A stretch of 64,000 bases of DNA from Haloarcula hispanica ATCC 33960 (GTDB taxonomy: Archaea > Halobacteriota > Halobacteria > Halobacteriales > Haloarculaceae), in assembly GCF_000223905.1 (NCBI RefSeq), contig NC_015944.1, positions 310,001 to 374,000 of the forward strand. The letters are read 5' to 3'. The notes beneath the pieces were generated by a model, which had not been told where the DNA came from, did no database searches, and saw only the letters and a program-made list of their open reading frames with translations. Both the position numbers and the translations under genes were made by a program. This document shows positions 1-64,000 of the stretch, in pieces. Each line of letters starts with the position of its first letter. Positions within the stretch are counted from its first letter, which is position 1.

Positions 1-806
1 GCCTCGATTTCGAAAACGTCCGCGAGGAGTTGTTCCGTGACGACAGCCTCGGGTCGTCCCCGGGCCTGTATCTCGCCGTCTTTGAGTGCGACCATCCGGT
101 CGGCGAGACGGGCCGCCTGCTCGATGTCGTGCAGGACGACCACGATGGTAATGTCGCTCTCGTCCCGGAGTGTTTCGATGATCTCCATCACCTCAAGCTG
201 GTGGTGGAGATCGAGGAACGTCGTCGGTTCATCGAGCAACAGCACGTCGGTGTCCTGTGCGAGGACCATCGCGATCCAGGCGAGCTGTTTCTGGCCACCA
301 CTGAGGCTACCGACTTCACGTTCACAGAGATGGCCGCAGCCGGCCAGGTCAATCGCCCGCTCGACGGCGGCCTCGTCTTCCTCGGTGACACTGTCGAAGA
401 ACCCCCGGTGTGGGTACCGACCGTGGTACACCAGATCCTCGACCGAGATGCTGTTTGGCGACGTACTCTCCTGAGAGAGCAGGCCGAGCTTCCGAGCGAT
501 CGCTTTGGTCTCCAGTGTCTGGATGTCTTGCCCGTCCAGCAGTACCGATCCGGCTTCCGGTTCGAGCTGGTTGGCGAGGCCTTTCAGCAGCGTGCTCTTG
601 CCCGACCCGTTCGGGCCGACGAGCGCAGTCACGGCCCCGGGTTCGGCGGTGATCGATTCACCGTCGATGACCGGTTCATCCGTCCCGGAGTACGAAAGCA
701 CCACATCGTCGCCGACCAGCGGCCGGTCCCGGTGACTGGACTGGGACCCAGCAGCGGTGTCATTGACCGTAGCGATACCGTCCGAGTTGGAGTTGTCCTG
801 TGACAT
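1..806 (-). CDS. ABC transporter ATP-binding protein, FecE/FepC type (3' end outside window)
   Basis: This is the cytoplasmic ATPase of an iron-siderophore, heme or cobalamin uptake transporter. Reading the minus strand from the ATG at 806 gives a Walker A motif GPNGSGKST, the ABC signature LSGGQKQ, a Walker B segment VLLLDEPT and a switch histidine in VVVLHDIEQAARLADR. Those motifs identify the FecE-like subfamily. The gene starts in a TAATG overlap with the stop of the permease gene, so the two are translationally coupled. About 268 residues are visible and the stop lies beyond base 1. The substrate cannot be read from the ATPase; the iron-box-like sites upstream of the operon favour iron chelates over cobalamin. 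Confidence 0.93.
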   Translation of the reverse strand, partial: MSQDNSNSDGIATVNDTAAGSQSSHRDRPLVGDDVVLSYSGTDEPVIDGESITAEPGAVTALVGPNGSGKSTLLKGLANQLEPEAGSVLLDGQDIQTLETKAIARKLGLLSQESTSPNSISVEDLVYHGRYPHRGFFDSVTEEDEAAVERAIDLAGCGHLCEREVGSLSGGQKQLAWIAMVLAQDTDVLLLDEPTTFLDLHHQLEVMEIIETLRDESDITIVVVLHDIEQAARLADRMVALKDGEIQARGRPEAVVTEQLLADVFEIE

Positions 807-1921
807 TAGATCTCACCCATCTGTTCCTGTCGCCGCATCAGGTAGAGGAAGTACGGCCCGCCGACGACGCCAGTGACGACGCCGACTGGAACCTGTGCGG
901 GGCTCAGGGCCAGCCGTGCACCAACGTCCGCAACGACCATCAACGCCGGCCCGACGAACACGCAGCCGATGAGGAGCCGGCGGTAGTCGCTCCCGACGAT
1001 GAGTCTGACGATGTGGGGGACCACGAGGCCGAAGAACCCGATGATCCCCGCAACGGAGATTGCCGTACTGGCCGCCAGAATGGCAACCGCGGACAGCATG
1101 AACCGGACCCGCTCGACACTCATCCCGAGCGAACTCGCGGTCTCTTCTCCGAGCAGGAGGAGGTTCAGCTGTCGTGCGCCCGCCAGCGCGAGGAGCGTCG
1201 CGGCCAGCGTCGGGATGACAGCGATGCGAAACTCCTCCCAGCCGACGCCCGTTAGCGACCCGGTAATCCAGGCCAGCGCCGACTGGACAACGCCCAGGTC
1301 GTCGGCGAAGAAGAACAGCCCCCGCTGGAGGGAGGTAAACACCATGTTGACGATGACACCAGCAAGGACCAGTCTGACCGGGCTCGTTCCGCCCTGCCAC
1401 GCGATCATGTACACGAGCAGGAACGCGATGGAGCCACCGACCGCGGCAAACAGCGGGAGGAACGGAGCGAGACTGCTGAACAGAACGAGGGTCAGCAGTA
1501 CGGTGAGCCCCGCCCCGGAACTCACGCCCAGTATGAACGGGCTCGCCAGTTCGTTTCTCGTGACGGCCTGGAATATCGCCCCGGAAACGGCGAGACACAT
1601 CCCCGCAAGCACGGCGACGATTACCCGCGGCATCCGAATGTTCCACACGATGAGCGTCCGTTTCGGCAGTTCGGGAAGCTCGGCCCCGAAGAAAAACGAC
1701 TGCCACGCCTGAACACTGAACCACACCTTCGGGTCGAACACGGCCTGCCACGCCTCGAGGATGGTCATCGAATACGCCCCGAAGCTCACCTGAAGGAGAC
1801 CGGCCCCGAAGGCGACGGCAACGCTCGCGACACATAGCCCGAACAGGGACCCATCGAGAGTGTCGAGCCAGGTCCTGGCCCGTGACAACACGTCGGTGGC
1901 CCCCCGTGTCTCGCTGACCAT
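806..1921 (-). CDS. FecCD-family ABC transporter permease (iron chelate type)
   Basis: This 371-residue integral membrane protein is a FecCD/BtuC-type permease that would form the channel for an iron chelate or cobalamin. The family segments are clear: RMPRVIVAVLAGMCLAVSGA near residue 100, then LASPFILGVSSGAG, LLLLGEETASSLGMSVERVR (the loop contacting the ATPase) and the C-terminal GIIGFFGLVVPHIVR. About nine to ten hydrophobic helices are visible, and the length is slightly above the usual 330-350 because of an N-terminal extension. The start ATG overlaps the stop of the upstream oxidoreductase gene (TAATG), and its own stop overlaps the ATPase start in the same way, giving a tight three-gene operon. 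No substrate-binding lipoprotein gene is seen within the window. Confidence 0.93.
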   Translation of the reverse strand: MVSETRGATDVLSRARTWLDTLDGSLFGLCVASVAVAFGAGLLQVSFGAYSMTILEAWQAVFDPKVWFSVQAWQSFFFGAELPELPKRTLIVWNIRMPRVIVAVLAGMCLAVSGAIFQAVTRNELASPFILGVSSGAGLTVLLTLVLFSSLAPFLPLFAAVGGSIAFLLVYMIAWQGGTSPVRLVLAGVIVNMVFTSLQRGLFFFADDLGVVQSALAWITGSLTGVGWEEFRIAVIPTLAATLLALAGARQLNLLLLGEETASSLGMSVERVRFMLSAVAILAASTAISVAGIIGFFGLVVPHIVRLIVGSDYRRLLIGCVFVGPALMVVADVGARLALSPAQVPVGVVTGVVGGPYFLYLMRRQEQMGEI

Positions 1922-2901
1922 TACTCGCCCACCTCCGCGAGTCCGTCGCTCGCGCCGAGGTAGTCCCGGATCGTTTCGTCATCTATTGCATCGAGAACGG
2001 CGGTCTGGTCGAGCCACGAAACGACCGCCGTGGGGTCCAGATAGCCTGCCAGTGCTTCTTGCCCTGTTTCCGTTCGATCAGCTATCTCGTCGGATGTTAT
2101 ATACGACGAGCGCCGTTCATCAAGAGCCGCCTTACGGACCCGCTGGAAGCGGTCCGACCCCGGTTCGACGGGGGCGTCCTCGGCGTACCGGTCGTCGAAA
2201 TATTCGACCCAGGTCGATCGTTCGGTCCATTCGTCGTCGAGTTCAGCCCTCCGTCGGACCCAGTCCACTCCATCAGCGACAGACTCCCACCAGCCGTCGT
2301 CGATTCTCGTATCCGCGATCACCCGACGTGCGACCCGTGCGCCCCGGCCGGCCGCAATGATCGCCTGCATGTCCGCCGCCTCGGACGGTGAGGCAACGTA
2401 GAGACCCGGAACCGGTGTCGTGCCGTCGGCGTCGGCGTACGTGTTGTCGAAGGCTTCGTGTTCCTCGCCGTCATGTTCGTACGTCTCGAACATCGCCGCG
2501 TCGTCGTCAAGACCGCGCATATACTCGCCGTCGTAGCGAGTCGCCGCGATGACACGGCGAGTCGTGGCGGTTTCCCCGTCCTGCGTTTCGACGACGAAGC
2601 CCTCCCCGTCGTCAGTTCTGTCGAGCGATTCGACTAGCTGGGAGACGACGGTACAACCGGCAGTTTCGGCATGGTCCTGAATGCGGTCGTACAGCGTCTC
2701 GACGTCGATACCGGCCGGGAAACCGAGGTAGTTTTCGAGGTAGGCACAGCGCTTGAGCGACGAGCGGCCGCGGTCGTAGACGGCCGTATCGAGGTCCGCT
2801 CTGGCCGTGAACACGCCCGCCGAACAGCCGGCTGGACCGCCCCCGACGATGATGACATCGCGGTCGAACGTCGTCCCCGTCCGGTTCCCCACTGCCACCA
2901 T
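1921..2901 (-). CDS. FAD-dependent oxidoreductase, thioredoxin-reductase-like fold
   Basis: This is the first gene of the iron-uptake operon. The N-terminal Rossmann motif VIIVGGGPAGCSAG (about residues 17-30) binds FAD. A second nucleotide-type segment follows, and a GLYVASPSEAADMQAIIAAG stretch near residue 170 matches the C-terminal FAD-contact motif of thioredoxin-reductase-like flavoproteins. The redox-active CxxC of true thioredoxin reductase is absent, so a disulfide-reductase role is unlikely. The last 120 residues are haloarchaeal-specific and not recognisable. By context it may reduce or process imported ferric chelate, which is inference. I prefer the ATG at 2901 over an in-frame GTG at 2907. 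Its stop overlaps the permease start. Confidence 0.8.
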   Translation of the reverse strand: MVAVGNRTGTTFDRDVIIVGGGPAGCSAGVFTARADLDTAVYDRGRSSLKRCAYLENYLGFPAGIDVETLYDRIQDHAETAGCTVVSQLVESLDRTDDGEGFVVETQDGETATTRRVIAATRYDGEYMRGLDDDAAMFETYEHDGEEHEAFDNTYADADGTTPVPGLYVASPSEAADMQAIIAAGRGARVARRVIADTRIDDGWWESVADGVDWVRRRAELDDEWTERSTWVEYFDDRYAEDAPVEPGSDRFQRVRKAALDERRSSYITSDEIADRTETGQEALAGYLDPTAVVSWLDQTAVLDAIDDETIRDYLGASDGLAEVGE

Positions 2902-2985
2902 GTTCACGACGCTCCGTCCAGTGTCCGTGACACCGACAGCCGGTGTGACGGTTCGGGGGTGTCAATCGATTCGTTCAGCATACTA

Positions 2986-3001
2986 TTTAGGCCAGCCTAA
3001 A
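2986..3001. promoter_or_regulatory. Iron-box-like operator, copy 1
   Basis: TTTAGGCCAGCCTAAA is a perfect inverted repeat with 7-base arms (TTTAGGC/GCCTAAA) and a 2-base centre. It resembles the TTAGGnnnnCCTAA-type sites of DtxR/IdeR/SirR-family metal-dependent repressors. It lies 85 bases before the start of the flavoprotein-FecCD-ATPase operon and overlaps an AT-rich stretch that could be its TATA region. Repression by an iron-loaded DtxR-family protein is inference. Confidence 0.65.
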
Positions 3002-3021
3002 TGGATAAAGCGTTTTCGAAT

Positions 3022-3037
3022 TTTAGGCAAGCCGAAC
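3022..3037. promoter_or_regulatory. Iron-box-like operator, copy 2 (imperfect)
   Basis: TTTAGGCAAGCCGAAC repeats the left arm TTTAGGC exactly and has a partial right arm (GCCGAAC instead of GCCTAAA). It starts 36 bases from copy 1, about three and a half helical turns, a spacing compatible with two repressor dimers on one promoter. Confidence 0.5.
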
Positions 3038-3087
3038 ATCATGTCAACAGTTCGTATTCGTTGCCGGGATAAGATGGATGCAGCCTG

Positions 3088-3169
3088 ACACGGATTGGTG
3101 GAGCGATGTACCGGTGCGTTCCTACCCAGTGGTCGAAGCTATCCGGACATAATCTCCAACCGTCCGTAT
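3088..3169. repeat. 82-base imperfect palindromic repeat, copy 1
   Basis: Two arms of about 33 bases flank a 15-base centre, so the element can fold into one long hairpin. It matches the reverse complement of 4682-4763 without gaps at 63 of 82 positions by hand count. The outer ends read ACACGGATT and CCGTAT. The last base of the right end is the first base of the complement of the stop codon of the carotenoid oxygenase gene, so the element sits exactly at that gene's 3' end. It could be a MITE-like element or a hairpin terminator. Confidence 0.7.
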
Positions 3170-4629
3170 CAGTCGTCGGCCGCCACCCTGAGCTCGGGGA
3201 AGTATCGACCGTGGAAATCGAACGGGGCGGCGTGGGGGAGCGTTGCCCGGGCGCGCTCCGTAAACGTCTGACCGTCGAGGACGAGTAGCCGGGACCGGTC
3301 GGCGTCCGCGTCCAGCGCAACGACTAACACCACGCCGTCATCCTCGGCGTCGCCGTTCGGTGCAGAGACGAACACCGGCTCACCGAAGTAGTCCCCGCCA
3401 TCGTCGAACGTCTCGACAGCGCCCGTGTCCGTGTCGAGTTTCAGGACGCGACGGGCCCACTCGGTGACGGGAGTATCCATCCCCATCGCGTACACGTACC
3501 GGTGCGGACGACACCAGCGAGCCGGTGAGACGGTCGGCAGCGCACTGCCGTCCGGGTACAACATCTCGCGTGACACCGCCGCGTCGACGTCGCCGTAGCG
3601 AGGGGCACCGCTTCCGGTACCGAGGTCCACAGTGAACCGCTCGATGCGGCCGACGATAGCGCCCATCTCGCCTGCACGAAGGTTGTCCAGATATAGCGAG
3701 TCGATGGTCGTCGCGTCGGGTACTGTTTCGAGGTCGAACACCAGTTCTCTGCCCCCATCTCGCTCGAACGCGTTGACGTGGTGAAAGCCGAACACGGCGT
3801 CGATGACCGGCTCAGCGACGACGGTTCCCGTAGTCCGGTCCATGACGATGATTCGGGTTCCGCGGTCTGGTTCCCACTCGAACTGCTCGATAAACGGTGC
3901 CTGCCGGCCGGGCTTGAGAAACCGTCGCGGGTCGAGTCGGAGCGGGAACTCCGTCAATACGACGTACCGGGGCGTGAGCGCGAAGCTGTGCATGTACGAC
4001 GGCTGGTCGGTGTCGACGCTCCCGACGTGTCGCCGGGTCCCGTCCGGCGTCATGGCAGTGACGTGGTACTGGCTGGTCCGTCCGAACGCCGTGTCGACGT
4101 TGACGAGGACGCCGCTCGTCGGGTCGCGTTTGACGTGGGCACAGGAGAGCTGGCCGGTCGGGACGCCGTCGTCGTGTTCGATGTGACCCGTCGTTTCGAG
4201 CGTGTTCGGGTCGAAACGCACCTTCCGGGGCGATTCAGTCAGTGCGACGTACTCGCGGCCGAACCGCTCAGCGATGATGTTCGTGTTGTCGTAGGGGTCT
4301 GTCAGAAACGTCGCCAGCCGCGAGCGAAGCGTCGTCTCGCCGGTCGCGAAGCCGCCCTCGAACTCGCCACTCGTCGCCGCTTCGTACGCATCCGTTCGGA
4401 GGAAGCGGTTCCGATAGTGAACGGCGTCACCATCCGGGTCGAAGGTGAACCGGTACAGCATCGCGAACCCGTCGAACCAGTGGTCGACACTGCTTCCATT
4501 TGGGAAGGAAAACGCGCCGGGGCCGTTCCGGATGAGACTGCCACGGAGCCAGTCCGGGAGGCCACCGGTCACGGGGATCGATGCCGTTGTTTCGTCGTGT
4601 AGCGAGTGGAACCCGGGATGGGGAGCCAT
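3169..4629 (-). CDS. Carotenoid cleavage oxygenase (RPE65/CCD family)
   Basis: This 486-residue protein belongs to the carotenoid oxygenase family, non-heme iron enzymes that cleave carotenoid or apocarotenoid double bonds with O2. Diagnostic features are the N-terminal LRGSLIRNGPGAF and VDHWFDGFAMLYRF and four spaced iron-ligand histidine contexts (LSCAHVKRD, SYMHSFALT, GFHHVNAFE and FDFHGRYFPE near the C terminus). The upstream in-frame ATG at 4683 lies inside the second palindromic repeat. The ATG at 4629, which begins MAPHPGF, is therefore the more likely start. In haloarchaea the product could be retinal for rhodopsins or apocarotenoids; no brp/blh or opsin gene is visible here. The gene is flanked by inverted 82-base repeats. 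Confidence 0.88.
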   Translation of the reverse strand: MAPHPGFHSLHDETTASIPVTGGLPDWLRGSLIRNGPGAFSFPNGSSVDHWFDGFAMLYRFTFDPDGDAVHYRNRFLRTDAYEAATSGEFEGGFATGETTLRSRLATFLTDPYDNTNIIAERFGREYVALTESPRKVRFDPNTLETTGHIEHDDGVPTGQLSCAHVKRDPTSGVLVNVDTAFGRTSQYHVTAMTPDGTRRHVGSVDTDQPSYMHSFALTPRYVVLTEFPLRLDPRRFLKPGRQAPFIEQFEWEPDRGTRIIVMDRTTGTVVAEPVIDAVFGFHHVNAFERDGGRELVFDLETVPDATTIDSLYLDNLRAGEMGAIVGRIERFTVDLGTGSGAPRYGDVDAAVSREMLYPDGSALPTVSPARWCRPHRYVYAMGMDTPVTEWARRVLKLDTDTGAVETFDDGGDYFGEPVFVSAPNGDAEDDGVVLVVALDADADRSRLLVLDGQTFTERARATLPHAAPFDFHGRYFPELRVAADD

Positions 4630-4681
4630 ACCGTTGCAACGGGTGGCAGCGGCTAAGTCCTGATGCCCCTGACTGGAGTAC

Positions 4682-4763
4682 ATACGGATTGTTGTAGATT
4701 ATGTCCGGGTAGCGCTGATCTCGGGGTCGGCGCATACCGGAACATCGCCCCAACAATCCGTAT
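4682..4763. repeat. 82-base imperfect palindromic repeat, copy 2 (inverted relative to copy 1)
   Basis: The element runs from ATACGGATTGTTG to CAACAATCCGTAT; the 13-base outer arms are perfect complements. It is the reverse complement of the 3088-3169 element, with 77 percent ungapped identity. Its right end abuts the stop codon of the DMT transporter gene at 4763, just as copy 1 abuts the stop of the carotenoid oxygenase gene. The left end overlaps the implausible far-upstream start of the oxygenase frame. Confidence 0.7.
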
Positions 4764-5752
4764 CAGTCCTGCGTCGAGTACGCGTTTCCGCTGACGACGA
4801 CGCAGTCGTCCCGTGGAGCCTGTGTTCGATGGGGCGGCGAACCAGTGTGACGGCGGCGTAACGACCGAAGCACGTCGGCTTTCACCCACGCGAAGCCGAC
4901 CACGATGACGGCGAAGCCGGTGACGGTAACCGGGCCGAGTGTTTCACCGAGCAGGAGCCAGCCGCTGATGGCCGTCACTGCCGGAACCACGTAGGAGACC
5001 AGGCTGGTTTCAGCGGCCCCGACTGTGCTGATCAGCCGGAAGTAAAGGAGGAACCCAATCGCGCTGGCGACGATGCCGAGGTACGCGATTGCCGCTAGCT
5101 GTTCGAGCCCGACTGTGACTGTTCCGAGCCGTTCCGAGGGCAGCCCCGCGCTGACGGCGTGCAGGATGCCCGCCCCGAGCAGGGTCATCCAGGCCTGCAG
5201 ACTCACAAGCGGGAGCGAACTGGTGTAGCGTTCGGTCAGGACTGCCCCGACGGCGAAGGCCACAGCCGAACTGATGAGCAGGGCGACGCCAAGCAGTCGG
5301 CCGCCGACCGCTCCCGGCGTGGGATTTGCGATGATAACCACGCCGATGAATCCACAGACGGTACCGATGAGTTCGTGCGGACGGGCCCTGTAGCTCGGTA
5401 TCAGCGTCGATGCGAACGCTGGCGTCACAACCGGCGTGAGACTAAGCAGGATCGCGCCGAAGGAACTCGGGACGTACTGCTGTCCGAGAAACAGGAGCGC
5501 GAAGTGTGCGCCGATGAGGACGGTGCCGCCGATGAGAATCAGTGACCAGTCATCGCGGGTCTGTGGGCGCAGTGACCGGCCGCGCCAGAGAGCATAACCG
5601 AGCAGTACAACTGCAGCGATGTCGTGTCGGACAGCTGCCAGCAGCACCGGCGGAACGCCTTCGAGACCAGTCTTGATCGCCACAAAGGAAAGTCCCCAGA
5701 TGAGTGCGAGCGCAGCAAACAGCAAGCCAATATGTCGTGTCGAGCGTGTCAT
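4763..5752 (-). CDS. EamA/DMT-family transporter
   Basis: This 329-residue membrane protein has about ten predicted helices arranged as two EamA repeats. The first begins LLFAALALIWGLSFVAIKTGL, and the second ends with the AAETSLVSYVVPAVTAISGWLLLGE signature typical of drug/metabolite exporters (RhaT/YdcZ type). Family members export amino acids, nucleobases or other metabolites; the substrate is not identifiable. It is monocistronic, and the 82-base palindrome begins at its stop codon. An exact copy of the 8-mer that recurs in the purine/selenium island lies 63 bases upstream, so co-regulation with that island is possible. Confidence 0.88.
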   Translation of the reverse strand: MTRSTRHIGLLFAALALIWGLSFVAIKTGLEGVPPVLLAAVRHDIAAVVLLGYALWRGRSLRPQTRDDWSLILIGGTVLIGAHFALLFLGQQYVPSSFGAILLSLTPVVTPAFASTLIPSYRARPHELIGTVCGFIGVVIIANPTPGAVGGRLLGVALLISSAVAFAVGAVLTERYTSSLPLVSLQAWMTLLGAGILHAVSAGLPSERLGTVTVGLEQLAAIAYLGIVASAIGFLLYFRLISTVGAAETSLVSYVVPAVTAISGWLLLGETLGPVTVTGFAVIVVGFAWVKADVLRSLRRRHTGSPPHRTQAPRDDCVVVSGNAYSTQD

Positions 5753-5815
5753 TCCAGTAGAGACCTACCGTATGTGCTGGAGGAGTATGAAGCTTCTATC
5801 GCCACTGTGACGCAC

Positions 5816-5823
5816 ACACACGG
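5816..5823. promoter_or_regulatory. CCGTGTGT-type site upstream of the DMT transporter
   Basis: ACACACGG (CCGTGTGT on the minus strand) lies 63 bases before the transporter start, inside a run of CA dinucleotides. It is the copy furthest from the island, so it could also be chance. Confidence 0.35.
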
Positions 5824-5854
5824 CTTCTGTCGGCGAATCCGACGTTCAGAAATT

Positions 5855-5995
5855 ATGGCAGATAGTGCGTGTCCACAGTACAATTGCGGTCACTTGTACC
5901 GAGACGTATTGTTCTACTCGGGTACGGAACACAGAAGTCGTATTCAGGTGCGACCGTGTCCTCAGTTCGCGGTCAGGTGTGTCAAAAAAGGCTGA
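5855..5995 (+). CDS. Putative 46-residue Cys-rich small protein
   Basis: An ATG at 5855 opens a 47-codon frame. The product has two cysteine pairs, CPQYNC near the N terminus and CPQFAVRC near the C terminus, spaced like the small zinc-binding micro-proteins common in haloarchaea. The sequence before the start (GAAATTATGG) is AT-rich, but no clear TATA element sits at the leaderless distance. The next gene on the opposite strand ends at 6029. The call rests on the paired CPxnC motifs only; the frame is short enough to be chance. Confidence 0.4.
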   Translation: MADSACPQYNCGHLYRDVLFYSGTEHRSRIQVRPCPQFAVRCVKKG

Positions 5996-6028
5996 TGCCC
6001 ACATCGGCAGCCCGGCTGATGACCCAGG

Positions 6029-6298
6029 TCAGGTCGACATCGTGTCGAAGTGCCAGCCCGGGTCAGTCCCGGTTTCGTCGATGTGCTCGGACCGGCACGC
6101 CGGACAGCAGTCGGGGACAGCGGTTTCGGACCGGGGGACGTACACCGCGCCGTCACACTCCACACAGGCGTCCGCAACGACGGTCACGCAGTCCGCACAG
6201 AGATTGAAGTCGTCGACTGTGAGGTCTCGCAGGGGTTCGAGTTGTTTGTCCAAGAGGTACTCGTCGATAGCCGCCTGACAGTTTTGGCACAGTTGCAT
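6029..6298 (-). CDS. Small multi-CxxC zinc-finger protein
   Basis: This 89-residue cytosolic protein has five Cys pairs: CQNC at the N terminus, CADC near residue 35, CVEC near 46, then CC and CPAC near residue 67. The pairs predict two or more zinc-binding knuckles. It is acidic, with no catalytic motif. An ATG at 6298 (MQLCQNC) is preferred because the upstream in-frame extension has no cysteines and looks non-coding. Such proteins are common in haloarchaea with unknown roles. It lies downstream of the methyltransferase gene on the same strand, about 125 bases away. Confidence 0.75.
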   Translation of the reverse strand: MQLCQNCQAAIDEYLLDKQLEPLRDLTVDDFNLCADCVTVVADACVECDGAVYVPRSETAVPDCCPACRSEHIDETGTDPGWHFDTMST

Positions 6299-6423
6299 AG
6301 CGATCCAACTTGACGCATGATACCGTGACACAAATAGTTGCTGCCCGGTTATCGATCCTGAAGTTACCGGTGGGTGGCGATCCGACGACAGAACCGGCGA
6401 AAAGTGATACATAGCGGTGCGGG

Positions 6424-7041
6424 CTACGGCGCACGGAACACGCGAATGGTGTCCCGAGACGTCGGTTCCCGAATGAGTTGTGCGAACCCTAGTTCTGAAA
6501 ATACTTGCTTCCAGTTGCGGTGATACAGCGGGAAGTCGTCGTCGACGTAGCTCACGTCAGTGTCTTCGCGTCCACGTTGGGGACTGTTGCCCTCGTTTTC
6601 GGCGATTACGAGGAGGTCCCCTGCGATGCGAGCGATCTCCTCGAACACCCACGCGTCGTCGGGGTGAATGTGCTGGAGCGTCTCGACCGAGTAGACGACA
6701 TCGAAGGCGTCATCCTCGAACTCGGTAACGATGTCCTCAAGCGCTCCGGTGTGGAATGTCCCCGAATCCGCGAGCCGAGGGTAGTGTTCGGCCATCACGT
6801 CGAAGGATTCGTCGTTGATGTCGATACCAGTGAGGTTCCCGTACCCGTTGGTCTGGAGGTGTGCCAGATGGCGGCCCGAGCCACACCCCAGTTCGATGAT
6901 CCGGGCGTCATCGTGGACGTAGTGGTCGAGCACGTTGACCAGCGTCTCACTCACTTCGTTCGGTCCGAGTTCAGCGTAGTACGCCGGCGAGAACTTCCCG
7001 GAGCGGGAGGCCCAGTCGTCGCGAACGTCGTCCGGGTCCAT
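6424..7041 (-). CDS. Class I SAM-dependent methyltransferase
   Basis: This 205-residue Rossmann-fold methyltransferase has motif I as IIELGCGSGRHLAHL and the acidic post-I position in LTGIDINDESF. The FDVVYSVETLQHIHPDD stretch matches motifs II/III of the UbiE/Methyltransf_11 group. The substrate is not deducible. An ATG at 7041 is chosen over a GTG two codons upstream at 7047. No operon partner is obvious. Confidence 0.85.
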   Translation of the reverse strand: MDPDDVRDDWASRSGKFSPAYYAELGPNEVSETLVNVLDHYVHDDARIIELGCGSGRHLAHLQTNGYGNLTGIDINDESFDVMAEHYPRLADSGTFHTGALEDIVTEFEDDAFDVVYSVETLQHIHPDDAWVFEEIARIAGDLLVIAENEGNSPQRGREDTDVSYVDDDFPLYHRNWKQVFSELGFAQLIREPTSRDTIRVFRAP

Positions 7042-7175
7042 ACCCACCGTACACCGTTGCGGAATAAATGTACCACGAAGTGTGTCAGGCGGGCCGCGGA
7101 CGCAGTCAGGGAGTCATAAGTCACGGATGAGTGTCCCACCAGACGGACAGATGATGAAACTGCCAGTGTCGTGGC

Positions 7176-7454
7176 CTATGACTCGTGCTGGAGCAACCGG
7201 TCGGCCCGTGTTTCAAGCTCCGCCTCGTCGATCTCGCCCGACGCGTACTGCTGTTTGAGGGTCTCGAGTGAATCCGGTTCAGCGGTCGCCTCGCGCTGTA
7301 ACTGCACGTACAGCAGGACACCGATCGCCACAACAGCGATGATGAACGCTGCGAGCAGCAGCCACCAGCCGCCTGAGGCCATGCCCATGCCCGTCGCCCC
7401 ACCGTGGGGTCCCATCGGTCCGTGCTGGAGTAGCGCAGTTGTTGGCGGTAGCAT
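7176..7454 (-). CDS. Small membrane protein with SHOCT-like C-terminal domain
   Basis: This 92-residue protein has a Gly/Met/His-rich N terminus, one strong transmembrane helix (WLLLAAFIIAVVAIGVLLYV) and a C-terminal SHOCT signature (LKQQYASGEIDEAELETRADRLL). SHOCT is a short oligomerisation-type domain often found at the C terminus of bacterial and archaeal membrane proteins. The ATG at 7454 is preferred over a GTG at 7463. Function is unknown. Confidence 0.8.
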   Translation of the reverse strand: MLPPTTALLQHGPMGPHGGATGMGMASGGWWLLLAAFIIAVVAIGVLLYVQLQREATAEPDSLETLKQQYASGEIDEAELETRADRLLQHES

Positions 7455-7608
7455 CTGGTACACCTCTGTTTGTATCTACGGGGTTCAAGCCATAATTACG
7501 TGCGTTAGTTCCCACAGGCTGAGAACACGAAGCGGGCCGAACAGCAGTGAATACAGCGCTGAGAGGGAGGTCTGTAACCGGTGGTGTCCGTGGGTCGCGA
7601 CACCAGTT

Positions 7609-8043
7609 TCACCCGACTCGGAATTCTCGTCCGTACCAGTCGTCGATTCGGAGTTCGTACGGCGTCGTCGTCGATGTGTCGTCCCAGCTGACTGGATTCG
7701 GGGCGAACTGTGTGTTGCTGGCCAGCGAGGCGAGGGCTGGCTCTACCTCGTCATATGTCGCCTCTACCAGCTCACCCGTAACCACGACGCTTCGCCACAC
7801 GGATTTGGGTTCTGTCTCTTCGTACACGGTGAACCCGACGGTGGCGTCAGCCGTCAGATAGCGGTGTTTCTGGCTCTCGTCGCTCTCTGAAAGGTGAAAC
7901 GCCAGGCTATCGGTCGCCGGGTCGTACCCGAAGGCGACCGGGACCGGATACGGAGCCGCCTCCATCGGGCTGGACAGTGCCAGCACGCCGATTCCGTTGT
8001 CAGTGAGGACGTCGACAACCGTTTCGTCACGTAATTCTCGCAT
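7609..8043 (-). CDS. Pyridoxamine 5'-phosphate oxidase-like FMN-binding protein
   Basis: This 144-residue split-barrel protein is of the PNPOx-like family common in haloarchaea, cytosolic and probably FMN- or F420-binding. Recognisable parts are an N-terminal helix, the VLALSSPMEAAPYPVPVAFG strand pair, DSLAFHLSESDESQKHRYL and the FTVYEETEPKSVWRSVVVTG strand pair. The catalytic role is not predictable from sequence. It is divergent from the hemerythrin fusion gene that begins about 100 bases away, so the two may share a control region. Confidence 0.82.
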   Translation of the reverse strand: MRELRDETVVDVLTDNGIGVLALSSPMEAAPYPVPVAFGYDPATDSLAFHLSESDESQKHRYLTADATVGFTVYEETEPKSVWRSVVVTGELVEATYDEVEPALASLASNTQFAPNPVSWDDTSTTTPYELRIDDWYGREFRVG

Positions 8044-8145
8044 CCCGACTGCGATGTTAACTGGAAACTACTTGGGATGCAGACCGCATTTTCACTCGAT
8101 GGGAACGTGAGAGTTACTTTTCAAATAATGGGTAACAGAACAGGT

Positions 8146-9981
8146 ATGGGCACAGACTCGACGGGGGAGTTTGCCGAGTGGGACGAAGAACGGTACAGCA
8201 CAAATATCGAACGGTTCGATGAGCAGCACAAGCGCCTGTTCGGGCTGCTGAACGACCTCCATACGGCGATGAACGAGGGCCACTCCGAGGAGGAAGTCGG
8301 TGACATCCTCCGGGAACTCGAACGCTACACGGAGTACCATTTCGGTGACGAAGAGGAGTTCATGCAGAACTGTGGCTACGCCATGGACTGCAGCGACTGT
8401 TTCTACAATCACCGCGAAATGCACGAGGAGTTCGCTGGAAAAGTACAAGAGCTCCGCGAGAAACACGAGAACGGGGAGTACGTCACGATGGAGGTCCTGA
8501 CAGTCGCCCGGGACTGGCTCGATGCGCATATCGCCGCCGGCGACGAGGACCAGAACTACGCTGACTACTTCCAGAGCGAAGTCAGCGACGACTACGAGTA
8601 CGAACCCGGACAGTTGTATCAGGACCGAACAGCGTCGGAGGACCCCGTGCCAGTTGACCGGCAGCCCGAAGACGCCGGCGTGCGCCTCGACAGCGACGTC
8701 TACGACGGTGGCTCGCTTTCGGTTCCGGAGGGGTCGGTCGCGGCCTGGTTCGAAGACATCGTTTCGGACCACGGGGACCGGACCGCGGCGCTCGTCCGGG
8801 ATGACGGCGAGTTCGTCGAGCGGAGTTTCGAGGAGATGGCCGAGCGGGCGAAGGCGGTCGCGGGCGGGCTCCTCTCGACGGAACTGCGTCCCGGGGATCG
8901 ACTGGCCATCAGAGCCCAGTCCCAGTACGAGTGGTCCGTGCTCGACCTGGCCTGTCATTTCGCCGGACTCGTCCCGGTCGCACTCTACCCGTCTGCGAGC
9001 AACGACCGAGCAGCCCAGATCATCGAGCGGACCGGCGCGACCGGACTCGTGGCAGCGGGAGACGAGGCCGGGGATCTCTCGATGGCCGTCGAAACCGTGC
9101 TCGACTTCGAGGCGCTACCGACTGCTGAGGCGAGAGTGCTCCCCGGCCTGCAGACTGACGGTGACGAGGTTGCGACAGTCGCGTTCGACGTGGCAGCCCC
9201 TGCGGAGAAGGCCGGCTGCGCGCTGACACACCGGAATCTACTGGCGGCAGCAGAGAGTCTCCGGGAGGGGCTTCCCACCGGCCCCGGCGCGACCGGGACG
9301 TGTTCGCTCCCGCTGGCACACATCTATCAACGTGTCGCGACGTACTACCTCTGGGCGACCGGGAGCGCCGTCGCCTACCTTGAGGCCGAGGAGTTCGTGG
9401 AACAGCTCGCGGCCGTCAAGCCCGACGTGCTCGTCGGGGTCCCGAAGATGTACCAGCAGCTCTACGGGACGATACAGGACCGTCTCGGCGACATGGGCTG
9501 GATGAAGCGGAAGGTCGGCGGTCGAGTGGCATCCTACGGGCAGGGTATCGTCGAGGGGCGGGGAACACCGCTGAAGTACAGGGCCGCCAAGCGACTCGTC
9601 TACAAGCCGTTGCGACGAGAGACAGGGTTATCAAACCTCACCTACGCCCTCTCCGGGACAGGCCGGCTGGACGATCATCTGCTGTACTTCTTCCGGGGGC
9701 TGGGCGTTCCGATATGCGAACTATACGGCTCCGTCGGAACAACCGGTGTCGGCGCGCTGAATCCGGCTGCGTCCTTCGTTGAGGAGTCAATCGGCGACCC
9801 AATGCCGGGCGTGGAAATCGCTGTCTCGGAAAGCAGGGAGATACTGGTCCGTGGCCCGACTGTCCTCGGTGGGTTCCTCGACGGCGACCAGACTGGCGCA
9901 CAGACGCTCCGGGACGACTGGTATCACACCGGCGAAGTCGGTGAGGTGGGGCCAGACGGGGAACTGTCGCTCGCCGAGTGA
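8146..9981 (+). CDS. Hemerythrin domain fused to a degenerate AMP-binding (acyl-CoA synthetase-like) domain
   Basis: The protein is 611 residues. Residues 1-140 form a bacteriohemerythrin domain with all seven iron-ligand positions: H28, H65 and E69 (HFGDEE), H89 and H93 (HREMH), H128 and D133 (HIAAGD). After a linker, residues 200-611 resemble a long-chain acyl-CoA synthetase. The phosphate-loop motif (normally TSGTTGxPKG before LTHRN) is replaced by VAFDVAAPAEKAGCALTHRN, the YGxTE motif is YGSVGTTG, and the YxTGD motif is YHTGEVG. The protein stops right after that point, so the C-terminal lid domain with the catalytic lysine is missing. Adenylation is therefore doubtful; an oxygen- or NO-sensing or binding role is possible. 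The ATG at 8146 is chosen because a TATA-like TTTTCAAATA lies about 25 bases upstream, fitting leaderless initiation; in-frame ATGs at 8077 and 8128 are less likely. Confidence 0.85.
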   Translation: MGTDSTGEFAEWDEERYSTNIERFDEQHKRLFGLLNDLHTAMNEGHSEEEVGDILRELERYTEYHFGDEEEFMQNCGYAMDCSDCFYNHREMHEEFAGKVQELREKHENGEYVTMEVLTVARDWLDAHIAAGDEDQNYADYFQSEVSDDYEYEPGQLYQDRTASEDPVPVDRQPEDAGVRLDSDVYDGGSLSVPEGSVAAWFEDIVSDHGDRTAALVRDDGEFVERSFEEMAERAKAVAGGLLSTELRPGDRLAIRAQSQYEWSVLDLACHFAGLVPVALYPSASNDRAAQIIERTGATGLVAAGDEAGDLSMAVETVLDFEALPTAEARVLPGLQTDGDEVATVAFDVAAPAEKAGCALTHRNLLAAAESLREGLPTGPGATGTCSLPLAHIYQRVATYYLWATGSAVAYLEAEEFVEQLAAVKPDVLVGVPKMYQQLYGTIQDRLGDMGWMKRKVGGRVASYGQGIVEGRGTPLKYRAAKRLVYKPLRRETGLSNLTYALSGTGRLDDHLLYFFRGLGVPICELYGSVGTTGVGALNPAASFVEESIGDPMPGVEIAVSESREILVRGPTVLGGFLDGDQTGAQTLRDDWYHTGEVGEVGPDGELSLAE

Positions 9982-10049
9982 GCATATCGGGTGAGCGGTG
10001 AACAGCCCTGTTTACCGTACAGTCGATCGAGGTCGTAGTTCGAGTCGGG

Positions 10050-10280
10050 TCAGACGAGCCGAGACCCGAGTGCGACGAGTGGCACGAGAACGACTAGGTA
10101 CGCGGCCGCCGAAATCGCCCAGTCGCGTCGGATAGCCGCTATTCGAGCCGACGGCAGTCGGGACCGCGGGAGCACGACGAAAACGAAGAAGCCGACCATC
10201 AGGATATAGAGGACAGCAGCGGCGACCACTGTTGCCAGTATCGACTGCCCGCCCACGAGCCCTTCGCTGGTGAGAAGCAT
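10050..10280 (-). CDS. Small two-helix membrane protein
   Basis: This 76-residue hydrophobic protein has two predicted membrane helices (ILATVVAAAVLYILMVGFFV and ISAAAYLVVLVPLVALGSRL) separated by a basic loop. The frame stays open and hydrophobic upstream of the ATG at 10280 for about a further 12 residues, but no ATG or GTG start lies there, so the true start could be a rare codon. It diverges from the zinc-ribbon gene at 10373. No family recognised. Confidence 0.6.
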   Translation of the reverse strand: MLLTSEGLVGGQSILATVVAAAVLYILMVGFFVFVVLPRSRLPSARIAAIRRDWAISAAAYLVVLVPLVALGSRLV

Positions 10281-10372
10281 CCAGACGAACAGCGGACCAG
10301 TCAGCCAGCCAGCGATGTGATACCGATTTGTTGGGTGCGAAAGCCTGTGAGGCCGTACGCCGTAGTGACGCT

Positions 10373-11143
10373 ATGCGCACACAGGACGCGGGACACCGAG
10401 CGGCAGCAGTCGCCGCCATCGCTGACCGGGATTACCGTCGCGCTGGTGACGAGTACACGCGGGCCGGGTGGCGTGTTCTTTCGGACCCGCGGGAAGGCAT
10501 CGAGCCGTTCAGTGCCGACGAGAAGGGATGGGTCGGTGACGGTCTCCAGTACCTCGCGACGAGCGCGGTCTGCTACCGCGTCGCCGGAGCGGACACGCGC
10601 GCCACCCGCCGCGGCGTTGAGGGAGTCGCCGTGGTCAAGGAATTGACCAACGGGCTCGAACACCCCGTTCAGCACGCCTGCCTCAAGGAGTTCGTCGGAG
10701 ACTTCCGAACAGTCGCAGGACTCGACGATGTCGAGGCGGCGTACCGCGAAGCTGAATCGGCCTACAAGGACGCTGGCAGTGCTGTCGACAACCCGCAAGC
10801 GTGGGGGACGACGCCGCTGTTCGAGGCCGCTGCGACCCTCATCCAGCAAGTCGCTCGTGGCCCTGCCAACGGCGAAATCGCTCTTCCCTGGGAAGACCTC
10901 CACGGCACGGACCCGGACGAGCCCGGCAGGTTCCTCGCACAGCGGGCCGTCGTCAAACGGCAACGGTTCCCCAGCCTCGTCCAGCAAGTGATTACCGACG
11001 GATTCCTTGCCGCCCCTCGCGGGACGACAGAGTACGACACTGACCACCACCGCTGCCCGCACTGTGGCTCGACAGATGTGAACTGGGTCGCAGAGAGTGT
11101 CGTCTGTCTACGGTGTTCCCGTCCGACGGCCGAGACAAACTAA
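10373..11143 (+). CDS. Haloarchaeal protein with TPR-like helices and C-terminal zinc ribbon
   Basis: The 256 residues open with repeated helical segments (AAAVAAIADRDYRRAGDEYT, then QYLATSAVCYRVAG and AYREAESAYKDAGSAV) that resemble TPR-type packing. The protein ends with a zinc ribbon (CPHCG about 15 residues before CLRC). The mix suggests a protein- or nucleic-acid-binding adaptor, but no function is known to me. The ATG at 10373 (MRTQDAGHR) is preferred over a GTG at 10328. It is monocistronic. Confidence 0.7.
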   Translation: MRTQDAGHRAAAVAAIADRDYRRAGDEYTRAGWRVLSDPREGIEPFSADEKGWVGDGLQYLATSAVCYRVAGADTRATRRGVEGVAVVKELTNGLEHPVQHACLKEFVGDFRTVAGLDDVEAAYREAESAYKDAGSAVDNPQAWGTTPLFEAAATLIQQVARGPANGEIALPWEDLHGTDPDEPGRFLAQRAVVKRQRFPSLVQQVITDGFLAAPRGTTEYDTDHHRCPHCGSTDVNWVAESVVCLRCSRPTAETN

Positions 11144-11357
11144 TACACAGCATCTGTTTCCAGAATAGGTCAAAATGTCGGTATTGTGTATCCGTATTTC
11201 GACTTTTCAATATTAAAAGTGTCCTATAAAAAGCCATCTGAAGTCTGCGTTATCCGATTTGACAGCAGCACCTCTATTACAGGCAGATCCGGAGTTACTC
11301 AGTCCAGTAAGAATAGAGGATTAGAGAGAAGAGGTCCAGACAGGCTGAGCCAACTGG

Positions 11358-12206
11358 TCACGTTGTCGGTTCGGTCGACTCGGGCAGTGACGCCGAGTCG
11401 GTGCGTGCTTCGAGCAGTAGTCGCCGATTAACGATGTGATCGACGACAGCAGTGCTGTCGAGAATTTCCGTCTCACCGTCGTGGGTATCCGGGTCGCCGG
11501 CGTACCGCCGTATCTTGAACGAGTCCATCGCGTTCCGGTTCTCCGAGACTGGTTCGATAACTTCGAGGTACTCGTCGGTGGTGGTGTTACGATAGGTCTC
11601 TCCCGTGGCAAAACCGACAACAGGGACATCCACAGGCCACTCCCACGAGAACTGCCGGAGATACTGGTCGAACTGCCAGACGAGGTGCGCCGGGTCGAGA
11701 TCGTCGTCGAGCGCTCCCACGGCGGCCGAGTCGAGTGTCCGGTCCCAGTAGTCGACGACGCAGTCCTTGAGATCGTCTTGCAGACAGTCCTCGACCAGCT
11801 TCTGCTCGATGGGATAGCCGATTTCGATGGCAACGATGGCGTGTCGGTCGAGATGGGTGAGACAGCGCTGGCATTCGATCTCGAACACGGACAGGCCGAG
11901 TGGGTTATCCGCAGTCAAGTGCGCCAGTTCGTTCCCGCAACTGGGACACCAGAGAAACAACACCCCGTTGTCTGCACCGGACAACTCGCCGAGCACAGTC
12001 AGGTCATCAAACGCGGTGTCGGGATCGTTCGTCAGGGAGTCGGACTCCGACTCCGGAACGGCCTCTGCGGCATCGTCCGCGTATTTGGCCAGCTTTCGGT
12101 CTTTCAGCAGCGACTTGATAACCGAATCGTGCGAGGAGTGAGACTCCGTATCACGTATCTTCTCTATCTGTTCTTTCGTCCAATCTCGTACGCGTATAGT
12201 TGCCAT
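11358..12206 (-). CDS. Haloarchaeal zinc-ribbon protein with RHH-like N terminus (paralog of 44909-45733)
   Basis: This 282-residue acidic protein begins MATIRVRDWTKEQIEKI and continues HSSHDSVIKSLLKDRKLAKY, a ribbon-helix-helix-like DNA-binding pattern. A zinc ribbon follows (CPSCG around residue 90, CQRC about 25 residues later), and then a long domain with a conserved DYWDRTLDSAA, FDQYLRQFSWEWPVDVP and ENRNAMDSFKIRRYA. The last three blocks recur nearly unchanged in the protein at 44909-45733, so the two genes are paralogs about 33 kb apart. Function is unknown; a transcription-associated role is inference from the N terminus. Confidence 0.72.
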   Translation of the reverse strand: MATIRVRDWTKEQIEKIRDTESHSSHDSVIKSLLKDRKLAKYADDAAEAVPESESDSLTNDPDTAFDDLTVLGELSGADNGVLFLWCPSCGNELAHLTADNPLGLSVFEIECQRCLTHLDRHAIVAIEIGYPIEQKLVEDCLQDDLKDCVVDYWDRTLDSAAVGALDDDLDPAHLVWQFDQYLRQFSWEWPVDVPVVGFATGETYRNTTTDEYLEVIEPVSENRNAMDSFKIRRYAGDPDTHDGETEILDSTAVVDHIVNRRLLLEARTDSASLPESTEPTT

Positions 12207-12293
12207 TTATCACACATTCAAACCGGGCTACAAAAACATTTTCCTTTTATAATGAAGGTTAATCTTCGCGCACAACCACCACGTAGAGATCAG

Positions 12294-13220
12294 TTACCGA
12301 CTGGCAGCAGTGATACGCCGCTTGATTTCGGCGTTCGAGACACGTATCTGGGTAGCTGCCAGCCGATGGGTGACGAGGTCGAGGAGGTCCAGTTCCGACA
12401 ATAATCTCCGGGCGTGTGTCTGGCTCAAATCGAGACGCTGGGTCACCTCGTCCAGTGAGGTGGACTGGGTAACAGTCTGTGCGAGGTCGGCCACAGTCAC
12501 GTCCTGAGAGATACCGATTCCATCCGCGACGAGATTGTCGTCGCTGTCCTGTGAGTCCGCCTCAGCGAGCAGGTCGGCGACAGATCTGGCCCCCAGTCCG
12601 TCCGGTTCTTCGGGTTGGCTGTTGTCGGCCACCCTGTCCTCAGAAGGGTCCGACTCGACCGGGGAGCTGGCGTCGGTGTCGGTATCCGAATCTGTCTGCA
12701 TGTCCGCAAGGCTGAGTCCGCCTGCCTGTGGCGTCGTGTCGGTCGGGTCGTGGATATCATACTCCACCATATATCGGCGCACAGTTTCGGAAGTCACGTC
12801 GGCGTCAAGCGCTTCGGTCATCTCCGGGAACGTATCGCAGGCCTCGTAAGCCGCCTGAAGTGCCTCGGGGTCCTTGTATGCTGGCACGGAATCCGACTGC
12901 GAGAGGGTCTCTGCCAGTTCATTGGACGTGCCCCCTTGATCGTCTGATGGTACTGGTATGTCAGTTCCGACAGGGACGGTAACCGTCACGTCAATCTCAA
13001 CCCGCTTATCGGTCAAATCGAAGCCCTCAGCCTCGACAGATACGTCGTCGTGTATCGAAACACCACCGAATACCGGCGTCGCGAGTGTCAGGTCAGCACT
13101 GATTTCGTCGTTATCCGCTGTCGTCTGGCCCCTGACTGAGACCGATTTGACCTCAGTATCAGACGAATCTAGGCATTCGAGTACCTGCGTGAAAGTCTCA
13201 AAGGCGTCACTAACTACCAT
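12294..13220 (-). CDS. Haloarchaeal winged-helix-like regulator (uncharacterised)
   Basis: This 308-residue protein has an N-terminal beta-rich region with a Tyr-poor VSVRGQTTADNDEISADLTL stretch. A middle HTH-like segment follows (EACDTFPEMTEALDADVTSE then TVRRYMVEYDIH), then an Asp/Ser-rich acidic linker and a second HTH near the C terminus (VTQSTSLDEVTQRLDLSQTH then ARRLLSELDLLDLV). The paired HTH units point to DNA binding. Its promoter region (13221-13514) carries two palindromes and one exact CCGTGTGT site, so it could control, or respond with, the neighbouring catabolic genes. No characterised homolog recognised. Confidence 0.68.
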   Translation of the reverse strand: MVVSDAFETFTQVLECLDSSDTEVKSVSVRGQTTADNDEISADLTLATPVFGGVSIHDDVSVEAEGFDLTDKRVEIDVTVTVPVGTDIPVPSDDQGGTSNELAETLSQSDSVPAYKDPEALQAAYEACDTFPEMTEALDADVTSETVRRYMVEYDIHDPTDTTPQAGGLSLADMQTDSDTDTDASSPVESDPSEDRVADNSQPEEPDGLGARSVADLLAEADSQDSDDNLVADGIGISQDVTVADLAQTVTQSTSLDEVTQRLDLSQTHARRLLSELDLLDLVTHRLAATQIRVSNAEIKRRITAASR

Positions 13221-13328
13221 GTGACATTCACGCTCACAGACCCACTATTACATACGGGAACCGGAAAAAATTGCGATGGCACACGAAATAGACAGATTCG
13301 GCCCATCAACGATGCTACAGTCAAAATA

Positions 13329-13336
13329 CCGTGTGT
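13329..13336. promoter_or_regulatory. CCGTGTGT site upstream of the winged-helix gene
   Basis: An exact copy on the plus strand, 108 bases before the start at 13220, followed by TGTGCACA-like symmetry a few bases on (ATGTGCACAT at 13342-13351). Confidence 0.35.
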
Positions 13337-13382
13337 ACAGAATGTGCACATCTACGGTGAAATCGAGATATCGTCCGTTTTT

Positions 13383-13400
13383 TACACCCTGAGAGTGTTA
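13383..13400. promoter_or_regulatory. Palindrome TACACCCTGAGAGTGTTA
   Basis: The arms ACAC and GTGT flank an asymmetric CCTGAGA centre. The same layout recurs at 13450-13474 and at 48399-48416. It lies 163 bases before the regulator start. Probably a protein-binding site; the binder is unknown. Confidence 0.4.
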
Positions 13401-13449
13401 TTCTTTCGTGCCCGAAAAGGTGGCTCTCCGCAATTCGCAGAAGAAGTGG

Positions 13450-13474
13450 ATATATACCCTTAGAGTGTATATAT
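13450..13474. promoter_or_regulatory. AT-rich palindrome with CCCTTAGAG centre
   Basis: The arms ATATATAC and GTGTATATAT flank CCTTAGA. It is centred about 70 bases from the similar palindrome at 13383, an approximately integral number of helical turns. Confidence 0.4.
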
Positions 13475-13514
13475 TTGCGGCAGTCGAACAGGTGTCATTC
13501 ACAGCCGGTAACTC

Positions 13515-14813
13515 CTACAACCGTTCCCAGAGTTCTGCACTCGCATCGCCGACGGCGGTCATGTCCGAATCATCGACTCCAGTGACGCCGGATTGCTGGT
13601 CGTACACAGTCTCCCCATCGATAATCGTCCGGGTAACGTCCGCACGGCTTGCAGCGCTGACGACGTAGTAGGGTGCACTCCCGTCTAACACCGGGTTCGG
13701 CCCCAGGTCAAGTGTCACGAAATCACCACGCTTGCCGACCTCGATACTACCGACAGCGTCGTCCATCCCCAGCACTGCCGCGCTGCCGATTGTCGCCCAT
13801 TCGAGGGCAGTCGCCATGTCGAAGCCGCTCGGGTTGCGCTGCTTGAGTTTGTGGATACCGACGGCCGAACGCATGGTCTCGAACATATCCGGGTCCCACC
13901 CGTCGTCACCGAGTCCGATTGTCATCTCGTTGGCTTGCATCGTTTCGACGTCAGCGATACCGACGGCGTTGTTGATGTTGGAATATGGGTTGTGTGCGAC
14001 GTTGACGTCGTTTTCGGCGAGGATTTCGATTTCGGACTCGGTGGAATGGACGCAGTGGGCGGCGATGACTTCGGCGTCGAAAAAGCCCATGTCTTCGAGC
14101 GCTGGCACCGGTCGTTTCCCGTAGTCGGCGATGGATTCGTGAACGTCGACCAGCCCCTCTTCGAGGTGTATCTGGATCGGGCGGTCGTGGTCGGTAGCCC
14201 GGTCGACACACTCCTCGACGATGTCCTCGGTGTTGGTAAACAGCGTGTGGAGGCAGTAGTGACCGGAGACGGTGTCGTACCGCTCCTCGGTTTCGTCGAT
14301 GAATCGCTGATTCTCCGCGATGCCGTCTCTGGCCTGGGACTCGGAGTTTCGGGCCGTCGTCTCGAAGGCGATCATCCCGCGGATCGGCGTCTGTGCGACG
14401 CCCGCTGCGACGGCGTCGAGGCCGCCCGGCAGTGTGTTCGGCCCGGAGTAGTTGTCACAGAAGGTTGTGACGCCGCTCTGAAGCATCTCGGCACAGGACC
14501 CCAGTGCGGACAGGCGAGCGTCACGCTCGGTAAACGCCTCGTCGACGTTCCACCAGATATCGACGAGCGCTTCGTAGAAACTCTCTGGTGAGGCAGCGAG
14601 CGGCGCACCGCGAATCGGGAGCGCGTACATGTGAGTGTGGCAGTTCACCAGTCCCGGGATGACGACCTCGTCAGTGGCGTCGATCACGTCAGCACCGGAC
14701 GCGTAGCCGTCCTCGATAGCGACGATCTCACCGTCCTCGACAACGACGTGTACCTCCGACCGGACCGTGCGCCCACCGTCCATCGTGATGAGCGTCCCTG
14801 CGTTCAGTATCAC
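13515..14813 (-). CDS. SsnA/guanine-deaminase-like metal-dependent aminohydrolase
   Basis: This 432-residue amidohydrolase-superfamily enzyme hydrolyses an amino group on a purine-like ring. Metal-site motifs are present: VNCHTHMY (first HxH), IQIHLEEG, AAHCVHSTESE and LGDDGWDPDMFE with the catalytic Asp. The N-terminal LITMDGGRTVRSEVHVVVEDG and C-terminal VGKRGDFVTLDL form the usual beta-sandwich. It is most similar in layout to E. coli SsnA, which accompanies selenium-dependent molybdenum hydroxylases. Guanine, melamine-type or other aminopurines are possible substrates. It is divergent from the cyclic amidohydrolase gene with 143 bases between them. Confidence 0.82.
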   Translation of the reverse strand: MILNAGTLITMDGGRTVRSEVHVVVEDGEIVAIEDGYASGADVIDATDEVVIPGLVNCHTHMYALPIRGAPLAASPESFYEALVDIWWNVDEAFTERDARLSALGSCAEMLQSGVTTFCDNYSGPNTLPGGLDAVAAGVAQTPIRGMIAFETTARNSESQARDGIAENQRFIDETEERYDTVSGHYCLHTLFTNTEDIVEECVDRATDHDRPIQIHLEEGLVDVHESIADYGKRPVPALEDMGFFDAEVIAAHCVHSTESEIEILAENDVNVAHNPYSNINNAVGIADVETMQANEMTIGLGDDGWDPDMFETMRSAVGIHKLKQRNPSGFDMATALEWATIGSAAVLGMDDAVGSIEVGKRGDFVTLDLGPNPVLDGSAPYYVVSAASRADVTRTIIDGETVYDQQSGVTGVDDSDMTAVGDASAELWERL

Positions 14814-14887
14814 AGGTTGGGCGATACCGGCAACCGACTAAAAGCTACTCCGCCCCAGAACGGCCTTAGCGGCCATTCTCTCACAAG

Positions 14888-14895
14888 CCGTGTGT
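14888..14895. promoter_or_regulatory. CCGTGTGT site between the two divergent amidohydrolase genes
   Basis: An exact plus-strand copy, 61 bases before the start at 14957 and 74 bases before the start at 14813, so one site could serve both. A CACACAC run follows at 14914. Confidence 0.5.
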
Positions 14896-14956
14896 GGGCC
14901 GGATGTGGCGTCTCACACACTAACTGTTTTCGTCGTTCGCCCTTGCCCGTACTGGC

Positions 14957-16300
14957 ATGACAGATATTCACATCAAAGACGCACAGGTGGTGACGGCGTC
15001 GGGCATCCAGCACGGTGAGATTGCGATTTCCGACGGAACGATAGACGCCGCTGGTCCGGCGTCGTCGGTCCCGACTCCCAGTGACCCGGATACCGTCATC
15101 GACGCGGACGGCATGGTCGCGCTCCCGGGCGCTATCGACGTGCACACCCACATGCACGACGACGAACTGTTTCCGGATGGAATCGACTTCGCGTCTCAGA
15201 CTGCGAGTGCGGTCGCCGGCGGAGTGACGACGGTCATCGAGTTGCCGACGCAGACACCCGTCACGACTCCCGAAGCAATGCAGGAGAAAGCAGCGGCGTG
15301 CTCGGCGCTCGCACACGTCGATTTCGGCCTTGTCGCGGGCAATGTTCAGGACCCCGATATCGACGTGGCCGGCATCGTGGACGCCGGAACGGCGGATTTC
15401 AAGACGTTCACCGCCGACCCGTATCTGGCGAGCGACGCGTCCATCGCCCGGCTCATGCGGCGCGTCGGCGATGCCGGGGGAACAGTTCGCGTCCACTGTG
15501 AGACGCAGGGACTGCTCGACGACGCGCGGTCGGCTATCGACGGCGACGAGCCCGAGGTGTACATGGACTCACGGCCGCTCGAAGCCGAGCTAGACGCGAT
15601 TTCTCGGGCGGGCTACTTCGCGGAGTACGCCGATTGTCCACTGCACGTCGTCCACATCTCCAGCGGGAGCGGCGCGCGGGAGGGCGACCGCTTCAAATCG
15701 CGAGCGAACGTTCCGGTCACGCTCGAAACCTGTCCGCAGTATCTCGCCTTCTCGAAGGGAGACGTTGCTGAACACGGGCCGTTCCTGAAAGTCAACCCTA
15801 GCCTCAAATCCGACGCCGAGCGGGAGCGGCTCTGGGATGCGGTTCAGGACGGGACGATCGACCTCATCGGCACGGACCACTTCCCGACGTACCGCGAAAC
15901 TCGGGATGTCGGCTGGGATGACATCTGGGAGCCATACGCCGGCCTCCCGGGCGTCGAGACGATGGTCGAGTTCCTCGTCAGCGAGGGCGTCCACGAGGAT
16001 CGGATTTCGTGGCCGCGACTACGTGAACTCGTGTGTGCGGCACCGGCCCAGAACGCTGGCATCTATCCCAAGAAAGGCTCACTGCAAGTCGGAACGGACG
16101 CGGACGTGATGCTCGTCCGGACCGAGGAGTACGAGGTCACCGCCGACGGCCTCACGTTCGTCGGTGGCTGGACGCCGTACGAGGGACAGCAGTGGAGCGC
16201 GCGCGTAGATACGGTCGTCGCCGGCGGTGAGGTCGTCGCGAAGGACCACGAAGTCCAGTCAACGGCGGGCCGTGGCCAGTTCTTGGACCGCCCGCTGTAG
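14957..16300 (+). CDS. Cyclic amidohydrolase (dihydroorotase/allantoinase/hydantoinase family)
   Basis: This 447-residue TIM-barrel hydrolase opens cyclic amide rings such as allantoin, hydantoin or dihydropyrimidines. Seen: the metal motif IDVHTHMHDDE, the carbamylated-lysine strand in TADFKTFTADPY, a histidine in VRVHCETQGLL, another in LHVVHISSGSGARE, and the catalytic Asp in LIGTDHFPTY. The C-terminal KKGSLQVGTDADVMLV is typical of the AllB/HyuA group. In E. coli the equivalent gene (hyuA) lies in the same type of cluster. It probably acts on a ring-cleavage product of purine hydroxylation; the exact substrate is unknown. The ATG at 14957 is used. Confidence 0.85.
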   Translation: MTDIHIKDAQVVTASGIQHGEIAISDGTIDAAGPASSVPTPSDPDTVIDADGMVALPGAIDVHTHMHDDELFPDGIDFASQTASAVAGGVTTVIELPTQTPVTTPEAMQEKAAACSALAHVDFGLVAGNVQDPDIDVAGIVDAGTADFKTFTADPYLASDASIARLMRRVGDAGGTVRVHCETQGLLDDARSAIDGDEPEVYMDSRPLEAELDAISRAGYFAEYADCPLHVVHISSGSGAREGDRFKSRANVPVTLETCPQYLAFSKGDVAEHGPFLKVNPSLKSDAERERLWDAVQDGTIDLIGTDHFPTYRETRDVGWDDIWEPYAGLPGVETMVEFLVSEGVHEDRISWPRLRELVCAAPAQNAGIYPKKGSLQVGTDADVMLVRTEEYEVTADGLTFVGGWTPYEGQQWSARVDTVVAGGEVVAKDHEVQSTAGRGQFLDRPL

Positions 16301-16360
16301 CGGTTTTGGTCTCCATTGACCTGATATATGGTTCACAAATGGATGTGTGGCGTGTGCTGG

Positions 16361-16368
16361 CCGTGTGT
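16361..16368. promoter_or_regulatory. CCGTGTGT site upstream of the threonine-synthase-like gene
   Basis: An exact plus-strand copy 92 bases before the start at 16461, embedded in several TGTG/CACA repeats (GTGTGGCGTGTG just before, ATGTGTCA just after). Confidence 0.5.
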
Positions 16369-16460
16369 GAACATGTGTCAGCCACGACAGAGGAGGTTCA
16401 CCTCACAATCGAGCTAAAGCCGCAGTACGGTTTTATACCCAGTTGTACTCAGGGAGTAGT

Positions 16461-17720
16461 ATGGGCATGACGCAAGTCACAACCCTCGAGTGTACACTCT
16501 GCGGGGTGGAGTACGACCCGAACCAGATCATCTACACCTGTCCCGAACACGAGGGCGTAAAGGGAATTCTCGAAGTGACATACGACTACGATGCTATCGA
16601 CGACGCGTTCGATGGCGACCTCGGCGGGCCGATATCGAGCCAGTGGAAGTACGAGGCGTTTCTGCCAGTCGCAGCGGACGCCGATGTCGTGACGCTCAAC
16701 GAGGGCGGGACCGACCTCTTCGACGCACCGAACCTCAGCGATGCCCTGGGGGTCGAAACGCTTGTCAAAGACGACGGACGGAACCCGACGGGGTGTTTCA
16801 AGGACCGCGCCAGCGCTATCGCTGTCACGAAGGCCAAACACGCCGGTCGAGACATCATCACCTGCGCCTCGACCGGGAACGCCGCCGCGTCGCTGTCGGG
16901 CTATGCCGCCCGCGGGGGGATGGACTGTCGAATCTTCGTCCCCGGTGACGCTCCGACAGGCAAGCTCGCACAGCCGCTCGTCTACGGTGCGGACGTCCTC
17001 GCTGTCAACGGCAGCTACGACGAAGCCTACGACCTCAGCGTCGAAGTCACCGAGAAGTACGGCTGGTACAACCGCAACGCGGCCATCAATCCGTTCCAGG
17101 TCGAGGGCAAGCGGACGGTTGGTCACGAACTCGCCGACCAGTCGATTGCTCGCGGACACGTCCCGGACTGGGTCGTGTTCTCGATGGGCGACGGCTGTAC
17201 GATCGCCGGGGCCTGGAAGGGGTTCAAGGAGTTCTACGACCTCGGCTACGTCGACGACCACCCCCAGATGCTGGGCGTCCAGGCCGACGGTGCGTCGGCC
17301 ATCCACGACGCCTTCCACGACCACGACGATATCGACGATATCGCCGAAACGCTGGCCGACTCAATCGCGGTCGGGCGGCCGCGGAACACGCTCAAGGCCT
17401 GCCGCGCGCTGGAACAGAGCGGCGGAACGAGCGTGCTGGTCTCCGACGACGAGATTCTGGCGGCAGAGAAACTGCTTGGCAGCACCGAGGGAATCTACTC
17501 CGAACCGGCTGGCGCGGCACCTATCGCCGGCGTCCAGACCGCGCTCGACCGTGGGATCATCGAGCAGGACGAAACCGTCGTCGTGGTATCTACCGGCTTC
17601 GGCCTGAAGGACACGAAAAGCGCCGAGAAGGCAACCGGCGGGGTCGACCGAATCGACCCCGACATCGCGGAAGTCGAAGGCCTGTACGGCACGGCCGAGG
17701 AAGCCGCGGCCGACGATTGA
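16461..17720 (+). CDS. Threonine-synthase-family PLP enzyme
   Basis: The protein is 419 residues with an N-terminal zinc ribbon (CTLCG then CPEH) and a fold-type II PLP domain. The Schiff-base lysine lies in RNPTGCFKDRASA, and CASTGNAAASLSGYAARGG is the phosphate-binding region. GDGCTIAGAWKGF and VVVSTGFGLKDTKSAE complete the family pattern. This is the ThrC family, which makes threonine from O-phosphohomoserine. Its place between amidohydrolases and an F420-type oxidoreductase in a catabolic island suggests a different lyase role, comparable to diaminopropionate ammonia-lyase YgeX in the E. coli cluster; that is inference. An ATG at 16461 is chosen, with a second ATG at 16467 possible. Confidence 0.8.
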   Translation: MGMTQVTTLECTLCGVEYDPNQIIYTCPEHEGVKGILEVTYDYDAIDDAFDGDLGGPISSQWKYEAFLPVAADADVVTLNEGGTDLFDAPNLSDALGVETLVKDDGRNPTGCFKDRASAIAVTKAKHAGRDIITCASTGNAAASLSGYAARGGMDCRIFVPGDAPTGKLAQPLVYGADVLAVNGSYDEAYDLSVEVTEKYGWYNRNAAINPFQVEGKRTVGHELADQSIARGHVPDWVVFSMGDGCTIAGAWKGFKEFYDLGYVDDHPQMLGVQADGASAIHDAFHDHDDIDDIAETLADSIAVGRPRNTLKACRALEQSGGTSVLVSDDEILAAEKLLGSTEGIYSEPAGAAPIAGVQTALDRGIIEQDETVVVVSTGFGLKDTKSAEKATGGVDRIDPDIAEVEGLYGTAEEAAADD

Positions 17721-17768
17721 GCAGGCCGAAAAGGGATATCGTCACCTATCGAGTCGGCGGCCAGCGAC

Positions 17769-18803
17769 CTACAGGTAGCCGTCCGCGAACTCGTCGATCA
17801 TCAACCGCCGGTCCTCGCCAAGCGGATAGAGAATCGGGCACTGGCAGCCAGTTTCCGCGTACTCCCGGACTTTTTCTCGGCACTGTTCGGGCGTGCCGCT
17901 GGCGGTGAGTTTGTGCACCACGTCGTCCGGAATGAGGTGCATCCCCTCCTCGATGTCGTCCTTGTCGGCCGGCCACCCACCGATTGTCTCGCCCACCTCG
18001 TCGATGAGGTCCTGACTGACGCCGCTGGCCTTCATGATATGAGGCTGTTGCCCGAGGTACTGCGTGATGAGTTCGCGGGCGTTGTCCAGGGCCTTCTCCT
18101 GGTCATGGTCCATCGAACAGACGACTAACTGGGGCCGGTCGATGTCGTCGAGCGAACGGTCGCCACGTTCCGCCCCGGTCTTCAGTGCGTCGAGGGCCTT
18201 CTCGTTGTACTCCGGGCTGACGAGGTAGTTCAGCAGCGCGCCGTCGGCGAAGTGGCCGGTGAGTTCCAGCATTTTGAACCCGGTTCCGCCGACGTAGACC
18301 GGGACGGTCCGCGGCCCGTCGTCGCCGTGGACCACGTCCAGTTCCACGTCCCGCATCTGGACGAACTCCCCGTCGTAGGTGACGTTCTCCATGTCCAGCA
18401 GGTCCTGTGTCACCTCGACGCACTCCCGCATCGCCCGCAGTGCGCCGCTGCGGTCGATGCCGACTTTCTCGGCCAGCGGGTCCCACCACGCCCCGATGCC
18501 ACACATGATCCGGTCCGGACCGGCGAGTTCTTCGAGCGTGCTCATCGACTGCGCGATCAGCGCCGCGTTGCGCGTCCAGTTGTTGATGACACCCGTCCCG
18601 AGTTTGATATCGTCGGTGACCGCGGCGTACGCGCCGAGCGGGGACACGGCGTCGCGTGCCAGCCGCGATTCGGCCTGCCAGATCTCGTCGATCCCCTGTT
18701 CCTCCGCGTACTGCACGAGTTCCACGTTCTCTTCCAGCGAGTGTTTGTCCTGCAAGTAGATCCCGACACGGTCGCCTCTCTCGAAGACCTGATTGGCGCT
18801 CAT
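17769..18803 (-). CDS. LLM-class F420-dependent oxidoreductase
   Basis: This 344-residue TIM-barrel flavin/F420 enzyme is of the luciferase-like monooxygenase class. Family patterns seen: RVGIYLQDKHSLEENVELVQ, DEIWQAESRLARDAVSPLGA, LGTGVINNWTRNAALIAQS and GVSQDLIDEVGETIGGWPAD. It resembles the haloarchaeal F420-dependent family (TIGR04024-like). It would pass hydride between a substrate and coenzyme F420. The gene sits between a threonine-synthase-like gene and the transport operon, on the opposite strand to the former. The ATG at 18803 (MSANQVFERGDR) is chosen; the in-frame extension upstream looks like intergenic sequence. Confidence 0.85.
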   Translation of the reverse strand: MSANQVFERGDRVGIYLQDKHSLEENVELVQYAEEQGIDEIWQAESRLARDAVSPLGAYAAVTDDIKLGTGVINNWTRNAALIAQSMSTLEELAGPDRIMCGIGAWWDPLAEKVGIDRSGALRAMRECVEVTQDLLDMENVTYDGEFVQMRDVELDVVHGDDGPRTVPVYVGGTGFKMLELTGHFADGALLNYLVSPEYNEKALDALKTGAERGDRSLDDIDRPQLVVCSMDHDQEKALDNARELITQYLGQQPHIMKASGVSQDLIDEVGETIGGWPADKDDIEEGMHLIPDDVVHKLTASGTPEQCREKVREYAETGCQCPILYPLGEDRRLMIDEFADGYL

Positions 18804-18848
18804 GAGACATCCTGAATTCTTCGAATGCCGATAAATAGATTTGGCAAC

Positions 18849-18856
18849 ACACACGG
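18849..18856. promoter_or_regulatory. CCGTGTGT site upstream of the F420-type oxidoreductase
   Basis: ACACACGG on the plus strand, an exact copy in the sense of the gene, 45 bases before the start at 18803. The adjoining bases include GGCCACACCTGCCACAG on the minus strand. Confidence 0.5.
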
Positions 18857-18903
18857 TCTGTGGCAGGTGTGGCCGCTCGTTTCGGCCCGTACCCGACTAT
18901 CCG

Positions 18904-19896
18904 TTAATCCGTCTCGCGGCTGTAGGACTGCAACAGCGCCGAGGGAACCGCGAGCTGGTCGCTCTTGGTCCGGATGACGGCGTACGCCAGTACGAGAATC
19001 GTCGCCAGATACGGGTACGTCCCCATGATCTGTGGGTTCATGAGGAACTCGACGACGGGGTTGATGACCCCGGCGAGCGGCGCGTCAGGACCCACCGTCA
19101 GCGAGATGGACTGCGAGCGAATGCGGAGCGCGTCGAGCAGGCCGAACAGATACGCTCCCACGAGCATCCGGCGGGGCCGCCACTGTGCGAAGATAACCAG
19201 CGCGACGGCGATCCAGCCCCGGCCCGCGGTCATGCCGGGCACCCAGAGCTGTGAGAACGCCAGCGAGAGGTGTGCCCCAGCCGCGCCGGCGAACCCGCCG
19301 CCGATGAGTACCGCGAGATACCGCAGTCTGAACACGGACACGCCCATCGTGTCCGCCATCTCGGGGTCTTCGCCGACGGCTATCATTTCCAGCCCGAGAT
19401 TCGAATGGTGCAGGAAGTACCAAACCACGACCAGCAGGCCGAGTGCGAGGTAGTCAGTCGCCGTGCTCCGGAAAAAGGCCTCACCGATGACCGGGATATC
19501 GACGAGGTACTGTCCGACGAGCGGGAGCGTCATTTGTGGGAAGCCGTCGATTGATTCCTCGACCCAGCCAGAGCCGAAGAACGTCGTCAGACCGCCCCCC
19601 AGCAGCGTCAGCATGACGCCGCTGATGACCTGGTTCGACTTCAGCGTGATACAGAGGAACGCGTGGACCAGCGCAAGCACCATCCCGAGGAGGATGCCGA
19701 CGCCGAATCCGAGCCAGTGGCTCCCCGTCACGACGGTAGTGATGAACCCGCCGAGCGCGCCGACGAGCATCATGCCCTCGACGCCGAGGTTGAGGACGCC
19801 CGCCCGCTCGCTGAGGAGTTCCCCCATCCCGGCCAGCAGGAGCACGGTCGCCGCCTGAACGGTGGCATCGAGCAGCCCGGCGATGAAGCTCACCAT
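18904..19896 (-). CDS. Nucleoside/BMP-type ABC transporter permease (second permease)
   Basis: This 330-residue membrane protein is of the BPD_transp_2 family, as in the bacterial nucleoside transporter NupC/YufQ. Seen: LLAGMGELLSERAGVLNLGVEGMMLVGA at the N terminus, AFLCITLKSNQVISGVMLTLLGGGLTTF in the middle and FAGAAGAHLSLAF, with about ten hydrophobic helices. Such permeases work as a heterodimer with the preceding gene. It is the last gene of a three-gene minus-strand operon, and its start overlaps the stop of the upstream permease (ATGA type). With the two BMP lipoproteins it would import purine nucleosides or bases. Confidence 0.9.
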   Translation of the reverse strand: MVSFIAGLLDATVQAATVLLLAGMGELLSERAGVLNLGVEGMMLVGALGGFITTVVTGSHWLGFGVGILLGMVLALVHAFLCITLKSNQVISGVMLTLLGGGLTTFFGSGWVEESIDGFPQMTLPLVGQYLVDIPVIGEAFFRSTATDYLALGLLVVVWYFLHHSNLGLEMIAVGEDPEMADTMGVSVFRLRYLAVLIGGGFAGAAGAHLSLAFSQLWVPGMTAGRGWIAVALVIFAQWRPRRMLVGAYLFGLLDALRIRSQSISLTVGPDAPLAGVINPVVEFLMNPQIMGTYPYLATILVLAYAVIRTKSDQLAVPSALLQSYSRETD

Positions 19897-20996
19897 CAGT
19901 CGTCACCCCGCTGTGGCTGGGCCGGCGTCTCCGCTGGCCCGCGTTTTACGTCGATACCGACACGGTAGCTCTTGAAGAACTCCGCAGTGATCAGGAAGAG
20001 GATTACCAGCGCCTGGATGATCTCGACCAGCGCCGCGGGCACGCCAAAGGCCACTTCCATGCTCGACCCGCCGACGAACAGCACGGCGAAGAAGAGCCCC
20101 GCGAGCAGCACTTTGAGCGCGCTGTTGCGGCCGAGCAACGCGATCGGAATGGCGGTGAAGCCGTATCCGGGTTCGAACCCGGCGCGGTATCGCCCCTGTG
20201 CGCCGGCGATTTCACTGATGCCGCCCATGGCCGCGAACGCACCGCCAACGACGAACACCAGGAGGTAGACGTAGAACTTGCTCATCCCCGCCTGCTGTGC
20301 GGCCGCATCGTTCGAGCCGACGAACGTGATTTCGAACCCGAGTCGCGTTCGCGTCATCAGGACGTAGGTCACCACGACCATACAGACGGCGACCAGTAAG
20401 CCGGCGTGGACCCCGCTGACCAGTTCCGGAATCGTCGCGGCCTCGGAGAACCGCTCGGACTGCGGGAAGTTCCCGGTCCCGCCCTGCATCGGTCCCCGGA
20501 GCAAGTAGCTCTGGATTTCGAGGGCGACGAACGTCAGCAGTAGCGAGGTGATGATCTCGTTGACGTCCCACTTCGCACGCAGGTACGCCGGGATGCCCGC
20601 CCAGATACCGCCGGCCACGGCTGCGGCGACGAACATCAGCGGGACCAGTGCGAGCCCCGGAAGCGAGACGTTCAGCCCGATCCAGGTCCCGGCGAGTGCA
20701 CCGGCGACGAGCTGTCCCTCGGCACCGATGTTGAACAGTCCCGCTTTCAGCGGGAGATACACCGCCAGTCCCGTGAGAATCAGCGGCACCGCTTTCGTCA
20801 GCGTCTCGGTGAGGCCGAACTCGGTAAAGAGCGTGTCGACGAACATCGTCGCGTACGCCGCGACGGGATTTACATCGAGGACGACCAGCGCGACGGCGCT
20901 CACCGCCAGCGCGGCCAGTACGGTGAACACGGGCGTCCCGTAGGCAAGCCAGGCGGGAATCTCCTCGCGTGCGTCGACGTTGACTGCGACATTCAT
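19896..20996 (-). CDS. Nucleoside/BMP-type ABC transporter permease (first permease)
   Basis: This 366-residue permease is of the same family as its downstream neighbour (YufP/NupB-like). Seen: LPLKAGLFNIGAEGQLVAGALAGTW, LRAKWDVNEIITSLLLTFVALEIQSY, FVGSNDAAAQQAGMSKFYVYL and AAMGGISEIAGAQGRYR. The EAA-type cytoplasmic loop includes SNDAAAQQAGM. It is slightly longer than the second permease, as is normal for the pair. Its start ATG overlaps the ATPase stop at 20996-20998. Confidence 0.9.
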   Translation of the reverse strand: MNVAVNVDAREEIPAWLAYGTPVFTVLAALAVSAVALVVLDVNPVAAYATMFVDTLFTEFGLTETLTKAVPLILTGLAVYLPLKAGLFNIGAEGQLVAGALAGTWIGLNVSLPGLALVPLMFVAAAVAGGIWAGIPAYLRAKWDVNEIITSLLLTFVALEIQSYLLRGPMQGGTGNFPQSERFSEAATIPELVSGVHAGLLVAVCMVVVTYVLMTRTRLGFEITFVGSNDAAAQQAGMSKFYVYLLVFVVGGAFAAMGGISEIAGAQGRYRAGFEPGYGFTAIPIALLGRNSALKVLLAGLFFAVLFVGGSSMEVAFGVPAALVEIIQALVILFLITAEFFKSYRVGIDVKRGPAETPAQPQRGDD

Positions 20997-22660
20997 CAGC
21001 TCTCACTCTCCTGTGTGGCCACGGACTGAGGCGGCGACGAAGCCGTCTCACTGGCGTCGTCCCCACCTCCGCCGGTCATCTCCAGACCGATCCGTTCCCG
21101 GTCGGCCTCGGCCGGTGTCGTTTCGTAGACGAACTCGCCCTCGTACACGACGAGAATTCTGTCGCTCAAGTCGAAAATCTCGTCCAGGTCTTCAGAGAGC
21201 AGGATAATACCCGTGCCCGCCTTGCGCTGTTCGAGCAGTGTCTCCCTGATGAACTCGATTGCCCCGACGTCGACGCCACGGGTCGGTTGGTTCGCGATGA
21301 GCAGATCGGGGTCGCGGTAGATTTCCCTGGCCAGGATGAGCTTCTGGAGGTTCCCACCGGAGAGGTCGCCGGCGTTGGTCTCGGTGACGTCGCTGACACC
21401 GCGGACATCGAACTCCTCGACCAGCGTCTCGGCGTACTTCCGGAGTTCCCCGTAGTCCAAAAACGGCCGGTCGCCGAACCGGCCGTCCCTGAAGTCTTTC
21501 ATCGTGGCGTTGTGCATCACCGAGAGGTCCTCGGCACAGCCGTACTGGAGTCGGTCCTCGGGGACGAACGAGACGCCGCTGTCGACGAACGTCTTCGGTT
21601 TCGCGCCAGTGATGTCCTCGCCGTTGACCACTAACTCGCCGGCTGTCACGTCACGGATGCCGGCCAGGACCTCGGCCAGTTCCTTCTGGCCGTTACCGCT
21701 TACGCCCGCAATACCGACGATTTCGCCCTGCCGAACCGTCAGGTCGATACCGGAGAGAGCTTCGATATCTCGGTTATCGGTGGCCTCAACCCCGCGTGCG
21801 CGCAGAACCGGCTCACCGAGGTCGACAGCGTCCCTGTCGATTTCGAACAGCACTTCGCGGCCGACCATCATCTCCGCGAGGTCTGCCCGGGAGACTGACG
21901 ACACCTCGGCGGTGCCGACGTTTTCTCCCTCCCGGAGAACCGTTACGCGGTCGACGATGGCGTCGACCTCGGTGAGCTTGTGCGTAATGAAGATTATCGA
22001 GAGTCCCTCGTCAGTCAGCCGTTCGAGCGAGTCGAAGAGCCGCTCGGCCTCGGTCGGCGTAAGGACTGCTGTGGGTTCATCGAGAATCAGGAGGTCGACA
22101 TCCCGGTACAGCGCCTTGAGTATCTCGACGCGCTGTTGCTGGCCGACATCGAGTTCCCAGATCTTTGCGCTCACGTCGATGTCGAACCCGTACTGATCCG
22201 CCAGGTCCTGAATCCGCTGCTCGGGGACGTCGAGACCGAGCGAGAACTGGCCGGCGAGCGACTGGACGAGACTGTTGTTCCGGACCGCCGCCGGGAGCCA
22301 GCTGTCCTCGGCATCGCTGCGAAACGCTGTGGCCGGTTCACGTTCACCGAGCACGACGTTCTCGGCGACGGTCAGGCGTGGTATCAGCATGAAGTGCTGG
22401 TGGACCATCCCGATCCCGGCGTCGATAGCGTCCTGTGGCGACTCCAGGTCGAGCCGCTCGCCGTCGAGATAGATATCGCCGTGGTCCTGAGAGTAGAGCC
22501 CGTACAGAATCTTCATCAGCGTGCTTTTTCCCGCGCCGTTTTCACCGAGGAGGCCGTGGATTTCCCCGCGCTCGACGGAGAGGTTGACGTGGTCGTTGGC
22601 GACGACCCCAGGGAACTCCTTCAGAATCCCCTCCATCCTGAGCGTGGTGTGTTCGGACAT
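20996..22660 (-). CDS. BMP-type ABC transporter ATP-binding protein with two ATPase domains
   Basis: This 554-residue double ATPase resembles YufO/NupA or RbsA. The first domain has Walker A GLLGENGAGKST, a Q-loop in GMVHQHFMLIP, signature LDVGQQQRVEI and Walker B LLILDEPTAVL. The second has a degenerate Walker A (GVSGNGQKEL), signature LSGGNLQKLIL and Walker B LLIANQPTRGVD, as is usual for sugar- and nucleoside-type double ATPases. It is the first gene of the operon and diverges from the first BMP lipoprotein gene, with 307 bases between them. No CCGTGTGT site is visible in that gap. Confidence 0.92.
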   Translation of the reverse strand: MSEHTTLRMEGILKEFPGVVANDHVNLSVERGEIHGLLGENGAGKSTLMKILYGLYSQDHGDIYLDGERLDLESPQDAIDAGIGMVHQHFMLIPRLTVAENVVLGEREPATAFRSDAEDSWLPAAVRNNSLVQSLAGQFSLGLDVPEQRIQDLADQYGFDIDVSAKIWELDVGQQQRVEILKALYRDVDLLILDEPTAVLTPTEAERLFDSLERLTDEGLSIIFITHKLTEVDAIVDRVTVLREGENVGTAEVSSVSRADLAEMMVGREVLFEIDRDAVDLGEPVLRARGVEATDNRDIEALSGIDLTVRQGEIVGIAGVSGNGQKELAEVLAGIRDVTAGELVVNGEDITGAKPKTFVDSGVSFVPEDRLQYGCAEDLSVMHNATMKDFRDGRFGDRPFLDYGELRKYAETLVEEFDVRGVSDVTETNAGDLSGGNLQKLILAREIYRDPDLLIANQPTRGVDVGAIEFIRETLLEQRKAGTGIILLSEDLDEIFDLSDRILVVYEGEFVYETTPAEADRERIGLEMTGGGGDDASETASSPPQSVATQESES

Positions 22661-22967
22661 GCTCTCTGATCTTGGCCGGGTATCAACAATGTAGTGGCAT
22701 AATTGTTTCCAAAGGTAGCCATATTCGCCGTCCAGAACGGGAAATGCCGGACATTTGCCAAGTATCAGTTGTTATGTGTTAGCGTCCGTTGTCGACGTCC
22801 ATCCAGTCTGTCGTGACAGCCAGTAGGATAGACATATGCTGCAGATAATCACCATATACGTATGATAGATTTGGTTTTGTGGCACATATATTGATAATAG
22901 GGTAGAAAAAGCTGCACGAACGGGACAATTTAAGTGATTGTTTCTGCAATGGGAATCCGGATAGTGA
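22661..22967. other. Divergent promoter region, transport operon and BMP lipoprotein
   Basis: No gene is visible in these 307 bases. It contains AT-rich elements, including AATTTAAGTG about 40 bases before the lipoprotein start and several TATA-like stretches (ATATATTGATAATAG). The ATPase operon runs leftward and the lipoprotein rightward, so the region is a shared control area. Confidence 0.5.
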
Positions 22968-24119
22968 ATGGTTGACAAGAAACACACCAAATCGAGACGG
23001 GAACTACTGACAGCACTTGGGGCAGCAGGAATCACCGGACTCGCCGGTTGTAGCGGTGGTGATGACGGAGGCGATGGCGAAGCAGCCACCGACACCGCCG
23101 ATGGCGGGGCTGCTGACGGGACCACAACCGGTAGTGACGGCGGGTCCGGAACGGATTCGGTCACGGCGGCCTGGGTGTACAACTCGGAGGTCGGGGACCT
23201 CGGCTGGTCCTGGGCCCACAACGAGGGACGGGAGGCGGTTACAGAAGAATACGACTGGCTGAAGACGGAGTACACCGAGGCTGTCGCCCCCGCTGATTCC
23301 GAGCGGGTGTTCGAACAGTACGCACAGGGTGACGCCGACATCATCTTCGGCTGTACGTTCGAGTACCAGGACCCGATGGCGGCCGTGGCGGAGCAGTACC
23401 CCGACACGTACTTCGAACACAACACCGGCTACCTGACGATGGAGAACATGGGCCGGTACATGGGCCGGATCTATCAGCCTCGATATCTCGCCGGACAGGC
23501 CGCCGGTACCGTCACGGAGACAGATACGCTGGGATACGTGGCGGCATTCCCGATTCCCGAGGTCATCCGTGGCATCAACGCCTACGCGCTCGGGGCTGCG
23601 TCAGTCAACGACAGCGCGACGCTGAAGGTCAGATGGACGAACTCCTGGTTCGACCCGCCAACCGAAAGCGAGGCGGCGAACGCCCTGCTGGACGAAGACG
23701 TCGACGTGATGGCCCAGCATCAGGACTCCCCCGCTGCACTCCGTGCGGCCTCCGATGCGGGTATCTGGGCGACCGGCTACGACGCTCCCATGGGCGATAT
23801 CGCCGGCGAAAACTACCTCACGTCCCCGATCTGGCACTGGGAAGAGTTCTACGGCCCGACTATCGAGTCTGTCAGGGACGGCACCTGGGAGTCCGACGCG
23901 TACTGGGAGGGTATCGACTCGGGCATCTGTAGCCTGGACGACTGGGGACCGGACGTGCCCCAAGAAGCGAAAGACACCGTCTCGGAGTCGCGGTCGGCGA
24001 TACTCAACGGCGAGCGAGACGTCTGGGCCGACTCGGCGTTCGAAGGCGAGAGCGACGAGTTCCTCTTCCAGCAGATGAGCAGTTACGTCGACACTGTCGA
24101 GGGGGAGGTCCCGAACTGA
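22968..24119 (+). CDS. BMP-family substrate-binding lipoprotein, copy A
   Basis: This 383-residue periplasmic-type binding protein is anchored outside the membrane. The signal has a twin-arginine-like SRRELLTALGAAGITGLAGC, whose final Cys is the lipobox. A Gly/Ser/Thr-rich linker follows, then the BMP domain with ERVFEQYAQGDADIIF, PDTYFEHNTGY, MGRIYQPRYLAGQAAG, YVAAFPIPEVIRGINAYALG and a C-terminal ERDVWADSAFEGESDEF. BMP proteins bind nucleosides, purines or related compounds. It is adjacent and divergent to its transporter. A second copy follows 195 bases downstream. Confidence 0.9.
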   Translation: MVDKKHTKSRRELLTALGAAGITGLAGCSGGDDGGDGEAATDTADGGAADGTTTGSDGGSGTDSVTAAWVYNSEVGDLGWSWAHNEGREAVTEEYDWLKTEYTEAVAPADSERVFEQYAQGDADIIFGCTFEYQDPMAAVAEQYPDTYFEHNTGYLTMENMGRYMGRIYQPRYLAGQAAGTVTETDTLGYVAAFPIPEVIRGINAYALGAASVNDSATLKVRWTNSWFDPPTESEAANALLDEDVDVMAQHQDSPAALRAASDAGIWATGYDAPMGDIAGENYLTSPIWHWEEFYGPTIESVRDGTWESDAYWEGIDSGICSLDDWGPDVPQEAKDTVSESRSAILNGERDVWADSAFEGESDEFLFQQMSSYVDTVEGEVPN

Positions 24120-24314
24120 TTCTGCCACCGGCACACAGCTGACGTACTCATCTGCAGTTGCTGGGGCCTTTCAGACGGCTGTGACCACGGTCGTAGTAGT
24201 ATCGAGCCACGAAGACGATTTTCGGTCACGTTCACGCAAATATATTTGTTCGCTGTAAGATCAAAGATGGTATCTCTTAAGTAGGAGTTTTCGCTACGTC
24301 TACTCAGTTCAGTA
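24120..24314. promoter_or_regulatory. Separate promoter region for the second BMP lipoprotein
   Basis: The 195-base gap holds AATATATTTGTTC at 24238 and a CTTAAG element about 28 bases before the ATG at 24315, the usual place for a haloarchaeal TATA-type element. This suggests the second lipoprotein has its own promoter instead of read-through from copy A. Confidence 0.45.
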
Positions 24315-25442
24315 ATGGTGAATACCAACCGAACGATATCGCGGCGGGAGATGCTGGGTGCCATCGGGGCGTCAGGGGTAACCGCGCTAGCCGGCTGTAG
24401 TGGTGGCGACAGCGGGAGCGACGACGGTGATTCGACTGATGGCACTACGACCGGTAGCGACGAAGGCTCCGGGTCAGACTCGGTGACTGCTGCCTGGGTG
24501 TACATCTCGGAGGTCGGCGACCTCGGCTGGTCCCATGCACACGACGAGGGGCGGAAGGCGGTCGACGAGAAATACGACTGGCTGGAAACCGAGTACACGG
24601 AGGCTGTCGCGCCTGAAGACTCGGAGCGCGTTTTCGAGCAGTACGCGCAGGGTGACGCCGACATCGTCTTCGGGACGACGTTTGGCTACCAGGACCCGAT
24701 GTTCAACATTGCGGAACAGTACCCCGACACGTACTTCGAACACGCGACCGGCTATCGCACCCGGGAGAACATGGGACGGTACATGGGCCGGATTTACCAG
24801 CCCCGGTATCTGGCCGGTCAGGCAGCCGGAATGGTGACCGAGAACAACACTATCGGCTACGTCGCCGCCTTCCCGATCCCCGAAGTCATTCGCTCCATCA
24901 ACGCGATGGCGCTCGGCGCGCGATCGGTGAACCCGGACGCGACATTCAAAATCCGGTGGGTCAACGCGTGGTTCGACCCCCAGACCTCAAAGCAGGCGGC
25001 CAACTCGCTTATCGATGAAGGGTGTGACGTCATCTCGCAAGAGCAGGACTCCCCTGCTCCGGTCAGGGCCGCAAACGAGGCGGACGTGTGGGCCTCCGGC
25101 TACAACGCGCCGATGGGCGAGTTCGGCGGCGACAACTACCTCGTCTCCCCGGTGTGGAACTGGGAAGAGGTGTACGACCCGACCATCTCCGCAGTCAGGG
25201 ACGGAACCTGGGAAGCCGATGCCTTCTGGGGCGGCATGGAGACGAACCTCCCTGCACTCGACGAGTGGGGACCGGAGGTCCCACAGGAAGTCAAAGACAC
25301 CGTCGCGGAAACGGAAGAGCAAATCGTCAACGGCGAACTCGACGTCTGGGCCGGCTCCGAGTTCGAGGGTGAGAGCGACGAATTCCTGTTCCAGGAGATG
25401 AACAGTTTCGTCGACGCCGTCGACGCCGACGTGCCGGAGTAA
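24315..25442 (+). CDS. BMP-family substrate-binding lipoprotein, copy B
   Basis: This 375-residue paralog of the upstream gene has the same layout: Tat-like SRREMLGAIGASGVTALAGC lipobox, a low-complexity linker, then a BMP domain. Long blocks are shared with copy A, including MGRYMGRIYQPRYLAGQAAG and YVAAFPIPEVIR. The binding-region residues differ in places (for example CTFEYQDPM in A, TTFGYQDPM in B; NTGYLTMEN in A, ATGYRTREN in B), so the two may bind different ligands for one transporter. The short linker is about 14 residues shorter than in copy A. Confidence 0.9.
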   Translation: MVNTNRTISRREMLGAIGASGVTALAGCSGGDSGSDDGDSTDGTTTGSDEGSGSDSVTAAWVYISEVGDLGWSHAHDEGRKAVDEKYDWLETEYTEAVAPEDSERVFEQYAQGDADIVFGTTFGYQDPMFNIAEQYPDTYFEHATGYRTRENMGRYMGRIYQPRYLAGQAAGMVTENNTIGYVAAFPIPEVIRSINAMALGARSVNPDATFKIRWVNAWFDPQTSKQAANSLIDEGCDVISQEQDSPAPVRAANEADVWASGYNAPMGEFGGDNYLVSPVWNWEEVYDPTISAVRDGTWEADAFWGGMETNLPALDEWGPEVPQEVKDTVAETEEQIVNGELDVWAGSEFEGESDEFLFQEMNSFVDAVDADVPE

Positions 25443-25537
25443 GACAGTCCGACCTCAGCGGTCGTATTTCAGCCACGGATTGCCACAGCGGTGGCTAGCA
25501 GGCAAGCCAATCAATCGGGTGCCGACAGGACGGCCAT

Positions 25538-27253
25538 CTAGTCATCAGCAGCACGGTCGAGTGCCGGACGGGTCGCACCGCCCCACTCCTCGTAGGAGCG
25601 AAGCACTGCGCCGTTCCGAGCGCCGGTCAGTTCGCCGTCCCGGACAGCGACTTCGCCGCCGACGAGGACGTACTCCATCCCGTCGGAGAACTGAAACGGG
25701 TCCTCGTAGGTCGCGTTCGCCGACACCGAGTCGAGGTCGAAGGCCACGAGGTCCGCGACGTACCCCTCGCGGACGTACCCGCGGTCCCTGAGGCCCAGGA
25801 TATCTGCCGGATGTCCTGCGGCCTTGTATGCCATCAGTTCCGGCGAGAGCACGTCCCGCTCCCGGACGTACCGTTCGAGGATGCGACTGAAGGCCCCGAT
25901 GGCCCGGGGATGAGGCTTCCCGCCGAAGATACCGTCCGTACAGAACGTGCCGCGGTCGTCCGCGAGGAACCGCTCGATGTCCGCTTCGGCCATCACGAAG
26001 TCGGCCATCGTCACGTCCAGTTCCTCCGAAACCAGGAGCTCACACATCGCGTCGACTGGCTCGCTGCCCATCTCGGTAGCGATATCCTCGATGGTGTCAC
26101 CCTGGTGGCGACCGCTTCCCGTCCGCGTCACGAGGATGTTGTCCCACGACCCGGCAGCGTACGCGAGGTTCTCCCAGTCGCCCGGTTGGGAGATGTCGGC
26201 GGCGATGCGGTCCCGAACTGCCACGGAGTTGAGACGGTGACGGATGGCCTCCGAGTCACCCTGACGTGCCCATGGCGGCAACAGTGCGGTGAGCATCGTC
26301 GATCCGGCCGTGTAGGGGTACTGGTCGAAGGTGACCCGCTGGCCCCGGTCGGCGGCATCGTCGAACAGGTCGAGCACGGCCTCGGAATCCCCCCAGTTCT
26401 GCTGGCCGCCGACCTTGAGATGCGAGACGTGGGCGTGACAGCCGCCGCGGCGACAGATATCCAGATACCGGTCGATAGATTCGACCACGCGATCCGTCTC
26501 GTTCCAGACGTGAGAGATCATAAACGAGTCACGCTTGGCGAGGGTATCCGCAAGCGCCACCAGTTCGTCGTCGCGGGCGTACGAACTCGGGGGGTATATC
26601 ATCCCTTTGGACATGCCGAACGCGCCCTGTTCCAGCGCCACTTCGAGTTCCTGTCGAATCGCATCGAGCTCACCGGGGGCTGTGTCGTGGTCTGACTTCG
26701 GTCTGTCCAGCCGGTGACCGGTGACTGGCCCGGCGGCGACAACGTGTTCACCGCCGAGCGGGCGGTCCTCGAATCCGGCCAGCATCGACCTGATGTTGCC
26801 GTGTGGGGCGTAGTACGCACAGTTGACAGCGGGCTCGGCAGATTCAAGCGCCTCGAGATAGCCGGAAACGGTGTGCCAGGGCCACGTTTCGCCGAGCGTC
26901 CCGTCGAGTGATTTGACCCGTTCCGCCCACTCGTCGGTGAGGTTCGGCGGCACCGGAGCGACGCTGACCCCGTCCTGTCCGAGGACTTCCGTCGTGATAC
27001 CCTGCGTCAGTTTCTCCCTGGCACCGGGATTCTCGAAAAGCCGCAGCTCCGAATGTGCGTGCATATCGATGAACCCCGGTGCGAGATACGACCCGTCGAG
27101 GTCGACAACGCGGTCGGCCGCAAGCGGGGCTTCGCTGATAGCGTCGATTCGACCGTCGGCGACACGCACGCTCGCAGTGAACGGAGGGCGACCGCTCCCG
27201 TCCAGCACCCGCGCGTCTCTGAACGCGATGGACGCGGCACTCAGCTCGGTCAT
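25538..27253 (-). CDS. N-acyl-D-amino-acid deacylase-like amidohydrolase
   Basis: This 571-residue metal-dependent amidohydrolase is of the D-aminoacylase family (COG3653 type). Seen: the first metal motif FIDMHAHSELRL, GSTMLTALLPPWA in the middle, HVSHLKVGG with a metal histidine, FDQYPYTAGSTM and the catalytic Asp in FCTDGIFGGKPHPRAIG. The C-terminal beta-sandwich segment is LRDRGYVREGYVADLVAFDL. These enzymes remove acyl or carbamoyl groups from D-amino acids or related ring-opened products. The ATG at 27253 (MTELSAASIAF) is preferred over a long upstream extension rich in Arg that looks like promoter DNA. It diverges from the M20 gene. Confidence 0.83.
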   Translation of the reverse strand: MTELSAASIAFRDARVLDGSGRPPFTASVRVADGRIDAISEAPLAADRVVDLDGSYLAPGFIDMHAHSELRLFENPGAREKLTQGITTEVLGQDGVSVAPVPPNLTDEWAERVKSLDGTLGETWPWHTVSGYLEALESAEPAVNCAYYAPHGNIRSMLAGFEDRPLGGEHVVAAGPVTGHRLDRPKSDHDTAPGELDAIRQELEVALEQGAFGMSKGMIYPPSSYARDDELVALADTLAKRDSFMISHVWNETDRVVESIDRYLDICRRGGCHAHVSHLKVGGQQNWGDSEAVLDLFDDAADRGQRVTFDQYPYTAGSTMLTALLPPWARQGDSEAIRHRLNSVAVRDRIAADISQPGDWENLAYAAGSWDNILVTRTGSGRHQGDTIEDIATEMGSEPVDAMCELLVSEELDVTMADFVMAEADIERFLADDRGTFCTDGIFGGKPHPRAIGAFSRILERYVRERDVLSPELMAYKAAGHPADILGLRDRGYVREGYVADLVAFDLDSVSANATYEDPFQFSDGMEYVLVGGEVAVRDGELTGARNGAVLRSYEEWGGATRPALDRAADD

Positions 27254-27300
27254 GTCTGCTGACTCGCGGAACGGTCGTTTGGCTCTTTCGGTGGTCTCAA

Positions 27301-27308
27301 CCGTGTGT
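27301..27308. promoter_or_regulatory. CCGTGTGT site between the D-aminoacylase-like and carbamoylase genes
   Basis: An exact plus-strand copy, 47 bases before the start at 27253 and 94 bases before the start at 27403. CACACCGTGTCTG, a near-copy, follows at 27330. Confidence 0.5.
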
Positions 27309-27402
27309 GACAGCGGGCGAGCGCGTGCCACACCGTGTCTGTCGATCTGTGTGGGGCCACCCCGACACAATCTTCAAGACGACACCACGGAACAGCTACC
27401 CA

Positions 27403-28635
27403 ATGCCATCGGTCAGTCTCGACAGCGAGCGGTTCAGACGGCGCTTCGATACGTTCAACAAGATCGGCGCGACAGAACGGGGCGGCGTGAACAGACCGAG
27501 CCTGTCCGACGAGAACAAGGCGGCCCGCGACACGCTCGTCGAGTGGTTCCGCGAGGCCGGGCTGGAAGTCCGTATCGACACGATGGGCAACATCTTCGGC
27601 CGGCGGGCGGGAACTGACAGCGACGCCGCGCCGGTCCTGATCGGGTCACACATCGACAGCCAGTACAACGGTGGGCGCTACGACGGCGTCGTGGGCGTCC
27701 TCGGTGGATTGGAAGTCATCGAGGCGTTCAACGACGCCGGCGTGACGACCGAACGTCCACTGGAGGTCGTTGCCTGGAGCAACGAGGAGGGCGTGCGCTT
27801 CCAGCCGGACATGCTCGGCAGCGGTGTCTACTGTGATATCTTCGACCTCGACTACGCGTACGAGCGCGAGGACAAGGAGAGCAGGCGGTTCGGCGATGAA
27901 CTCGAACGCATCGGCTACAAGGGCGAAACACCCTGTGAAGCGGATGACATCCACTGCTACTTCGAGATGCACGTCGAGCAGGGGCCGTTTCTCGAGCAGC
28001 AGGACATCCCAGTCGCCGCTGTCGAAGGCGTGTTCGGCTTTTCATGGCTGAACGTCACTTTCGAGGGCCAAGCGAACCACGCCGGGCCGACACCGATGGA
28101 TATGCGCCACGACGCGTTCGTGGCGACGGCGGACGTAACCCGCGCAGTCCGGCGGATCACGGCAACTGAGGGGACGGACCTCGTCGGCACGGTCGGCAGC
28201 GTCGACGTCTGGCCGAACGCCATCAACGTCATCCCCGAACGCGTAGAGTTCACGCTCGATTTCCGCTCGTACGACGATGCCGTGGTCGACGCGGCCGTCA
28301 ACCAGATCAGGGAGGAAGTCGCCCACGCGGCCGAGCGCGAAGGGCTCGAATACGAGATCGAGGAGATAATGCGAGTCGACGCGGACCCGTTCGACCAGGA
28401 CTGCATCGACACGGTCGTCGAGGCCGCCGAAACGGTCGGCTGTGAGTACATGCGACTGGTTAGCGGCGCGGGCCACGACGCGAACTACCTCAACAAGATA
28501 ACCCCGACGAGCATGATTTTCGTCCCGAGCGTCGACGGGATCAGCCACCGCGAGAGCGAGTTCACCGAGTGGGACGACATCGTCACCGGGACAGAGGTAC
28601 TGCTGAACGCCGTGCAGGCGAAGGCCGCCGAGTGA
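27403..28635 (+). CDS. M20-family amidase/N-carbamoyl-L-amino-acid hydrolase (allantoate-type)
   Basis: This 410-residue di-zinc amidohydrolase is of the hydantoinase/carbamoylase branch. Metal and substrate motifs seen: PVLIGSHIDSQYNGGRYDGVVGVL (HxD), WSNEEGVRFQPDMLGSGVY with the catalytic Glu pair, MHVEQGPFLEQQ, a GQANHAGPTPMDMRHDAF dimerisation loop and a C-terminal SGAGHDANYL. Related enzymes remove carbamoyl groups from allantoate or N-carbamoyl amino acids. It would act after the cyclic amidohydrolase. E. coli has an M20-type gene (ygeY) in the same cluster type. The ATG at 27403 (MPSVSLDSERF) is preferred. Confidence 0.87.
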   Translation: MPSVSLDSERFRRRFDTFNKIGATERGGVNRPSLSDENKAARDTLVEWFREAGLEVRIDTMGNIFGRRAGTDSDAAPVLIGSHIDSQYNGGRYDGVVGVLGGLEVIEAFNDAGVTTERPLEVVAWSNEEGVRFQPDMLGSGVYCDIFDLDYAYEREDKESRRFGDELERIGYKGETPCEADDIHCYFEMHVEQGPFLEQQDIPVAAVEGVFGFSWLNVTFEGQANHAGPTPMDMRHDAFVATADVTRAVRRITATEGTDLVGTVGSVDVWPNAINVIPERVEFTLDFRSYDDAVVDAAVNQIREEVAHAAEREGLEYEIEEIMRVDADPFDQDCIDTVVEAAETVGCEYMRLVSGAGHDANYLNKITPTSMIFVPSVDGISHRESEFTEWDDIVTGTEVLLNAVQAKAAE

Positions 28636-28827
28636 TTAGTTCCGTTCTCGGAGAATACGTGTCACAGATTTGCCACACGTCACACATTGACTAGCGCATC
28701 TGCCGCGACTGTGTCAACCTAGTGTCGTGTAGTGGGCCGTGCCCGTGAAATCGTCTGGCAACATTGCGTTCAGACACCTGTGAAGCATACATATATGAGA
28801 GAGTGTTGCACACCTGTTCACTGACAG

Positions 28828-28835
28828 GCGTGTGT
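28828..28835. promoter_or_regulatory. CCGTGTGT-like site (7 of 8) upstream of hydroxylase operon 1
   Basis: GCGTGTGT on the plus strand, 33 bases before the GTG start at 28869, the closest such site to a start. GTCACAG and CACACGTCACACA lie further upstream at 28661-28690. Confidence 0.4.
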
Positions 28836-28868
28836 ACGTAGCACATACCGAAAACCGGAGGGTACGCT

Positions 28869-29423
28869 GTGGATATTGAACTCACAATCAACGGCGAGCG
28901 AACGAGAGTCGAAGCCGGGTCGGCGGAGGACCTGGCGACGGTTTTGAGACAACACGGCTACATCGGCGTGAAATGTGGCTGCGACGGCGGAGCCTGCGGC
29001 GCATCGAAGGTGTTCGTCGACGGCGAGGTGCGCATGGCCTGCGGAATGGCCGCGGCGGACGCCGACGGGAGTGAGATACAGACCGTCGCAGCGCTCGGAA
29101 CACAGGACGACCTGCACCCGGTGCAGCAGGCGTTCGTCGACAACTTCGCCGTCCAGTGCGGGTTCTGTATCCCAGGGATGATAATTCAGGCGGTGGCACT
29201 GCTGGATTCGAACCCAGACCCAACCGAGCGGGAAGTCCGGGAGGCGCTGGACGACAACATCTGTCGCTGTACCGGCTATCAGAAGCCGGTCGAAGCCGTT
29301 CTGGACGCAGCAGAACGAATGCAGGGGGAGCAGTCGGTTGCCGCGGACGGCGGCCGGTCGGTCGATGGGCCCCCGCGCAGAGCCGAGTCGACCGGCTGCT
29401 GTGGAGGTGGCTGCGATGAGTGA
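28869..29423 (+). CDS. Molybdenum hydroxylase [2Fe-2S] subunit 1, with an altered cluster ligand
   Basis: This 184-residue small subunit belongs to a xanthine-dehydrogenase/CO-dehydrogenase-type hydroxylase and moves electrons from the molybdenum centre. The plant-type ferredoxin domain has KCGCDGGACGASKVFVDG (residues 35-52). The expected third ligand in CGxC is Ser46, with C38, C43 and C58 present and an extra C36. The second cluster is intact: QCGFCIPGM and DNICRCTGYQK. The tail is low complexity and ends in a Cys-rich STGCCGGGCDE. It starts at a GTG (28869) that is consistent with the family N terminus, and its stop overlaps the start of the large subunit (ATG at 29416). Confidence 0.87.
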   Translation: MDIELTINGERTRVEAGSAEDLATVLRQHGYIGVKCGCDGGACGASKVFVDGEVRMACGMAAADADGSEIQTVAALGTQDDLHPVQQAFVDNFAVQCGFCIPGMIIQAVALLDSNPDPTEREVREALDDNICRCTGYQKPVEAVLDAAERMQGEQSVAADGGRSVDGPPRRAESTGCCGGGCDE

Positions 29424-31866
29424 CGACGACGAGACAGCCAGGGCCGACGGCGGCACGGCCTCACAGTCAGAGACTGTCGAAGACGAACGGTTCGAGGAGC
29501 ACCCTCTCGAATGGGACGAACCCGAGAACAACGACAAGGCTCCGGACGAGCGCGACAGTGTCTCCCACCGGACGGAGAAGTACGACGACCGAAAGCTCGT
29601 CACCGGGCAGGCGAAGTACACCGCCGACTACGAGGAGCGGTATCCGGACCTCGCATACGCAGCGGTCGTCCGAAGCGAAATCCCACACGGCCGCGTGACC
29701 GATATCGACACGAGCGCGGCCGAGGCGATGGACGGCGTCGAAGCGGTCCTGACACCGGAATCCGACGCGGTGCCGGACGCGAAATACACCAGCGCCGGGC
29801 AGTCCTATCCCGAACCGAGCCCGTGGGACATGCGCGTGCTGAACGAGCACGTCCGCTACATCGGCGACCCGATTGCCGCCGTCGCAGCCGACGACCGGAC
29901 AACCGCGAGCGCCGCCGTCGAGGCTATCGAGGTGTCGTACGAGGAGTACGACTACGTCACCGACCCGGAGGACGCCTTCGGCGAGGACGCGCCGCAGTTG
30001 TTCGAGGGCGGCGAGGTCGAGAACGAGATTGTCGGCCACGACTACGACCGCAACCGGATGGCCCACATCGAGGGCGAACTCGGAGACGTGGACGCGGCGC
30101 TCGACGGCGAGACCCACGTCCACGAGACCGAATGGGAGACGATCCGACAGTCTCACGCGAACGTCGAGAAACACACCTCCTTGGCCTACACGAACGAGGA
30201 CGACCGCCACGTCCTCATCACCAGCACGCAGGTGCCGAACCACACGCGCCGCCAGCTCGCCCACCTGTTCGACATCCCGATCCGTGATATCCGCGTGACG
30301 AAGCCGCGGGTCGGCGGCGGGTTCGGCGGGAAACAGGCGATGGTCGTCGAGCCGATTCCACTCGCGCTGTCGCTTGCCACCGATCGCCCGGTCCTGTACG
30401 AAGCCAGCCGTGAGGAGGAGTTCTACGCGATGCGCTCGCGGCACCCAATGAAGGTCAAAGCGAAGACGGCCGTCACCGACGACGGCGACATCGAAGCCAT
30501 CGACATCTACGCGCTTTCGAACACCGGCGCGTACGGCAGCCACGGCATGACCGTCGCGGGCAACGTCGGGAGCAAGCCGCTGCCGCTGTACTCGAAGGTC
30601 CCGAACGTCCACTTCGAGGCCGATATCGTTCACACGAACACGCCCCAGACCGGGGCGATGCGGGGGTACGGCGCGCCACAGGGCACGCTTGCGCTGGAAG
30701 GCCATCTCGACGAGGTCGCCCGCGACCTCGGTCTCGATCCCGTCGAGTTCCGACGCCGACACCACATGGAAGTCGGCGACCTTGACGAGATCGCGGGGAT
30801 GATGGGCGGCGAAGGCGCGGAGCGCCGTATCCGGTCGTGTGGCCTCGACGAGTGCATCGAACGCGGGAAGGACGCTATCGGCTACGACGACCTCGAACAG
30901 CCCGCCGCAGACCATCTGCACCGCGGCATCGGGATGGCGCTGTCCGCGCAGGGGACCGGCGTCGCCGGCGACGAACTCGGGGCCGCCCAGATAATGATGA
31001 ACGAGGACGGGAGCTTCCACCTGCAGGTCGGCGGCGTCGATATCGGTACCGGCGCTGACACGGCGTTCCTCCAGATCGCCGCCGAAGTGCTGGGCTGTGA
31101 TGAGGCTGACATAGTCGTCAAGTCCGCCGATACTGACGTGACGCCCTTCGACTACGGCGCGTACGCCTCCTCGACAACCTACATCAGCGGTATGGCCGTG
31201 AAGAAGGCCGCAGAGGACGCGAAAGAGCGGATTCTCGACTGGGGATCGAAACTGCTCGACGAGCCGACCGAGAACCTGAAAACCGGCGACGGGACGGTGT
31301 ACAGCGAGACTAGCGGCGATTCCGTCACGCTCGAAGATATCGGCTACGAGGCTGTCTATGGCGACGACGAGCGCGAACACATCCTGGGGAAGGGGACGCA
31401 CTGCACCGAAGAGAGTCCCCCGCCCTTCGCCGCGCAGTTCGCCGACGTGACCGTCGACGAGACCACCGGCGAGTTCGAGGTGCACGAACTGGTCGTCGCG
31501 GTCGACTGCGGCGTCGCCATCAACCCCGGCATGGCCGAGGGCCAGATCGAAGGCGCAAACCACATGAGCTACGAGATGGCCGTCAGCGAGGGGATCACCC
31601 TCGACGACGAGGGACGGGCGGAAGTGGCTGACTTCGACGAGTACGGACTGCCGTCGGCGACCGAGACGCCGCCCATCGAGTCGATTCTGGTCGAGACACA
31701 CGAGCCGACCGGTCCCTTCGGTGCGAAATCGGTCGCCGAAGTCCCGACCAATACGGTCCCGCCGGCGCTGTCCAACGCCGTCCGGGACGCCATCGGCGTC
31801 CGGGTCCGTGAGATGCCCATTACCGCCGAGAAAATCAAGGCGAGGCTTGACGAGCGCAAGGACTGA
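29416..31866 (+). CDS. Molybdenum hydroxylase molybdopterin-binding subunit 1 (XdhA/XdhD-like)
   Basis: This 816-residue large subunit binds the molybdenum-molybdopterin cofactor. Seen: the N-terminal aldehyde-oxidase-type domain (VTGQAKYTADYEE), the MoCo-binding VGGGFGGKQAMV, GAMRGYGAPQGTLALEGHLD, GVDIGTGADTAFLQIAAEVLG and the near-C-terminal FGAKSVAEVPTNTVPP with the catalytic Glu. The 70-residue acidic N-terminal extension is typical of haloarchaea. It is translationally coupled to the [2Fe-2S] gene. The substrate is unknown; purine, xanthine or nicotinate-like heterocycles are possible. No FAD subunit lies beside it. Its place beside selD, yqeB and yqeC suggests a selenium-modified cofactor. 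Confidence 0.9.
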   Translation: MSDDDETARADGGTASQSETVEDERFEEHPLEWDEPENNDKAPDERDSVSHRTEKYDDRKLVTGQAKYTADYEERYPDLAYAAVVRSEIPHGRVTDIDTSAAEAMDGVEAVLTPESDAVPDAKYTSAGQSYPEPSPWDMRVLNEHVRYIGDPIAAVAADDRTTASAAVEAIEVSYEEYDYVTDPEDAFGEDAPQLFEGGEVENEIVGHDYDRNRMAHIEGELGDVDAALDGETHVHETEWETIRQSHANVEKHTSLAYTNEDDRHVLITSTQVPNHTRRQLAHLFDIPIRDIRVTKPRVGGGFGGKQAMVVEPIPLALSLATDRPVLYEASREEEFYAMRSRHPMKVKAKTAVTDDGDIEAIDIYALSNTGAYGSHGMTVAGNVGSKPLPLYSKVPNVHFEADIVHTNTPQTGAMRGYGAPQGTLALEGHLDEVARDLGLDPVEFRRRHHMEVGDLDEIAGMMGGEGAERRIRSCGLDECIERGKDAIGYDDLEQPAADHLHRGIGMALSAQGTGVAGDELGAAQIMMNEDGSFHLQVGGVDIGTGADTAFLQIAAEVLGCDEADIVVKSADTDVTPFDYGAYASSTTYISGMAVKKAAEDAKERILDWGSKLLDEPTENLKTGDGTVYSETSGDSVTLEDIGYEAVYGDDEREHILGKGTHCTEESPPPFAAQFADVTVDETTGEFEVHELVVAVDCGVAINPGMAEGQIEGANHMSYEMAVSEGITLDDEGRAEVADFDEYGLPSATETPPIESILVETHEPTGPFGAKSVAEVPTNTVPPALSNAVRDAIGVRVREMPITAEKIKARLDERKD

Positions 31867-31989
31867 GGAAGTCCCCCAGTTCGGTCCTATTCTGTCCGCA
31901 GTTGAGGCTACCGAAGCTACCTGTTGGTTTATTTGTTTAAAACTATGAACTATAGTAGCTGTCGGTATAATCAGTATGTCCAGTACAGC

Positions 31990-32006
31990 AGTATATTTAA
32001 TATACT
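31990..32006. promoter_or_regulatory. Perfect palindrome AGTATATTTAATATACT, operator plus TATA of the toxin-antitoxin pair
   Basis: Perfect 8-base arms (AGTATATT/AATATACT) surround one central T. It ends 20 bases before the antitoxin ATG at 32026, so its AT-rich core sits where the archaeal TATA box should be. Flanking direct repeats CAGTAC lie at 31981-31986 and 32007-32012. The overlap of TATA and palindrome suggests autorepression, as is common for toxin-antitoxin pairs. Confidence 0.6.
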
Positions 32007-32025
32007 CAGTACGTAACACCTGGGT

Positions 32026-32394
32026 ATGCCAATCAGCGCGGACCGGTTCGAAGATATCCCGGACGACGTCGACACGCCCTCGCCGGAGACGAACGCGGGA
32101 GCGATTCTCGCGTTTCTCCGTGACAACCCCGAGAAGGCGTTTACCCGGAGCGAAATCGCTGCTGAAACTGGTGTCAAGAAAGGCTCTGTCGGCCCAACGC
32201 TCGTCCGACTGCGTGAACGGGGACGAGTCGACCACCGTGGGAACTACTGGCGCATCAGTGATCACGAGGCAAGCGTCGATACCGCCACGGCCCACGCCGC
32301 TGCCGCCATCGCCGCACACGAGGCCGACGGTGAGACACCGTCCTACGAAGACTGGCAGGAGCACGCGGTTGACCCGCGTGACATCGATGGGTAA
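32026..32394 (+). CDS. Winged-helix/HTH antitoxin-like protein
   Basis: This 122-residue protein has an HTH core (NAGAILAFLRDNPEKAFTRSEI then AAETGVKKGSVGPTLVRLRERGRV), which is MarR-like. An Ala-rich helix (TATAHAAAAIAAHEADG) follows, then a short acidic tail. It would bind the palindrome upstream and its downstream partner. Its stop overlaps the start of the PemK-like gene by 8 bases. It is separate in both strand context and function from the hydroxylase genes on each side, so it looks like an insertion in the island. Confidence 0.7.
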   Translation: MPISADRFEDIPDDVDTPSPETNAGAILAFLRDNPEKAFTRSEIAAETGVKKGSVGPTLVRLRERGRVDHRGNYWRISDHEASVDTATAHAAAAIAAHEADGETPSYEDWQEHAVDPRDIDG

Positions 32395-32746
32395 CGGTCG
32401 GTACAGTTCCGGCGACGTGTTCTGGGCCCCGGACCCGTACAACCGGGGCAACAATCCCCGCCCGTGGCTGGTCCTTACTGCAGACGCACTGCCATTCAGC
32501 GGGGAGGAGTACATCTGTGCTGGACTGACACTCAGTGACCTCCAGGATAACATCGCGATTGGAGACAACTGGTTAGCCGGTGGCAACCCGGACAGAGAAT
32601 CGTACTGTTCGCCCTGGGTGCTCGCCACGGTCAAACACGATGCGGTATCGAATCCACAGGGGCGGGTGGTCCCGGAGTTCACAGCCACGGTAACGAGACA
32701 AAGTGCCGAGTACATTACCGGCGACACCGACCGCGAGTCAGCCTGA
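32387..32746 (+). CDS. PemK/MazF-like toxin
   Basis: This 119-residue protein has the PemK/MazF-type opening GDVFWAPDPYNRGNNPRPWLVL, with the usual basic/proline loop before a beta strand. It continues with a hydrophobic YICAGLTLSD stretch and a C-terminal SPWVLATVKHDAVSNPQGRV. MazF-type toxins cleave RNA; whether this one does is not shown. It starts at the ATG at 32387, inside the last codons of the antitoxin gene, and is followed 130 bases later by the second hydroxylase operon. Confidence 0.65.
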   Translation: MGNGRYSSGDVFWAPDPYNRGNNPRPWLVLTADALPFSGEEYICAGLTLSDLQDNIAIGDNWLAGGNPDRESYCSPWVLATVKHDAVSNPQGRVVPEFTATVTRQSAEYITGDTDRESA

Positions 32747-32778
32747 CCGACCCAGTCAGCTGAAGGGGCAAATAAACG

Positions 32779-32786
32779 ACACACGC
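32779..32786. promoter_or_regulatory. CCGTGTGT-like site (7 of 8) upstream of hydroxylase operon 2
   Basis: ACACACGC on the plus strand, 85 bases before the ATG at 32872. GTTTGTCGCGGTTTGTGACGG follows, then a TATA-like CTATTTATC at 32825. Confidence 0.4.
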
Positions 32787-32871
32787 GGTTTGTCGCGGTT
32801 TGTGACGGCACTCACCCGCGACAGCTATTTATCGTTCTGTTCGTCACGTATCTGACATAGCCAGCGAGCTG

Positions 32872-33450
32872 ATGAGCCATATGGAAATCGAACTGGAGAT
32901 TAACGATGTGGAATGGACGGTCGACGCAGCGAAGTCCGACTCGCTCCTCGATGTCCTTCGGCGGAACGGATACACCGGCGCGAAACGGGGGTGTGACACC
33001 GGCGCGTGTGGCTTCTGTACGGTACACGTCGACGGCGAGCCGGTGAAATCCTGCGTCGAGCCGGTGATGAACGTAGAGGACGCATCTGTCGAGACAATCG
33101 AAGGGCTGGGCGAGCAGGACGAGCTGCATCCGGTCCAGCAGGCCTTCGTCGACAACACCGCGTTGCAGTGTGGCTTTTGCATTCCGGGGATGATAATGCG
33201 CTCGACGGCGCTGCTAGAGGCGAACACGGACCCGACAGAGCAGGAGGTCCGGGAAGCGCTGTCGGACAATCTCTGTCGATGCACCGGCTACAAGAAAATC
33301 GTCGAAGCGGTGCTGGACGCCGCCGAGCGGATGGACGGCGGGACAGCCGTCGCCGCCGACGGTGGGAAGGCAGTCGAAGGCAACGAGAGGGTCGCAAATT
33401 CGACCGAGTGTACAGTCAACGACTGCGACTGCATGGAGGGCGGTCAGTGA
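32872..33450 (+). CDS. Molybdenum hydroxylase [2Fe-2S] subunit 2
   Basis: This 192-residue small subunit has both clusters intact: RGCDTGACGFCTVHVDGEP (with C at all three CxxxxCxxC positions) and VKSC, then LQCGFCIPGM and NLCRCTGYKK. It is 60 percent or so similar by eye to subunit 1 and has no ligand loss. A Cys-rich tail (ECTVNDCDCMEG) is present. The ATG at 32872 is listed, but the ATG at 32881 (MEIELEINDVEW) matches the start of the paralog better. Its stop overlaps the large-subunit GTG start. Confidence 0.9.
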   Translation: MSHMEIELEINDVEWTVDAAKSDSLLDVLRRNGYTGAKRGCDTGACGFCTVHVDGEPVKSCVEPVMNVEDASVETIEGLGEQDELHPVQQAFVDNTALQCGFCIPGMIMRSTALLEANTDPTEQEVREALSDNLCRCTGYKKIVEAVLDAAERMDGGTAVAADGGKAVEGNERVANSTECTVNDCDCMEGGQ

Positions 33451-35927
33451 GCGATTTCGACCGGGCTCGGGAGACGAGCGAGCAGCCCGACAGGACAGGG
33501 GTGGAAGACGCGGCCCCTGCCGGAGCTGAGAAGGAGTCAGAGGCGGACGTGGCACGGGAACCTGACCGGAAGCCCAAATCCGAACGCGACACCATCACGG
33601 CGGACGAGGAGAAAGACGACGCGCGGAAGATTGTGACCGGGGAGGCCCGTTACACGGCGGACTACCGCGACCGGTTTCCAGACCTCGCCCACGGGAAAGT
33701 GGTTCGCAGCGACATCGCCCACGGCTACGTCGAATCGGTCGACACGAGCGCCGCCGAGGCGATGGACGGCGTCGACGCCGTCATCACGCCGTTCGACGAC
33801 GTAGTCCCGGACAAACTGTACTCCAGTTCGGGCCAGTCCTATCCCGAGCCGAGCCCGTGGGACCTGAAAGTGTTGCGCGAGCACGTCCGCTTCGTCGGCG
33901 ACCCGGTCGCGGCTGTGGCGGCCGACGACCCGGAAGCGGCCGACCGCGCCGCACGGAAAATCGAAGTCGAATACCGGGAACTGGACGCCGTGTTCGACCC
34001 AGAGGAGGCCTTGGATGAAGACGCCCCGCAACTGTTCGAGACCGACGACGTGGAGAACAAGCAGTCGGGCGCGGACTACAGTAGAAACCTCGAATCACAC
34101 TTCGAGGGGGAACTCGGTGACGTGGAGGCGGCGTTTGAGCGGGCCAGCAACGACGACGACCGGCACGTCATCAAGACGGAATGGGAAACGCCGTACCAGT
34201 CCCACTGCGTCCCGGAACCGCACACGACCATCGCCTACACGGACGAGGATGACCGGCACACGTTCATCACAGCGACGCAGGTCCCCTTTCACACCCGCCG
34301 CCAGATAGCGCACCTGTTCGACGTGCCCATCCGTGACGTACGGGTGACGAAGCCGCGCATCGGCGCGGGGTTCGGGTCGAAACAGGAGATGGCGATAGAA
34401 CCCATCGCCTTCGCGCTCCACCTGGCGGCGGGCCGACCGGTCAAACTGGAGATGAGTCGTCAGGAGGAGTTCACCGCGCTCCGCTTTCGACACCCGATGC
34501 AGATGCAGATGCGGACTGCAGTCACTGACGAGGGCGATATCGAGGCGATGGACCTCTACACGCTGTCGAACTCGGGGGCTTACGGCACCCACGGCATGAC
34601 CGTCGCGAACAACGTCGGGACGAAGCCACTCCCCCTCTATCCCCGGGTCCCGAACGTCCGCTTTGCAGGGGACGTGGTACACACGAACCTTCCGATGGGC
34701 GCGGCGATGCGGGGCTACGGCGCGCCACAGGGCCACTTCGCCGTCGAAGCGCACATGGACGAGGTGGCCCGCCGCCTCGACTTCGACCCCATCGAGTTCC
34801 GCCTGCGGAACGCGGTCCAAGAGGGCGATCTCGACCGGAGCGTCGCTATCCTGAAAGACGGTGACCGGTTCACTCGACGGATTCGCTCGTGTGGCATCCG
34901 CGAATGTGTCGACCGCGGACGGGAGGCTATCGGCTACGACGACCTCGAACAGCCCGACGAAGACCACCGCAAGCGCGGCGTCGGAATGGCGCTCATCGCA
35001 CAAGGGAGCGGTGTCGCAGGCAAGGAACTCGGCGCGGCGCAGGTGCAGATGAACGAGGACGGGAGCTTCCACCTGCAGGTCGGCGGCGTCGACACCGGCA
35101 CGGGCGCGGACACGATGTTCTCCCAGATTGCCGCCGAGGTGCTGGGCTGCACTCCCGAGGACGTCGTCGTCATCGCTGCCGACACCGACCTGACGCCGTT
35201 CGACTACGGCGCGTACGCCTCCTCGACGACATACATCAGCGGTCGCGCGGTCAAGAACGCCGCCGAGGACGCCAAAGAGCGGCTGCTAGAGTGGGGGTCG
35301 AAACTGCTCGACGAGCCGCCGGACGTGCTCGACACCGGCGACGGCGGCGTGTTCAGCGAACGGACCGGAAACCGCGTGTCGCTGGAGGAGATCGGCTACG
35401 AGGCCACTTACGGCGATGACGAGCGTGAACACATCCTCGGGGACGGGAACCACTCGACCGACGAGAGCCCGCCGCCCTACGGCGCGCAGTTCGTCGACGT
35501 GACCGTCGATACGGAGACCGGCGAGTACGAACTCAACAAGCTGGTGTTTGCAGCCGACTGCGGCGTCGCAATCAACCCCGCACTGGTCGAGGGCCAGATA
35601 GAGGGCGGCGAGCACATGAGTCTCGAATACGCCACCAGCGGCGACCTCACCTTCGACGAGGAGGGCAACCCCGAAGTGCTCGGGTTCCGCCAGTACGGGA
35701 TGCCACGGACGACCGACCACCCCGAGATGGAGACCATCCTCGTCGAGACCCACGAACCCACGGGTCCGTTCGGCGCGAAATCTATCGCGGAACTCCCGAC
35801 GAACGGCGTCCCGCCGGCGCTCTCGAACGCCATCTGCGACGCTGTCGGCGTTCGGCTGACCGAGCTACCGTTCACTGCGGAAGACGTGACGGCGGCACTC
35901 GATGAGCAGTCTGCTGGCGATGGGTGA
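33447..35927 (+). CDS. Molybdenum hydroxylase molybdopterin-binding subunit 2
   Basis: This 826-residue large subunit is paralogous to subunit 1. Seen: VTGEARYTADYRDRF, MoCo segment RIGAGFGSKQEMAIEP (GSK where subunit 1 has GGK), AAMRGYGAPQGHFAVEAHMD, GVDTGTGADTMFSQIAAEVLG and FGAKSIAELPTNGVPP with the catalytic Glu. It starts at a GTG (33447) that overlaps the small-subunit stop, a GTGA junction. Its 60-residue charged N-terminal extension has no clear function. It probably acts on a different heterocycle from subunit 1, because active-site-facing blocks differ. No FAD subunit adjoins it. Confidence 0.9.
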   Translation: MSDFDRARETSEQPDRTGVEDAAPAGAEKESEADVAREPDRKPKSERDTITADEEKDDARKIVTGEARYTADYRDRFPDLAHGKVVRSDIAHGYVESVDTSAAEAMDGVDAVITPFDDVVPDKLYSSSGQSYPEPSPWDLKVLREHVRFVGDPVAAVAADDPEAADRAARKIEVEYRELDAVFDPEEALDEDAPQLFETDDVENKQSGADYSRNLESHFEGELGDVEAAFERASNDDDRHVIKTEWETPYQSHCVPEPHTTIAYTDEDDRHTFITATQVPFHTRRQIAHLFDVPIRDVRVTKPRIGAGFGSKQEMAIEPIAFALHLAAGRPVKLEMSRQEEFTALRFRHPMQMQMRTAVTDEGDIEAMDLYTLSNSGAYGTHGMTVANNVGTKPLPLYPRVPNVRFAGDVVHTNLPMGAAMRGYGAPQGHFAVEAHMDEVARRLDFDPIEFRLRNAVQEGDLDRSVAILKDGDRFTRRIRSCGIRECVDRGREAIGYDDLEQPDEDHRKRGVGMALIAQGSGVAGKELGAAQVQMNEDGSFHLQVGGVDTGTGADTMFSQIAAEVLGCTPEDVVVIAADTDLTPFDYGAYASSTTYISGRAVKNAAEDAKERLLEWGSKLLDEPPDVLDTGDGGVFSERTGNRVSLEEIGYEATYGDDEREHILGDGNHSTDESPPPYGAQFVDVTVDTETGEYELNKLVFAADCGVAINPALVEGQIEGGEHMSLEYATSGDLTFDEEGNPEVLGFRQYGMPRTTDHPEMETILVETHEPTGPFGAKSIAELPTNGVPPALSNAICDAVGVRLTELPFTAEDVTAALDEQSAGDG

Positions 35928-35961
35928 GTTGGTTTCGAACAGTTTTCTTCCGATTAATATC

Positions 35962-35969
35962 ACACACGG
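35962..35969. promoter_or_regulatory. CCGTGTGT site upstream of the DsrEFH-yqeB operon
   Basis: ACACACGG on the plus strand, an exact copy in reverse, 58 bases before the ATG at 36028. Its flank CACTCCGTGTGT (minus strand) is identical to the flank of the site at 43279. Confidence 0.55.
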
Positions 35970-36027
35970 AGTGTTTTTTGTTGTGTCGAGCAAACTATTA
36001 AGAGCAGGTCGGCGAAATCTCGACAGT

Positions 36028-36399
36028 ATGGCGTACATCGGGTTTCTGCTGACAGGCGGTCCCTTCGACAGCGAGCGATGGCGTACCGCCTACGAGCTGG
36101 GCCGGGCGGCGCTGGACCAAGGCCACGAGGTGAGCTACTTCCACTACCTCGACGGCGCGCTTGTCCCCGTCGCCGACCAGACGTTGCCCGGCTGTTCGGA
36201 CAGCGGACTGTACGACGAGATGCCGACAGAGAAGTTTCAGGAGCTTATCGCGGACGGCGCGGACGTCATCTGCTGCGGGCTCTGTGTCGACGCGCGGGGA
36301 ATCGATGCGCCGGCCGACTACCCCGAGGGCGTCGAAGTCGGGCTGCTTCCGGACCTGGCGGACATCATCGGTGAGGCTGACCGGGTGGTCTCGCTATGA
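36028..36399 (+). CDS. DsrE-like sulfur/selenium carrier subunit
   Basis: This 123-residue protein has a DsrE/TusD-type fold. Seen: an N-terminal YIGFLLTGGPFDSERWRTAY, a Rossmann-like strand pattern and a Cys cluster GADVICCGLCVDARG near residue 83. The CxxC-type cysteines resemble the active-site Cys of DsrE/TusD that carries persulfide. It is the first gene of a four-gene operon with ATGA overlaps to the next. Next to selD and the YqeB/YqeC genes, a role in carrying selenium for cofactor making is likely but not shown. Confidence 0.78.
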   Translation: MAYIGFLLTGGPFDSERWRTAYELGRAALDQGHEVSYFHYLDGALVPVADQTLPGCSDSGLYDEMPTEKFQELIADGADVICCGLCVDARGIDAPADYPEGVEVGLLPDLADIIGEADRVVSL

Positions 36400-36749
36400 A
36401 ACGAGATGTCGTCGTGTTGCTCACCCGCGCTCCGTGCGGCCGAGTCCACATCCCGGAGGGGCTGCGTGCCGCCCGCGGCGTCGCAGCTGGCTTCGATATG
36501 CACGACGTGACGGTGATATTCACCCAGGACGGCGTGTACGGCGCTCGGGACGCTGTCGGCCGCGAGGCGCTCAACATGAGCGGGCACGTCGCCGACTTAG
36601 CGGAACAGGGCGGACAGATGATCGCGGACCGCGCGGCGATGGCCGAACGCGGCGTCGACGAGGGTGAAATCGCCGACGACGTAACAGTCTGGTCGGACGA
36701 CCGCGTCACCGCCCGCATCCGTGACGCCGACCACACACTGGATTTCTGA
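36396..36749 (+). CDS. DsrF/TusC-like protein
   Basis: This 117-residue protein with the pattern of DsrF/TusC: DVVVLLTRAPCGRVHIPEGL at the start, then an alpha/beta core with TVIFTQDGVYGARDAVGRE and a final DDVTVWSDDRVTARI. One Cys (Cys14 in APCGRV) could be the acceptor site. It overlaps the preceding gene by four bases (ATGA) and precedes the DsrH-like gene by two bases. It probably forms a hexamer with the DsrE- and DsrH-like proteins, as DsrEFH and TusBCD do. Confidence 0.7.
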   Translation: MKRDVVVLLTRAPCGRVHIPEGLRAARGVAAGFDMHDVTVIFTQDGVYGARDAVGREALNMSGHVADLAEQGGQMIADRAAMAERGVDEGEIADDVTVWSDDRVTARIRDADHTLDF

Positions 36750-36751
36750 TA

Positions 36752-36997
36752 ATGTTGTATCTCATCGACAAGCCGATGGCCGAAATCGGACTGCGAACCG
36801 CCGCCGGGGACCCAGAGGCGCACGTCGTCCTCATTCAGGACGGCGTCTACCTCTCGCCGGATATCGACGCGCCAGTCTCGGCGGTCGCGAGGGACGTGGA
36901 CGTACGGGGGGTCGACCTCACGCCGGACATCGACCCCATACCCTACGACGACGTAGTCGCTGCCATCGTCGAACAGGAGGTGAAGAGCTTCGTATGA
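36752..36997 (+). CDS. DsrH/TusB-like protein
   Basis: This 81-residue protein has the DsrH/TusB-type strand pattern (MLYLIDKPMAEIGLRTAAG, HVVLIQDGVYLSPD) and DVDVRGVDLTPDIDPIPYDDV. It lacks a conserved cysteine, as some TusB proteins do. Its stop overlaps the start of the YqeB-like gene (ATGA), so all four genes form one translationally coupled run. The set DsrE-DsrF-DsrH in this order matches the sulfur relay complex. Confidence 0.68.
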   Translation: MLYLIDKPMAEIGLRTAAGDPEAHVVLIQDGVYLSPDIDAPVSAVARDVDVRGVDLTPDIDPIPYDDVVAAIVEQEVKSFV

Positions 36998-38574
36998 GCC
37001 TGTTCGAACGTATCGACGAACTGGCCGGACAAGGGGTGCCGGCGGCCTTGCTGACCATCGTCCGCAAGGACGGCAGTGCACCGCGGGACGTGGGGGACAA
37101 GATGGTCGTCACCGACGACGAGGAGTACGGGACCATCGGCGGCGGGACAGTCGAGCACCTCGCCGTCCAAGACGCTCGGTCAGTACTCTCGGGAGCCGAC
37201 GACCCCGGCGTCCGGACGTACGAACTCGAACGCGGCGGTAACACGGGAATGGTCTGTGGCGGCGAGATGGAGGTGTTCATCGACCGCGTTCGCGGGCAGG
37301 CATGGCTCTACATCGCCGGCGGCGGCCACATCAGCACGGAGCTTGCTCCGCTGGCGGAGCGACTGGGCTACGCCGTCACCGTGGTCGACGACCGCGAGGC
37401 CTACGCCGACCCGGGGCAGTTTCCCGACGCTACCGACGTGATTCACGGCGACTACGGCGAGGCGCTCGGCGACCTGCCGATGGGGACCGAGACAGCCGTG
37501 GCAGTTGCGACGCGGAGCGGGACGTTCGACCAGGACGCCGTCGCTGCGGCGCTGGACGGCGAAGCTGGCTACGTCGGCCTCGTCGCCAGCGAGACGAAGG
37601 CCAACCACGTCCTCGACTCGCTCGCCGAGTCGGGGTACGCCCGACGGGACCTCAGCCGGGTCCGAACGCCGGTGGGACTCGACCTCGGCGGGAGCGGGCC
37701 GGCCGCCGTCGCACTCTCGATTCTCGCCGAGGTCACCATGGACCGCCACGACGCCGCCGGTGAGCGGGCGACGCGCCTGAACCTCGACGACCTCGTCGTT
37801 GTCCGCGGCGGTGGCGACCTCGGGAGCGGCGTGGTCTACCGGCTCCAGCAGGCCGGCTTCCCGGTCATCGTCACCGAAGTCGAACAGCCGACAGTCGTCC
37901 GGCGGGCGGTCGCCTTCGGTGCGGCGCTGTACGAGGACGAGGTGACTGTTGAGGGGGTCACCGGCCAGGCAGCTTCTGATGTCGACGAGGCGCTCGAACT
38001 GCTCGCCGGCGATGTCGTCCCGGTACTCGTCGACCCAGAGGCAACCGTCGCCGACGAACTCGATGCCGCGGTGCTCGTCGACGCTATCATGGCGAAAGGG
38101 AAGTTCGACACCGGCACGCGTCGAGGGGACGCCGACGTAGTTGTCGGGATGGGGCCGGGGTTCGAGGCCGGTGAGGACGTGGACGCGGTCGTCGAAACGG
38201 ACCGCGGGCACGAACTCGGCCGCGTGTTCTACGAGGGGACTGCGAGCGAATACGACGGCGAGCCCGGCGAACGGCGCGGCTACACTCACGAGCGGGTGCT
38301 TCGTTCCCCGGCCGACGGTAATTGGACTCCGACGGTCGCCATCGGCGACAGTGTCACAGCCGGCGACGTGGTCGGCACCGTCGACGACCGGCCGGTCGAG
38401 ACCGAGATAGACGGGCTGGTTCGCGGTCTGGTCCACGGCGGCCTCGGCGTCAGCGAGGGCACAAAGCTCGGCGACGTCGACCCCCGCGGCGAGTCCGTCG
38501 ACCCAGCGAAGATCTCCGACAAGGCGCTGTGCCTCGGCGGTGGCGTGCTGGAGGCGACGCTTCGGTTGCGGTAG
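36994..38574 (+). CDS. yqeB: YqeB-type molybdenum hydroxylase accessory protein (XdhC domain plus EF2563-like domain)
   Basis: This 526-residue fusion has an N-terminal XdhC/CoxI domain (VPAALLTIVRKDGSAPRDVG, GTIGGGTVEHLAVQDARSVL, LYIAGGGHISTELAPLAERL). Its C-terminal half matches the selenium-dependent hydroxylase maturation family EF2563/YqeB (LDDLVVVRGGGDLGSGVVYR, GMGPGFEAGEDVDAVVETDRG, and a C-terminal ALCLGGGVLEA). XdhC-type proteins bind the molybdenum cofactor and hand it to the hydroxylase after sulfuration. The EF2563-type half is a marker of selenium-modified molybdenum hydroxylases. E. coli YqeB has about the same length and the same domain order. The gene is the last of the DsrEFH operon and converges with selD, with only 17 bases between the stops. 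Confidence 0.88.
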   Translation: MSLFERIDELAGQGVPAALLTIVRKDGSAPRDVGDKMVVTDDEEYGTIGGGTVEHLAVQDARSVLSGADDPGVRTYELERGGNTGMVCGGEMEVFIDRVRGQAWLYIAGGGHISTELAPLAERLGYAVTVVDDREAYADPGQFPDATDVIHGDYGEALGDLPMGTETAVAVATRSGTFDQDAVAAALDGEAGYVGLVASETKANHVLDSLAESGYARRDLSRVRTPVGLDLGGSGPAAVALSILAEVTMDRHDAAGERATRLNLDDLVVVRGGGDLGSGVVYRLQQAGFPVIVTEVEQPTVVRRAVAFGAALYEDEVTVEGVTGQAASDVDEALELLAGDVVPVLVDPEATVADELDAAVLVDAIMAKGKFDTGTRRGDADVVVGMGPGFEAGEDVDAVVETDRGHELGRVFYEGTASEYDGEPGERRGYTHERVLRSPADGNWTPTVAIGDSVTAGDVVGTVDDRPVETEIDGLVRGLVHGGLGVSEGTKLGDVDPRGESVDPAKISDKALCLGGGVLEATLRLR

Positions 38575-38591
38575 AAGGCTCCTACTAGACG

Positions 38592-39632
38592 TTAGGAACG
38601 GACTTCTTCGAGGGTCAGGTCATCCAGCGTAACGCCGCTGCCGCCCGTGACACGCCCGACAGCTCGGTAGAACACGCTGGCGTCGTCGAACGCTGCTTCG
38701 ACGGCGTCGGTCGCGGCCGGCGGGACAGAGACGAACAGTCCGCCGCTGGTCTCCGCGCTCTCCCCGTCAGTTAGCCCGTATCCGAAAAGCGTGGAAAGGG
38801 CGGGCGTTCCTGCGATGACCGGGAGGTGTGTCAGTTCGATACCGACGTTCGAGCGGTCGGCCATCACGCGGCTCTGGCCGGCGAGGCCGAATCCGGTGAT
38901 ATCGGTCGCCGCGGTCGCGTATTCACGGCACGCCAGCGTTGCGTCCCGGTTCGGGGTCGTCATCCACGCGATGGCCTCCGAAGCAATACTGTCGAGCGGG
39001 CGGTCAGCGGCGTCGGTGACTGTCTCAACGAACTGCGCGTCGGTCACGCGGGTCGCCCCCATAGCCGGCTGTGTCCCGAGCGGTTTGGTCAGGTAGAGCC
39101 GGTCGCCCGGGCTGGCCCCCTGCGAAGTGAGCAGGGCGTCTGGCCGTGCTGTCGCCGAGATGGCGCCACCGGCGAAAGGCCACGGACTCATGATTGTGTG
39201 GCCGCCGGCGATGACGCCGTCCATCGCGTCCAGTGCGTCGGCCATGCCGGCGAGGATTGAGGCCGCGCTGTCGGTTAGTTCTCGTGGGAGGCCGAGGACG
39301 ACCAGGCAGTCGACGTTCTCGACGGCCCCCGTGGCGAACGCGTCGCTAGCGGCGTTACAGGCCGCGACACGGCCGAAGTCGTACGGATCGTCGACGATAG
39401 GCGTGAAGAAATCCACCGTCGAGACCAGCGCGAGCTCGTCGGTAAGTTTCCGGGCGGCGGCGTCCTCGCCGACACCGAACAGCAGCGCGTCGCTGTCACC
39501 CGTGAGGCCGGCATCGGCGAGCAGCGAATCGAGATCGCTCTGGCCGACTTTGCAGGAACAGCCGTGGAGTTCCGTGTACTCCGTCAGGCGAGTCGTCTCC
39601 TCGTCTCCATCAGCCGCCGTATCGGTGCCCAC
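38592..39632 (-). CDS. selD: Selenide, water dikinase
   Basis: SelD makes selenophosphate from selenide and ATP. This 346-residue protein has the active-site loop LHGCSCKVGQSDL, with the catalytic Cys and Lys, and the ATP/metal site LLFGVGEDAAARKL. DFFTPIVDDPYDFGRVAACNA follows, and GVIAGGHTIMSPWPFAGGAI and GATDITGFGLAGQS-type segments complete the family pattern. It has no in-frame stop, so the catalytic residue is Cys, not selenocysteine. The length equals bacterial SelD when the GTG at 39632 is used; an upstream in-frame extension is Arg-rich and overlaps the TusA-like gene, so it is unlikely. Its start follows the TusA-like stop by two bases. No selA or selB is seen here. Confidence 0.92.
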   Translation of the reverse strand: MGTDTAADGDEETTRLTEYTELHGCSCKVGQSDLDSLLADAGLTGDSDALLFGVGEDAAARKLTDELALVSTVDFFTPIVDDPYDFGRVAACNAASDAFATGAVENVDCLVVLGLPRELTDSAASILAGMADALDAMDGVIAGGHTIMSPWPFAGGAISATARPDALLTSQGASPGDRLYLTKPLGTQPAMGATRVTDAQFVETVTDAADRPLDSIASEAIAWMTTPNRDATLACREYATAATDITGFGLAGQSRVMADRSNVGIELTHLPVIAGTPALSTLFGYGLTDGESAETSGGLFVSVPPAATDAVEAAFDDASVFYRAVGRVTGGSGVTLDDLTLEEVRS

Positions 39633-39634
39633 AC

Positions 39635-39883
39635 TCAGGCCTCCGATAGCGACGCCATCTCGGTCACCTGAAGTTCGAGTTCGAACTCGTCGGACTCGCC
39701 GGCGGTCTCTGCGGTCGTCACGTCGATGCCGTGAGTCGTACACATCCGCCGCAGGTTCTTTTCGGCCGGTGGGTAATCACCTCGAACGACGAGCGTCTCC
39801 CCAGGGTCGAGGTCTGAAAGCGCCTGCCGGACAATGAGCGCCGGCCGGGGACAGATTTCACCACGAACGTCTACGCGGGGCAT
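39635..39883 (-). CDS. TusA/SirA-like sulfur or selenium carrier
   Basis: This 82-residue protein begins MPRVDVRGEICPRPALIVRQ, with the conserved CPxP motif (ICPRP) whose Cys carries sulfur, and a TLVVRGDYPPAEKNLRRMC segment typical of the family. It is the first gene of the tusA-selD operon. In Enterococcus and E. coli the selenium-cluster protein YedF combines a SirA/TusA-like and a DsrE-like part. Here those parts are separate genes, which fits this being a selenium carrier that feeds SelD or the cofactor. Confidence 0.82.
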   Translation of the reverse strand: MPRVDVRGEICPRPALIVRQALSDLDPGETLVVRGDYPPAEKNLRRMCTTHGIDVTTAETAGESDEFELELQVTEMASLSEA

Positions 39884-39977
39884 ACGGGTACGTGTGCCAC
39901 TAGATCACAAAAACGCTGTCGGCGACACACGTTGTTGCCCCGGCAAGCTATTTTTGTGTGTCCCGCGGAGCGACTGT
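39884..39977. promoter_or_regulatory. Divergent promoter, tusA-selD and yqeC
   Basis: The 94-base gap has two TATA-like elements facing away from each other: CACAAAAAC at 39906-39914, about 26 bases before the TusA-like start, and CTATTTTTG at 39948-39956, about 26 bases before the yqeC start. The leaderless-type spacing on both sides supports these two starts. CACAAAAA and TTTTTGTG are complements of each other. Confidence 0.6.
39925..39932. promoter_or_regulatory. CCGTGTGT-like site (7 of 8) between tusA-selD and yqeC
   Basis: ACACACGT on the plus strand, 41 bases before the start at 39883 and 45 bases before the start at 39978, midway between the two TATA-like elements. Confidence 0.45.
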
Positions 39978-40757
39978 ATGCATCTGGCTGCTGCGCTGGG
40001 TCTGGGTTCCAGCGCTGCTGTCGCCTTTGTCGGGGCCGGTGGGAAGAAAACCGCGATGGGACAGTTGACCGCCGAAGGAACCGACGAGGGGTACGATGTG
40101 GGTTACACGACAACGACAGCGATGCCACCGCCGCCTGACCTGCCGCTGACGCTCACTGGCCCGGACGAGTGGTGCGACGACCTCGACGAACACGAACCGC
40201 CAGTTGCCTTCGCTCGCGAGAGGGTAGCCGATCCGGCGCGAGTCGACTGGAAGGTTCGCGGATTCGACGCGAGTGTGGTGGAACAGCTATCCGAGGCTGG
40301 ACTGTTCGACTGGCTGCTCGTCAAGGCTGACGGCGCACGCAAGCGCGAGTTCAAAGCGCCCGGTGCTAGGGAACCGGTCGTACCGAGGACAGCGAGCCAC
40401 GTCGTTCCGGTCGCCTCAGTCGCCGCCGTCGGTGAAGTGCTGACGACGGACGTGGTCCACCGGCCGGAGCGGGTAGCGGACATCACAGGCCTCGATGTGG
40501 GCGACACCATTACGGTGGAGGCTGTCGGGACAGTGCTCACACATCCTGAGGGTGGGCTCCGAAACGCGCCAACCGAGGCGTCTGTGATACCGCTGGTCAA
40601 CAAAGCGGATACCGAATCACAGCGGCGTACCGCCAGAGACGTTCTCAGCCACGCACTGTCGCAGACAGGCCGGTGTTCTCGGGGCGTGATTACGTCGTTC
40701 GCGTCGGATATCTGTGAGGTCGTCGCTGCGACGGATGTGCAGGAGGACCAGCGGTGA
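39978..40757 (+). CDS. yqeC: YqeC-like selenium-dependent hydroxylase accessory protein
   Basis: This 259-residue P-loop-type protein begins with a nucleotide-binding FVGAGGKKTAMGQL (the YqeC/GAGGKT family). It also has DVGYTTTTAMPPPPD, DWLLVKADGARKREFKAPG and EPVVPRTASHVVPVASVAAV. YqeC proteins are found almost only with selenium-dependent molybdenum hydroxylases and SelD; their exact reaction is not established. The ATG at 39978 fits the TATA-like element at 39948 for leaderless initiation. It is the first gene of a run with the MocA-like and RidA genes. Confidence 0.85.
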   Translation: MHLAAALGLGSSAAVAFVGAGGKKTAMGQLTAEGTDEGYDVGYTTTTAMPPPPDLPLTLTGPDEWCDDLDEHEPPVAFARERVADPARVDWKVRGFDASVVEQLSEAGLFDWLLVKADGARKREFKAPGAREPVVPRTASHVVPVASVAAVGEVLTTDVVHRPERVADITGLDVGDTITVEAVGTVLTHPEGGLRNAPTEASVIPLVNKADTESQRRTARDVLSHALSQTGRCSRGVITSFASDICEVVAATDVQEDQR

Positions 40758-40803
40758 CGAACGTCGGTGAACTACTCAGTATCGTTGTGAAACGAGGGCC
40801 ACG

Positions 40804-41421
40804 ATGAGCGGGCAGCACCGGACCGAAGTCGGTGGCGTCGTCCTCGCCGCTGGGCGGAGTTCACGGTACGAGCCGGGTAACAAACTACTGGCAACCATCG
40901 GCGGAAGGGCAGTCGTCCGACAGGTAGCCGAAACCGCATGTGAGTCACCGCTGTCGGACGTTGTCGCCGTCCTCGGATACGAGGGCGTGGCTGTCGCTGA
41001 GGCGCTAGAGGCGCTCTCAGTTTCGCTTCGTCATAACGACGATTACGCGGCCGGCCAGAGCGCGTCGGTTCGACATGGAGTCGACTATGCACAGGAATCC
41101 GGCTGGGACGCCGCCCTGTTCCTACTGGGCGATATGCCCTTCGTCCGGGCCGAAACTATCGAGGTGCTTATCGAAGCGTACCGTACAGGGACGGCAACCG
41201 TCGTCGTTCCCGAACACGAGGGGACGCGGGGCAACCCCGTGCTATTCGACGGCTACCACTTCGATGCGCTCGCCTCAGTCTCCGGCGACCGCGGCGGTCG
41301 GGATATCATCGAGACCACCGAGCGGACAGCGTTCATCGAGGTTGAGGACCCCGGCATCCACTGGGATATCGATACCGATGCTGACCTCGCCGAGTTCGCG
41401 GACCGCCGCGACAGCCTGTAA
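40804..41421 (+). CDS. mocA: Molybdenum cofactor cytidylyltransferase-like protein (MocA family)
   Basis: This 205-residue nucleotidyltransferase has the GxG-type motif VVLAAGRSSRYEPGNKLLATIGG and the metal-binding FLLGDMPFV. GTRGNPVLFDGYHFDAL follows, and DIDTDADLAEFA is the typical C-terminal end. MocA adds cytidine to the molybdopterin cofactor, making the dinucleotide form that many hydroxylases use. In E. coli, ygfJ/mocA lies in the same cluster type. It follows yqeC after 46 bases. Confidence 0.87.
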   Translation: MSGQHRTEVGGVVLAAGRSSRYEPGNKLLATIGGRAVVRQVAETACESPLSDVVAVLGYEGVAVAEALEALSVSLRHNDDYAAGQSASVRHGVDYAQESGWDAALFLLGDMPFVRAETIEVLIEAYRTGTATVVVPEHEGTRGNPVLFDGYHFDALASVSGDRGGRDIIETTERTAFIEVEDPGIHWDIDTDADLAEFADRRDSL

Positions 41422-41453
41422 ATTTAAGACACTGATGGTGGAAGACTCGACTG

Positions 41454-41834
41454 ATGAAACGGACCATCAGCACGGCCGATGCACCCGATGCGGTCGGCGC
41501 GTACAGCCAGGCGACGACAAACGGCTCGCTCGTGTTCACCGCGGGCCAGATTCCGATGACGCCAGACGGCGACCTGCTGGACGACGAACCGATAGCGACG
41601 CAGGCGGAACAGGCGCTATCGAACGTCGAAGCGGTGATAGCTTCGGAGGGACTGGAGATGAGCGACGTGTTGAAAGTGACCGTCTATCTGGACGACATCG
41701 ACGATTTCGAGTCGATGAACGACACGTACGCCGGCTTTTTCGACGACGAGCCGCCGGCCCGGAGCGCGGTCGAGGTCGCAAGCCTGCCAAAGGACGTGGG
41801 AGTCGAAATCGAAGCAATCGCGACGAGCGAGTAA
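41454..41834 (+). CDS. RidA-family protein
   Basis: This 126-residue protein of the RidA/YjgF family has TADAPDAVGAYSQATTNGSLVFTAGQIPM, AEQALSNVEAVIASEG, DVLKVTVYLDDIDDF and PARSAVEVASLPKDVGVEIEAIA, with the conserved catalytic Arg in PARS. RidA-type proteins hydrolyse reactive enamine/imine products formed by PLP enzymes such as the threonine-synthase-like one in this island. It closes the yqeC-mocA run and converges with the second aminohydrolase gene, with 19 bases between the stops. Confidence 0.9.
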   Translation: MKRTISTADAPDAVGAYSQATTNGSLVFTAGQIPMTPDGDLLDDEPIATQAEQALSNVEAVIASEGLEMSDVLKVTVYLDDIDDFESMNDTYAGFFDDEPPARSAVEVASLPKDVGVEIEAIATSE

Positions 41835-41853
41835 GGGCACCGCCAAGGGCCAC

Positions 41854-43188
41854 TCAGGGCTTCTGTTCCTGTGCGGACTTGCGTTCGTCTTCGAGGTCCA
41901 TCTCAAGCCCCATAGTCGAGGCCTCTTCACGCACGGCGTCGGCGTCGATGGTGGTTACCTCGCCGTGTTCCATAAGCACGTTCCCGTCGACCATCGTGAA
42001 GCGGACGTCGTCGCCGTGGGCCGCAAACACTAGATGGGAGAGCACGTCGTGCAGCGGCGTCGCCCGCGTAAGGTCCGTATCCAGACCGACGATGTCGGCG
42101 CGCCACCCCTCCCGAATCGCGCCGAGTTCGTCGAAGCCGGCGGCTTTCGCGCCGTTGCGCGTCGCCATCTCGAAGATCTCGGCCGCGGGCGTCACTGTCG
42201 GGTCTAGCTGATCGACCTTCTGGAGGAGACTCGCCTGTCGCATCTCGGTGAACGCGTCGAGCGTGTTGTTACAGGGCGGTCCGTCGTTGCCGATGGCGAC
42301 GTTGATACCGCGGTCACGGTAGTCCCAGATCGGCGCGATGCCGCTGGCGAGTTTCATGTTCGAGGACGGGCAGTGGGTGACGTGCGTCCCCGTTTCTGCG
42401 AGGACTTCGCGCTCGCTCTCGTCGGTCCAGACGCAGTGCGCAAGGACGACGTCCTCACCGGTGAGACCCACCTCGTCGAGCCAGTGGATGTTGCGCATCC
42501 CGGTATCCTCTTTGACCGTCTCGATTTCGCTCTGGTTCTCACTGGCGTGGGTGTGGATGCGGACGCCGTCGTATTTGTCCACGAGTTCGCGCACTCCCCG
42601 GAGACAGGCCTCGCTACAGGAGACGGCGAATCGCGGGGTGACAGCGTACCGAATCCGGTCGTTGTAGGCACCGTGATACTGCTGAATGAGCCGCTCGGAC
42701 TCCTCCAGTGCGGCCTGCGTATCCTCCAGCAGCCCATCCGGCGAGCGCTGGTCCATCAGCACCTTGCCGAGCACGCCACGGATACCGATCTCGCCCGCCG
42801 CTTCGAAGGCGCGGTCCGCGTGGGCGACCGAGAGGTGGTCGATACAGGTCGTAGTCCCGCTTTCGATCATCTCCAGATAGCCCAGTTTCGCCGCGACTTC
42901 CATCTCCTCGGCGGTCAAGGAGGCCTCCATCGGCAGAATGTAGTCGAATAGCCAGTCGAGCAGTTCCGTGTCGTCGGCGATGCCACGGCCAAGGCTCTGT
43001 ACGGAGTGGATGTGGCCGCCGACGAGTCCCGGCAACAGCACGTCGTAGGACTGGTGTTCGTGGTCGGCGTACTGCGATTCGAGTTCGGCACGTGAACCCA
43101 CAGCCTCGATACGGTCCCCGGAGACGACGACCGCCCCGTCCTGCAGGACGGTCTCAGAATCCGCAACGACAGTCCCAGTGAGTAGCAT
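41854..43188 (-). CDS. TRZ/ATZ-type aminohydrolase (guanine-deaminase or adenosine-type deaminase family)
   Basis: This 444-residue amidohydrolase-superfamily enzyme of the COG0402 group removes amino groups from purine-like rings. Seen: VGGHIHSVQSLGRGIADDTE (first metal pair), RIHTHASENQSEI, VVLAHCVWTDESE, HCPSSNMKLASGIAPI and NVAIGNDGPPCNNTLDAFTE with the catalytic Asp. The C-terminal GFDELGAIREGWRADIVGLD completes the fold. It is only distantly like the SsnA-like gene at 13515, so the island has two separate deaminases. Its tail ends with an acidic, Lys-containing ELDLEDERKSAQEQKP-like stretch. Confidence 0.85.
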   Translation of the reverse strand: MLLTGTVVADSETVLQDGAVVVSGDRIEAVGSRAELESQYADHEHQSYDVLLPGLVGGHIHSVQSLGRGIADDTELLDWLFDYILPMEASLTAEEMEVAAKLGYLEMIESGTTTCIDHLSVAHADRAFEAAGEIGIRGVLGKVLMDQRSPDGLLEDTQAALEESERLIQQYHGAYNDRIRYAVTPRFAVSCSEACLRGVRELVDKYDGVRIHTHASENQSEIETVKEDTGMRNIHWLDEVGLTGEDVVLAHCVWTDESEREVLAETGTHVTHCPSSNMKLASGIAPIWDYRDRGINVAIGNDGPPCNNTLDAFTEMRQASLLQKVDQLDPTVTPAAEIFEMATRNGAKAAGFDELGAIREGWRADIVGLDTDLTRATPLHDVLSHLVFAAHGDDVRFTMVDGNVLMEHGEVTTIDADAVREEASTMGLEMDLEDERKSAQEQKP

Positions 43189-43278
43189 ACGTCCTGCAAG
43201 AGGGTCTCTACATAAAGAAGGTCCTCATATCGGGACGACCGCCGAGTGCAGACAACCCGGCCACAGACGTGTGGCACT

Positions 43279-43286
43279 CCGTGTGT
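43279..43286. promoter_or_regulatory. CCGTGTGT site upstream of the second aminohydrolase
   Basis: An exact plus-strand copy 90 bases before the start at 43188. Flank CACTCCGTGTGTCGCG; the bases GACGTGTGGCA before it and CGTGTGC after it add further GTGTG repeats. Confidence 0.5.
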
Positions 43287-43307
43287 CGCGTGTGCTTCGC
43301 AGTGGCC

Positions 43308-43505
43308 TCATCTTTCCGAGCCGTTCCGTGTCCGTTTTTGACGGGTGATGTATCTAGTGAGTCTGGTTTGGGTACGAAACGAATCCACGCTGGCAAGTCG
43401 CTGAACGAGACGAGTGTTTGTCTCGTACTGCTCAGTAAACAGTTCGGGGTACTCCGACAGTAGCCTGTCGCCGATGTCGATTATCTCCTGGGGGTCGGCC
43501 TGCAT
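43308..43505 (-). CDS. Ribosomal protein S17e-like small protein
   Basis: This 65-residue protein shows the S17e pattern: an N-terminal helix (IIDIGDRLLSEYPELF), a spaced YETNTRLVQRLASVDSF and a final RTQTRLTRYITRQKR. In archaeal S17e these parts read as a long helix, FxxNKxxV and RNRIAGYVTRK. The typical RNRIAGYVTR is reduced to QTRLTRYITR, so it looks like a divergent paralog and not the housekeeping gene. It sits beside a NadE-like gene away from other ribosomal genes. It may have a new role. Confidence 0.55.
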   Translation of the reverse strand: MQADPQEIIDIGDRLLSEYPELFTEQYETNTRLVQRLASVDSFRTQTRLTRYITRQKRTRNGSER

Positions 43506-43651
43506 GGGTGTGAGAATCGCGGAGTGTGGCTGTTAACTGCTTTGCTCACAGAAATACCACGTTTGGCTCGTACTGTTGGCTGTCCCTCTTGCGAGAGATT
43601 TGTGACTCCCCGGGGGTGGCGAAATACGCCACAGACGAACAGCCGACAGTG

Positions 43652-44500
43652 TCAGTTATCCATCGATGGCTTTGGTGGCGTGTGTCGCTTGTGGCGCGTA
43701 CTGGCACACCACTGAACCGTACGCTCAACGACAGATTCGCTGACACCGACCTTGTCAGCCACCGCCGACACGGAACAGCCTCTATCAATCGCGAAGTGGA
43801 GGACGCTGTCGAGGTCTCGCTGGTCGATACCCAGTTCCGCCGCATCAGTTGCCCCAGTGTGCTCCATTGGATGGGGTGACTGGTCGAGGAGGTCCGATGG
43901 AACCGCAAGTGCAGCAGCCAGGGCCTCGATCTCAGTTCTATAGAGGTCGCCAAACAGCGACAGGTCCACGCCGTTCTCGCCGTGTTTCGCAACGGAGCCC
44001 AGCAGTCGGTCAGTCCGGGAGACAGTCCCTACAACGAGTTCGTTCCTGGTGTTTGCGACGTAGTACTTACACGCCATCCGGAAGCGTTCGCCAGCGTTTT
44101 GCATCGCCACGAGGTCGTCGGTCGGCCCCCCGGTCTCACCGACAACTCGCTGGAACGCCGTCAGCACTGGCTGCAGATTGAGCCGGTGACAGTCGATGTC
44201 AAGCAGCGACGCGACGGTTTCAGCCGTCCGAGCAGGCCCCTCGTCGCTTAGCTGTACCGGCATCACCAGTCCAGTCACGTAGTCGGCCCCGATGCCGTCG
44301 ACAGCCAGCGCCGCCGCAACTGTCGATTCGATGCTGCCGTCGAGCGGAACGACCAGTCCGTTAGCCTCCGCCTCCGTGATCTTGTTCTCCAGGAACACCG
44401 GAAGGATTCCCTGTATCCGTCTGGTCGCTGCCTTCGACGTCGCCAATCCGTGGTCCTCACGCGGGAGTGTGAGCGTGTGAGGGTGCGTCGCTTTACTCAC
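43652..44500 (-). CDS. NAD synthetase (NadE)-like protein with an altered P-loop
   Basis: This 282-residue protein has the NadE layout. GTVSRTDRLLGSVAKHGENGVDLSLFGDLYRTEIEAL is close to the NadE block ending in GNRSELLLGYFTKYGD. A C-terminal HTH-like ADKVGVSESVVERTVQW-STRHKRHTPP end is usual for archaeal NadE. The N-terminal pyrophosphate-binding SGGxDSTV motif is replaced by LDGSIESTVAAAL, so ATP-dependent synthesis is doubtful. It starts at a GTG (44500). A standard nadE gene is expected elsewhere in the genome. Role unknown. Confidence 0.68.
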   Translation of the reverse strand: MSKATHPHTLTLPREDHGLATSKAATRRIQGILPVFLENKITEAEANGLVVPLDGSIESTVAAALAVDGIGADYVTGLVMPVQLSDEGPARTAETVASLLDIDCHRLNLQPVLTAFQRVVGETGGPTDDLVAMQNAGERFRMACKYYVANTRNELVVGTVSRTDRLLGSVAKHGENGVDLSLFGDLYRTEIEALAAALAVPSDLLDQSPHPMEHTGATDAAELGIDQRDLDSVLHFAIDRGCSVSAVADKVGVSESVVERTVQWCASTRHKRHTPPKPSMDN

Positions 44501-44908
44501 GGACTTTCTCCTCCCCCGCTACCCAAGGCACGCTCGGAGATACGACTACCGAACGCGTGCATCCAACCAGCCTAATCATACTACAACGTAGGCCACTGGT
44601 GTCGTATAACTGTTGTCGACAAACGTCATGAGTGTCTTCGGTAGCCTCGATACACCTTATACATTACCTATGGTTATACAAAACTGTATACGGGTATCTG
44701 ACCAATATCACAATATTCTTGTGACTATAATCGGATGTGCGCTTCACTATATCCAGTATATCGTTTTATCTTTAACCCTTTGCTGAGTGGGAAACGGGCG
44801 CTTTCAGAGCAATTGTACTCCCCGCTCATCCCGGCCCCGCCAAACCGTGTTCTGAAAGGCAGACCGCGTACACCAGCAATAAGCCAAGACGGTTGGCATC
44901 GTGATTCA
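44501..44908. other. Gene-free interval
   Basis: About 400 bases between the start of the NadE-like gene and the 3' end of the zinc-ribbon paralog. It is AT-rich in the middle (ACTATATCCAGTATATCG) and holds several TATA-like stretches, but no frame with coding character was seen. Confidence 0.5.
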
Positions 44909-45733
44909 TCAGGTCGTGGGTTTGGTCGTTCCCACGGCCTGCTCGGCGACGACAAGTTCCCGGTTGACGATCCGGTCGACGATTGTACTGCTGTCTAGCT
45001 GGTCCGAGACGACATCGCCGTCTGCAGCGTAGCGTCTGACTGTGTACGCATCCATCGCGTTCCGGTTCTCGGTGACAGCTTCGACGACTTCGATTCGCTC
45101 ATCAGTCACGGTGTTGCGATACGTGACGCCGGGGACAAAACTGACAGTCGGGACATCAGTCGGCCAGTCCCAGGAGAACTGCTTGTGATACTGATCGAAC
45201 TGCCACACGAGACGGTCGGCAGGGGCCTCTGTGTCGAGAGTATCGTTAGCCGCCGCCTGCAATGTCCGGTCCCAGTAGTCTATCACACAGGCTTTGAGAT
45301 CTGCCTGAAGCTGTCCCTCAATCATCTTCTGTTCGATTGGATACTGCAGTTCGATAGCGACGATGGCCCAGCTGTCGAGATGCGTAAGACACCGCTGGCA
45401 CTCCATCTCAAATACGGAGCAACCAAGCGGCCGCTCGACCGTGAAGTGGACGAGTTCGTTCCCGCAGTTCGGACACCACAGGAACAACACGTCGTCGTGG
45501 CTACCAGTCAGTTCTGCCAGCACAGTCATATCGTCGAACGGCTTATCGATGTCGGCGTCCTGTGACTGCACGGACTCGCCAGTCACGGTATCGGAGGCGT
45601 CGTCCGCGTACTTCGCGATTTTACGGTCTTTTAGCAGTGTTTTGACGACCGAATCGTACGATGAGTGTGACTCCGCAGCCCGTATTTCCCTTAATTTATT
45701 TTTCGTCCAATTTTTGACCCGTATATTTGCCAT
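44909..45733 (-). CDS. Haloarchaeal zinc-ribbon protein with RHH-like N terminus (paralog of 11358-12206)
   Basis: This 274-residue protein begins MANIRVKNWTKNKLREI and has SSYDSVVKTLLKDRKIAKYADD, then a zinc ribbon CPNCG and CQRC and a DYWDRTLQAAANDTLD and FDQYHKQFSWDWPTDVP. The paralog at 11358 has the same order of blocks. The N-terminal ribbon-helix-helix-like motif suggests DNA binding. It is monocistronic and lies downstream, on the same strand, of the SMC-like gene. Confidence 0.72.
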   Translation of the reverse strand: MANIRVKNWTKNKLREIRAAESHSSYDSVVKTLLKDRKIAKYADDASDTVTGESVQSQDADIDKPFDDMTVLAELTGSHDDVLFLWCPNCGNELVHFTVERPLGCSVFEMECQRCLTHLDSWAIVAIELQYPIEQKMIEGQLQADLKACVIDYWDRTLQAAANDTLDTEAPADRLVWQFDQYHKQFSWDWPTDVPTVSFVPGVTYRNTVTDERIEVVEAVTENRNAMDAYTVRRYAADGDVVSDQLDSSTIVDRIVNRELVVAEQAVGTTKPTT

Positions 45734-45886
45734 CTGGTTTGAAAAAGCCGCCTTTGTTAATAGTACTTCTGTATTATTGTCCTAAAAGTGAAATTACACC
45801 TAGATGGATATGCCATTCTCAGACACCAGAGGCCTGCAGCTAAGGGTATCGGCGTCAGTGACGAAAACACTCCAGTTCGGTCGCTA

Positions 45887-47677
45887 TCAGTCGGCCGAGG
45901 CCTCTTTCTCGTTCGCAACAGTCCACTGGGTCGGGTCGATCTCGCGTCCGTCGAACGCCGTGTATTCCGGGTACGCAGTAAACACCAGATACTCCGTTCC
46001 CTGCTGCAGGTACTCGGTGAGGGTGTGGAGGTTGTCGTCGTCGAGCCCGCCCAGGCCGTCGACGAGCAGAAGTGGCACAGCGTCGCCGACATCGAACGAC
46101 TGCCGACCGGCCAGCGCTGCCACAAAGCCGATGAGTTCGAGTTCCCCCTCGCTGAGGGCATCTAAGCTCGCTTCCTGGCCGTCGCGGGCGACCACAATAT
46201 CGAAGTCAGCGGTGAGTCGAGCCGTTTCGAACCCTGTCCCGAATCGGGAGAGGATATCCTTCATCGCGGTGTCGAACGCTTCCCGTGTCTCACGCTTGAT
46301 TCGGTCTTTCCGGTTTCGAAGTTCCGCGAGGTCGTCACGGACGGTTTCGAGGTCGGTTTCGAGCGTGTCGACACGGGCCGCCCTCGTTTCGAGTTGCGCC
46401 AGTTCGTCGGCGGTGTCTTCGAGTTCGGCCTCGCGGTACTTGATCTCACTTTCGACGTCCGAAAGCTCCGCCACGGCCGCATCAACGTGGTCCGAAAGCT
46501 GCTCCACGTCCGACTGAGCCTGTTCGAGCCTGTTTCTGGCTGCGTCGAGGCTCTGTTTCCGGTCGGCCAGCGTCGCCTCTAGCTCAGCGATGTCTTCCTC
46601 TAGATCGGCCTTTCGACGGCGGGCCTGGCTGATCTCCTCGCGCTGTGTTTCCAGTTCCTCGACAGTATCTCGGTAGGTCTCTTTCTGGGCCCGGAGCGCC
46701 GTGAGTTCGTTTCCGAGCGCGTCCAGTTGGTCAGCCAAGTCCGCCCGTGTCGTCTCACTGCCGCACGTCCAACAGGCGACGGTGTCACCGTCGATATCGC
46801 GCTCCACCTCGGTAAGCAGGTCAAGCCGGTCCTCGCTGAGTACCATCTCAGTGGCCGAGTACACGGACTGGAGTACCTCGGCGTCTCGCTCCACTTGCGA
46901 GAGGCTCTCGCGCGCCTCCGAGAGTTTGTCCGCGACGTCATTGTACTCCGGTATTTCGAGAGCGTCGAGAGCGTCCTGGCGCTCCGAGAGACGCTGTTCC
47001 GTCCGCTCGATACTTTGTTCGAGTCGTTCGACGCGGTTTTTCGCCTGGTTCTGTTCAGTCCGAGCTTGGCTGAGTTGGCGGCGGACCGACTCCGGACTGT
47101 CGTCGCTTCCTGCCTCACTGTCGATCGTCTCGCGTTTGGCCCGCAGGTCTTCGATCTCGTTTTCCAGCCGTGTCACTTTCTCTTGCACGCTGGGGAGCCG
47201 CTTTTTGGCCTCGCGTGCCTGCGTGAGTTCCGTTTCGATCTGTTCGCGTTCCCGTTGTAACGTCTCGATCTGCGAGTCGATGTTCTGGAAGTCCAGCGGC
47301 CGTAACAGCACGTCCTCGAGGTTTTCTCCTGTCCGGACAGCGCGACGGACTTCGTTACGCTCGTCCAGACACGCGAACAGTTCAGCGCGGATCACGTCGT
47401 ACTCGTCGCTGAGGTACGGCTCGCCGTGCCGGACTACGGTACCGTTCTCTCGGGTAAGCGTCACGTCGTAGACACCGGTTGGCGTTTCGAGGTGCACCGC
47501 ACCGCTGTCTGCGCCTTCGGTCAGTTCAGTGGAGGTGCCAAGGGCCGTCTTGACAGATTCGATGAAGCTCGATTTCCCTTGCCAGTTCGAGCCACGGACG
47601 ACGTTCACTCCCGGCTCTACTGTCGCCGATCCGTCAAGTATACCCGCGATTCGTTCGATTTCGATGTTCCAGGTCAT
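45887..47677 (-). CDS. Archaeal SMC-related ATPase with zinc-hook-like CxxC
   Basis: This 596-residue protein has an ABC-type ATPase head split by a long coiled coil. Walker A is VVRGSNWQGKSSFIES (residues 27-41), the C-terminal signature is LSEGELELIGFVAALAG, and Walker B is VPLLLVDGLGGLDDDN, where the usual catalytic DE is DG. Coiled coil runs from about residues 150 to 480, interrupted by a CWTCG motif (near residue 290) like the Rad50 zinc hook. It matches the archaea-specific SMC-related group that is paired with RdfA (the Sph3-like group in Haloferax). It overlaps the RdfA gene (ATGA). Confidence 0.85.
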   Translation of the reverse strand: MTWNIEIERIAGILDGSATVEPGVNVVRGSNWQGKSSFIESVKTALGTSTELTEGADSGAVHLETPTGVYDVTLTRENGTVVRHGEPYLSDEYDVIRAELFACLDERNEVRRAVRTGENLEDVLLRPLDFQNIDSQIETLQREREQIETELTQAREAKKRLPSVQEKVTRLENEIEDLRAKRETIDSEAGSDDSPESVRRQLSQARTEQNQAKNRVERLEQSIERTEQRLSERQDALDALEIPEYNDVADKLSEARESLSQVERDAEVLQSVYSATEMVLSEDRLDLLTEVERDIDGDTVACWTCGSETTRADLADQLDALGNELTALRAQKETYRDTVEELETQREEISQARRRKADLEEDIAELEATLADRKQSLDAARNRLEQAQSDVEQLSDHVDAAVAELSDVESEIKYREAELEDTADELAQLETRAARVDTLETDLETVRDDLAELRNRKDRIKRETREAFDTAMKDILSRFGTGFETARLTADFDIVVARDGQEASLDALSEGELELIGFVAALAGRQSFDVGDAVPLLLVDGLGGLDDDNLHTLTEYLQQGTEYLVFTAYPEYTAFDGREIDPTQWTVANEKEASAD

Positions 47678-48321
47678 GAATCGTGTGTTGACAAGTTCGC
47701 GCTCCGGTGTTGCTTGCAGACGTACCCACGTTCGAGTGCAACATCGAACGGAACACGGGTCGGACAGTCCGGGCATCCGAGTTGTATCTGGGCCTCTATC
47801 TCCGCGGTGTCACCGCCCTCGATATCACCCTTTTTCGCGAGCGAGGACAGTGCCGTTTCGGCCTTCCGTTCGACGACCGTTTTGGCCGTTGCCACGCTCT
47901 CCTGCTCCCAGTTAGTTGTCGCCTTCCTGGGCTCTTTTTCACCGTCTAAACAGTCGTTGAGGTGCGTTCGCATCGTTCCCCACGACACCATATCGTCGTG
48001 AAGCGACGCTCCCGGGATACCCGTAGCTTGCAGTCGCTCGATGAGTTCGTCCCGTCGCAAGTCGTCGTCACCACGCAACGTGTCGTAATCGCTGTCTACA
48101 CGCGTGTCAAGGGTTTCACGCCCGTGTTCGGTATAGACTTGTTTAAGCAGCCGTTTGTTGAACCACGCTGTCAGCGACCGATACCCCATTTCGGTTCGGT
48201 CATCAGCGCCCGTCCAGCGTGCGAGCAGGCCATCATCAAGGGTGTCGTAGACTGGGTCTGTTGATGCCAACCCGTACTTGTCGATAACCGCGTCTACTTT
48301 GCAACCGGAGTTAACAGCCAT
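47674..48321 (-). CDS. rdfA: RdfA-like rod-determining factor
   Basis: This 215-residue protein is similar to RdfA, which in Haloferax affects cell shape. Seen: CKVDAVIDKYGLASTDPVYD at the N terminus, TEMGYRSLTAWFNKRLLKQVY, RGDDDLRRDELIERLQATGIP and a C-terminal zinc-type GCPDCPTRVPFDVALERGYVC. In Haloferax the RdfA and SMC-like genes are neighbours, as here, where the stop and start overlap by four bases. It is the first gene of the pair and has a repeat-containing upstream region. Confidence 0.78.
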   Translation of the reverse strand: MAVNSGCKVDAVIDKYGLASTDPVYDTLDDGLLARWTGADDRTEMGYRSLTAWFNKRLLKQVYTEHGRETLDTRVDSDYDTLRGDDDLRRDELIERLQATGIPGASLHDDMVSWGTMRTHLNDCLDGEKEPRKATTNWEQESVATAKTVVERKAETALSSLAKKGDIEGGDTAEIEAQIQLGCPDCPTRVPFDVALERGYVCKQHRSANLSTHDS

Positions 48322-48862
48322 TGTTCAGCTTTTTCTGCCTGCTCAGTAATAGTTTTTGACAGTCGGTGTACGCACAGTGTAGGTATATCCTGCAGAAAAC
48401 ACACCCTCAGTGTGTATTTTAGAGATGGAATACAGGGTTGAACAGAGTGTGTATTTATGAATCGAGGATACTATCAAATTTTCTGAATTTGGGGTGTTTA
48501 TACTGAAATCTGATAATTAAAGAACGTTATTATACTATAATTACACGCAGAACTAAAGTCGACTTTCCATCCATTCCTTCGATTATGGGTGTTTCAGGAT
48601 GTTTCACATCTGTATAATAGTATAAGCAAAAAGTGTATTTTAGAACATACAAAGTCCCGAGGTATATAATCTCCCAATAAAATTTGGAGAGGCACTAGTG
48701 TAGATCGCAGTATCCATATACATTCTAAAATATGAGCTTCCTACGCATTTGGAGGGCAGACCGGATTCCTCGCGAGAAATGGTTACTGTTACCAGACGTA
48801 GAACCGTGCAGCGTTGCAACCAAGTCAAACGTTTATACGGACTGTTGCGTAAGTAGTGTAGT
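48322..48862. other. AT-rich interval upstream of rdfA and of the regulator gene
   Basis: About 540 bases without a convincing gene, of clearly lower GC than the flanks. It carries a GTGTGT-type palindrome at 48399 and a partial repeat of it (AACAGAGTGTGTATTTA) near 48440. Promoters for the two diverging genes must lie here. Confidence 0.5.
48399..48416. promoter_or_regulatory. Palindrome ACACACCCTCAGTGTGTA upstream of rdfA
   Basis: The arms ACACAC and GTGTGT flank CCTCA. It lies 78 bases before the rdfA start and has the same ACACCCTnAG core as the palindromes at 13383 and 13450. Part of it (CAGTGTGTATTT) recurs at 48443 as CAGAGTGTGTATTTA. Confidence 0.45.
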
Positions 48863-51800
48863 ATGCGGAAGTTGGCCGGTGAGACTGGACCGGCACCAAC
48901 GGATAGTGGAACGGCAGCCTCGAAAATCAAGGTGTTGTTAGTCGATGACTACGGAGAGTTCCGGCGGACAACGGCGGAACTGCTGGAACACGAGAACGAC
49001 CGTATCGAGGTTATCGAAGCCGCAAGCGTCGAGGATGCGCTCAGCTACTTCGGTTCCGAGTCGATCGACTGTATCGTCAGTGACTACGAGATGCCCGAAG
49101 CAGACGGGATTGAATTCGTAGAAACGGTGCGACAGTCTAACGGCGACCTCCCATTTATCCTGTTGACAGGCCAAGGAAGCGAAAAACTCGCCAGCGAAGC
49201 GGTTTCAGCCGGCGTCACCGATTACTTCGTCAAGGGCGGCGGGCCAGAGCAGTACGCGGTGCTCACAAACAGGATAGAGAACGCGGTGGAATCATACCGA
49301 TTCCGCCGAGAAACAGCGCGACTATCGCGGATTAATTCACTATTCAGGGAAATAAATCGCCAAGTGCTGAGGGCGTCAACAGCCGAAGAGATCCAAGAGG
49401 CTGTCTGTGAAATTCTGACCAGTTCGGATGCCTACCAGTTCGCCTGGATCGGCGAAAAAAACGAGGCAGGTGATATCGTCCCCACCGCGGGCGGTGGCGA
49501 CGCACTCGAATACGTCGAAGCGATGGTCTCCCGCTATGGCCGCTCAGTTTTCGATGACGGGCCGTTCGGCCACGCGATCGAAACCGGCGAACATCAAGTA
49601 GCGTCAGATATCCGGACTGAATCATCTGTCCAGCCCTGGCACGAGCTCGCATCGGAGTACGGGTTCCGGTCGATGATCGTTCTCCCGATCCAGTACACTG
49701 GATCAGTACAGAGTGTGATTTCGATATACGCGGACACGCCTTTCGCGTTTGACGAAGCGGAGCAGGCAGTGCTGACAGAGCTTGCGGAGATTGTCGCCGA
49801 TGGCCTCCATTCAACCGCAACGCGTGCCGAACTCGAAATGCGGGAAGAAGTCCTGCGAACAATTACCGAAGTGTTCACATCGCGGGACGGGGCGCTCCGG
49901 GAACAGATAGCGGATCTCATGCAAGTCGGTCGTAGCGTGCTTGGAACCGAGTACGCGACGCTCTCTCGCGTCAACGGGATGGAATACGATTTCGAAGTGC
50001 TCCAGACACCCGACGAAACGATTTTTTCAGGCGGAACGATTCCGTTGTCGGAAACCCCCTGTGCGAAAGCTATCGGGAACGAGGAGACAATCGTGATGAC
50101 AGACGTCGATGCCGAATGCGGCGACGCTGACCGAGATCAGATATGGGGCGACGAAGTCAATCGGTATCTCGGAACGCCACTCACTGTGGGTGGGAGCATA
50201 TACGGGACGCTCTGTTTCTATGGGTCCGGAACGGGCGGATCAGAGTTCTCAGACTGGGACGTGACACTCGTAGACCTTCTGAGCAAGTGGATCGGAAACG
50301 AACTACAGACGCAGCGGGCTGAGATGGGTTTTACACAGTTGTACGAAACGGCGACAGATCTCTTGGGTGTGACTTCAGAGGAGGAAGCCGCTCAAATTGT
50401 CGTCTCGAGGACCCGTGATATCATCGGTCTCCCTGAGGTCGTGCTGTACGCGTTCGACAGCGATACGAACACCTTTCGCCCGCTTTCGACCACGGAGACC
50501 GAGGAGCAACAAGCTATCCCAGCAGACGGTGATAGCTTCGTGAGTTCGGCCTTTTTCACCGAGGAAACTATCGTTTGCGACGGAAACTCGACCTCGAAAG
50601 CGGGCGAGGACACGATGACTGACGGAAAGGCCGTGTTTGTCCCGCTGGGCGACCATGGAGTGCTTCGAGCGGGCGACACGATCGGCGGCGAGTTCGATAC
50701 CCAGACCCGTCGAATTACCGAACTCCTGGGGGCGACGATTCGAACGGCGTTCGATAGGCTGACATACGAGACAGAACTCGAAGACAGGCAGCGCGATCTG
50801 GAGCAACAGACGGTTCAGCTCGAGCAGATGAATCGGTTGACAGAGCTGAGTCAGAAAATTCACGAGCGAGTGCTCAGGGCAGACAGTCGCTCAGAAATAG
50901 AGCAAGCGGTGTGTGACCAGTTGGTCGCGTCCGACATCTGTTCGTTTGCGTGGATCGGGGAATACGAATCCGATACCGACCGAGTCACGCCACGGACGTG
51001 GGCAGGGACCGACCGTGGCTTTCTGGAGGAATCGCGCACGCCCTCCAATGAGACACCGCCTCCACCAGCAGTCCAGACAGCCCGGACTAACGAACAGACG
51101 CTGAACAACAATATCGCGGACGGACTCAGGGGAAAAGGGTGGCAACGGCGGCTACTGGAACGTGGGTTCCAGTCAGTCGTCAGCATTCCGCTCAGCTATC
51201 AGCAACTCTCCTACGGCATCCTGACTGTGTACGCGAAAACGCCGGACGTTTTCGATCTGCCGACACAGTCAGTACTCGAGGAGGTGAGTGAAACGGTCGG
51301 ATACGCCATTAACAGCATTGAGACGAAGCAGGGGCTCGTCGCAGATCGGGCTGTCGAACTCCAGCTAGAAGCAACGGAATCCGACGATATCATTCATCGG
51401 ATTGCGGGCGTCGCCGATACAGAAATCACATTCGAGGGTATCGTCCCACAGGGAGATACCAGCTGTATCGTGTTTTTCAGCACTGACGCTCCACCAGATG
51501 ACCTACAAGCGTGTTTGGACATTCTTCCCCGAATTGAGCGATTAGAGTGTTTAACTGACACAGAAGACACGAGCTTGTTCGAAGCAACAGTATCGGGTAC
51601 ACAGCTCGCACTGACAGTCGCCGAACAAGGAGGAGCCCCGCAATTAATCCAATCTGATGGGGAGACTCTGGAGATTCAGCTTGAGGTCCCACAGACGGTT
51701 GACATTCGCCAGCTCATAGCTGAATTACGGCGTTCATGTCCGGACATCGAACTCGTGGGCCGCCACAAGCGGGAACGTGGTGTCCAAACCCGTGAGTCGT

Positions 51801-52027
51801 TCCATTCAGAATTGACAGCACAGCTAACCCCCCGCCAATTCGAGGTCCTGCTTGCAGCCTTTTATAGCGGATTCTATCAATCACCCCGTGACAAGACCGG
51901 TCAGGAGATCGCCGATACACTCGATATATCACAGCCGACGTTCAGCCACCACCTCCGGGTAGCTGTTCGGAAGCTTCTAGAACAGTTGTTTAGCGAAGGG
52001 GGAACGACCCAGCATCTAGATAGATAG
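48863..52027 (+). CDS. Multi-domain response-regulator/GAF protein with Bat-type HTH (bacterio-opsin activator-like)
   Basis: This 1054-residue cytosolic sensor regulator opens with a receiver domain (KVLLVDDYGEF; phosphoacceptor Asp74 in CIVSDYEMP). Several GAF-like repeats follow: CEILTSSDAYQFAWIGEKNE, RTITEVFTSRDGALREQIAD, LYETATDLLGVTSEEEAAQI and CDQLVASDICSFAWIGEYES. The C-terminal part has the Bat-type domain and the HTH LTPRQFEVLLAAFYSGFYQSP-EIADTLDISQPTFSHHLRVAVRKL. In haloarchaea such proteins respond to light, oxygen or redox. The HalOD1 protein follows immediately. What it controls is not shown. Confidence 0.88.
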   Translation: MRKLAGETGPAPTDSGTAASKIKVLLVDDYGEFRRTTAELLEHENDRIEVIEAASVEDALSYFGSESIDCIVSDYEMPEADGIEFVETVRQSNGDLPFILLTGQGSEKLASEAVSAGVTDYFVKGGGPEQYAVLTNRIENAVESYRFRRETARLSRINSLFREINRQVLRASTAEEIQEAVCEILTSSDAYQFAWIGEKNEAGDIVPTAGGGDALEYVEAMVSRYGRSVFDDGPFGHAIETGEHQVASDIRTESSVQPWHELASEYGFRSMIVLPIQYTGSVQSVISIYADTPFAFDEAEQAVLTELAEIVADGLHSTATRAELEMREEVLRTITEVFTSRDGALREQIADLMQVGRSVLGTEYATLSRVNGMEYDFEVLQTPDETIFSGGTIPLSETPCAKAIGNEETIVMTDVDAECGDADRDQIWGDEVNRYLGTPLTVGGSIYGTLCFYGSGTGGSEFSDWDVTLVDLLSKWIGNELQTQRAEMGFTQLYETATDLLGVTSEEEAAQIVVSRTRDIIGLPEVVLYAFDSDTNTFRPLSTTETEEQQAIPADGDSFVSSAFFTEETIVCDGNSTSKAGEDTMTDGKAVFVPLGDHGVLRAGDTIGGEFDTQTRRITELLGATIRTAFDRLTYETELEDRQRDLEQQTVQLEQMNRLTELSQKIHERVLRADSRSEIEQAVCDQLVASDICSFAWIGEYESDTDRVTPRTWAGTDRGFLEESRTPSNETPPPPAVQTARTNEQTLNNNIADGLRGKGWQRRLLERGFQSVVSIPLSYQQLSYGILTVYAKTPDVFDLPTQSVLEEVSETVGYAINSIETKQGLVADRAVELQLEATESDDIIHRIAGVADTEITFEGIVPQGDTSCIVFFSTDAPPDDLQACLDILPRIERLECLTDTEDTSLFEATVSGTQLALTVAEQGGAPQLIQSDGETLEIQLEVPQTVDIRQLIAELRRSCPDIELVGRHKRERGVQTRESFHSELTAQLTPRQFEVLLAAFYSGFYQSPRDKTGQEIADTLDISQPTFSHHLRVAVRKLLEQLFSEGGTTQHLDR

Positions 52028-52097
52028 CGCCTGTTGTCTGAGTTTGCTAGTCTGATAGAGTATATGCTGATACGGGAGTGTGTTCATACAAAGAACA

Positions 52098-52361
52098 ATG
52101 AGTCTGGAGTGGAACGAGACAGAAACTGTCTTTTGGACAAACCAGTACGAATCACCGAGTGAAGCGATTGTGACCGCTATAGCAGCTAAAGAATCCGTAA
52201 CGGAAACCAGTCTCCCACCGTTGTACAACCGAATCGACCCGGACGCCCTTGATACCCTTGTCGCAGGGCAGACCAACGACGACATTCAGATTAGTTTCAC
52301 ATACAGTGGGTACACCGTTCGGATTCGAGACAGCGAGACCATCGAGATCACGCCGACGTAA
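52098..52361 (+). CDS. HalOD1-type output-domain protein
   Basis: This 87-residue protein begins MSLEWNETETVFWTNQYESP and has the HalOD1-like core SEAIVTAIAAKESVTETSLPPLYNRIDPDALDTL and a short strand IQISFTYSGYTVRIRDSETI. HalOD1 is a haloarchaeal signalling output domain. The gene follows the Bat-type regulator after about 70 bases on the same strand, so it may work with it. Confidence 0.75.
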   Translation: MSLEWNETETVFWTNQYESPSEAIVTAIAAKESVTETSLPPLYNRIDPDALDTLVAGQTNDDIQISFTYSGYTVRIRDSETIEITPT

Positions 52362-52884
52362 TCGGCTAGAACTTTCCTCCTGGTTCTTGACTGAGCGGAT
52401 AACGAGGAACCTCCGGTAAGAGAGTATGCCATGGAGAAGATGCAGGAGAGTTCACGATGTATTATTAATAGGATGCTATGTAGTTTCTGTCTATCCTCAC
52501 TGGAATTCGATAGCGTAGTACTAATATATGTATTTATACCAATATGAAAAGGTTCGGAGGTTCGCAGTAATGAAACAGAGACTTGTACCGAGCCGAACAA
52601 TAACACACCGTACTGCGTTTTCACATGCAGATTTATTTTATTTATTGGAGGTCGTTGTGATTGAGTCATGTAGTACGCCAAATGATTCCGGATGTCACAA
52701 ACTGAAGGATTATATACAGACTGTGGTCAGTCGGTGAAGAACGGGAGTACGACGTGCGATACAAGTAGCTATTTCTTACTCAGGAATTAGAAGGTAACGG
52801 GGGTGTAACAAAACGGTACCCCGGGTTTCGTGTATATATGTGGCTCTCGCGGCCTGAACACAAACCAATGCAGCAATCGAGGTC
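52362..52884. other. AT-rich interval without a convincing gene
   Basis: About 520 bases of lower GC. Short frames on either strand (for example 52528-52737 on the plus strand) have no recognisable protein character, and their amino-acid composition is not acidic like the real genes. Promoter-like sequence GTATATATGTGG lies about 45 bases before the next gene. Confidence 0.5.
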
Positions 52885-53439
52885 ATGAGTGAACCGATGG
52901 TAGAGGAAGAACCAGAGCTCTCACGCGACCAAATGTTCGACATCCTCAGCAGTTCGAGGCGTCGATATACGCTTTACTATCTACGCCAACAAAAGGAGCC
53001 AGTCCAGCTAACCGACTTAGCTGAGGAGTTGGCTGCGTGGGAGAACGACACAACCGTCGAAGAACTCTCCTCGCAGGCGCGAAAGCGGGTGTACGTCTCG
53101 CTGTATCAGACCCATGCTCCGAAGCTTCAAGAGGCAGGGCTAATAACGTACGACGCCGATACGGGCGAGATAGCTCTTCGAGAGGATGCTCCGGAGGTTG
53201 AACCGTTCATTAGCAATAGTGATGATGATTCTAAATGGTATCAGTACTATGGGGCCGTAGCCCTGTTGAACGCCATTTTACTCCTCGCAGCAATTGTCGG
53301 TGTGTCGCCGCTCAGTGCAATCAGTCCATTAGTTATCGGACTAGTCGTCATTAGTTCATTTCTCGTGCTGTCCATTGCTCACGCAGTCTCCAGGCGGCGA
53401 GGGGAAAATGACAAGACCTTCGATATCGGCGAGCCGTGA
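52885..53439 (+). CDS. DUF7344-type winged-helix protein with C-terminal membrane helices
   Basis: This 184-residue protein has a winged-helix N-terminal half (SRDQMFDILSSSRRRYTLYY, LTDLAEELAAWENDTTVEELSS, KRVYVSLYQTHAPKLQEAGL) and then two membrane helices (YYGAVALLNAILLLAAIVGV and ISPLVIGLVVISSFLVLSIA). The N-terminal half matches the haloarchaeal DUF7344 pattern, probably a DNA-binding or membrane-linked transcription regulator. The layout suggests a membrane-tethered regulator; ligand and target unknown. Confidence 0.75.
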   Translation: MSEPMVEEEPELSRDQMFDILSSSRRRYTLYYLRQQKEPVQLTDLAEELAAWENDTTVEELSSQARKRVYVSLYQTHAPKLQEAGLITYDADTGEIALREDAPEVEPFISNSDDDSKWYQYYGAVALLNAILLLAAIVGVSPLSAISPLVIGLVVISSFLVLSIAHAVSRRRGENDKTFDIGEP

Positions 53440-53480
53440 GCTGAACTATGCGCTGACTGAAAATACCCCCCAAAGGTATG

Positions 53481-53600
53481 TTATTCTTCGTCGTCGGCCG
53501 CACCGTCCGGCAGTAACTGATCGGGCGACCGTTTGTACATCGGAGTGCTCGCGAATTCCGAAATCCGTTCCATTTCGCTGTCGGAGATATGTTCCGGCAT
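53481..53600 (-). CDS. Small 39-residue acidic protein
   Basis: Reading the minus strand from an ATG at 53600 gives a 40-codon frame: an acidic N-terminal helix (HISDSEMERISEFAS), then TPMYKRSPDQLLPDGAADDEE to the stop. The pattern of short acidic ending and PxYKRxPxQLLPD is common in haloarchaeal micro-proteins. A TATA-like TTACTAAAC lies about 26 bases before the start, fitting leaderless transcription. It is convergent with the DUF7344-type gene, whose stop is 41 bases away. Function unknown. Confidence 0.55.
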   Translation of the reverse strand: MPEHISDSEMERISEFASTPMYKRSPDQLLPDGAADDEE

Positions 53601-54780
53601 ACACCGCTACGTGTAACTGTTACAGTTTAGTAATTGAGTTCATATTTGAGGTAGTCGGCTACTTCTATAGTAACAATTGAAACGATTTACACACTGATCA
53701 CACTGCCGTCGTGCGAGCAGGTGTGCATTGATTTCCAATCGCTACTATAGACGCTTGCCAGTTGTAGATATCCGGGGTATACTAGTGTTGATCTTTAGGA
53801 ATTTTGTTGTAAAACCCCTCCGGGTATTGCGACTATCAGAAGTACTCACCCAGATATCGGCTATAGGAGTGTTTATCGGGGATTCTGAATGCAATCATAA
53901 CATCCGTTACTCGGTCACAAGTTCTGATATGCAGTTTCGCTGTGTCTGCTGGGCATCAATGACTTCTGATGACCTAAGTTTAAGTTATGGACGTCTGGAG
54001 TGTATCCATGATTAGTTAGGAGAATCGGCGAAGCCTTAGCAAAGGATTAGAATCCACGTCATAGCTAAAAAATCAAGACCGGAGTGAGCCGGAAAGGACG
54101 GTGTGACCGAAGCCGTTCCGGCTCACTATCAAAGTGGAGAGAGCGATCCGAGTCGACAGCGACTATACAGGGCACGAGCGTCCCTGAGGGGGGTGGTAAG
54201 GATTGGGCCGGTGTTGTGGGTGTCGGGTAACTGCCCTCTCCACCAGTATCTTATGTGCAGGGGTGTATTGTTATAGTCGTGTTATTCCGCCATAGCGGAG
54301 CTTACCACTCCAAAGGTATGTGGAGCAGCTGTAGCTGAGCCTTTTACTCAAGTGTTGAATGCGGGTTGAAGTACGTGGTGGCGCCATTTGAGAGGCATTT
54401 TCGGTTTAGAGCTTCAAGCGTAACGATCACACCTATAAGAGAGTAAGGAGTAACATAGATAAATTGAGTTTCATATACAGGAGAGATACTGATACGGGGA
54501 CACTCAAAAATCTCCGAATGAACTTGATCCGATAGTAAATTCGAAGGCTGTACCCAGTTCATCTGTTCCTCCGCGCTATGCCACAAAACAGTGATATGTC
54601 CCAGTGTAGTTCATCGAATGTCGGGGTAATTTTATCCTACCATTGGAGATTAGTCTGTTTTCACCGTATTATTGGGGGGAGACGGTAGGATGAATTGGTA
54701 AGTAAATGGACTATAAATGATGCGTAGATGCTGGATATAAGGACGCAATCTTTAATATAGTAATTACACCTTTCCGAGAT
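53601..54780. other. AT-rich interval with a strongly folded segment and no convincing gene
   Basis: Nearly 1.2 kb of low GC without a frame of haloarchaeal protein character. Frames such as 53728-54015 on the plus strand and 54344-54586 on the minus strand are basic or hydrophobic with no motif. A structured segment (54083-54243) stands out and is listed separately. Confidence 0.5.
54083..54243 (+). ncRNA. Candidate structured RNA, undescribed
   Basis: A perfect 12-base-pair stem pairs AGTGAGCCGGAA (54083-54094) with TTCCGGCTCACT (54116-54127), around an inner CGGT/ACCG hairpin. An 8-base-pair stem, GTGGAGAG (54134-54141) with CTCTCCAC (54236-54243), closes a second domain. That domain holds two hairpins, AGTCG-ACAG-CGACT (54151-54164) and CAGGG...CCCTG (54168-54186), and a G-rich run GGGGGGTGG. 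This part is much richer in G and C than its flanks. The strand is not certain because stems are symmetric. It does not match tRNA, 7S or RNase P by eye. It could be a regulatory RNA or a relic of a mobile element. Confidence 0.45.
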
Positions 54781-54930
54781 ATGCTCGATGTAAGTGCAGT
54801 AGAGAGACAATTTAAAGATTGTCTTAATCTAAGAGTAGGGCTATGGGGCCAGGGTCAGAGTGCGCGGTTTACACACAAGCGATTGAATTTGTCAAGACCG
54901 GGAAATTTGAATGGAGTGGCGGCTGAATGA
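54781..54930 (+). CDS. Putative leaderless 49-residue peptide upstream of the 66-residue gene
   Basis: An ATG at 54781 opens a 50-codon frame whose TGA overlaps the start ATG at 54927 (ATGA), as in coupled genes. A TATA-like TTTAATATA lies about 26 bases before it. The sequence (beginning MLDVSAVERQFKDCLNL) is not acidic and has no known motif, so the frame may be leader sequence or chance. Confidence 0.3.
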   Translation: MLDVSAVERQFKDCLNLRVGLWGQGQSARFTHKRLNLSRPGNLNGVAAE

Positions 54931-55127
54931 TGTCCTCAGAGGAGTGGGAAGACGTACCGACAGATCCAGACTGGGAATCGGACCTTGGCTACGAGATGGA
55001 AGAACTAACCGTTGTCAAATCTTCGACTGATTCACAGTTGATATTTTTGCCAGAGCATGAGTCACAACTCGGTGAAGAAGAGTTCATCGTTATCCACTCG
55101 GATTCGCTTCGAGATCTACGCCGATAG
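54927..55127 (+). CDS. Small 66-residue acidic haloarchaeal protein
   Basis: This acidic protein has a Trp-rich N terminus (EEWEDVPTDPDWESDLGYEM), a hydrophobic strand pair (LIFLPEHESQ and EEFIVIHSDS) and a basic end. It has no known motif and no cysteine. It is one of the small acidic proteins common in this group. The ATG at 54927 overlaps the stop of a short upstream frame; a second ATG lies at 54930. It precedes the polysaccharide locus. Confidence 0.55.
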   Translation: MMSSEEWEDVPTDPDWESDLGYEMEELTVVKSSTDSQLIFLPEHESQLGEEEFIVIHSDSLRDLRR

Positions 55128-55228
55128 CTGAACAACGTTACCAGCGGAAAGAATGGTGGTTTACCCACCGATGACAGGGCCGATTAGTAGCAGCATTACA
55201 ATGTGGTATCTGGGAAAGCGTGTGAGTG

Positions 55229-55957
55229 ATGAAAGCAGTAGTTCTCGCGGCCGGGAAGGGCACACGACTTCAGCCGCTGACTGATGACCTCCCGAAAGCG
55301 TTAGTTGAGGTAGACGAAAAACCGCTTCTGACCCACTGTCTTGACGAGCTCGTTTCACTTGATGCAGACGAGTTTGTTATCGTCGTCGGATACCGAAAAG
55401 AGCAGATTATCGACTATTACGGAAACTCGTATAACGGCGTCCCGATAACGTACGTCCATCAGGAGGAACCTGCTGGGCTAGCACACGCCTTGTTACAGGC
55501 CGAACCGGAAATCAAGGACGATTTTATGTTGATGCTGGGAGACAATGTGTTTCGAGGAAACCTCGACACAGTCGTACAACGACAACGAGAACAGCGTGTC
55601 GACTGCGCATTTCTGGTAGAGGAGGTTCCGGAAGACGAAGCGTCTAGATATGGCGTTTGCGTGACGAATAAATATGGTGAAATAACCGATGTAGTCGAGA
55701 AGCCGGACGACCCTCCGTCAAACCTAGTCATGACCGGCTTTTACACGTTTTCGCCAGCAATATTCCAAGCATGTAGTCAGGTTCAGCCCTCTGACCGTGG
55801 CGAATACGAACTTAGCGATGCCATTGATTTACTGATGGACAGCGGAAGAACGATCGACGCTGTTCGTCTCAACGGGTGGCGTGTCGACGTTGGGTATCCT
55901 GAAGACAAGGAGACTGCAGAACAGCGCCTTTCAGAAGAAGCGGCTACACTAACCTGA
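55229..55957 (+). CDS. Nucleotidyltransferase (glucose-1-phosphate thymidylyl/uridylyltransferase type)
   Basis: This 242-residue NTP transferase, of the RmlA/GalU-like group, activates a sugar phosphate. Seen: the signature MKAVVLAAGKGTRLQPLTDD, then LPKALVEVDEKPLLTH, GLAHALLQAEPEIKDDFMLM, LGDNVFRGNLDTVV, FLVEEVPEDEASRYGV and GFYTFSPAIFQACSQV. Products of this type feed glycosyltransferases in exopolysaccharide or S-layer glycosylation. The ATG at 55229 is preferred over a GTG at 55226. It begins the polysaccharide locus. Confidence 0.85.
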   Translation: MKAVVLAAGKGTRLQPLTDDLPKALVEVDEKPLLTHCLDELVSLDADEFVIVVGYRKEQIIDYYGNSYNGVPITYVHQEEPAGLAHALLQAEPEIKDDFMLMLGDNVFRGNLDTVVQRQREQRVDCAFLVEEVPEDEASRYGVCVTNKYGEITDVVEKPDDPPSNLVMTGFYTFSPAIFQACSQVQPSDRGEYELSDAIDLLMDSGRTIDAVRLNGWRVDVGYPEDKETAEQRLSEEAATLT

Positions 55958-56245
55958 CATCGAAGGTTCACTCAAAAGATCTGTCGACTAGGATCACGAC
56001 GATGTGGTACTGAGAGTTCCTGTCAGTTAGCTATATAATTTATCGTGAGTTGATGGCGGATCCCAACGCCAGTTACTTCATTCGCTTCGAAATACTGTCC
56101 ATTTCATTGCCAGTTTTCTATGGCAGAGATTGTGCGCCGGCAGTTACCACACGGTGGCTGCCGCTGTAAGTAGATCCAAACCACCTACCAATAGTACGCG
56201 CTAGTAGTAGCATAACAAAACAGGAAGAGCATGTATTGATTGGCT
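55958..56245. other. Gene-free interval
   Basis: About 290 bases after the nucleotidyltransferase with no frame of coding character; AT-rich with a TATA-like TATATAATTTATCG at 56031. Confidence 0.45.
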
Positions 56246-56521
56246 ATGTGCGCTGGATGGGTTCGACAGTTCGTGGGAGTCTTCATCATCTGGCTCTCGG
56301 CGACGTTGGGGGGGATGATATTTATCGGCCGTTGGAACCCGTTGTTGTATTACCTGCTCAGCTACGCAGGCTTTCTGTTTGCGGTCGAACTCAGTAACCC
56401 AGACGGTGTCCGCCCAAAAAATCACAAACGACTACGCTGGGTTTCCCTGGGTGGGTTTGTGGTGTTCATCTATGGAGTTGTATCGTGGGTACAGGCAGTC
56501 ATTGCAACCATGCCAGGGTAG
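56246..56521 (+). CDS. Small membrane protein, uncharacterised
   Basis: This 91-residue protein has three predicted membrane helices (VRQFVGVFIIWLSATLGGMI, WNPLLYYLLSYAGFLFAVEL and LGGFVVFIYGVVSWVQAVIA) joined by a basic loop (PKNHKRLRW). An ATG at 56246 is preferred over a TTG at 56240. No family recognised. It lies between the nucleotidyltransferase and the glycosyltransferase and may help in surface-glycan making, which is inference. Confidence 0.6.
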   Translation: MCAGWVRQFVGVFIIWLSATLGGMIFIGRWNPLLYYLLSYAGFLFAVELSNPDGVRPKNHKRLRWVSLGGFVVFIYGVVSWVQAVIATMPG

Positions 56522-56602
56522 GACAGGTGAATGCGTTGCCTACTAATGACAGGATGCCTATACTAATGTCTTGAAGGGGAGTTCTACTTCGTAGAAGAAT
56601 TA

Positions 56603-57409
56603 ATGGTATCGGTCAGCGTTGTTATCGCGACATTGAAGCCGCGGGATGAGATTGAAGCAATACAGTGCCTCAAAGAGCACGCGTTCGACGACTTTGAGGT
56701 TATCGTGTGTGATGAGAGCCCTGTGACTAGAGCCCGAAATGAGGGGATCAAACAAGCCTCAACCGACAAGATCGTATTTCTGGATGATGATTCCCGACCT
56801 CGCCCAGAATATCTTCAAAAAGCGGATGAACTCCTCGAAACAGAGGCGGCATACGCCGGTCGAACCATCCACCCAGTCGATGATGTGTTTGCTCGCCATT
56901 TCACCACCCATTACGACTGGGGGGACGATCCTTGCTATGTCAACCACTTCTGGGGCTGTAACATGGGCGTTCACAGGGACGTGTTCAAGGCGGTCGGTGG
57001 GTGGGACGAACAGATGGGGTGGGGTCACGAGGAAAAGGAACTCGCCAGGCGAGTTAGAGCCGAGTTTGATATTCGGTACGATCCCGAACTCATCGTTGAC
57101 CATCCGTACGCGTCGTCTATTACTGAATACTGGAAGAAACAGTATAAGCTCGAAACAAAGAGTCCGTACTACTGGTCAAAATGTAACGTCTCGCGAGCAG
57201 ATCAACTCAAGAATATTTTCTGTGAGGCACTTGACCCGCTGAATTATGTCAGAATAACGCCGGTAGCTACCGTTATAGAAGCGGGCAGTACTGTTGCAAA
57301 GACAGCTGGACGTATTCGAGGATTCCTCAACCACACCCACTACGAAGAGGACAGAGGCGAAGTACCTAATATTGACCGACCCTCGGAATCCGCGGGACCG
57401 TCAGACTAA
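56603..57409 (+). CDS. Family 2 glycosyltransferase
   Basis: This 268-residue GT2/GT-A enzyme transfers a sugar. Seen: VSVVIATLKPRDEIEAIQCL, FEVIVCDESPVTRARNEGI, FLDDDSRPRPEYLQKADELL (DDD metal motif), FWGCNMGVHRDVFKAVGGWD and EQMGWGHEEKELARRVRAEF with the catalytic base. The acceptor is not deducible. Its C-terminal part (HTHYEEDRGEVPNIDRPSES) is acidic and not part of the fold. It belongs to the surface-polysaccharide locus. Confidence 0.88.
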   Translation: MVSVSVVIATLKPRDEIEAIQCLKEHAFDDFEVIVCDESPVTRARNEGIKQASTDKIVFLDDDSRPRPEYLQKADELLETEAAYAGRTIHPVDDVFARHFTTHYDWGDDPCYVNHFWGCNMGVHRDVFKAVGGWDEQMGWGHEEKELARRVRAEFDIRYDPELIVDHPYASSITEYWKKQYKLETKSPYYWSKCNVSRADQLKNIFCEALDPLNYVRITPVATVIEAGSTVAKTAGRIRGFLNHTHYEEDRGEVPNIDRPSESAGPSD

Positions 57410-57506
57410 CTGTCTCTGGGTCTCTTCGGTGTTCTGAATTTAGGCAAACTAGCAGCTGCTGGCCCAACTCTTTCCTCAGAGAGAGTCGTGATATATGCCG
57501 TACTAG

Positions 57507-57680
57507 TTACTCGCCGAACCCCTGTTCACCATACCCATCTTCGCCGTACCCACGATACAATATCTCCCGCTTCAAAAGCACTGCAACTCCGAACGAGAGT
57601 CCAGTCGCAACAAGGGATAGAATGGTCCGTCGGGTCGCCTGCTCCGACTCCACGGTCCTAGTCTCTTCATCTGAAGACAT
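57507..57680 (-). CDS. Small 57-residue membrane protein with Tyr-Gly-Glu repeats
   Basis: Reading the minus strand from the ATG at 57680 gives a 58-codon frame. It has an acidic N terminus (MSSDEETRTVESEQAT), a basic RR, one membrane helix (TILSLVATGLSFGVAVLLKR) and a C-terminal YRGYGEDGYGEQGFGE repeat. Gly-Tyr-rich tails of this kind occur in small haloarchaeal proteins near polysaccharide genes. It is antisense in context to the glycosyltransferase, whose stop is 97 bases away, and was easily missed because of its length. Function unknown. Confidence 0.6.
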   Translation of the reverse strand: MSSDEETRTVESEQATRRTILSLVATGLSFGVAVLLKREILYRGYGEDGYGEQGFGE

Positions 57681-58205
57681 CAGTACGGTGAGATAGTCCC
57701 CCTCGCGACCGTAGCTACGCTTTGTCGGCGACGAATGTGGTCCATCGTTATCAAGAATCCAACGACGGAGACCGTTTTAGTAAACAGGCCATACCGGCAG
57801 CCATGCTGCAGCGTATCCTATCATTGATCACATATGATTTGGACAGGGACCCGGCTACTATACAAATAGGGGCATCCCGGGATTAAACGCCAACTGGTTT
57901 AGCTGGCTTCATATATTCGATCAAGAAGCGACCGTGGTCAGTTCACGAGTGAACAAATGCTTAGCTGGTGGTCTGATTGTCCTGGTTGGAATCCGCCAAG
58001 ATCGCAGTAGTTAAGAGTCATATAAGACACTGTGCGTGTTCTAAAACTACACGAGATGGCTGCGTACACCCTCTCTGATAGAAGGAGCCCAGAGTTTCAG
58101 ATATATTGTCACGGTAGCATTGGTAGACCAGCCAGTCAGTGTGGACTGTCTGAGTGAATCGGTACGAGGTTACTACTATTGAGGCTACTATCCCACCTTC
58201 CATCG
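57681..58205. other. Gene-free interval in the polysaccharide locus
   Basis: About 525 bases, AT-rich, without a convincing frame on either strand. It separates the small Tyr-Gly gene from the oxidoreductase gene and probably holds promoters of both. Confidence 0.5.
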
Positions 58206-59342
58206 ATGACTTACACTGTCGCAGTCATTGGGACTGGTGCAGATCCGGACGACCCGGATACCGACGGGTTCGCAATGGCATATAGGCACGCAGGCGCGTA
58301 CAGGCGGTTAGACTCGTGTGAACTTACCGCCTGTGCCGACGTCGTCCCTGAGAATGCGAGAAATTTCGGAGAACAATGGAACCTCCCGGACGGAAACGTC
58401 TACACGGACACTGAGAAGATGCTCACTGCTGTCGAGCCCGACATTGTCAGTGTCTGCGTTCCGCCCCATATCCACGCACCTGTCGTGATGACGTGTGCTG
58501 AGAGTGGGGTAATGGACGCGATCCACTGTGAAAAGCCGATGGCAACGAGATGGGAGGACTGTCAGAAAATGGCATCGGCCTGTAAGCGGGCCGGAATCCA
58601 GCTTACGTTCAACCACCAACGACGGTTCGGAAAGCCGTTCCGGAAAGCCAAGTCGCTACTTGAAAACGGAAAAATAGGCTCGTTAGAGCGAATCGAACTC
58701 GGTGGAAAAAATCTATTTGATTACGGGTCGCACCTGTTTGACCTCTGTGGGTACTTCACTGACCAAGCGATGTCGAAATGGGTGATGGCTGGGATCGAAT
58801 ACAGCGAGGAAAACGTACAGTTTGGGGCCCACAACGAGAATCAGGCCATCGCGCAATGGCGGTATACGAACGGTGTCAACGGGCTCGCATCGACAGGGGA
58901 CGGTGGCATTGTCGACTGTCATATGCGGCTGCTGGGCTCAGACGGAATGATAGAAATAGGTGGTGAGGTTCCGCTACGGGTCCGGACCGGGAAAAACTGG
59001 ACAACGGTCGACACTGGGGGAGAGGACGTACACGGTCCCAACGAAACAATATTCGACGCTGCAAAACAGAAGATCAGCGCTCGTATACCGGGAGCCACTG
59101 TAGAAAACGCGAGACCTGAAACCTATATTGACCGTGCCATAGCGGACACCGTCGACGCACTGGACACGGGTCGTGAACCTGAACTTTCAGCTGACAACGC
59201 TCTGCAGGCAACGGAACTTATATTCGGGTGCTGGGAGTCCGCTCGGCGGTGCGGGCGAGTCGATTTCCCACTAGAAATCGACGACAACCCGCTGGAATCG
59301 ATGGTCGAAAACGGGCAAGTACTCACTGCTGACAATCGATAA
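58206..59342 (+). CDS. Gfo/Idh/MocA-family oxidoreductase
   Basis: This 378-residue NAD(P)-dependent sugar or sugar-nucleotide oxidoreductase has a Rossmann N terminus (YTVAVIGTGADPDDPDTDGF). The family EKP motif is in DAIHCEKPMATRWEDCQKM, where the Lys is catalytic. Then come NHQRRFGKPFRKAKSLLENG and a C-terminal domain with EIGGEVPLRVRTGK and YIDRAIADTVDALDTGREPE. The substrate is unknown. It belongs to the surface-glycan locus and precedes the flippase gene by 238 bases. Confidence 0.87.
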   Translation: MTYTVAVIGTGADPDDPDTDGFAMAYRHAGAYRRLDSCELTACADVVPENARNFGEQWNLPDGNVYTDTEKMLTAVEPDIVSVCVPPHIHAPVVMTCAESGVMDAIHCEKPMATRWEDCQKMASACKRAGIQLTFNHQRRFGKPFRKAKSLLENGKIGSLERIELGGKNLFDYGSHLFDLCGYFTDQAMSKWVMAGIEYSEENVQFGAHNENQAIAQWRYTNGVNGLASTGDGGIVDCHMRLLGSDGMIEIGGEVPLRVRTGKNWTTVDTGGEDVHGPNETIFDAAKQKISARIPGATVENARPETYIDRAIADTVDALDTGREPELSADNALQATELIFGCWESARRCGRVDFPLEIDDNPLESMVENGQVLTADNR

Positions 59343-59580
59343 ATTCCAGTACACCCCGAACAGTTGCACACTGAGACGGAGTGGCAAGATACGCCCTGAT
59401 AATGCGGCTGCGTCACAGTTACCCCGCCCATAACAAACAGATGGTATCCGAAGTATGTAGCAACGGAGAGTCTATGCAGGCACAGCAATATCGAGTACTG
59501 AGTCGGAAGAACACACTGGTGTCCGTCAATCGGCCTAGTATTGTGGCTCGTCACACACGCAACAGGGAGTTCGAACGACG

Positions 59581-61086
59581 ATGCTAGATAAACTGAAACG
59601 GTTGATAAAGCGGCTGCTCCCGGCCAGTGATGACGTGATGGAGCAAACCGTAAAGAGTGGCGTGTGGGTCGGTGTGATGAACGTCACAGAACGGGGACTA
59701 GAACTGTTGTTGCTGGTCATCGTTGCCTCACTGTTGTCCCCGCGTGCAGTCGGGTTGATGGGGATAGCGCTGTTGACGCTCTCTTCACTCAAGAAGTTCT
59801 CCGAGTTGGGAATCAAGTCCGCTCTGATACAGGCCGAGGAGGACAACGTCGACGACGAGCTCAACACTGCTTGGACAATCGAGACAGCCAGAGGGACTGT
59901 AATTGCCGTTATTCTGTTCCTCGGGGCCCCGTTTATTGCGTCGTTGTTCAACGAACCTGCAGCGACCGATCTGTTTCGGGTCATCGCCCTCTCACCGTTT
60001 ATTGTTGGGTTACGAAACCCTGCTGTCGTCTATTTCCAGAAGAGTCTAGATTTCCACAAAGAGTTCGTGTATAGGGTCAGCGGCGCGGTGGCATACTTCG
60101 TCGTCACCGTAGGCATAGCTCTGTATGACCCAACTGTCTATGCACTGGCAATCGGATACATCGCCGGCGACGCCGCCCGGTTCCTCGTCTCGTATCTGGC
60201 GGACGGGTACCGTCCGTGGCCTTCGTTCGATATCGATGTGGCGAAGAAGCGCTACAGTTTCGGAAAGTGGGTTACGGCCAATTCAATCCTGTATTTCCTG
60301 TACAGTAGAGGAGACGACGCGTTTGTCGGCTGGGCGCTCATGGCAAGTGCACTGGGATTTTACCAGCTCGCCTACCGGCTCTCGAACGCGCCGGCGACCG
60401 AAATCACACAGACAATCTCCAGTGTGACGTTCTCGGCGTATTCGAAAGTGCAGAACGACGTCGAGAAGCTGCGGTCCGGATACTTCCAGACGCTCAGAAT
60501 GACCACATTGGCTTCGTTCCCAGCGGCAATGGGTATCGCGGCAGTCGCACCCGCGTTTGTCGAGGCGTTTTTTACCCCCGAGTGGCAGCCGATGATACCA
60601 GTGATGCAGTTGTTGGCTATCTACGGACTGTTGCGTTCGATGGGTGCGACGATGGGACCGGTCTGGAAAGCAGTCGGGCGACCGGACTATATTGCTAAAC
60701 TCTCTGCTGTACGTGTGGCCCTCATTGCTGTATTCATCTATCCGGTCACGATGATGTATGGAATCGAAGGCACTGCAGCTCTCATTACGGGTATTTACAT
60801 TTTCCCGATGATGCCGATTGACACCTATCTTATCGCCCGGACCATCAATGTGTCTCCAGTTCGAGTTTTCAGGGAGGTATCGTATCCCCTGGTGGCGAGT
60901 CTTGGGATGGCAGCCGCAGTGACCTACGTCTATCAGACGGTGACTCTCACTGGGCCGGTGTTGGAGTTTATCCTGTTGGTCCTCGTTGGTATTGGAGTCT
61001 ATGTGGCCCTGGCCCTGGCGCTCATGTTTAGTTTCAATTGGGAAGTCAAGCAGAACCTCGAATCAATATTCGATGCGTTGGCGTGA
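59581..61086 (+). CDS. Polysaccharide flippase (Wzx/MATE-type)
   Basis: This 501-residue membrane protein has about 12-14 helices of the MATE/Wzx group that flips lipid-linked oligosaccharides. Seen: SGVWVGVMNVTERGLELLLLV, LLSPRAVGLMGIALLTLSSL, KKFSELGIKSALIQAEEDNV, YQLAYRLSNAPATEITQTIS and FTPEWQPMIPVMQLLAIYGL. The C terminus is a hydrophobic tail ending in ESIFDALA. It is the export step for the glycan made by the neighbouring enzymes. Confidence 0.88.
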   Translation: MLDKLKRLIKRLLPASDDVMEQTVKSGVWVGVMNVTERGLELLLLVIVASLLSPRAVGLMGIALLTLSSLKKFSELGIKSALIQAEEDNVDDELNTAWTIETARGTVIAVILFLGAPFIASLFNEPAATDLFRVIALSPFIVGLRNPAVVYFQKSLDFHKEFVYRVSGAVAYFVVTVGIALYDPTVYALAIGYIAGDAARFLVSYLADGYRPWPSFDIDVAKKRYSFGKWVTANSILYFLYSRGDDAFVGWALMASALGFYQLAYRLSNAPATEITQTISSVTFSAYSKVQNDVEKLRSGYFQTLRMTTLASFPAAMGIAAVAPAFVEAFFTPEWQPMIPVMQLLAIYGLLRSMGATMGPVWKAVGRPDYIAKLSAVRVALIAVFIYPVTMMYGIEGTAALITGIYIFPMMPIDTYLIARTINVSPVRVFREVSYPLVASLGMAAAVTYVYQTVTLTGPVLEFILLVLVGIGVYVALALALMFSFNWEVKQNLESIFDALA

Positions 61087-61144
61087 TCAAAATGAGACAG
61101 ACAATCCAAATCAATCGATCCGGCGAAAAGAGGAGCACAGCGCG

Positions 61145-61645
61145 ATGAAGCGACGAACAGTGCTTGCTGGCGTCGTCCCGTTCTTACAGGTCGGGCGGTG
61201 GTTAGATCAGCTGCTGCTCGTGAATCAAGGTGAGATAGTTCAAAAGCGGTTCGTCGGCATCGCCGAGGGGGAGACGACTGAGATCACCGTCACTGACGAT
61301 GACGGGACAACTGTTTCATCCGAACACGAGGGACAGCTTGGGCAGTCACCAGCAGAGATATCACCTGAGGTTGCAACCTCCCTGCGGGAAAGGTACGACT
61401 CGATACGGTTCCACGTCACAGTAAACCACCACAACGACAGTCCCAAAGTGTTCGGTCGGACCGGAACGATAGAATACCGGACATCCAGAACGCTCTACAG
61501 CGGGATTGGAGTGGGCGACCACATTTCGTTTCAGACATCTCTCCTGAACGCTAACAGCATCATTTCGCTGTCGTGCCTAGCAAACGAGAAGGAGTCCCTA
61601 CAACGCCGGTGTCGAGTCGGAGTCGAGGACCCGACCGCGGAATGA
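61145..61645 (+). CDS. Secreted-type protein, uncharacterised
   Basis: This 166-residue protein begins MKRRTVLAGVVPFLQVGRWL, a basic RR start and a hydrophobic stretch that could be a Tat-type signal or anchor. The rest is acidic and beta-rich (KRFVGIAEGETTEITVTDDD, RFHVTVNHHNDSPKVFGRTG). It has no known family. It starts 58 bases after the flippase stop on the same strand, so it may belong to the same operon. A role at the cell surface is inference. Confidence 0.6.
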   Translation: MKRRTVLAGVVPFLQVGRWLDQLLLVNQGEIVQKRFVGIAEGETTEITVTDDDGTTVSSEHEGQLGQSPAEISPEVATSLRERYDSIRFHVTVNHHNDSPKVFGRTGTIEYRTSRTLYSGIGVGDHISFQTSLLNANSIISLSCLANEKESLQRRCRVGVEDPTAE

Positions 61646-62334
61646 GATAGACCGCTCCAAAGTAGAGCCTCATTCAGAAATATCGCGTAGAGCGTGGGAC
61701 GCATTTTCCCAGAGAATATCGCCTTTGAATACACTGCTGCGTTAGATCCAGCAACAAGGTTTGTTTTCGAGTGAATTCATCGCAATCGAAAATCCCGGAT
61801 ACCCAAGTATTGCACGAAGTGGTTCACAAAAGTCAATCCGCATCTTATGAGCAGCCCAATAGTACGGCTGCTGAACCGAATATACTCCCAGAGGCTGTAA
61901 TGGTTCACAGCTAAAGACATGAGTGACAGTCATCTTGTACTCATTGCTGAGAATAGCATGTAAATCGGACAGGACTGATAGAGACCACAAAATCACTCGC
62001 AAACGGCTTGAACATCTTGCCACCACAAGAGAATTTGAGCGACGGGGTCGTGATCTCTGAAACGGGACTCGGTGACCTAGGCCGATTGACTTTCAGATCG
62101 AGCGGATCTGCTGGTCACGAAGTGGAGTGATATCAGATGGTAGTACCTCCGTAACATTACAAAGATACCGTAATTCGACTATACTAAACGAGTATTAGTT
62201 TCTCAACTGCCATTTTCGATTATAATATTTGCTCTAAATGTGGTATGCAAGAAAGTATCGCATGGTCAGCAAGTTATGCAAACAAGACCCAACCGGTAAC
62301 AACGAATAAAATAGTAAATAGGGATTACCGGAGT
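61646..62334. other. AT-rich interval, possible gene remnant
   Basis: About 690 bases without a complete gene. A short frame near 61968-62059 reads DRTDRDHKITRKRLEHLATT and ends in REFERRGRDL before a stop, which looks like the end of a DNA-binding or replication-type protein. Its upstream part is out of frame (a stop at 61920), so it could be a decayed gene. TATA-like TATAATATTT lies at 62221. Confidence 0.35.
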
Positions 62335-64000
62335 GTGACCAACGAAGAACAGAATCGCTCGCACGACAATGGAGAGGTGTCGCGAGATAAAAGTAGTACG
62401 ACGGGAACAACCGTCATAGACCGCCGCACGTGCATGAAATTAGCAGGTGTTGCCGCTGCGTCTTTGGCAGGATGTGCCGGTAAAGGTGATCCTACCGCAG
62501 GAGGATCGGCAGCAAAATTCGGATACGGTGGTGAGCCTGCAGTTACGACACAACTCAGCGCAGTCGATGTTTCGAAGGTGGCCGAAGACACCAGTATGGC
62601 AAGGTCGGTCAGCAGCCTCAGCATCGATTCTCCGCTCTCAACAACACTGTCTCCAAGTTCCTCTGATCTCTTTGCGTTCAGGCCCGACAGCGAAAATGTA
62701 GCGGTTAAATTCACGCCGGGTACAGACACAGGTGCTGCTGCGGTCGGACTGTTCAATCCGGACGGTGAATTACTCTCCCAAGCGTACGCGAGTTCAGATG
62801 TCCCGGTGTATCTGCCGGAATCACTCTCAGCCGGAAGTACACACTACCTGCAAGTCATGGACGTCAGTCGAAGCGGTGGCGATTACTCACTCACCATTTC
62901 GACGGATAGTACGACGCAGTCTCAGTCACCGTACGAAGGGACAGTCAGGGCAATTCCCGGACGTATTCAGGCCCAGAACTTCGACATCGGTGGCGAAGGC
63001 GAGGCGTACCACGACACGTCTAGCGGAAATATCTACGGTTCCGCTAACCGAGATACTGACGTTGATATCCGACCAACAGAGGACAAGTCAGGAAAGTACA
63101 ATATCGGCTACTTTCAGGCCGGAGAGTGGCTCGAATACACAACCGATGTCTCGCCGGGGACGTACGATATTAGAGTCCGAGTGGCGTCAGCACTCTCTGA
63201 TGGGCGACTCGAACTGTCTCTTGGAGATCGTACCCTCACGACGGTCGCTGTCCCTAATACGGGCGACTGGACCTCGTGGGAGACAGTCACAGTAGAAGAC
63301 ATCGAAATCGAGTCCGAGCAGCAATCGACGCTTCGCGTCGAAGCACTGGATTCCGGTGTAGAATTCAATTGGCTCGAATTCGATAGAGTCGATGCGCAGA
63401 AACCGTACAATGGGACTCTAGCGACGATTCCCGGGCGCATTGAGGCACAAAACTACGACACGGGTGGCGAAGGAGTATCGTACTCCGATACGACCGCTGG
63501 GAACGAATACGACACCAGTTACCGTGACACCGATGTCGACATCCGGCAGACCCAAGACGACTCTGGGGAGTACAACATCGGTTACTTCGAAGACGGCGAA
63601 TGGCTCGAATACTCGGCTGATGTTTCGCCAGGCCAGTATGATCTAAAAGTCCGTGTCGCCACGACACAGGACGACAGACAGCTCCGGTTCCACTTGGGCG
63701 ACCGAGAACTTGGAACGGTAGACGTGCCGAACACCGGCGGCTGGACGACCTGGGAGACGGCAGTAGCTGAGGACGTGACCATCGATGCCGATGGACAGCA
63801 AGTGCTCCGGGTCGAAGCTATCGGGTCCGGCATCGATTTCAACTGGGCCGAGTTCGAGGTCGCCGGGAATCAGCCGTTCGACGGCGCCCCGACGCTTCCC
63901 GGCAGGATACAGTCACAAGCATTCGACCTGGGCGGCGAGGGCGTGTCGTATCACGACACTACTGCCGGCAGTGAGTACGATCTCGGTTATCGGGACTCCG
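62335..64000 (+). CDS. Tat lipoprotein with repeated CBM6-like modules (3' end outside window)
   Basis: This secreted, lipid-anchored protein is seen from its start. GTG at 62335 is followed by a hydrophilic N region, the twin-arginine-type VIDRRTCMKLAGVAAASLAGC with the lipobox Cys, and a Ser/Thr-rich region with a jelly-roll-like block to about 62930. Then come repeated CBM6-like modules of about 155 residues. Module 1 starts PYEGTVRAIPGRIQAQNFDI (near 62928), module 2 PYNGTLATIPGRIEAQNYDT (near 63405), and module 3 NQPFDGAPTLPGRIQSQAFD (near 63868, cut). The repeats share GYFxxGEWLEYxxDVSPGxYD and VPNTGxWTxWET. CBM6 domains bind beta-glycans. A longer in-frame start at ATG 62245 is possible. 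Confidence 0.85.
   Translation, partial: MTNEEQNRSHDNGEVSRDKSSTTGTTVIDRRTCMKLAGVAAASLAGCAGKGDPTAGGSAAKFGYGGEPAVTTQLSAVDVSKVAEDTSMARSVSSLSIDSPLSTTLSPSSSDLFAFRPDSENVAVKFTPGTDTGAAAVGLFNPDGELLSQAYASSDVPVYLPESLSAGSTHYLQVMDVSRSGGDYSLTISTDSTTQSQSPYEGTVRAIPGRIQAQNFDIGGEGEAYHDTSSGNIYGSANRDTDVDIRPTEDKSGKYNIGYFQAGEWLEYTTDVSPGTYDIRVRVASALSDGRLELSLGDRTLTTVAVPNTGDWTSWETVTVEDIEIESEQQSTLRVEALDSGVEFNWLEFDRVDAQKPYNGTLATIPGRIEAQNYDTGGEGVSYSDTTAGNEYDTSYRDTDVDIRQTQDDSGEYNIGYFEDGEWLEYSADVSPGQYDLKVRVATTQDDRQLRFHLGDRELGTVDVPNTGGWTTWETAVAEDVTIDADGQQVLRVEAIGSGIDFNWAEFEVAGNQPFDGAPTLPGRIQSQAFDLGGEGVSYHDTTAGSEYDLGYRDS

Follow-up and report, generated by a model that had tools for sequence, protein, structure and literature searches.

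The locus described in this work consists of two convergent operons separated by 17 nt. On the forward strand, a dsrE-like gene (36028..36399), a dsrF-like gene (36396..36749), a dsrH/tusB-like gene (36752..36997) and an xdhC-yqeB fusion (36994..38574) form a four-gene, head-to-tail operon with 4-nt overlaps and spacers of about 2 nt. Facing it on the reverse strand are a tusA-like gene (39635..39883) and selD, encoding selenide water dikinase (38592..39632), which starts with GTG 2 nt after tusA; yqeC, for a selenium cofactor biosynthesis protein (39978..40757), and a mocA-like gene for a nucleotidyltransferase acting on the molybdenum cofactor (40804..41421) then follow on the forward strand. 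This arrangement bears out the initial annotation, in which the trio was coupled to yqeB and the tusA-like gene to selD in converging operons. Upstream of dsrE, on the same strand, sit two pairs of small and large molybdenum hydroxylase subunit genes (28869..31866 and 32872..35927) with XdhA-type large subunits (1.7e-200 and 7e-198, respectively), homologues of which occur in most of the loci compared. An AT-rich, TATA-like box (35996..36003, forward strand), a putative leaderless promoter, lies about 25-30 nt 5' of the dsrE start; an AT-rich element is found at the same distance in nearly all of 30 loci and presumably acts as a promoter. No cysteine desulfurase gene was seen in the block from dsrE to mocA. 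The window, by which we mean the whole 64,000-nucleotide stretch analysed, is part of the 405.8-kb second contig of a three-contig, 3.89-Mb genome.

The fusion protein was recognised through XdhC_C (1e-36) and TIGR03309 (1e-111), and we take it to combine a molybdenum cofactor (Moco)-binding XdhC part with the selenium-cofactor protein YqeB. SelD matched TIGR00476 (2e-82) and scored over the cut-off of NF010705, and its translation contains the active-site motif GCSCK with Cys25, Cys27 and Lys28. YqeC exceeded the cut-offs of PF19842 (1e-32) and TIGR03172 (7e-57), the MocA-like protein fell under that of TIGR03310 (1.8e-42), and the TusA-like protein matched PF01206 (1e-16) with a CPRP motif (Cys11). 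Within the trio, DsrE and DsrF score over the Pfam cut-off of PF02635 (3e-20 and 3e-8) and DsrH just below that of PF04077 (3.6e-4). Profiles built from the haloarchaeal protein set and compared with known structures matched DsrF to A. vinosum DsrF (2hy5_B, 3.4e-7), DsrH to Thermotoga TM0979 (2e-7) and TusA to TM0983 (6e-9), with weak matches of DsrE to YchN, DsrE and TusD. The predicted structure of DsrH (pLDDT 95.7) had TusB (2d1p_C) as its best solved match, DsrH being matched too; the DsrE model was of low confidence (pLDDT 57) and was left out of the fold search. The equivalog cut-offs were not reached by DsrE (20.4 against 89 bits, TIGR03012, TusD), DsrF (28.2 against 94 bits, TIGR03010, TusC) or DsrH (21.4 against 49 bits, TIGR03011, TusB), scores so far below those of the named families that we regard the three proteins as distant members of the same general type. 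Judged from profile matches and the modelled fold, the trio belongs to the TusBCD/DsrEFH type, with three adjacent genes for the DsrE-superfamily subunits E, F and H.

When the anatomy of the locus was compared between the window and 29 other retrieved loci, the order E-F-H-YqeB, reversed SelD-TusA, then YqeC was found in 30/30. The 4-nt overlaps of dsrE with dsrF and of dsrH with yqeB were likewise present in all 30, the gap between dsrF and dsrH being 2 nt in 27, and such sameness of content and order across 30 genomes lies far beyond chance. Hydroxylase genes are inverted or relocated in L071 and L074-L076, while the block itself stays together, and in a Halodesulfurarchaeum MAG (L097) a hydroxylase pair separates the trio from yqeB with the trio still in the locus. 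Of the module's proteins DsrE is the best conserved, with a mean pairwise identity of 86%, followed by YqeB (78%), DsrF (74%), SelD (73%), DsrH (71%), TusA (68%) and YqeC (62%). In Natronococcus jeotgali (L078/L099) neither SelD nor YqeB scores over the cut-off; a hydroxylase gene is kept, followed by a deletion scar in which 34 dsrE codons are joined to a short piece of xdhC-yqeB, which can be read as the XdhC motif of the fused gene (LITEDDKYGTIGGGT; window counterpart VVTDDEEYGTIGGGT). In this species dsrE seems to have been lost together with the selenium genes.

The pattern of cysteine conservation distinguishes the subunits. The CCGLC motif of DsrE (Cys82, Cys83 and Cys86) is present in 30/30 loci and supplies the active-site cysteine of the DsrE/TusD family, with equivalence to Cys78 by family alignment; its flank reads VICCGLC, correcting by one letter the CICCGLC given initially. 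Also invariant in all 30 are TusA Cys11 (CPxP) and Cys48, SelD Cys25 and Cys27, and XdhC-YqeB Cys88 and Cys513, and Cys83 and Cys86 of DsrE are invariant in methanogen relatives as well. No conserved cysteine was found in DsrF or DsrH among the 30 loci, the Cys20 of sulfur-oxidiser-type DsrH being absent. Retention of cysteines in DsrE (C83-G-L-C86) and TusA (C11) and not in F or H fits DsrE as the carrying subunit, as in the sulfur relay of A. vinosum, where DsrE alone carries the atom (PMC3397948), and in that of cable bacteria, where the same DsrE-only pattern holds (PMC13293266).

Co-occurrence was determined in a single sample of 391 haloarchaeal genomes, the selenium-cofactor trait being defined by selD, yqeB and yqeC together beside hydroxylase genes, with TIGR00476, TIGR03309 and TIGR03172 over cut-off. 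YqeB and SelD each scored over the cut-off in 30/391 genomes, DsrE of this clade was present in 30/391 (64-100% identity, at least 175 bits), and the three sets were identical, spanning 30 genomes in nine genera. Weak matches to the SelD model in all 391 genomes fell below the cut-off and were left uncounted; they are presumably other AIR-synthase-like proteins. Whether DsrEFH stands beside selD in other haloarchaea, as raised with the initial annotation, is answered by the presence of tusA and dsrEFH with selD and yqeB in every one of these 30 genomes, and a trio with the same neighbours and no selD, sought among the haloarchaea, was absent bar one decayed scar. DsrE of this clade occurred in none of the 361 haloarchaeal genomes lacking selD and yqeB. 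Nine sampled Haloarcula genomes lack DsrE, SelD and YqeB alike, and the other DsrE matches listed have at most about 40% identity and less than 31 bits, with the exception of one 34-residue piece. Fisher's exact test gives p = 1e-45 for a co-occurrence among related genomes and linked genes, which partly reflects physical linkage in one transferable locus and so does not count as 30 independent events.

As a control, XdhC scored over the cut-off in 166 genomes, 136 of which are without selD and yqeB; DsrE of this clade was found in 0/136, and seven hydroxylase/XdhC loci from this group (L130-L136) contain no YqeB, SelD, TusA or DsrEFH. XdhC by itself therefore does not bring this DsrE, and membership of DsrEFH and TusA in the selenium/hydroxylase module is upheld. 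Generic XdhC/Moco maturation as the sole explanation was rejected on the same absence. A one-genome-per-species scan with the DsrE profile, whose patterns reach close relatives, returned 21 loci, all haloarchaeal, and no bacterial locus with this DsrE, although bacterial selenium-dependent hydroxylase loci with DsrEFH may lie beyond that reach; plasmid searches gave 14 haloarchaeal DsrE matches at 80-100%, the next ones standing at about 30%.

More distant relatives were identified in methanogens, where E-F-H trios (L166, L168 and L176) have the same gene order, a CxxC and an RG motif, and a full-length DsrE match at 28-37% identity. Unlike the haloarchaeal module, these trios lie in a metalloid-like setting of regulator and transport genes, with ArsP-type permease, SBF-family symporter, LMWPc-family and ArsR-type neighbours, and SelD over the cut-off is missing from 20/21 methanogen-side genomes with related trios, indicating that selenium specificity is not inherent to the complex. 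In Methanococcus maripaludis, TusA-TusD transcripts rise by 4.5-4.6 log2 on selenium depletion, a response left unexplained by its authors (PMC11097638), which hints, independently and in another archaeon, that TusA/DsrE pairs respond to selenium.

The machinery that usually surrounds such proteins was also looked for in the 30 genomes. SepSecS and selenouridine (SeU) synthase were found in 0/30, by which SelD counts as an orphan, and DsrC/TusE (PF04358) was likewise found in 0/30. With DsrC/TusE absent, the acceptor of the relay must be another protein, for which XdhC-YqeB would be the obvious candidate. We consider it probable that the TusA-like protein and DsrEFH constitute a dedicated chalcogen relay, for selenium and/or sulfur, of the haloarchaeal selenium-cofactor system. 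TusA and DsrE would exchange a persulfide or perselenide, by analogy with cable bacteria, in which sulfur passes between TusA and DsrE both ways and DsrF and DsrH are not persulfidated by TusA (PMC13293266). TusA would work beside SelD, DsrEFH would pass the chalcogen to, or receive it from, the Moco-holding XdhC-YqeB fusion, and the terminal ligand of the hydroxylases would thereby become selenium; the atom carried, the direction of transfer and the acceptor are what we infer in this scheme. A perselenide relay to SelD or to Moco is chemically plausible, and we put forward tentatively, as a possibility of the lesser kind, that DsrEFH-TusA is a perselenide carrier bringing selenium from or past SelD to the Moco on XdhC-YqeB, the missing insertion step. 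The role of selenophosphate in supplying selenium to these hydroxylases is itself still unproven (PMC11448449).

The trio may instead carry sulfur, delivering persulfide to Moco on XdhC to form a sulfido intermediate in which selenium later takes the place of sulfur; this we regard as unlikely. Cysteine desulfurase serves XdhC in bacteria, and a sulfur-carrying trio would replace it, in keeping with the lack of a visible desulfurase from dsrE to mocA and with the operon that dsrEFH shares with xdhC-yqeB and not with selD. TusBCD/DsrEFH complexes are moreover known sulfur carriers (PMC3397948, PMC13293266), and E. coli TusA is required for molybdenum-cofactor-dependent functions (PMC3831636). 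However, the 136 XdhC-bearing haloarchaea and the control hydroxylase loci without the trio imply that sulfuration alone needs none. It seems rather improbable that the trio, instead of relaying to SelD or Moco, shields cells with a selenium pathway by redox chemistry or detoxification of reactive selenium, reducing selenite or Se0 or trapping free selenide: the CxxC of DsrE, the redox/detoxification role proposed by Lin et al. for YedF with its CGxC (PMC5322559) and the metalloid-like gene setting of the methanogen trios are consistent with such a function, whereas the 4-nt-overlap coupling to xdhC-yqeB points to cofactor maturation. It is very improbable that the trio serves tRNA 2-thiouridine synthesis, as TusBCD does, and just hitchhikes in the locus, or that it is a neutral passenger there. 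Although the family resemblance to TusBCD and the reading of TusAD by the M. maripaludis authors (PMC11097638) speak for thiolation, DsrE of this clade is missing from 361/391 haloarchaea and TusE from all 30 genomes, on which basis this role was rejected; strong conservation, fixed operon spacing and fragments decaying with the selenium locus further argue against both thiolation and a passenger.

The initial annotation had presented the locus as YedF functions split between separate genes. Taken as descent, this would derive the tusA-like gene and dsrE from the two halves of the bacterial protein. In its favour, both YedF and the genes described here sit in selenium loci, and the YedF motif pair is present, CPRP in the TusA of the window and C-G-L-C in DsrE, the latter fitting the CGxC described for YedF (PMC5322559), with the cysteines kept in 30/30. 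The TusA part also scores best to the N-terminal domain of the YedF model, with 8/8 members matching far below the cut-off. However, the full YedF model (TIGR03527) is over its cut-off in 0/30 genomes and covers just the TusA part, and by model matches DsrE prefers TusD (8/8) over YedF (3/8, weakly). The F and H subunits are without counterpart in YedF, and the methanogen relatives of DsrE occur in E-F-H trios mostly lacking SelD. Descent by splitting could not be upheld and is in our view decidedly improbable. On sequence comparisons, recruitment of a sulfur-relay complex to a selenium locus would be the simpler history, and it is possible that the module does the job of YedF with different parts.

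Returning to the dedicated chalcogen relay, a complex locked to yqeB and selD offers a new candidate for the step from selenium to molybdenum, and the module genes are individually deletable in a cultivable host. If the perselenide reading is true, a recruited sulfur relay solves selenium insertion into hydroxylases in haloarchaea. Selenium as cargo would mean that a DsrEFH/TusA sulfur relay has been turned to selenium, of which we know of no other case.

Among the closest known systems is the selenium-cofactor locus on H. marismortui pNG700, reported with an orphan selD, a TusA-like gene, xdhC-yqeB, yqeC and hydroxylases (Haft & Self 2008, PMC2276186; Zhang et al. 2008, PMC2432076). As in the window, that locus contains a TusA-like gene (pNG7238), selD (pNG7239), xdhC-yqeB (pNG7241), yqeC (pNG7237) and hydroxylases (pNG7244/7246). 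In the portions of the two accounts drawn on here, DsrE, DsrF and DsrH are neither named nor tied to the trait; the selD, yqeB and TusA-like part has been known since 2008, and in the corresponding portions of these and later papers we found no report of the addition of DsrEFH. The bacterial locus of E. faecalis, as listed in PMC2432076, contains no DsrEFH, so that the trio is not needed everywhere. YedF (TIGR03527), reported absent in archaea (PMC5322559), resembles the present module in having a CPxP TusA-like domain by selD and a DsrE-like part with CGxC, but is fused, whereas the genes described here are separate and accompanied by the extra F and H subunits. The TusA-DsrE clusters of sulfur oxidisers such as Metallosphaera cuprina, which act in cytoplasmic sulfur transfer, share the dsrE-tusA pairing and differ in their linkage to hdr sulfur-oxidation genes and the Cys-X7-Cys of DsrE3A, with no SelD or YqeB described (PMC4175335). 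Finally, the DsrEFH/TusBCD complexes of A. vinosum, E. coli and cable bacteria (type II, PMC13293266) have, as here, three adjacent subunit genes, an active cysteine in DsrE, a TusA partner encoded nearby and a DsrH with the fold of TusB; the haloarchaeal trio differs from them in having a CxxC in place of the single Cys78, in lacking DsrH Cys20 and DsrC/TusE, in scoring far under the equivalog cut-offs and in being set in a selenium-cofactor operon.

Downstream of mocA in the window lie genes for a RidA-like protein, an amidohydrolase and an NAD synthase (41454-44500), and RidA and the amidohydrolase were found again near many selenium loci. In one archaeal genome outside the haloarchaea, true SelD is encoded approximately 40 kb from a DsrE relative on a single contig (G573:C2:26015 and 65721).

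DsrE-F-H trios carrying CxxC motifs were also identified at three methanogen loci (L166, L168 and L176), where genes encoding ArsR-type regulators, an LMWPc-family protein and ArsP/SBF-type transporters lie nearby, which hints at a metalloid-linked role for the DsrE-F-H complex. In Natronococcus jeotgali, a decayed selenium locus (L078:1-5700) retains the hydroxylase together with only scraps of dsrE and xdhC-yqeB; genes read by eye as adenine deaminase and purine permease adjoin this locus, suggesting a purine as the substrate.

Among genomes with the selenium-dependent molybdenum hydroxylase trait, a second TusA-like gene, additional to that paired with selD, was found within approximately 17 kb of selD in 14 of the 15 outside Haloarcula and in none of the 15 Haloarcula genomes. 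Examples, given as genome or fetched locus with position, include G254:C2:97609, G192:C2:329649, G359:C1:2534599 and L096:15297; further cases exist, and some of these genes carry a CPxT-type motif variant. The second TusA gene adjoins a NifU-like scaffold gene at one fetched locus (L142:6083-6463), and at another it adjoins genes for a phosphonate-type ABC binding protein (PF12974) and an ABC ATPase (L138:7751-9458), with a purine permease and MoeA close by. The L138 binding protein and ATPase possibly represent a selenium uptake system of the sort guessed at by Haft and Self (PMC2276186) for pNG7234.
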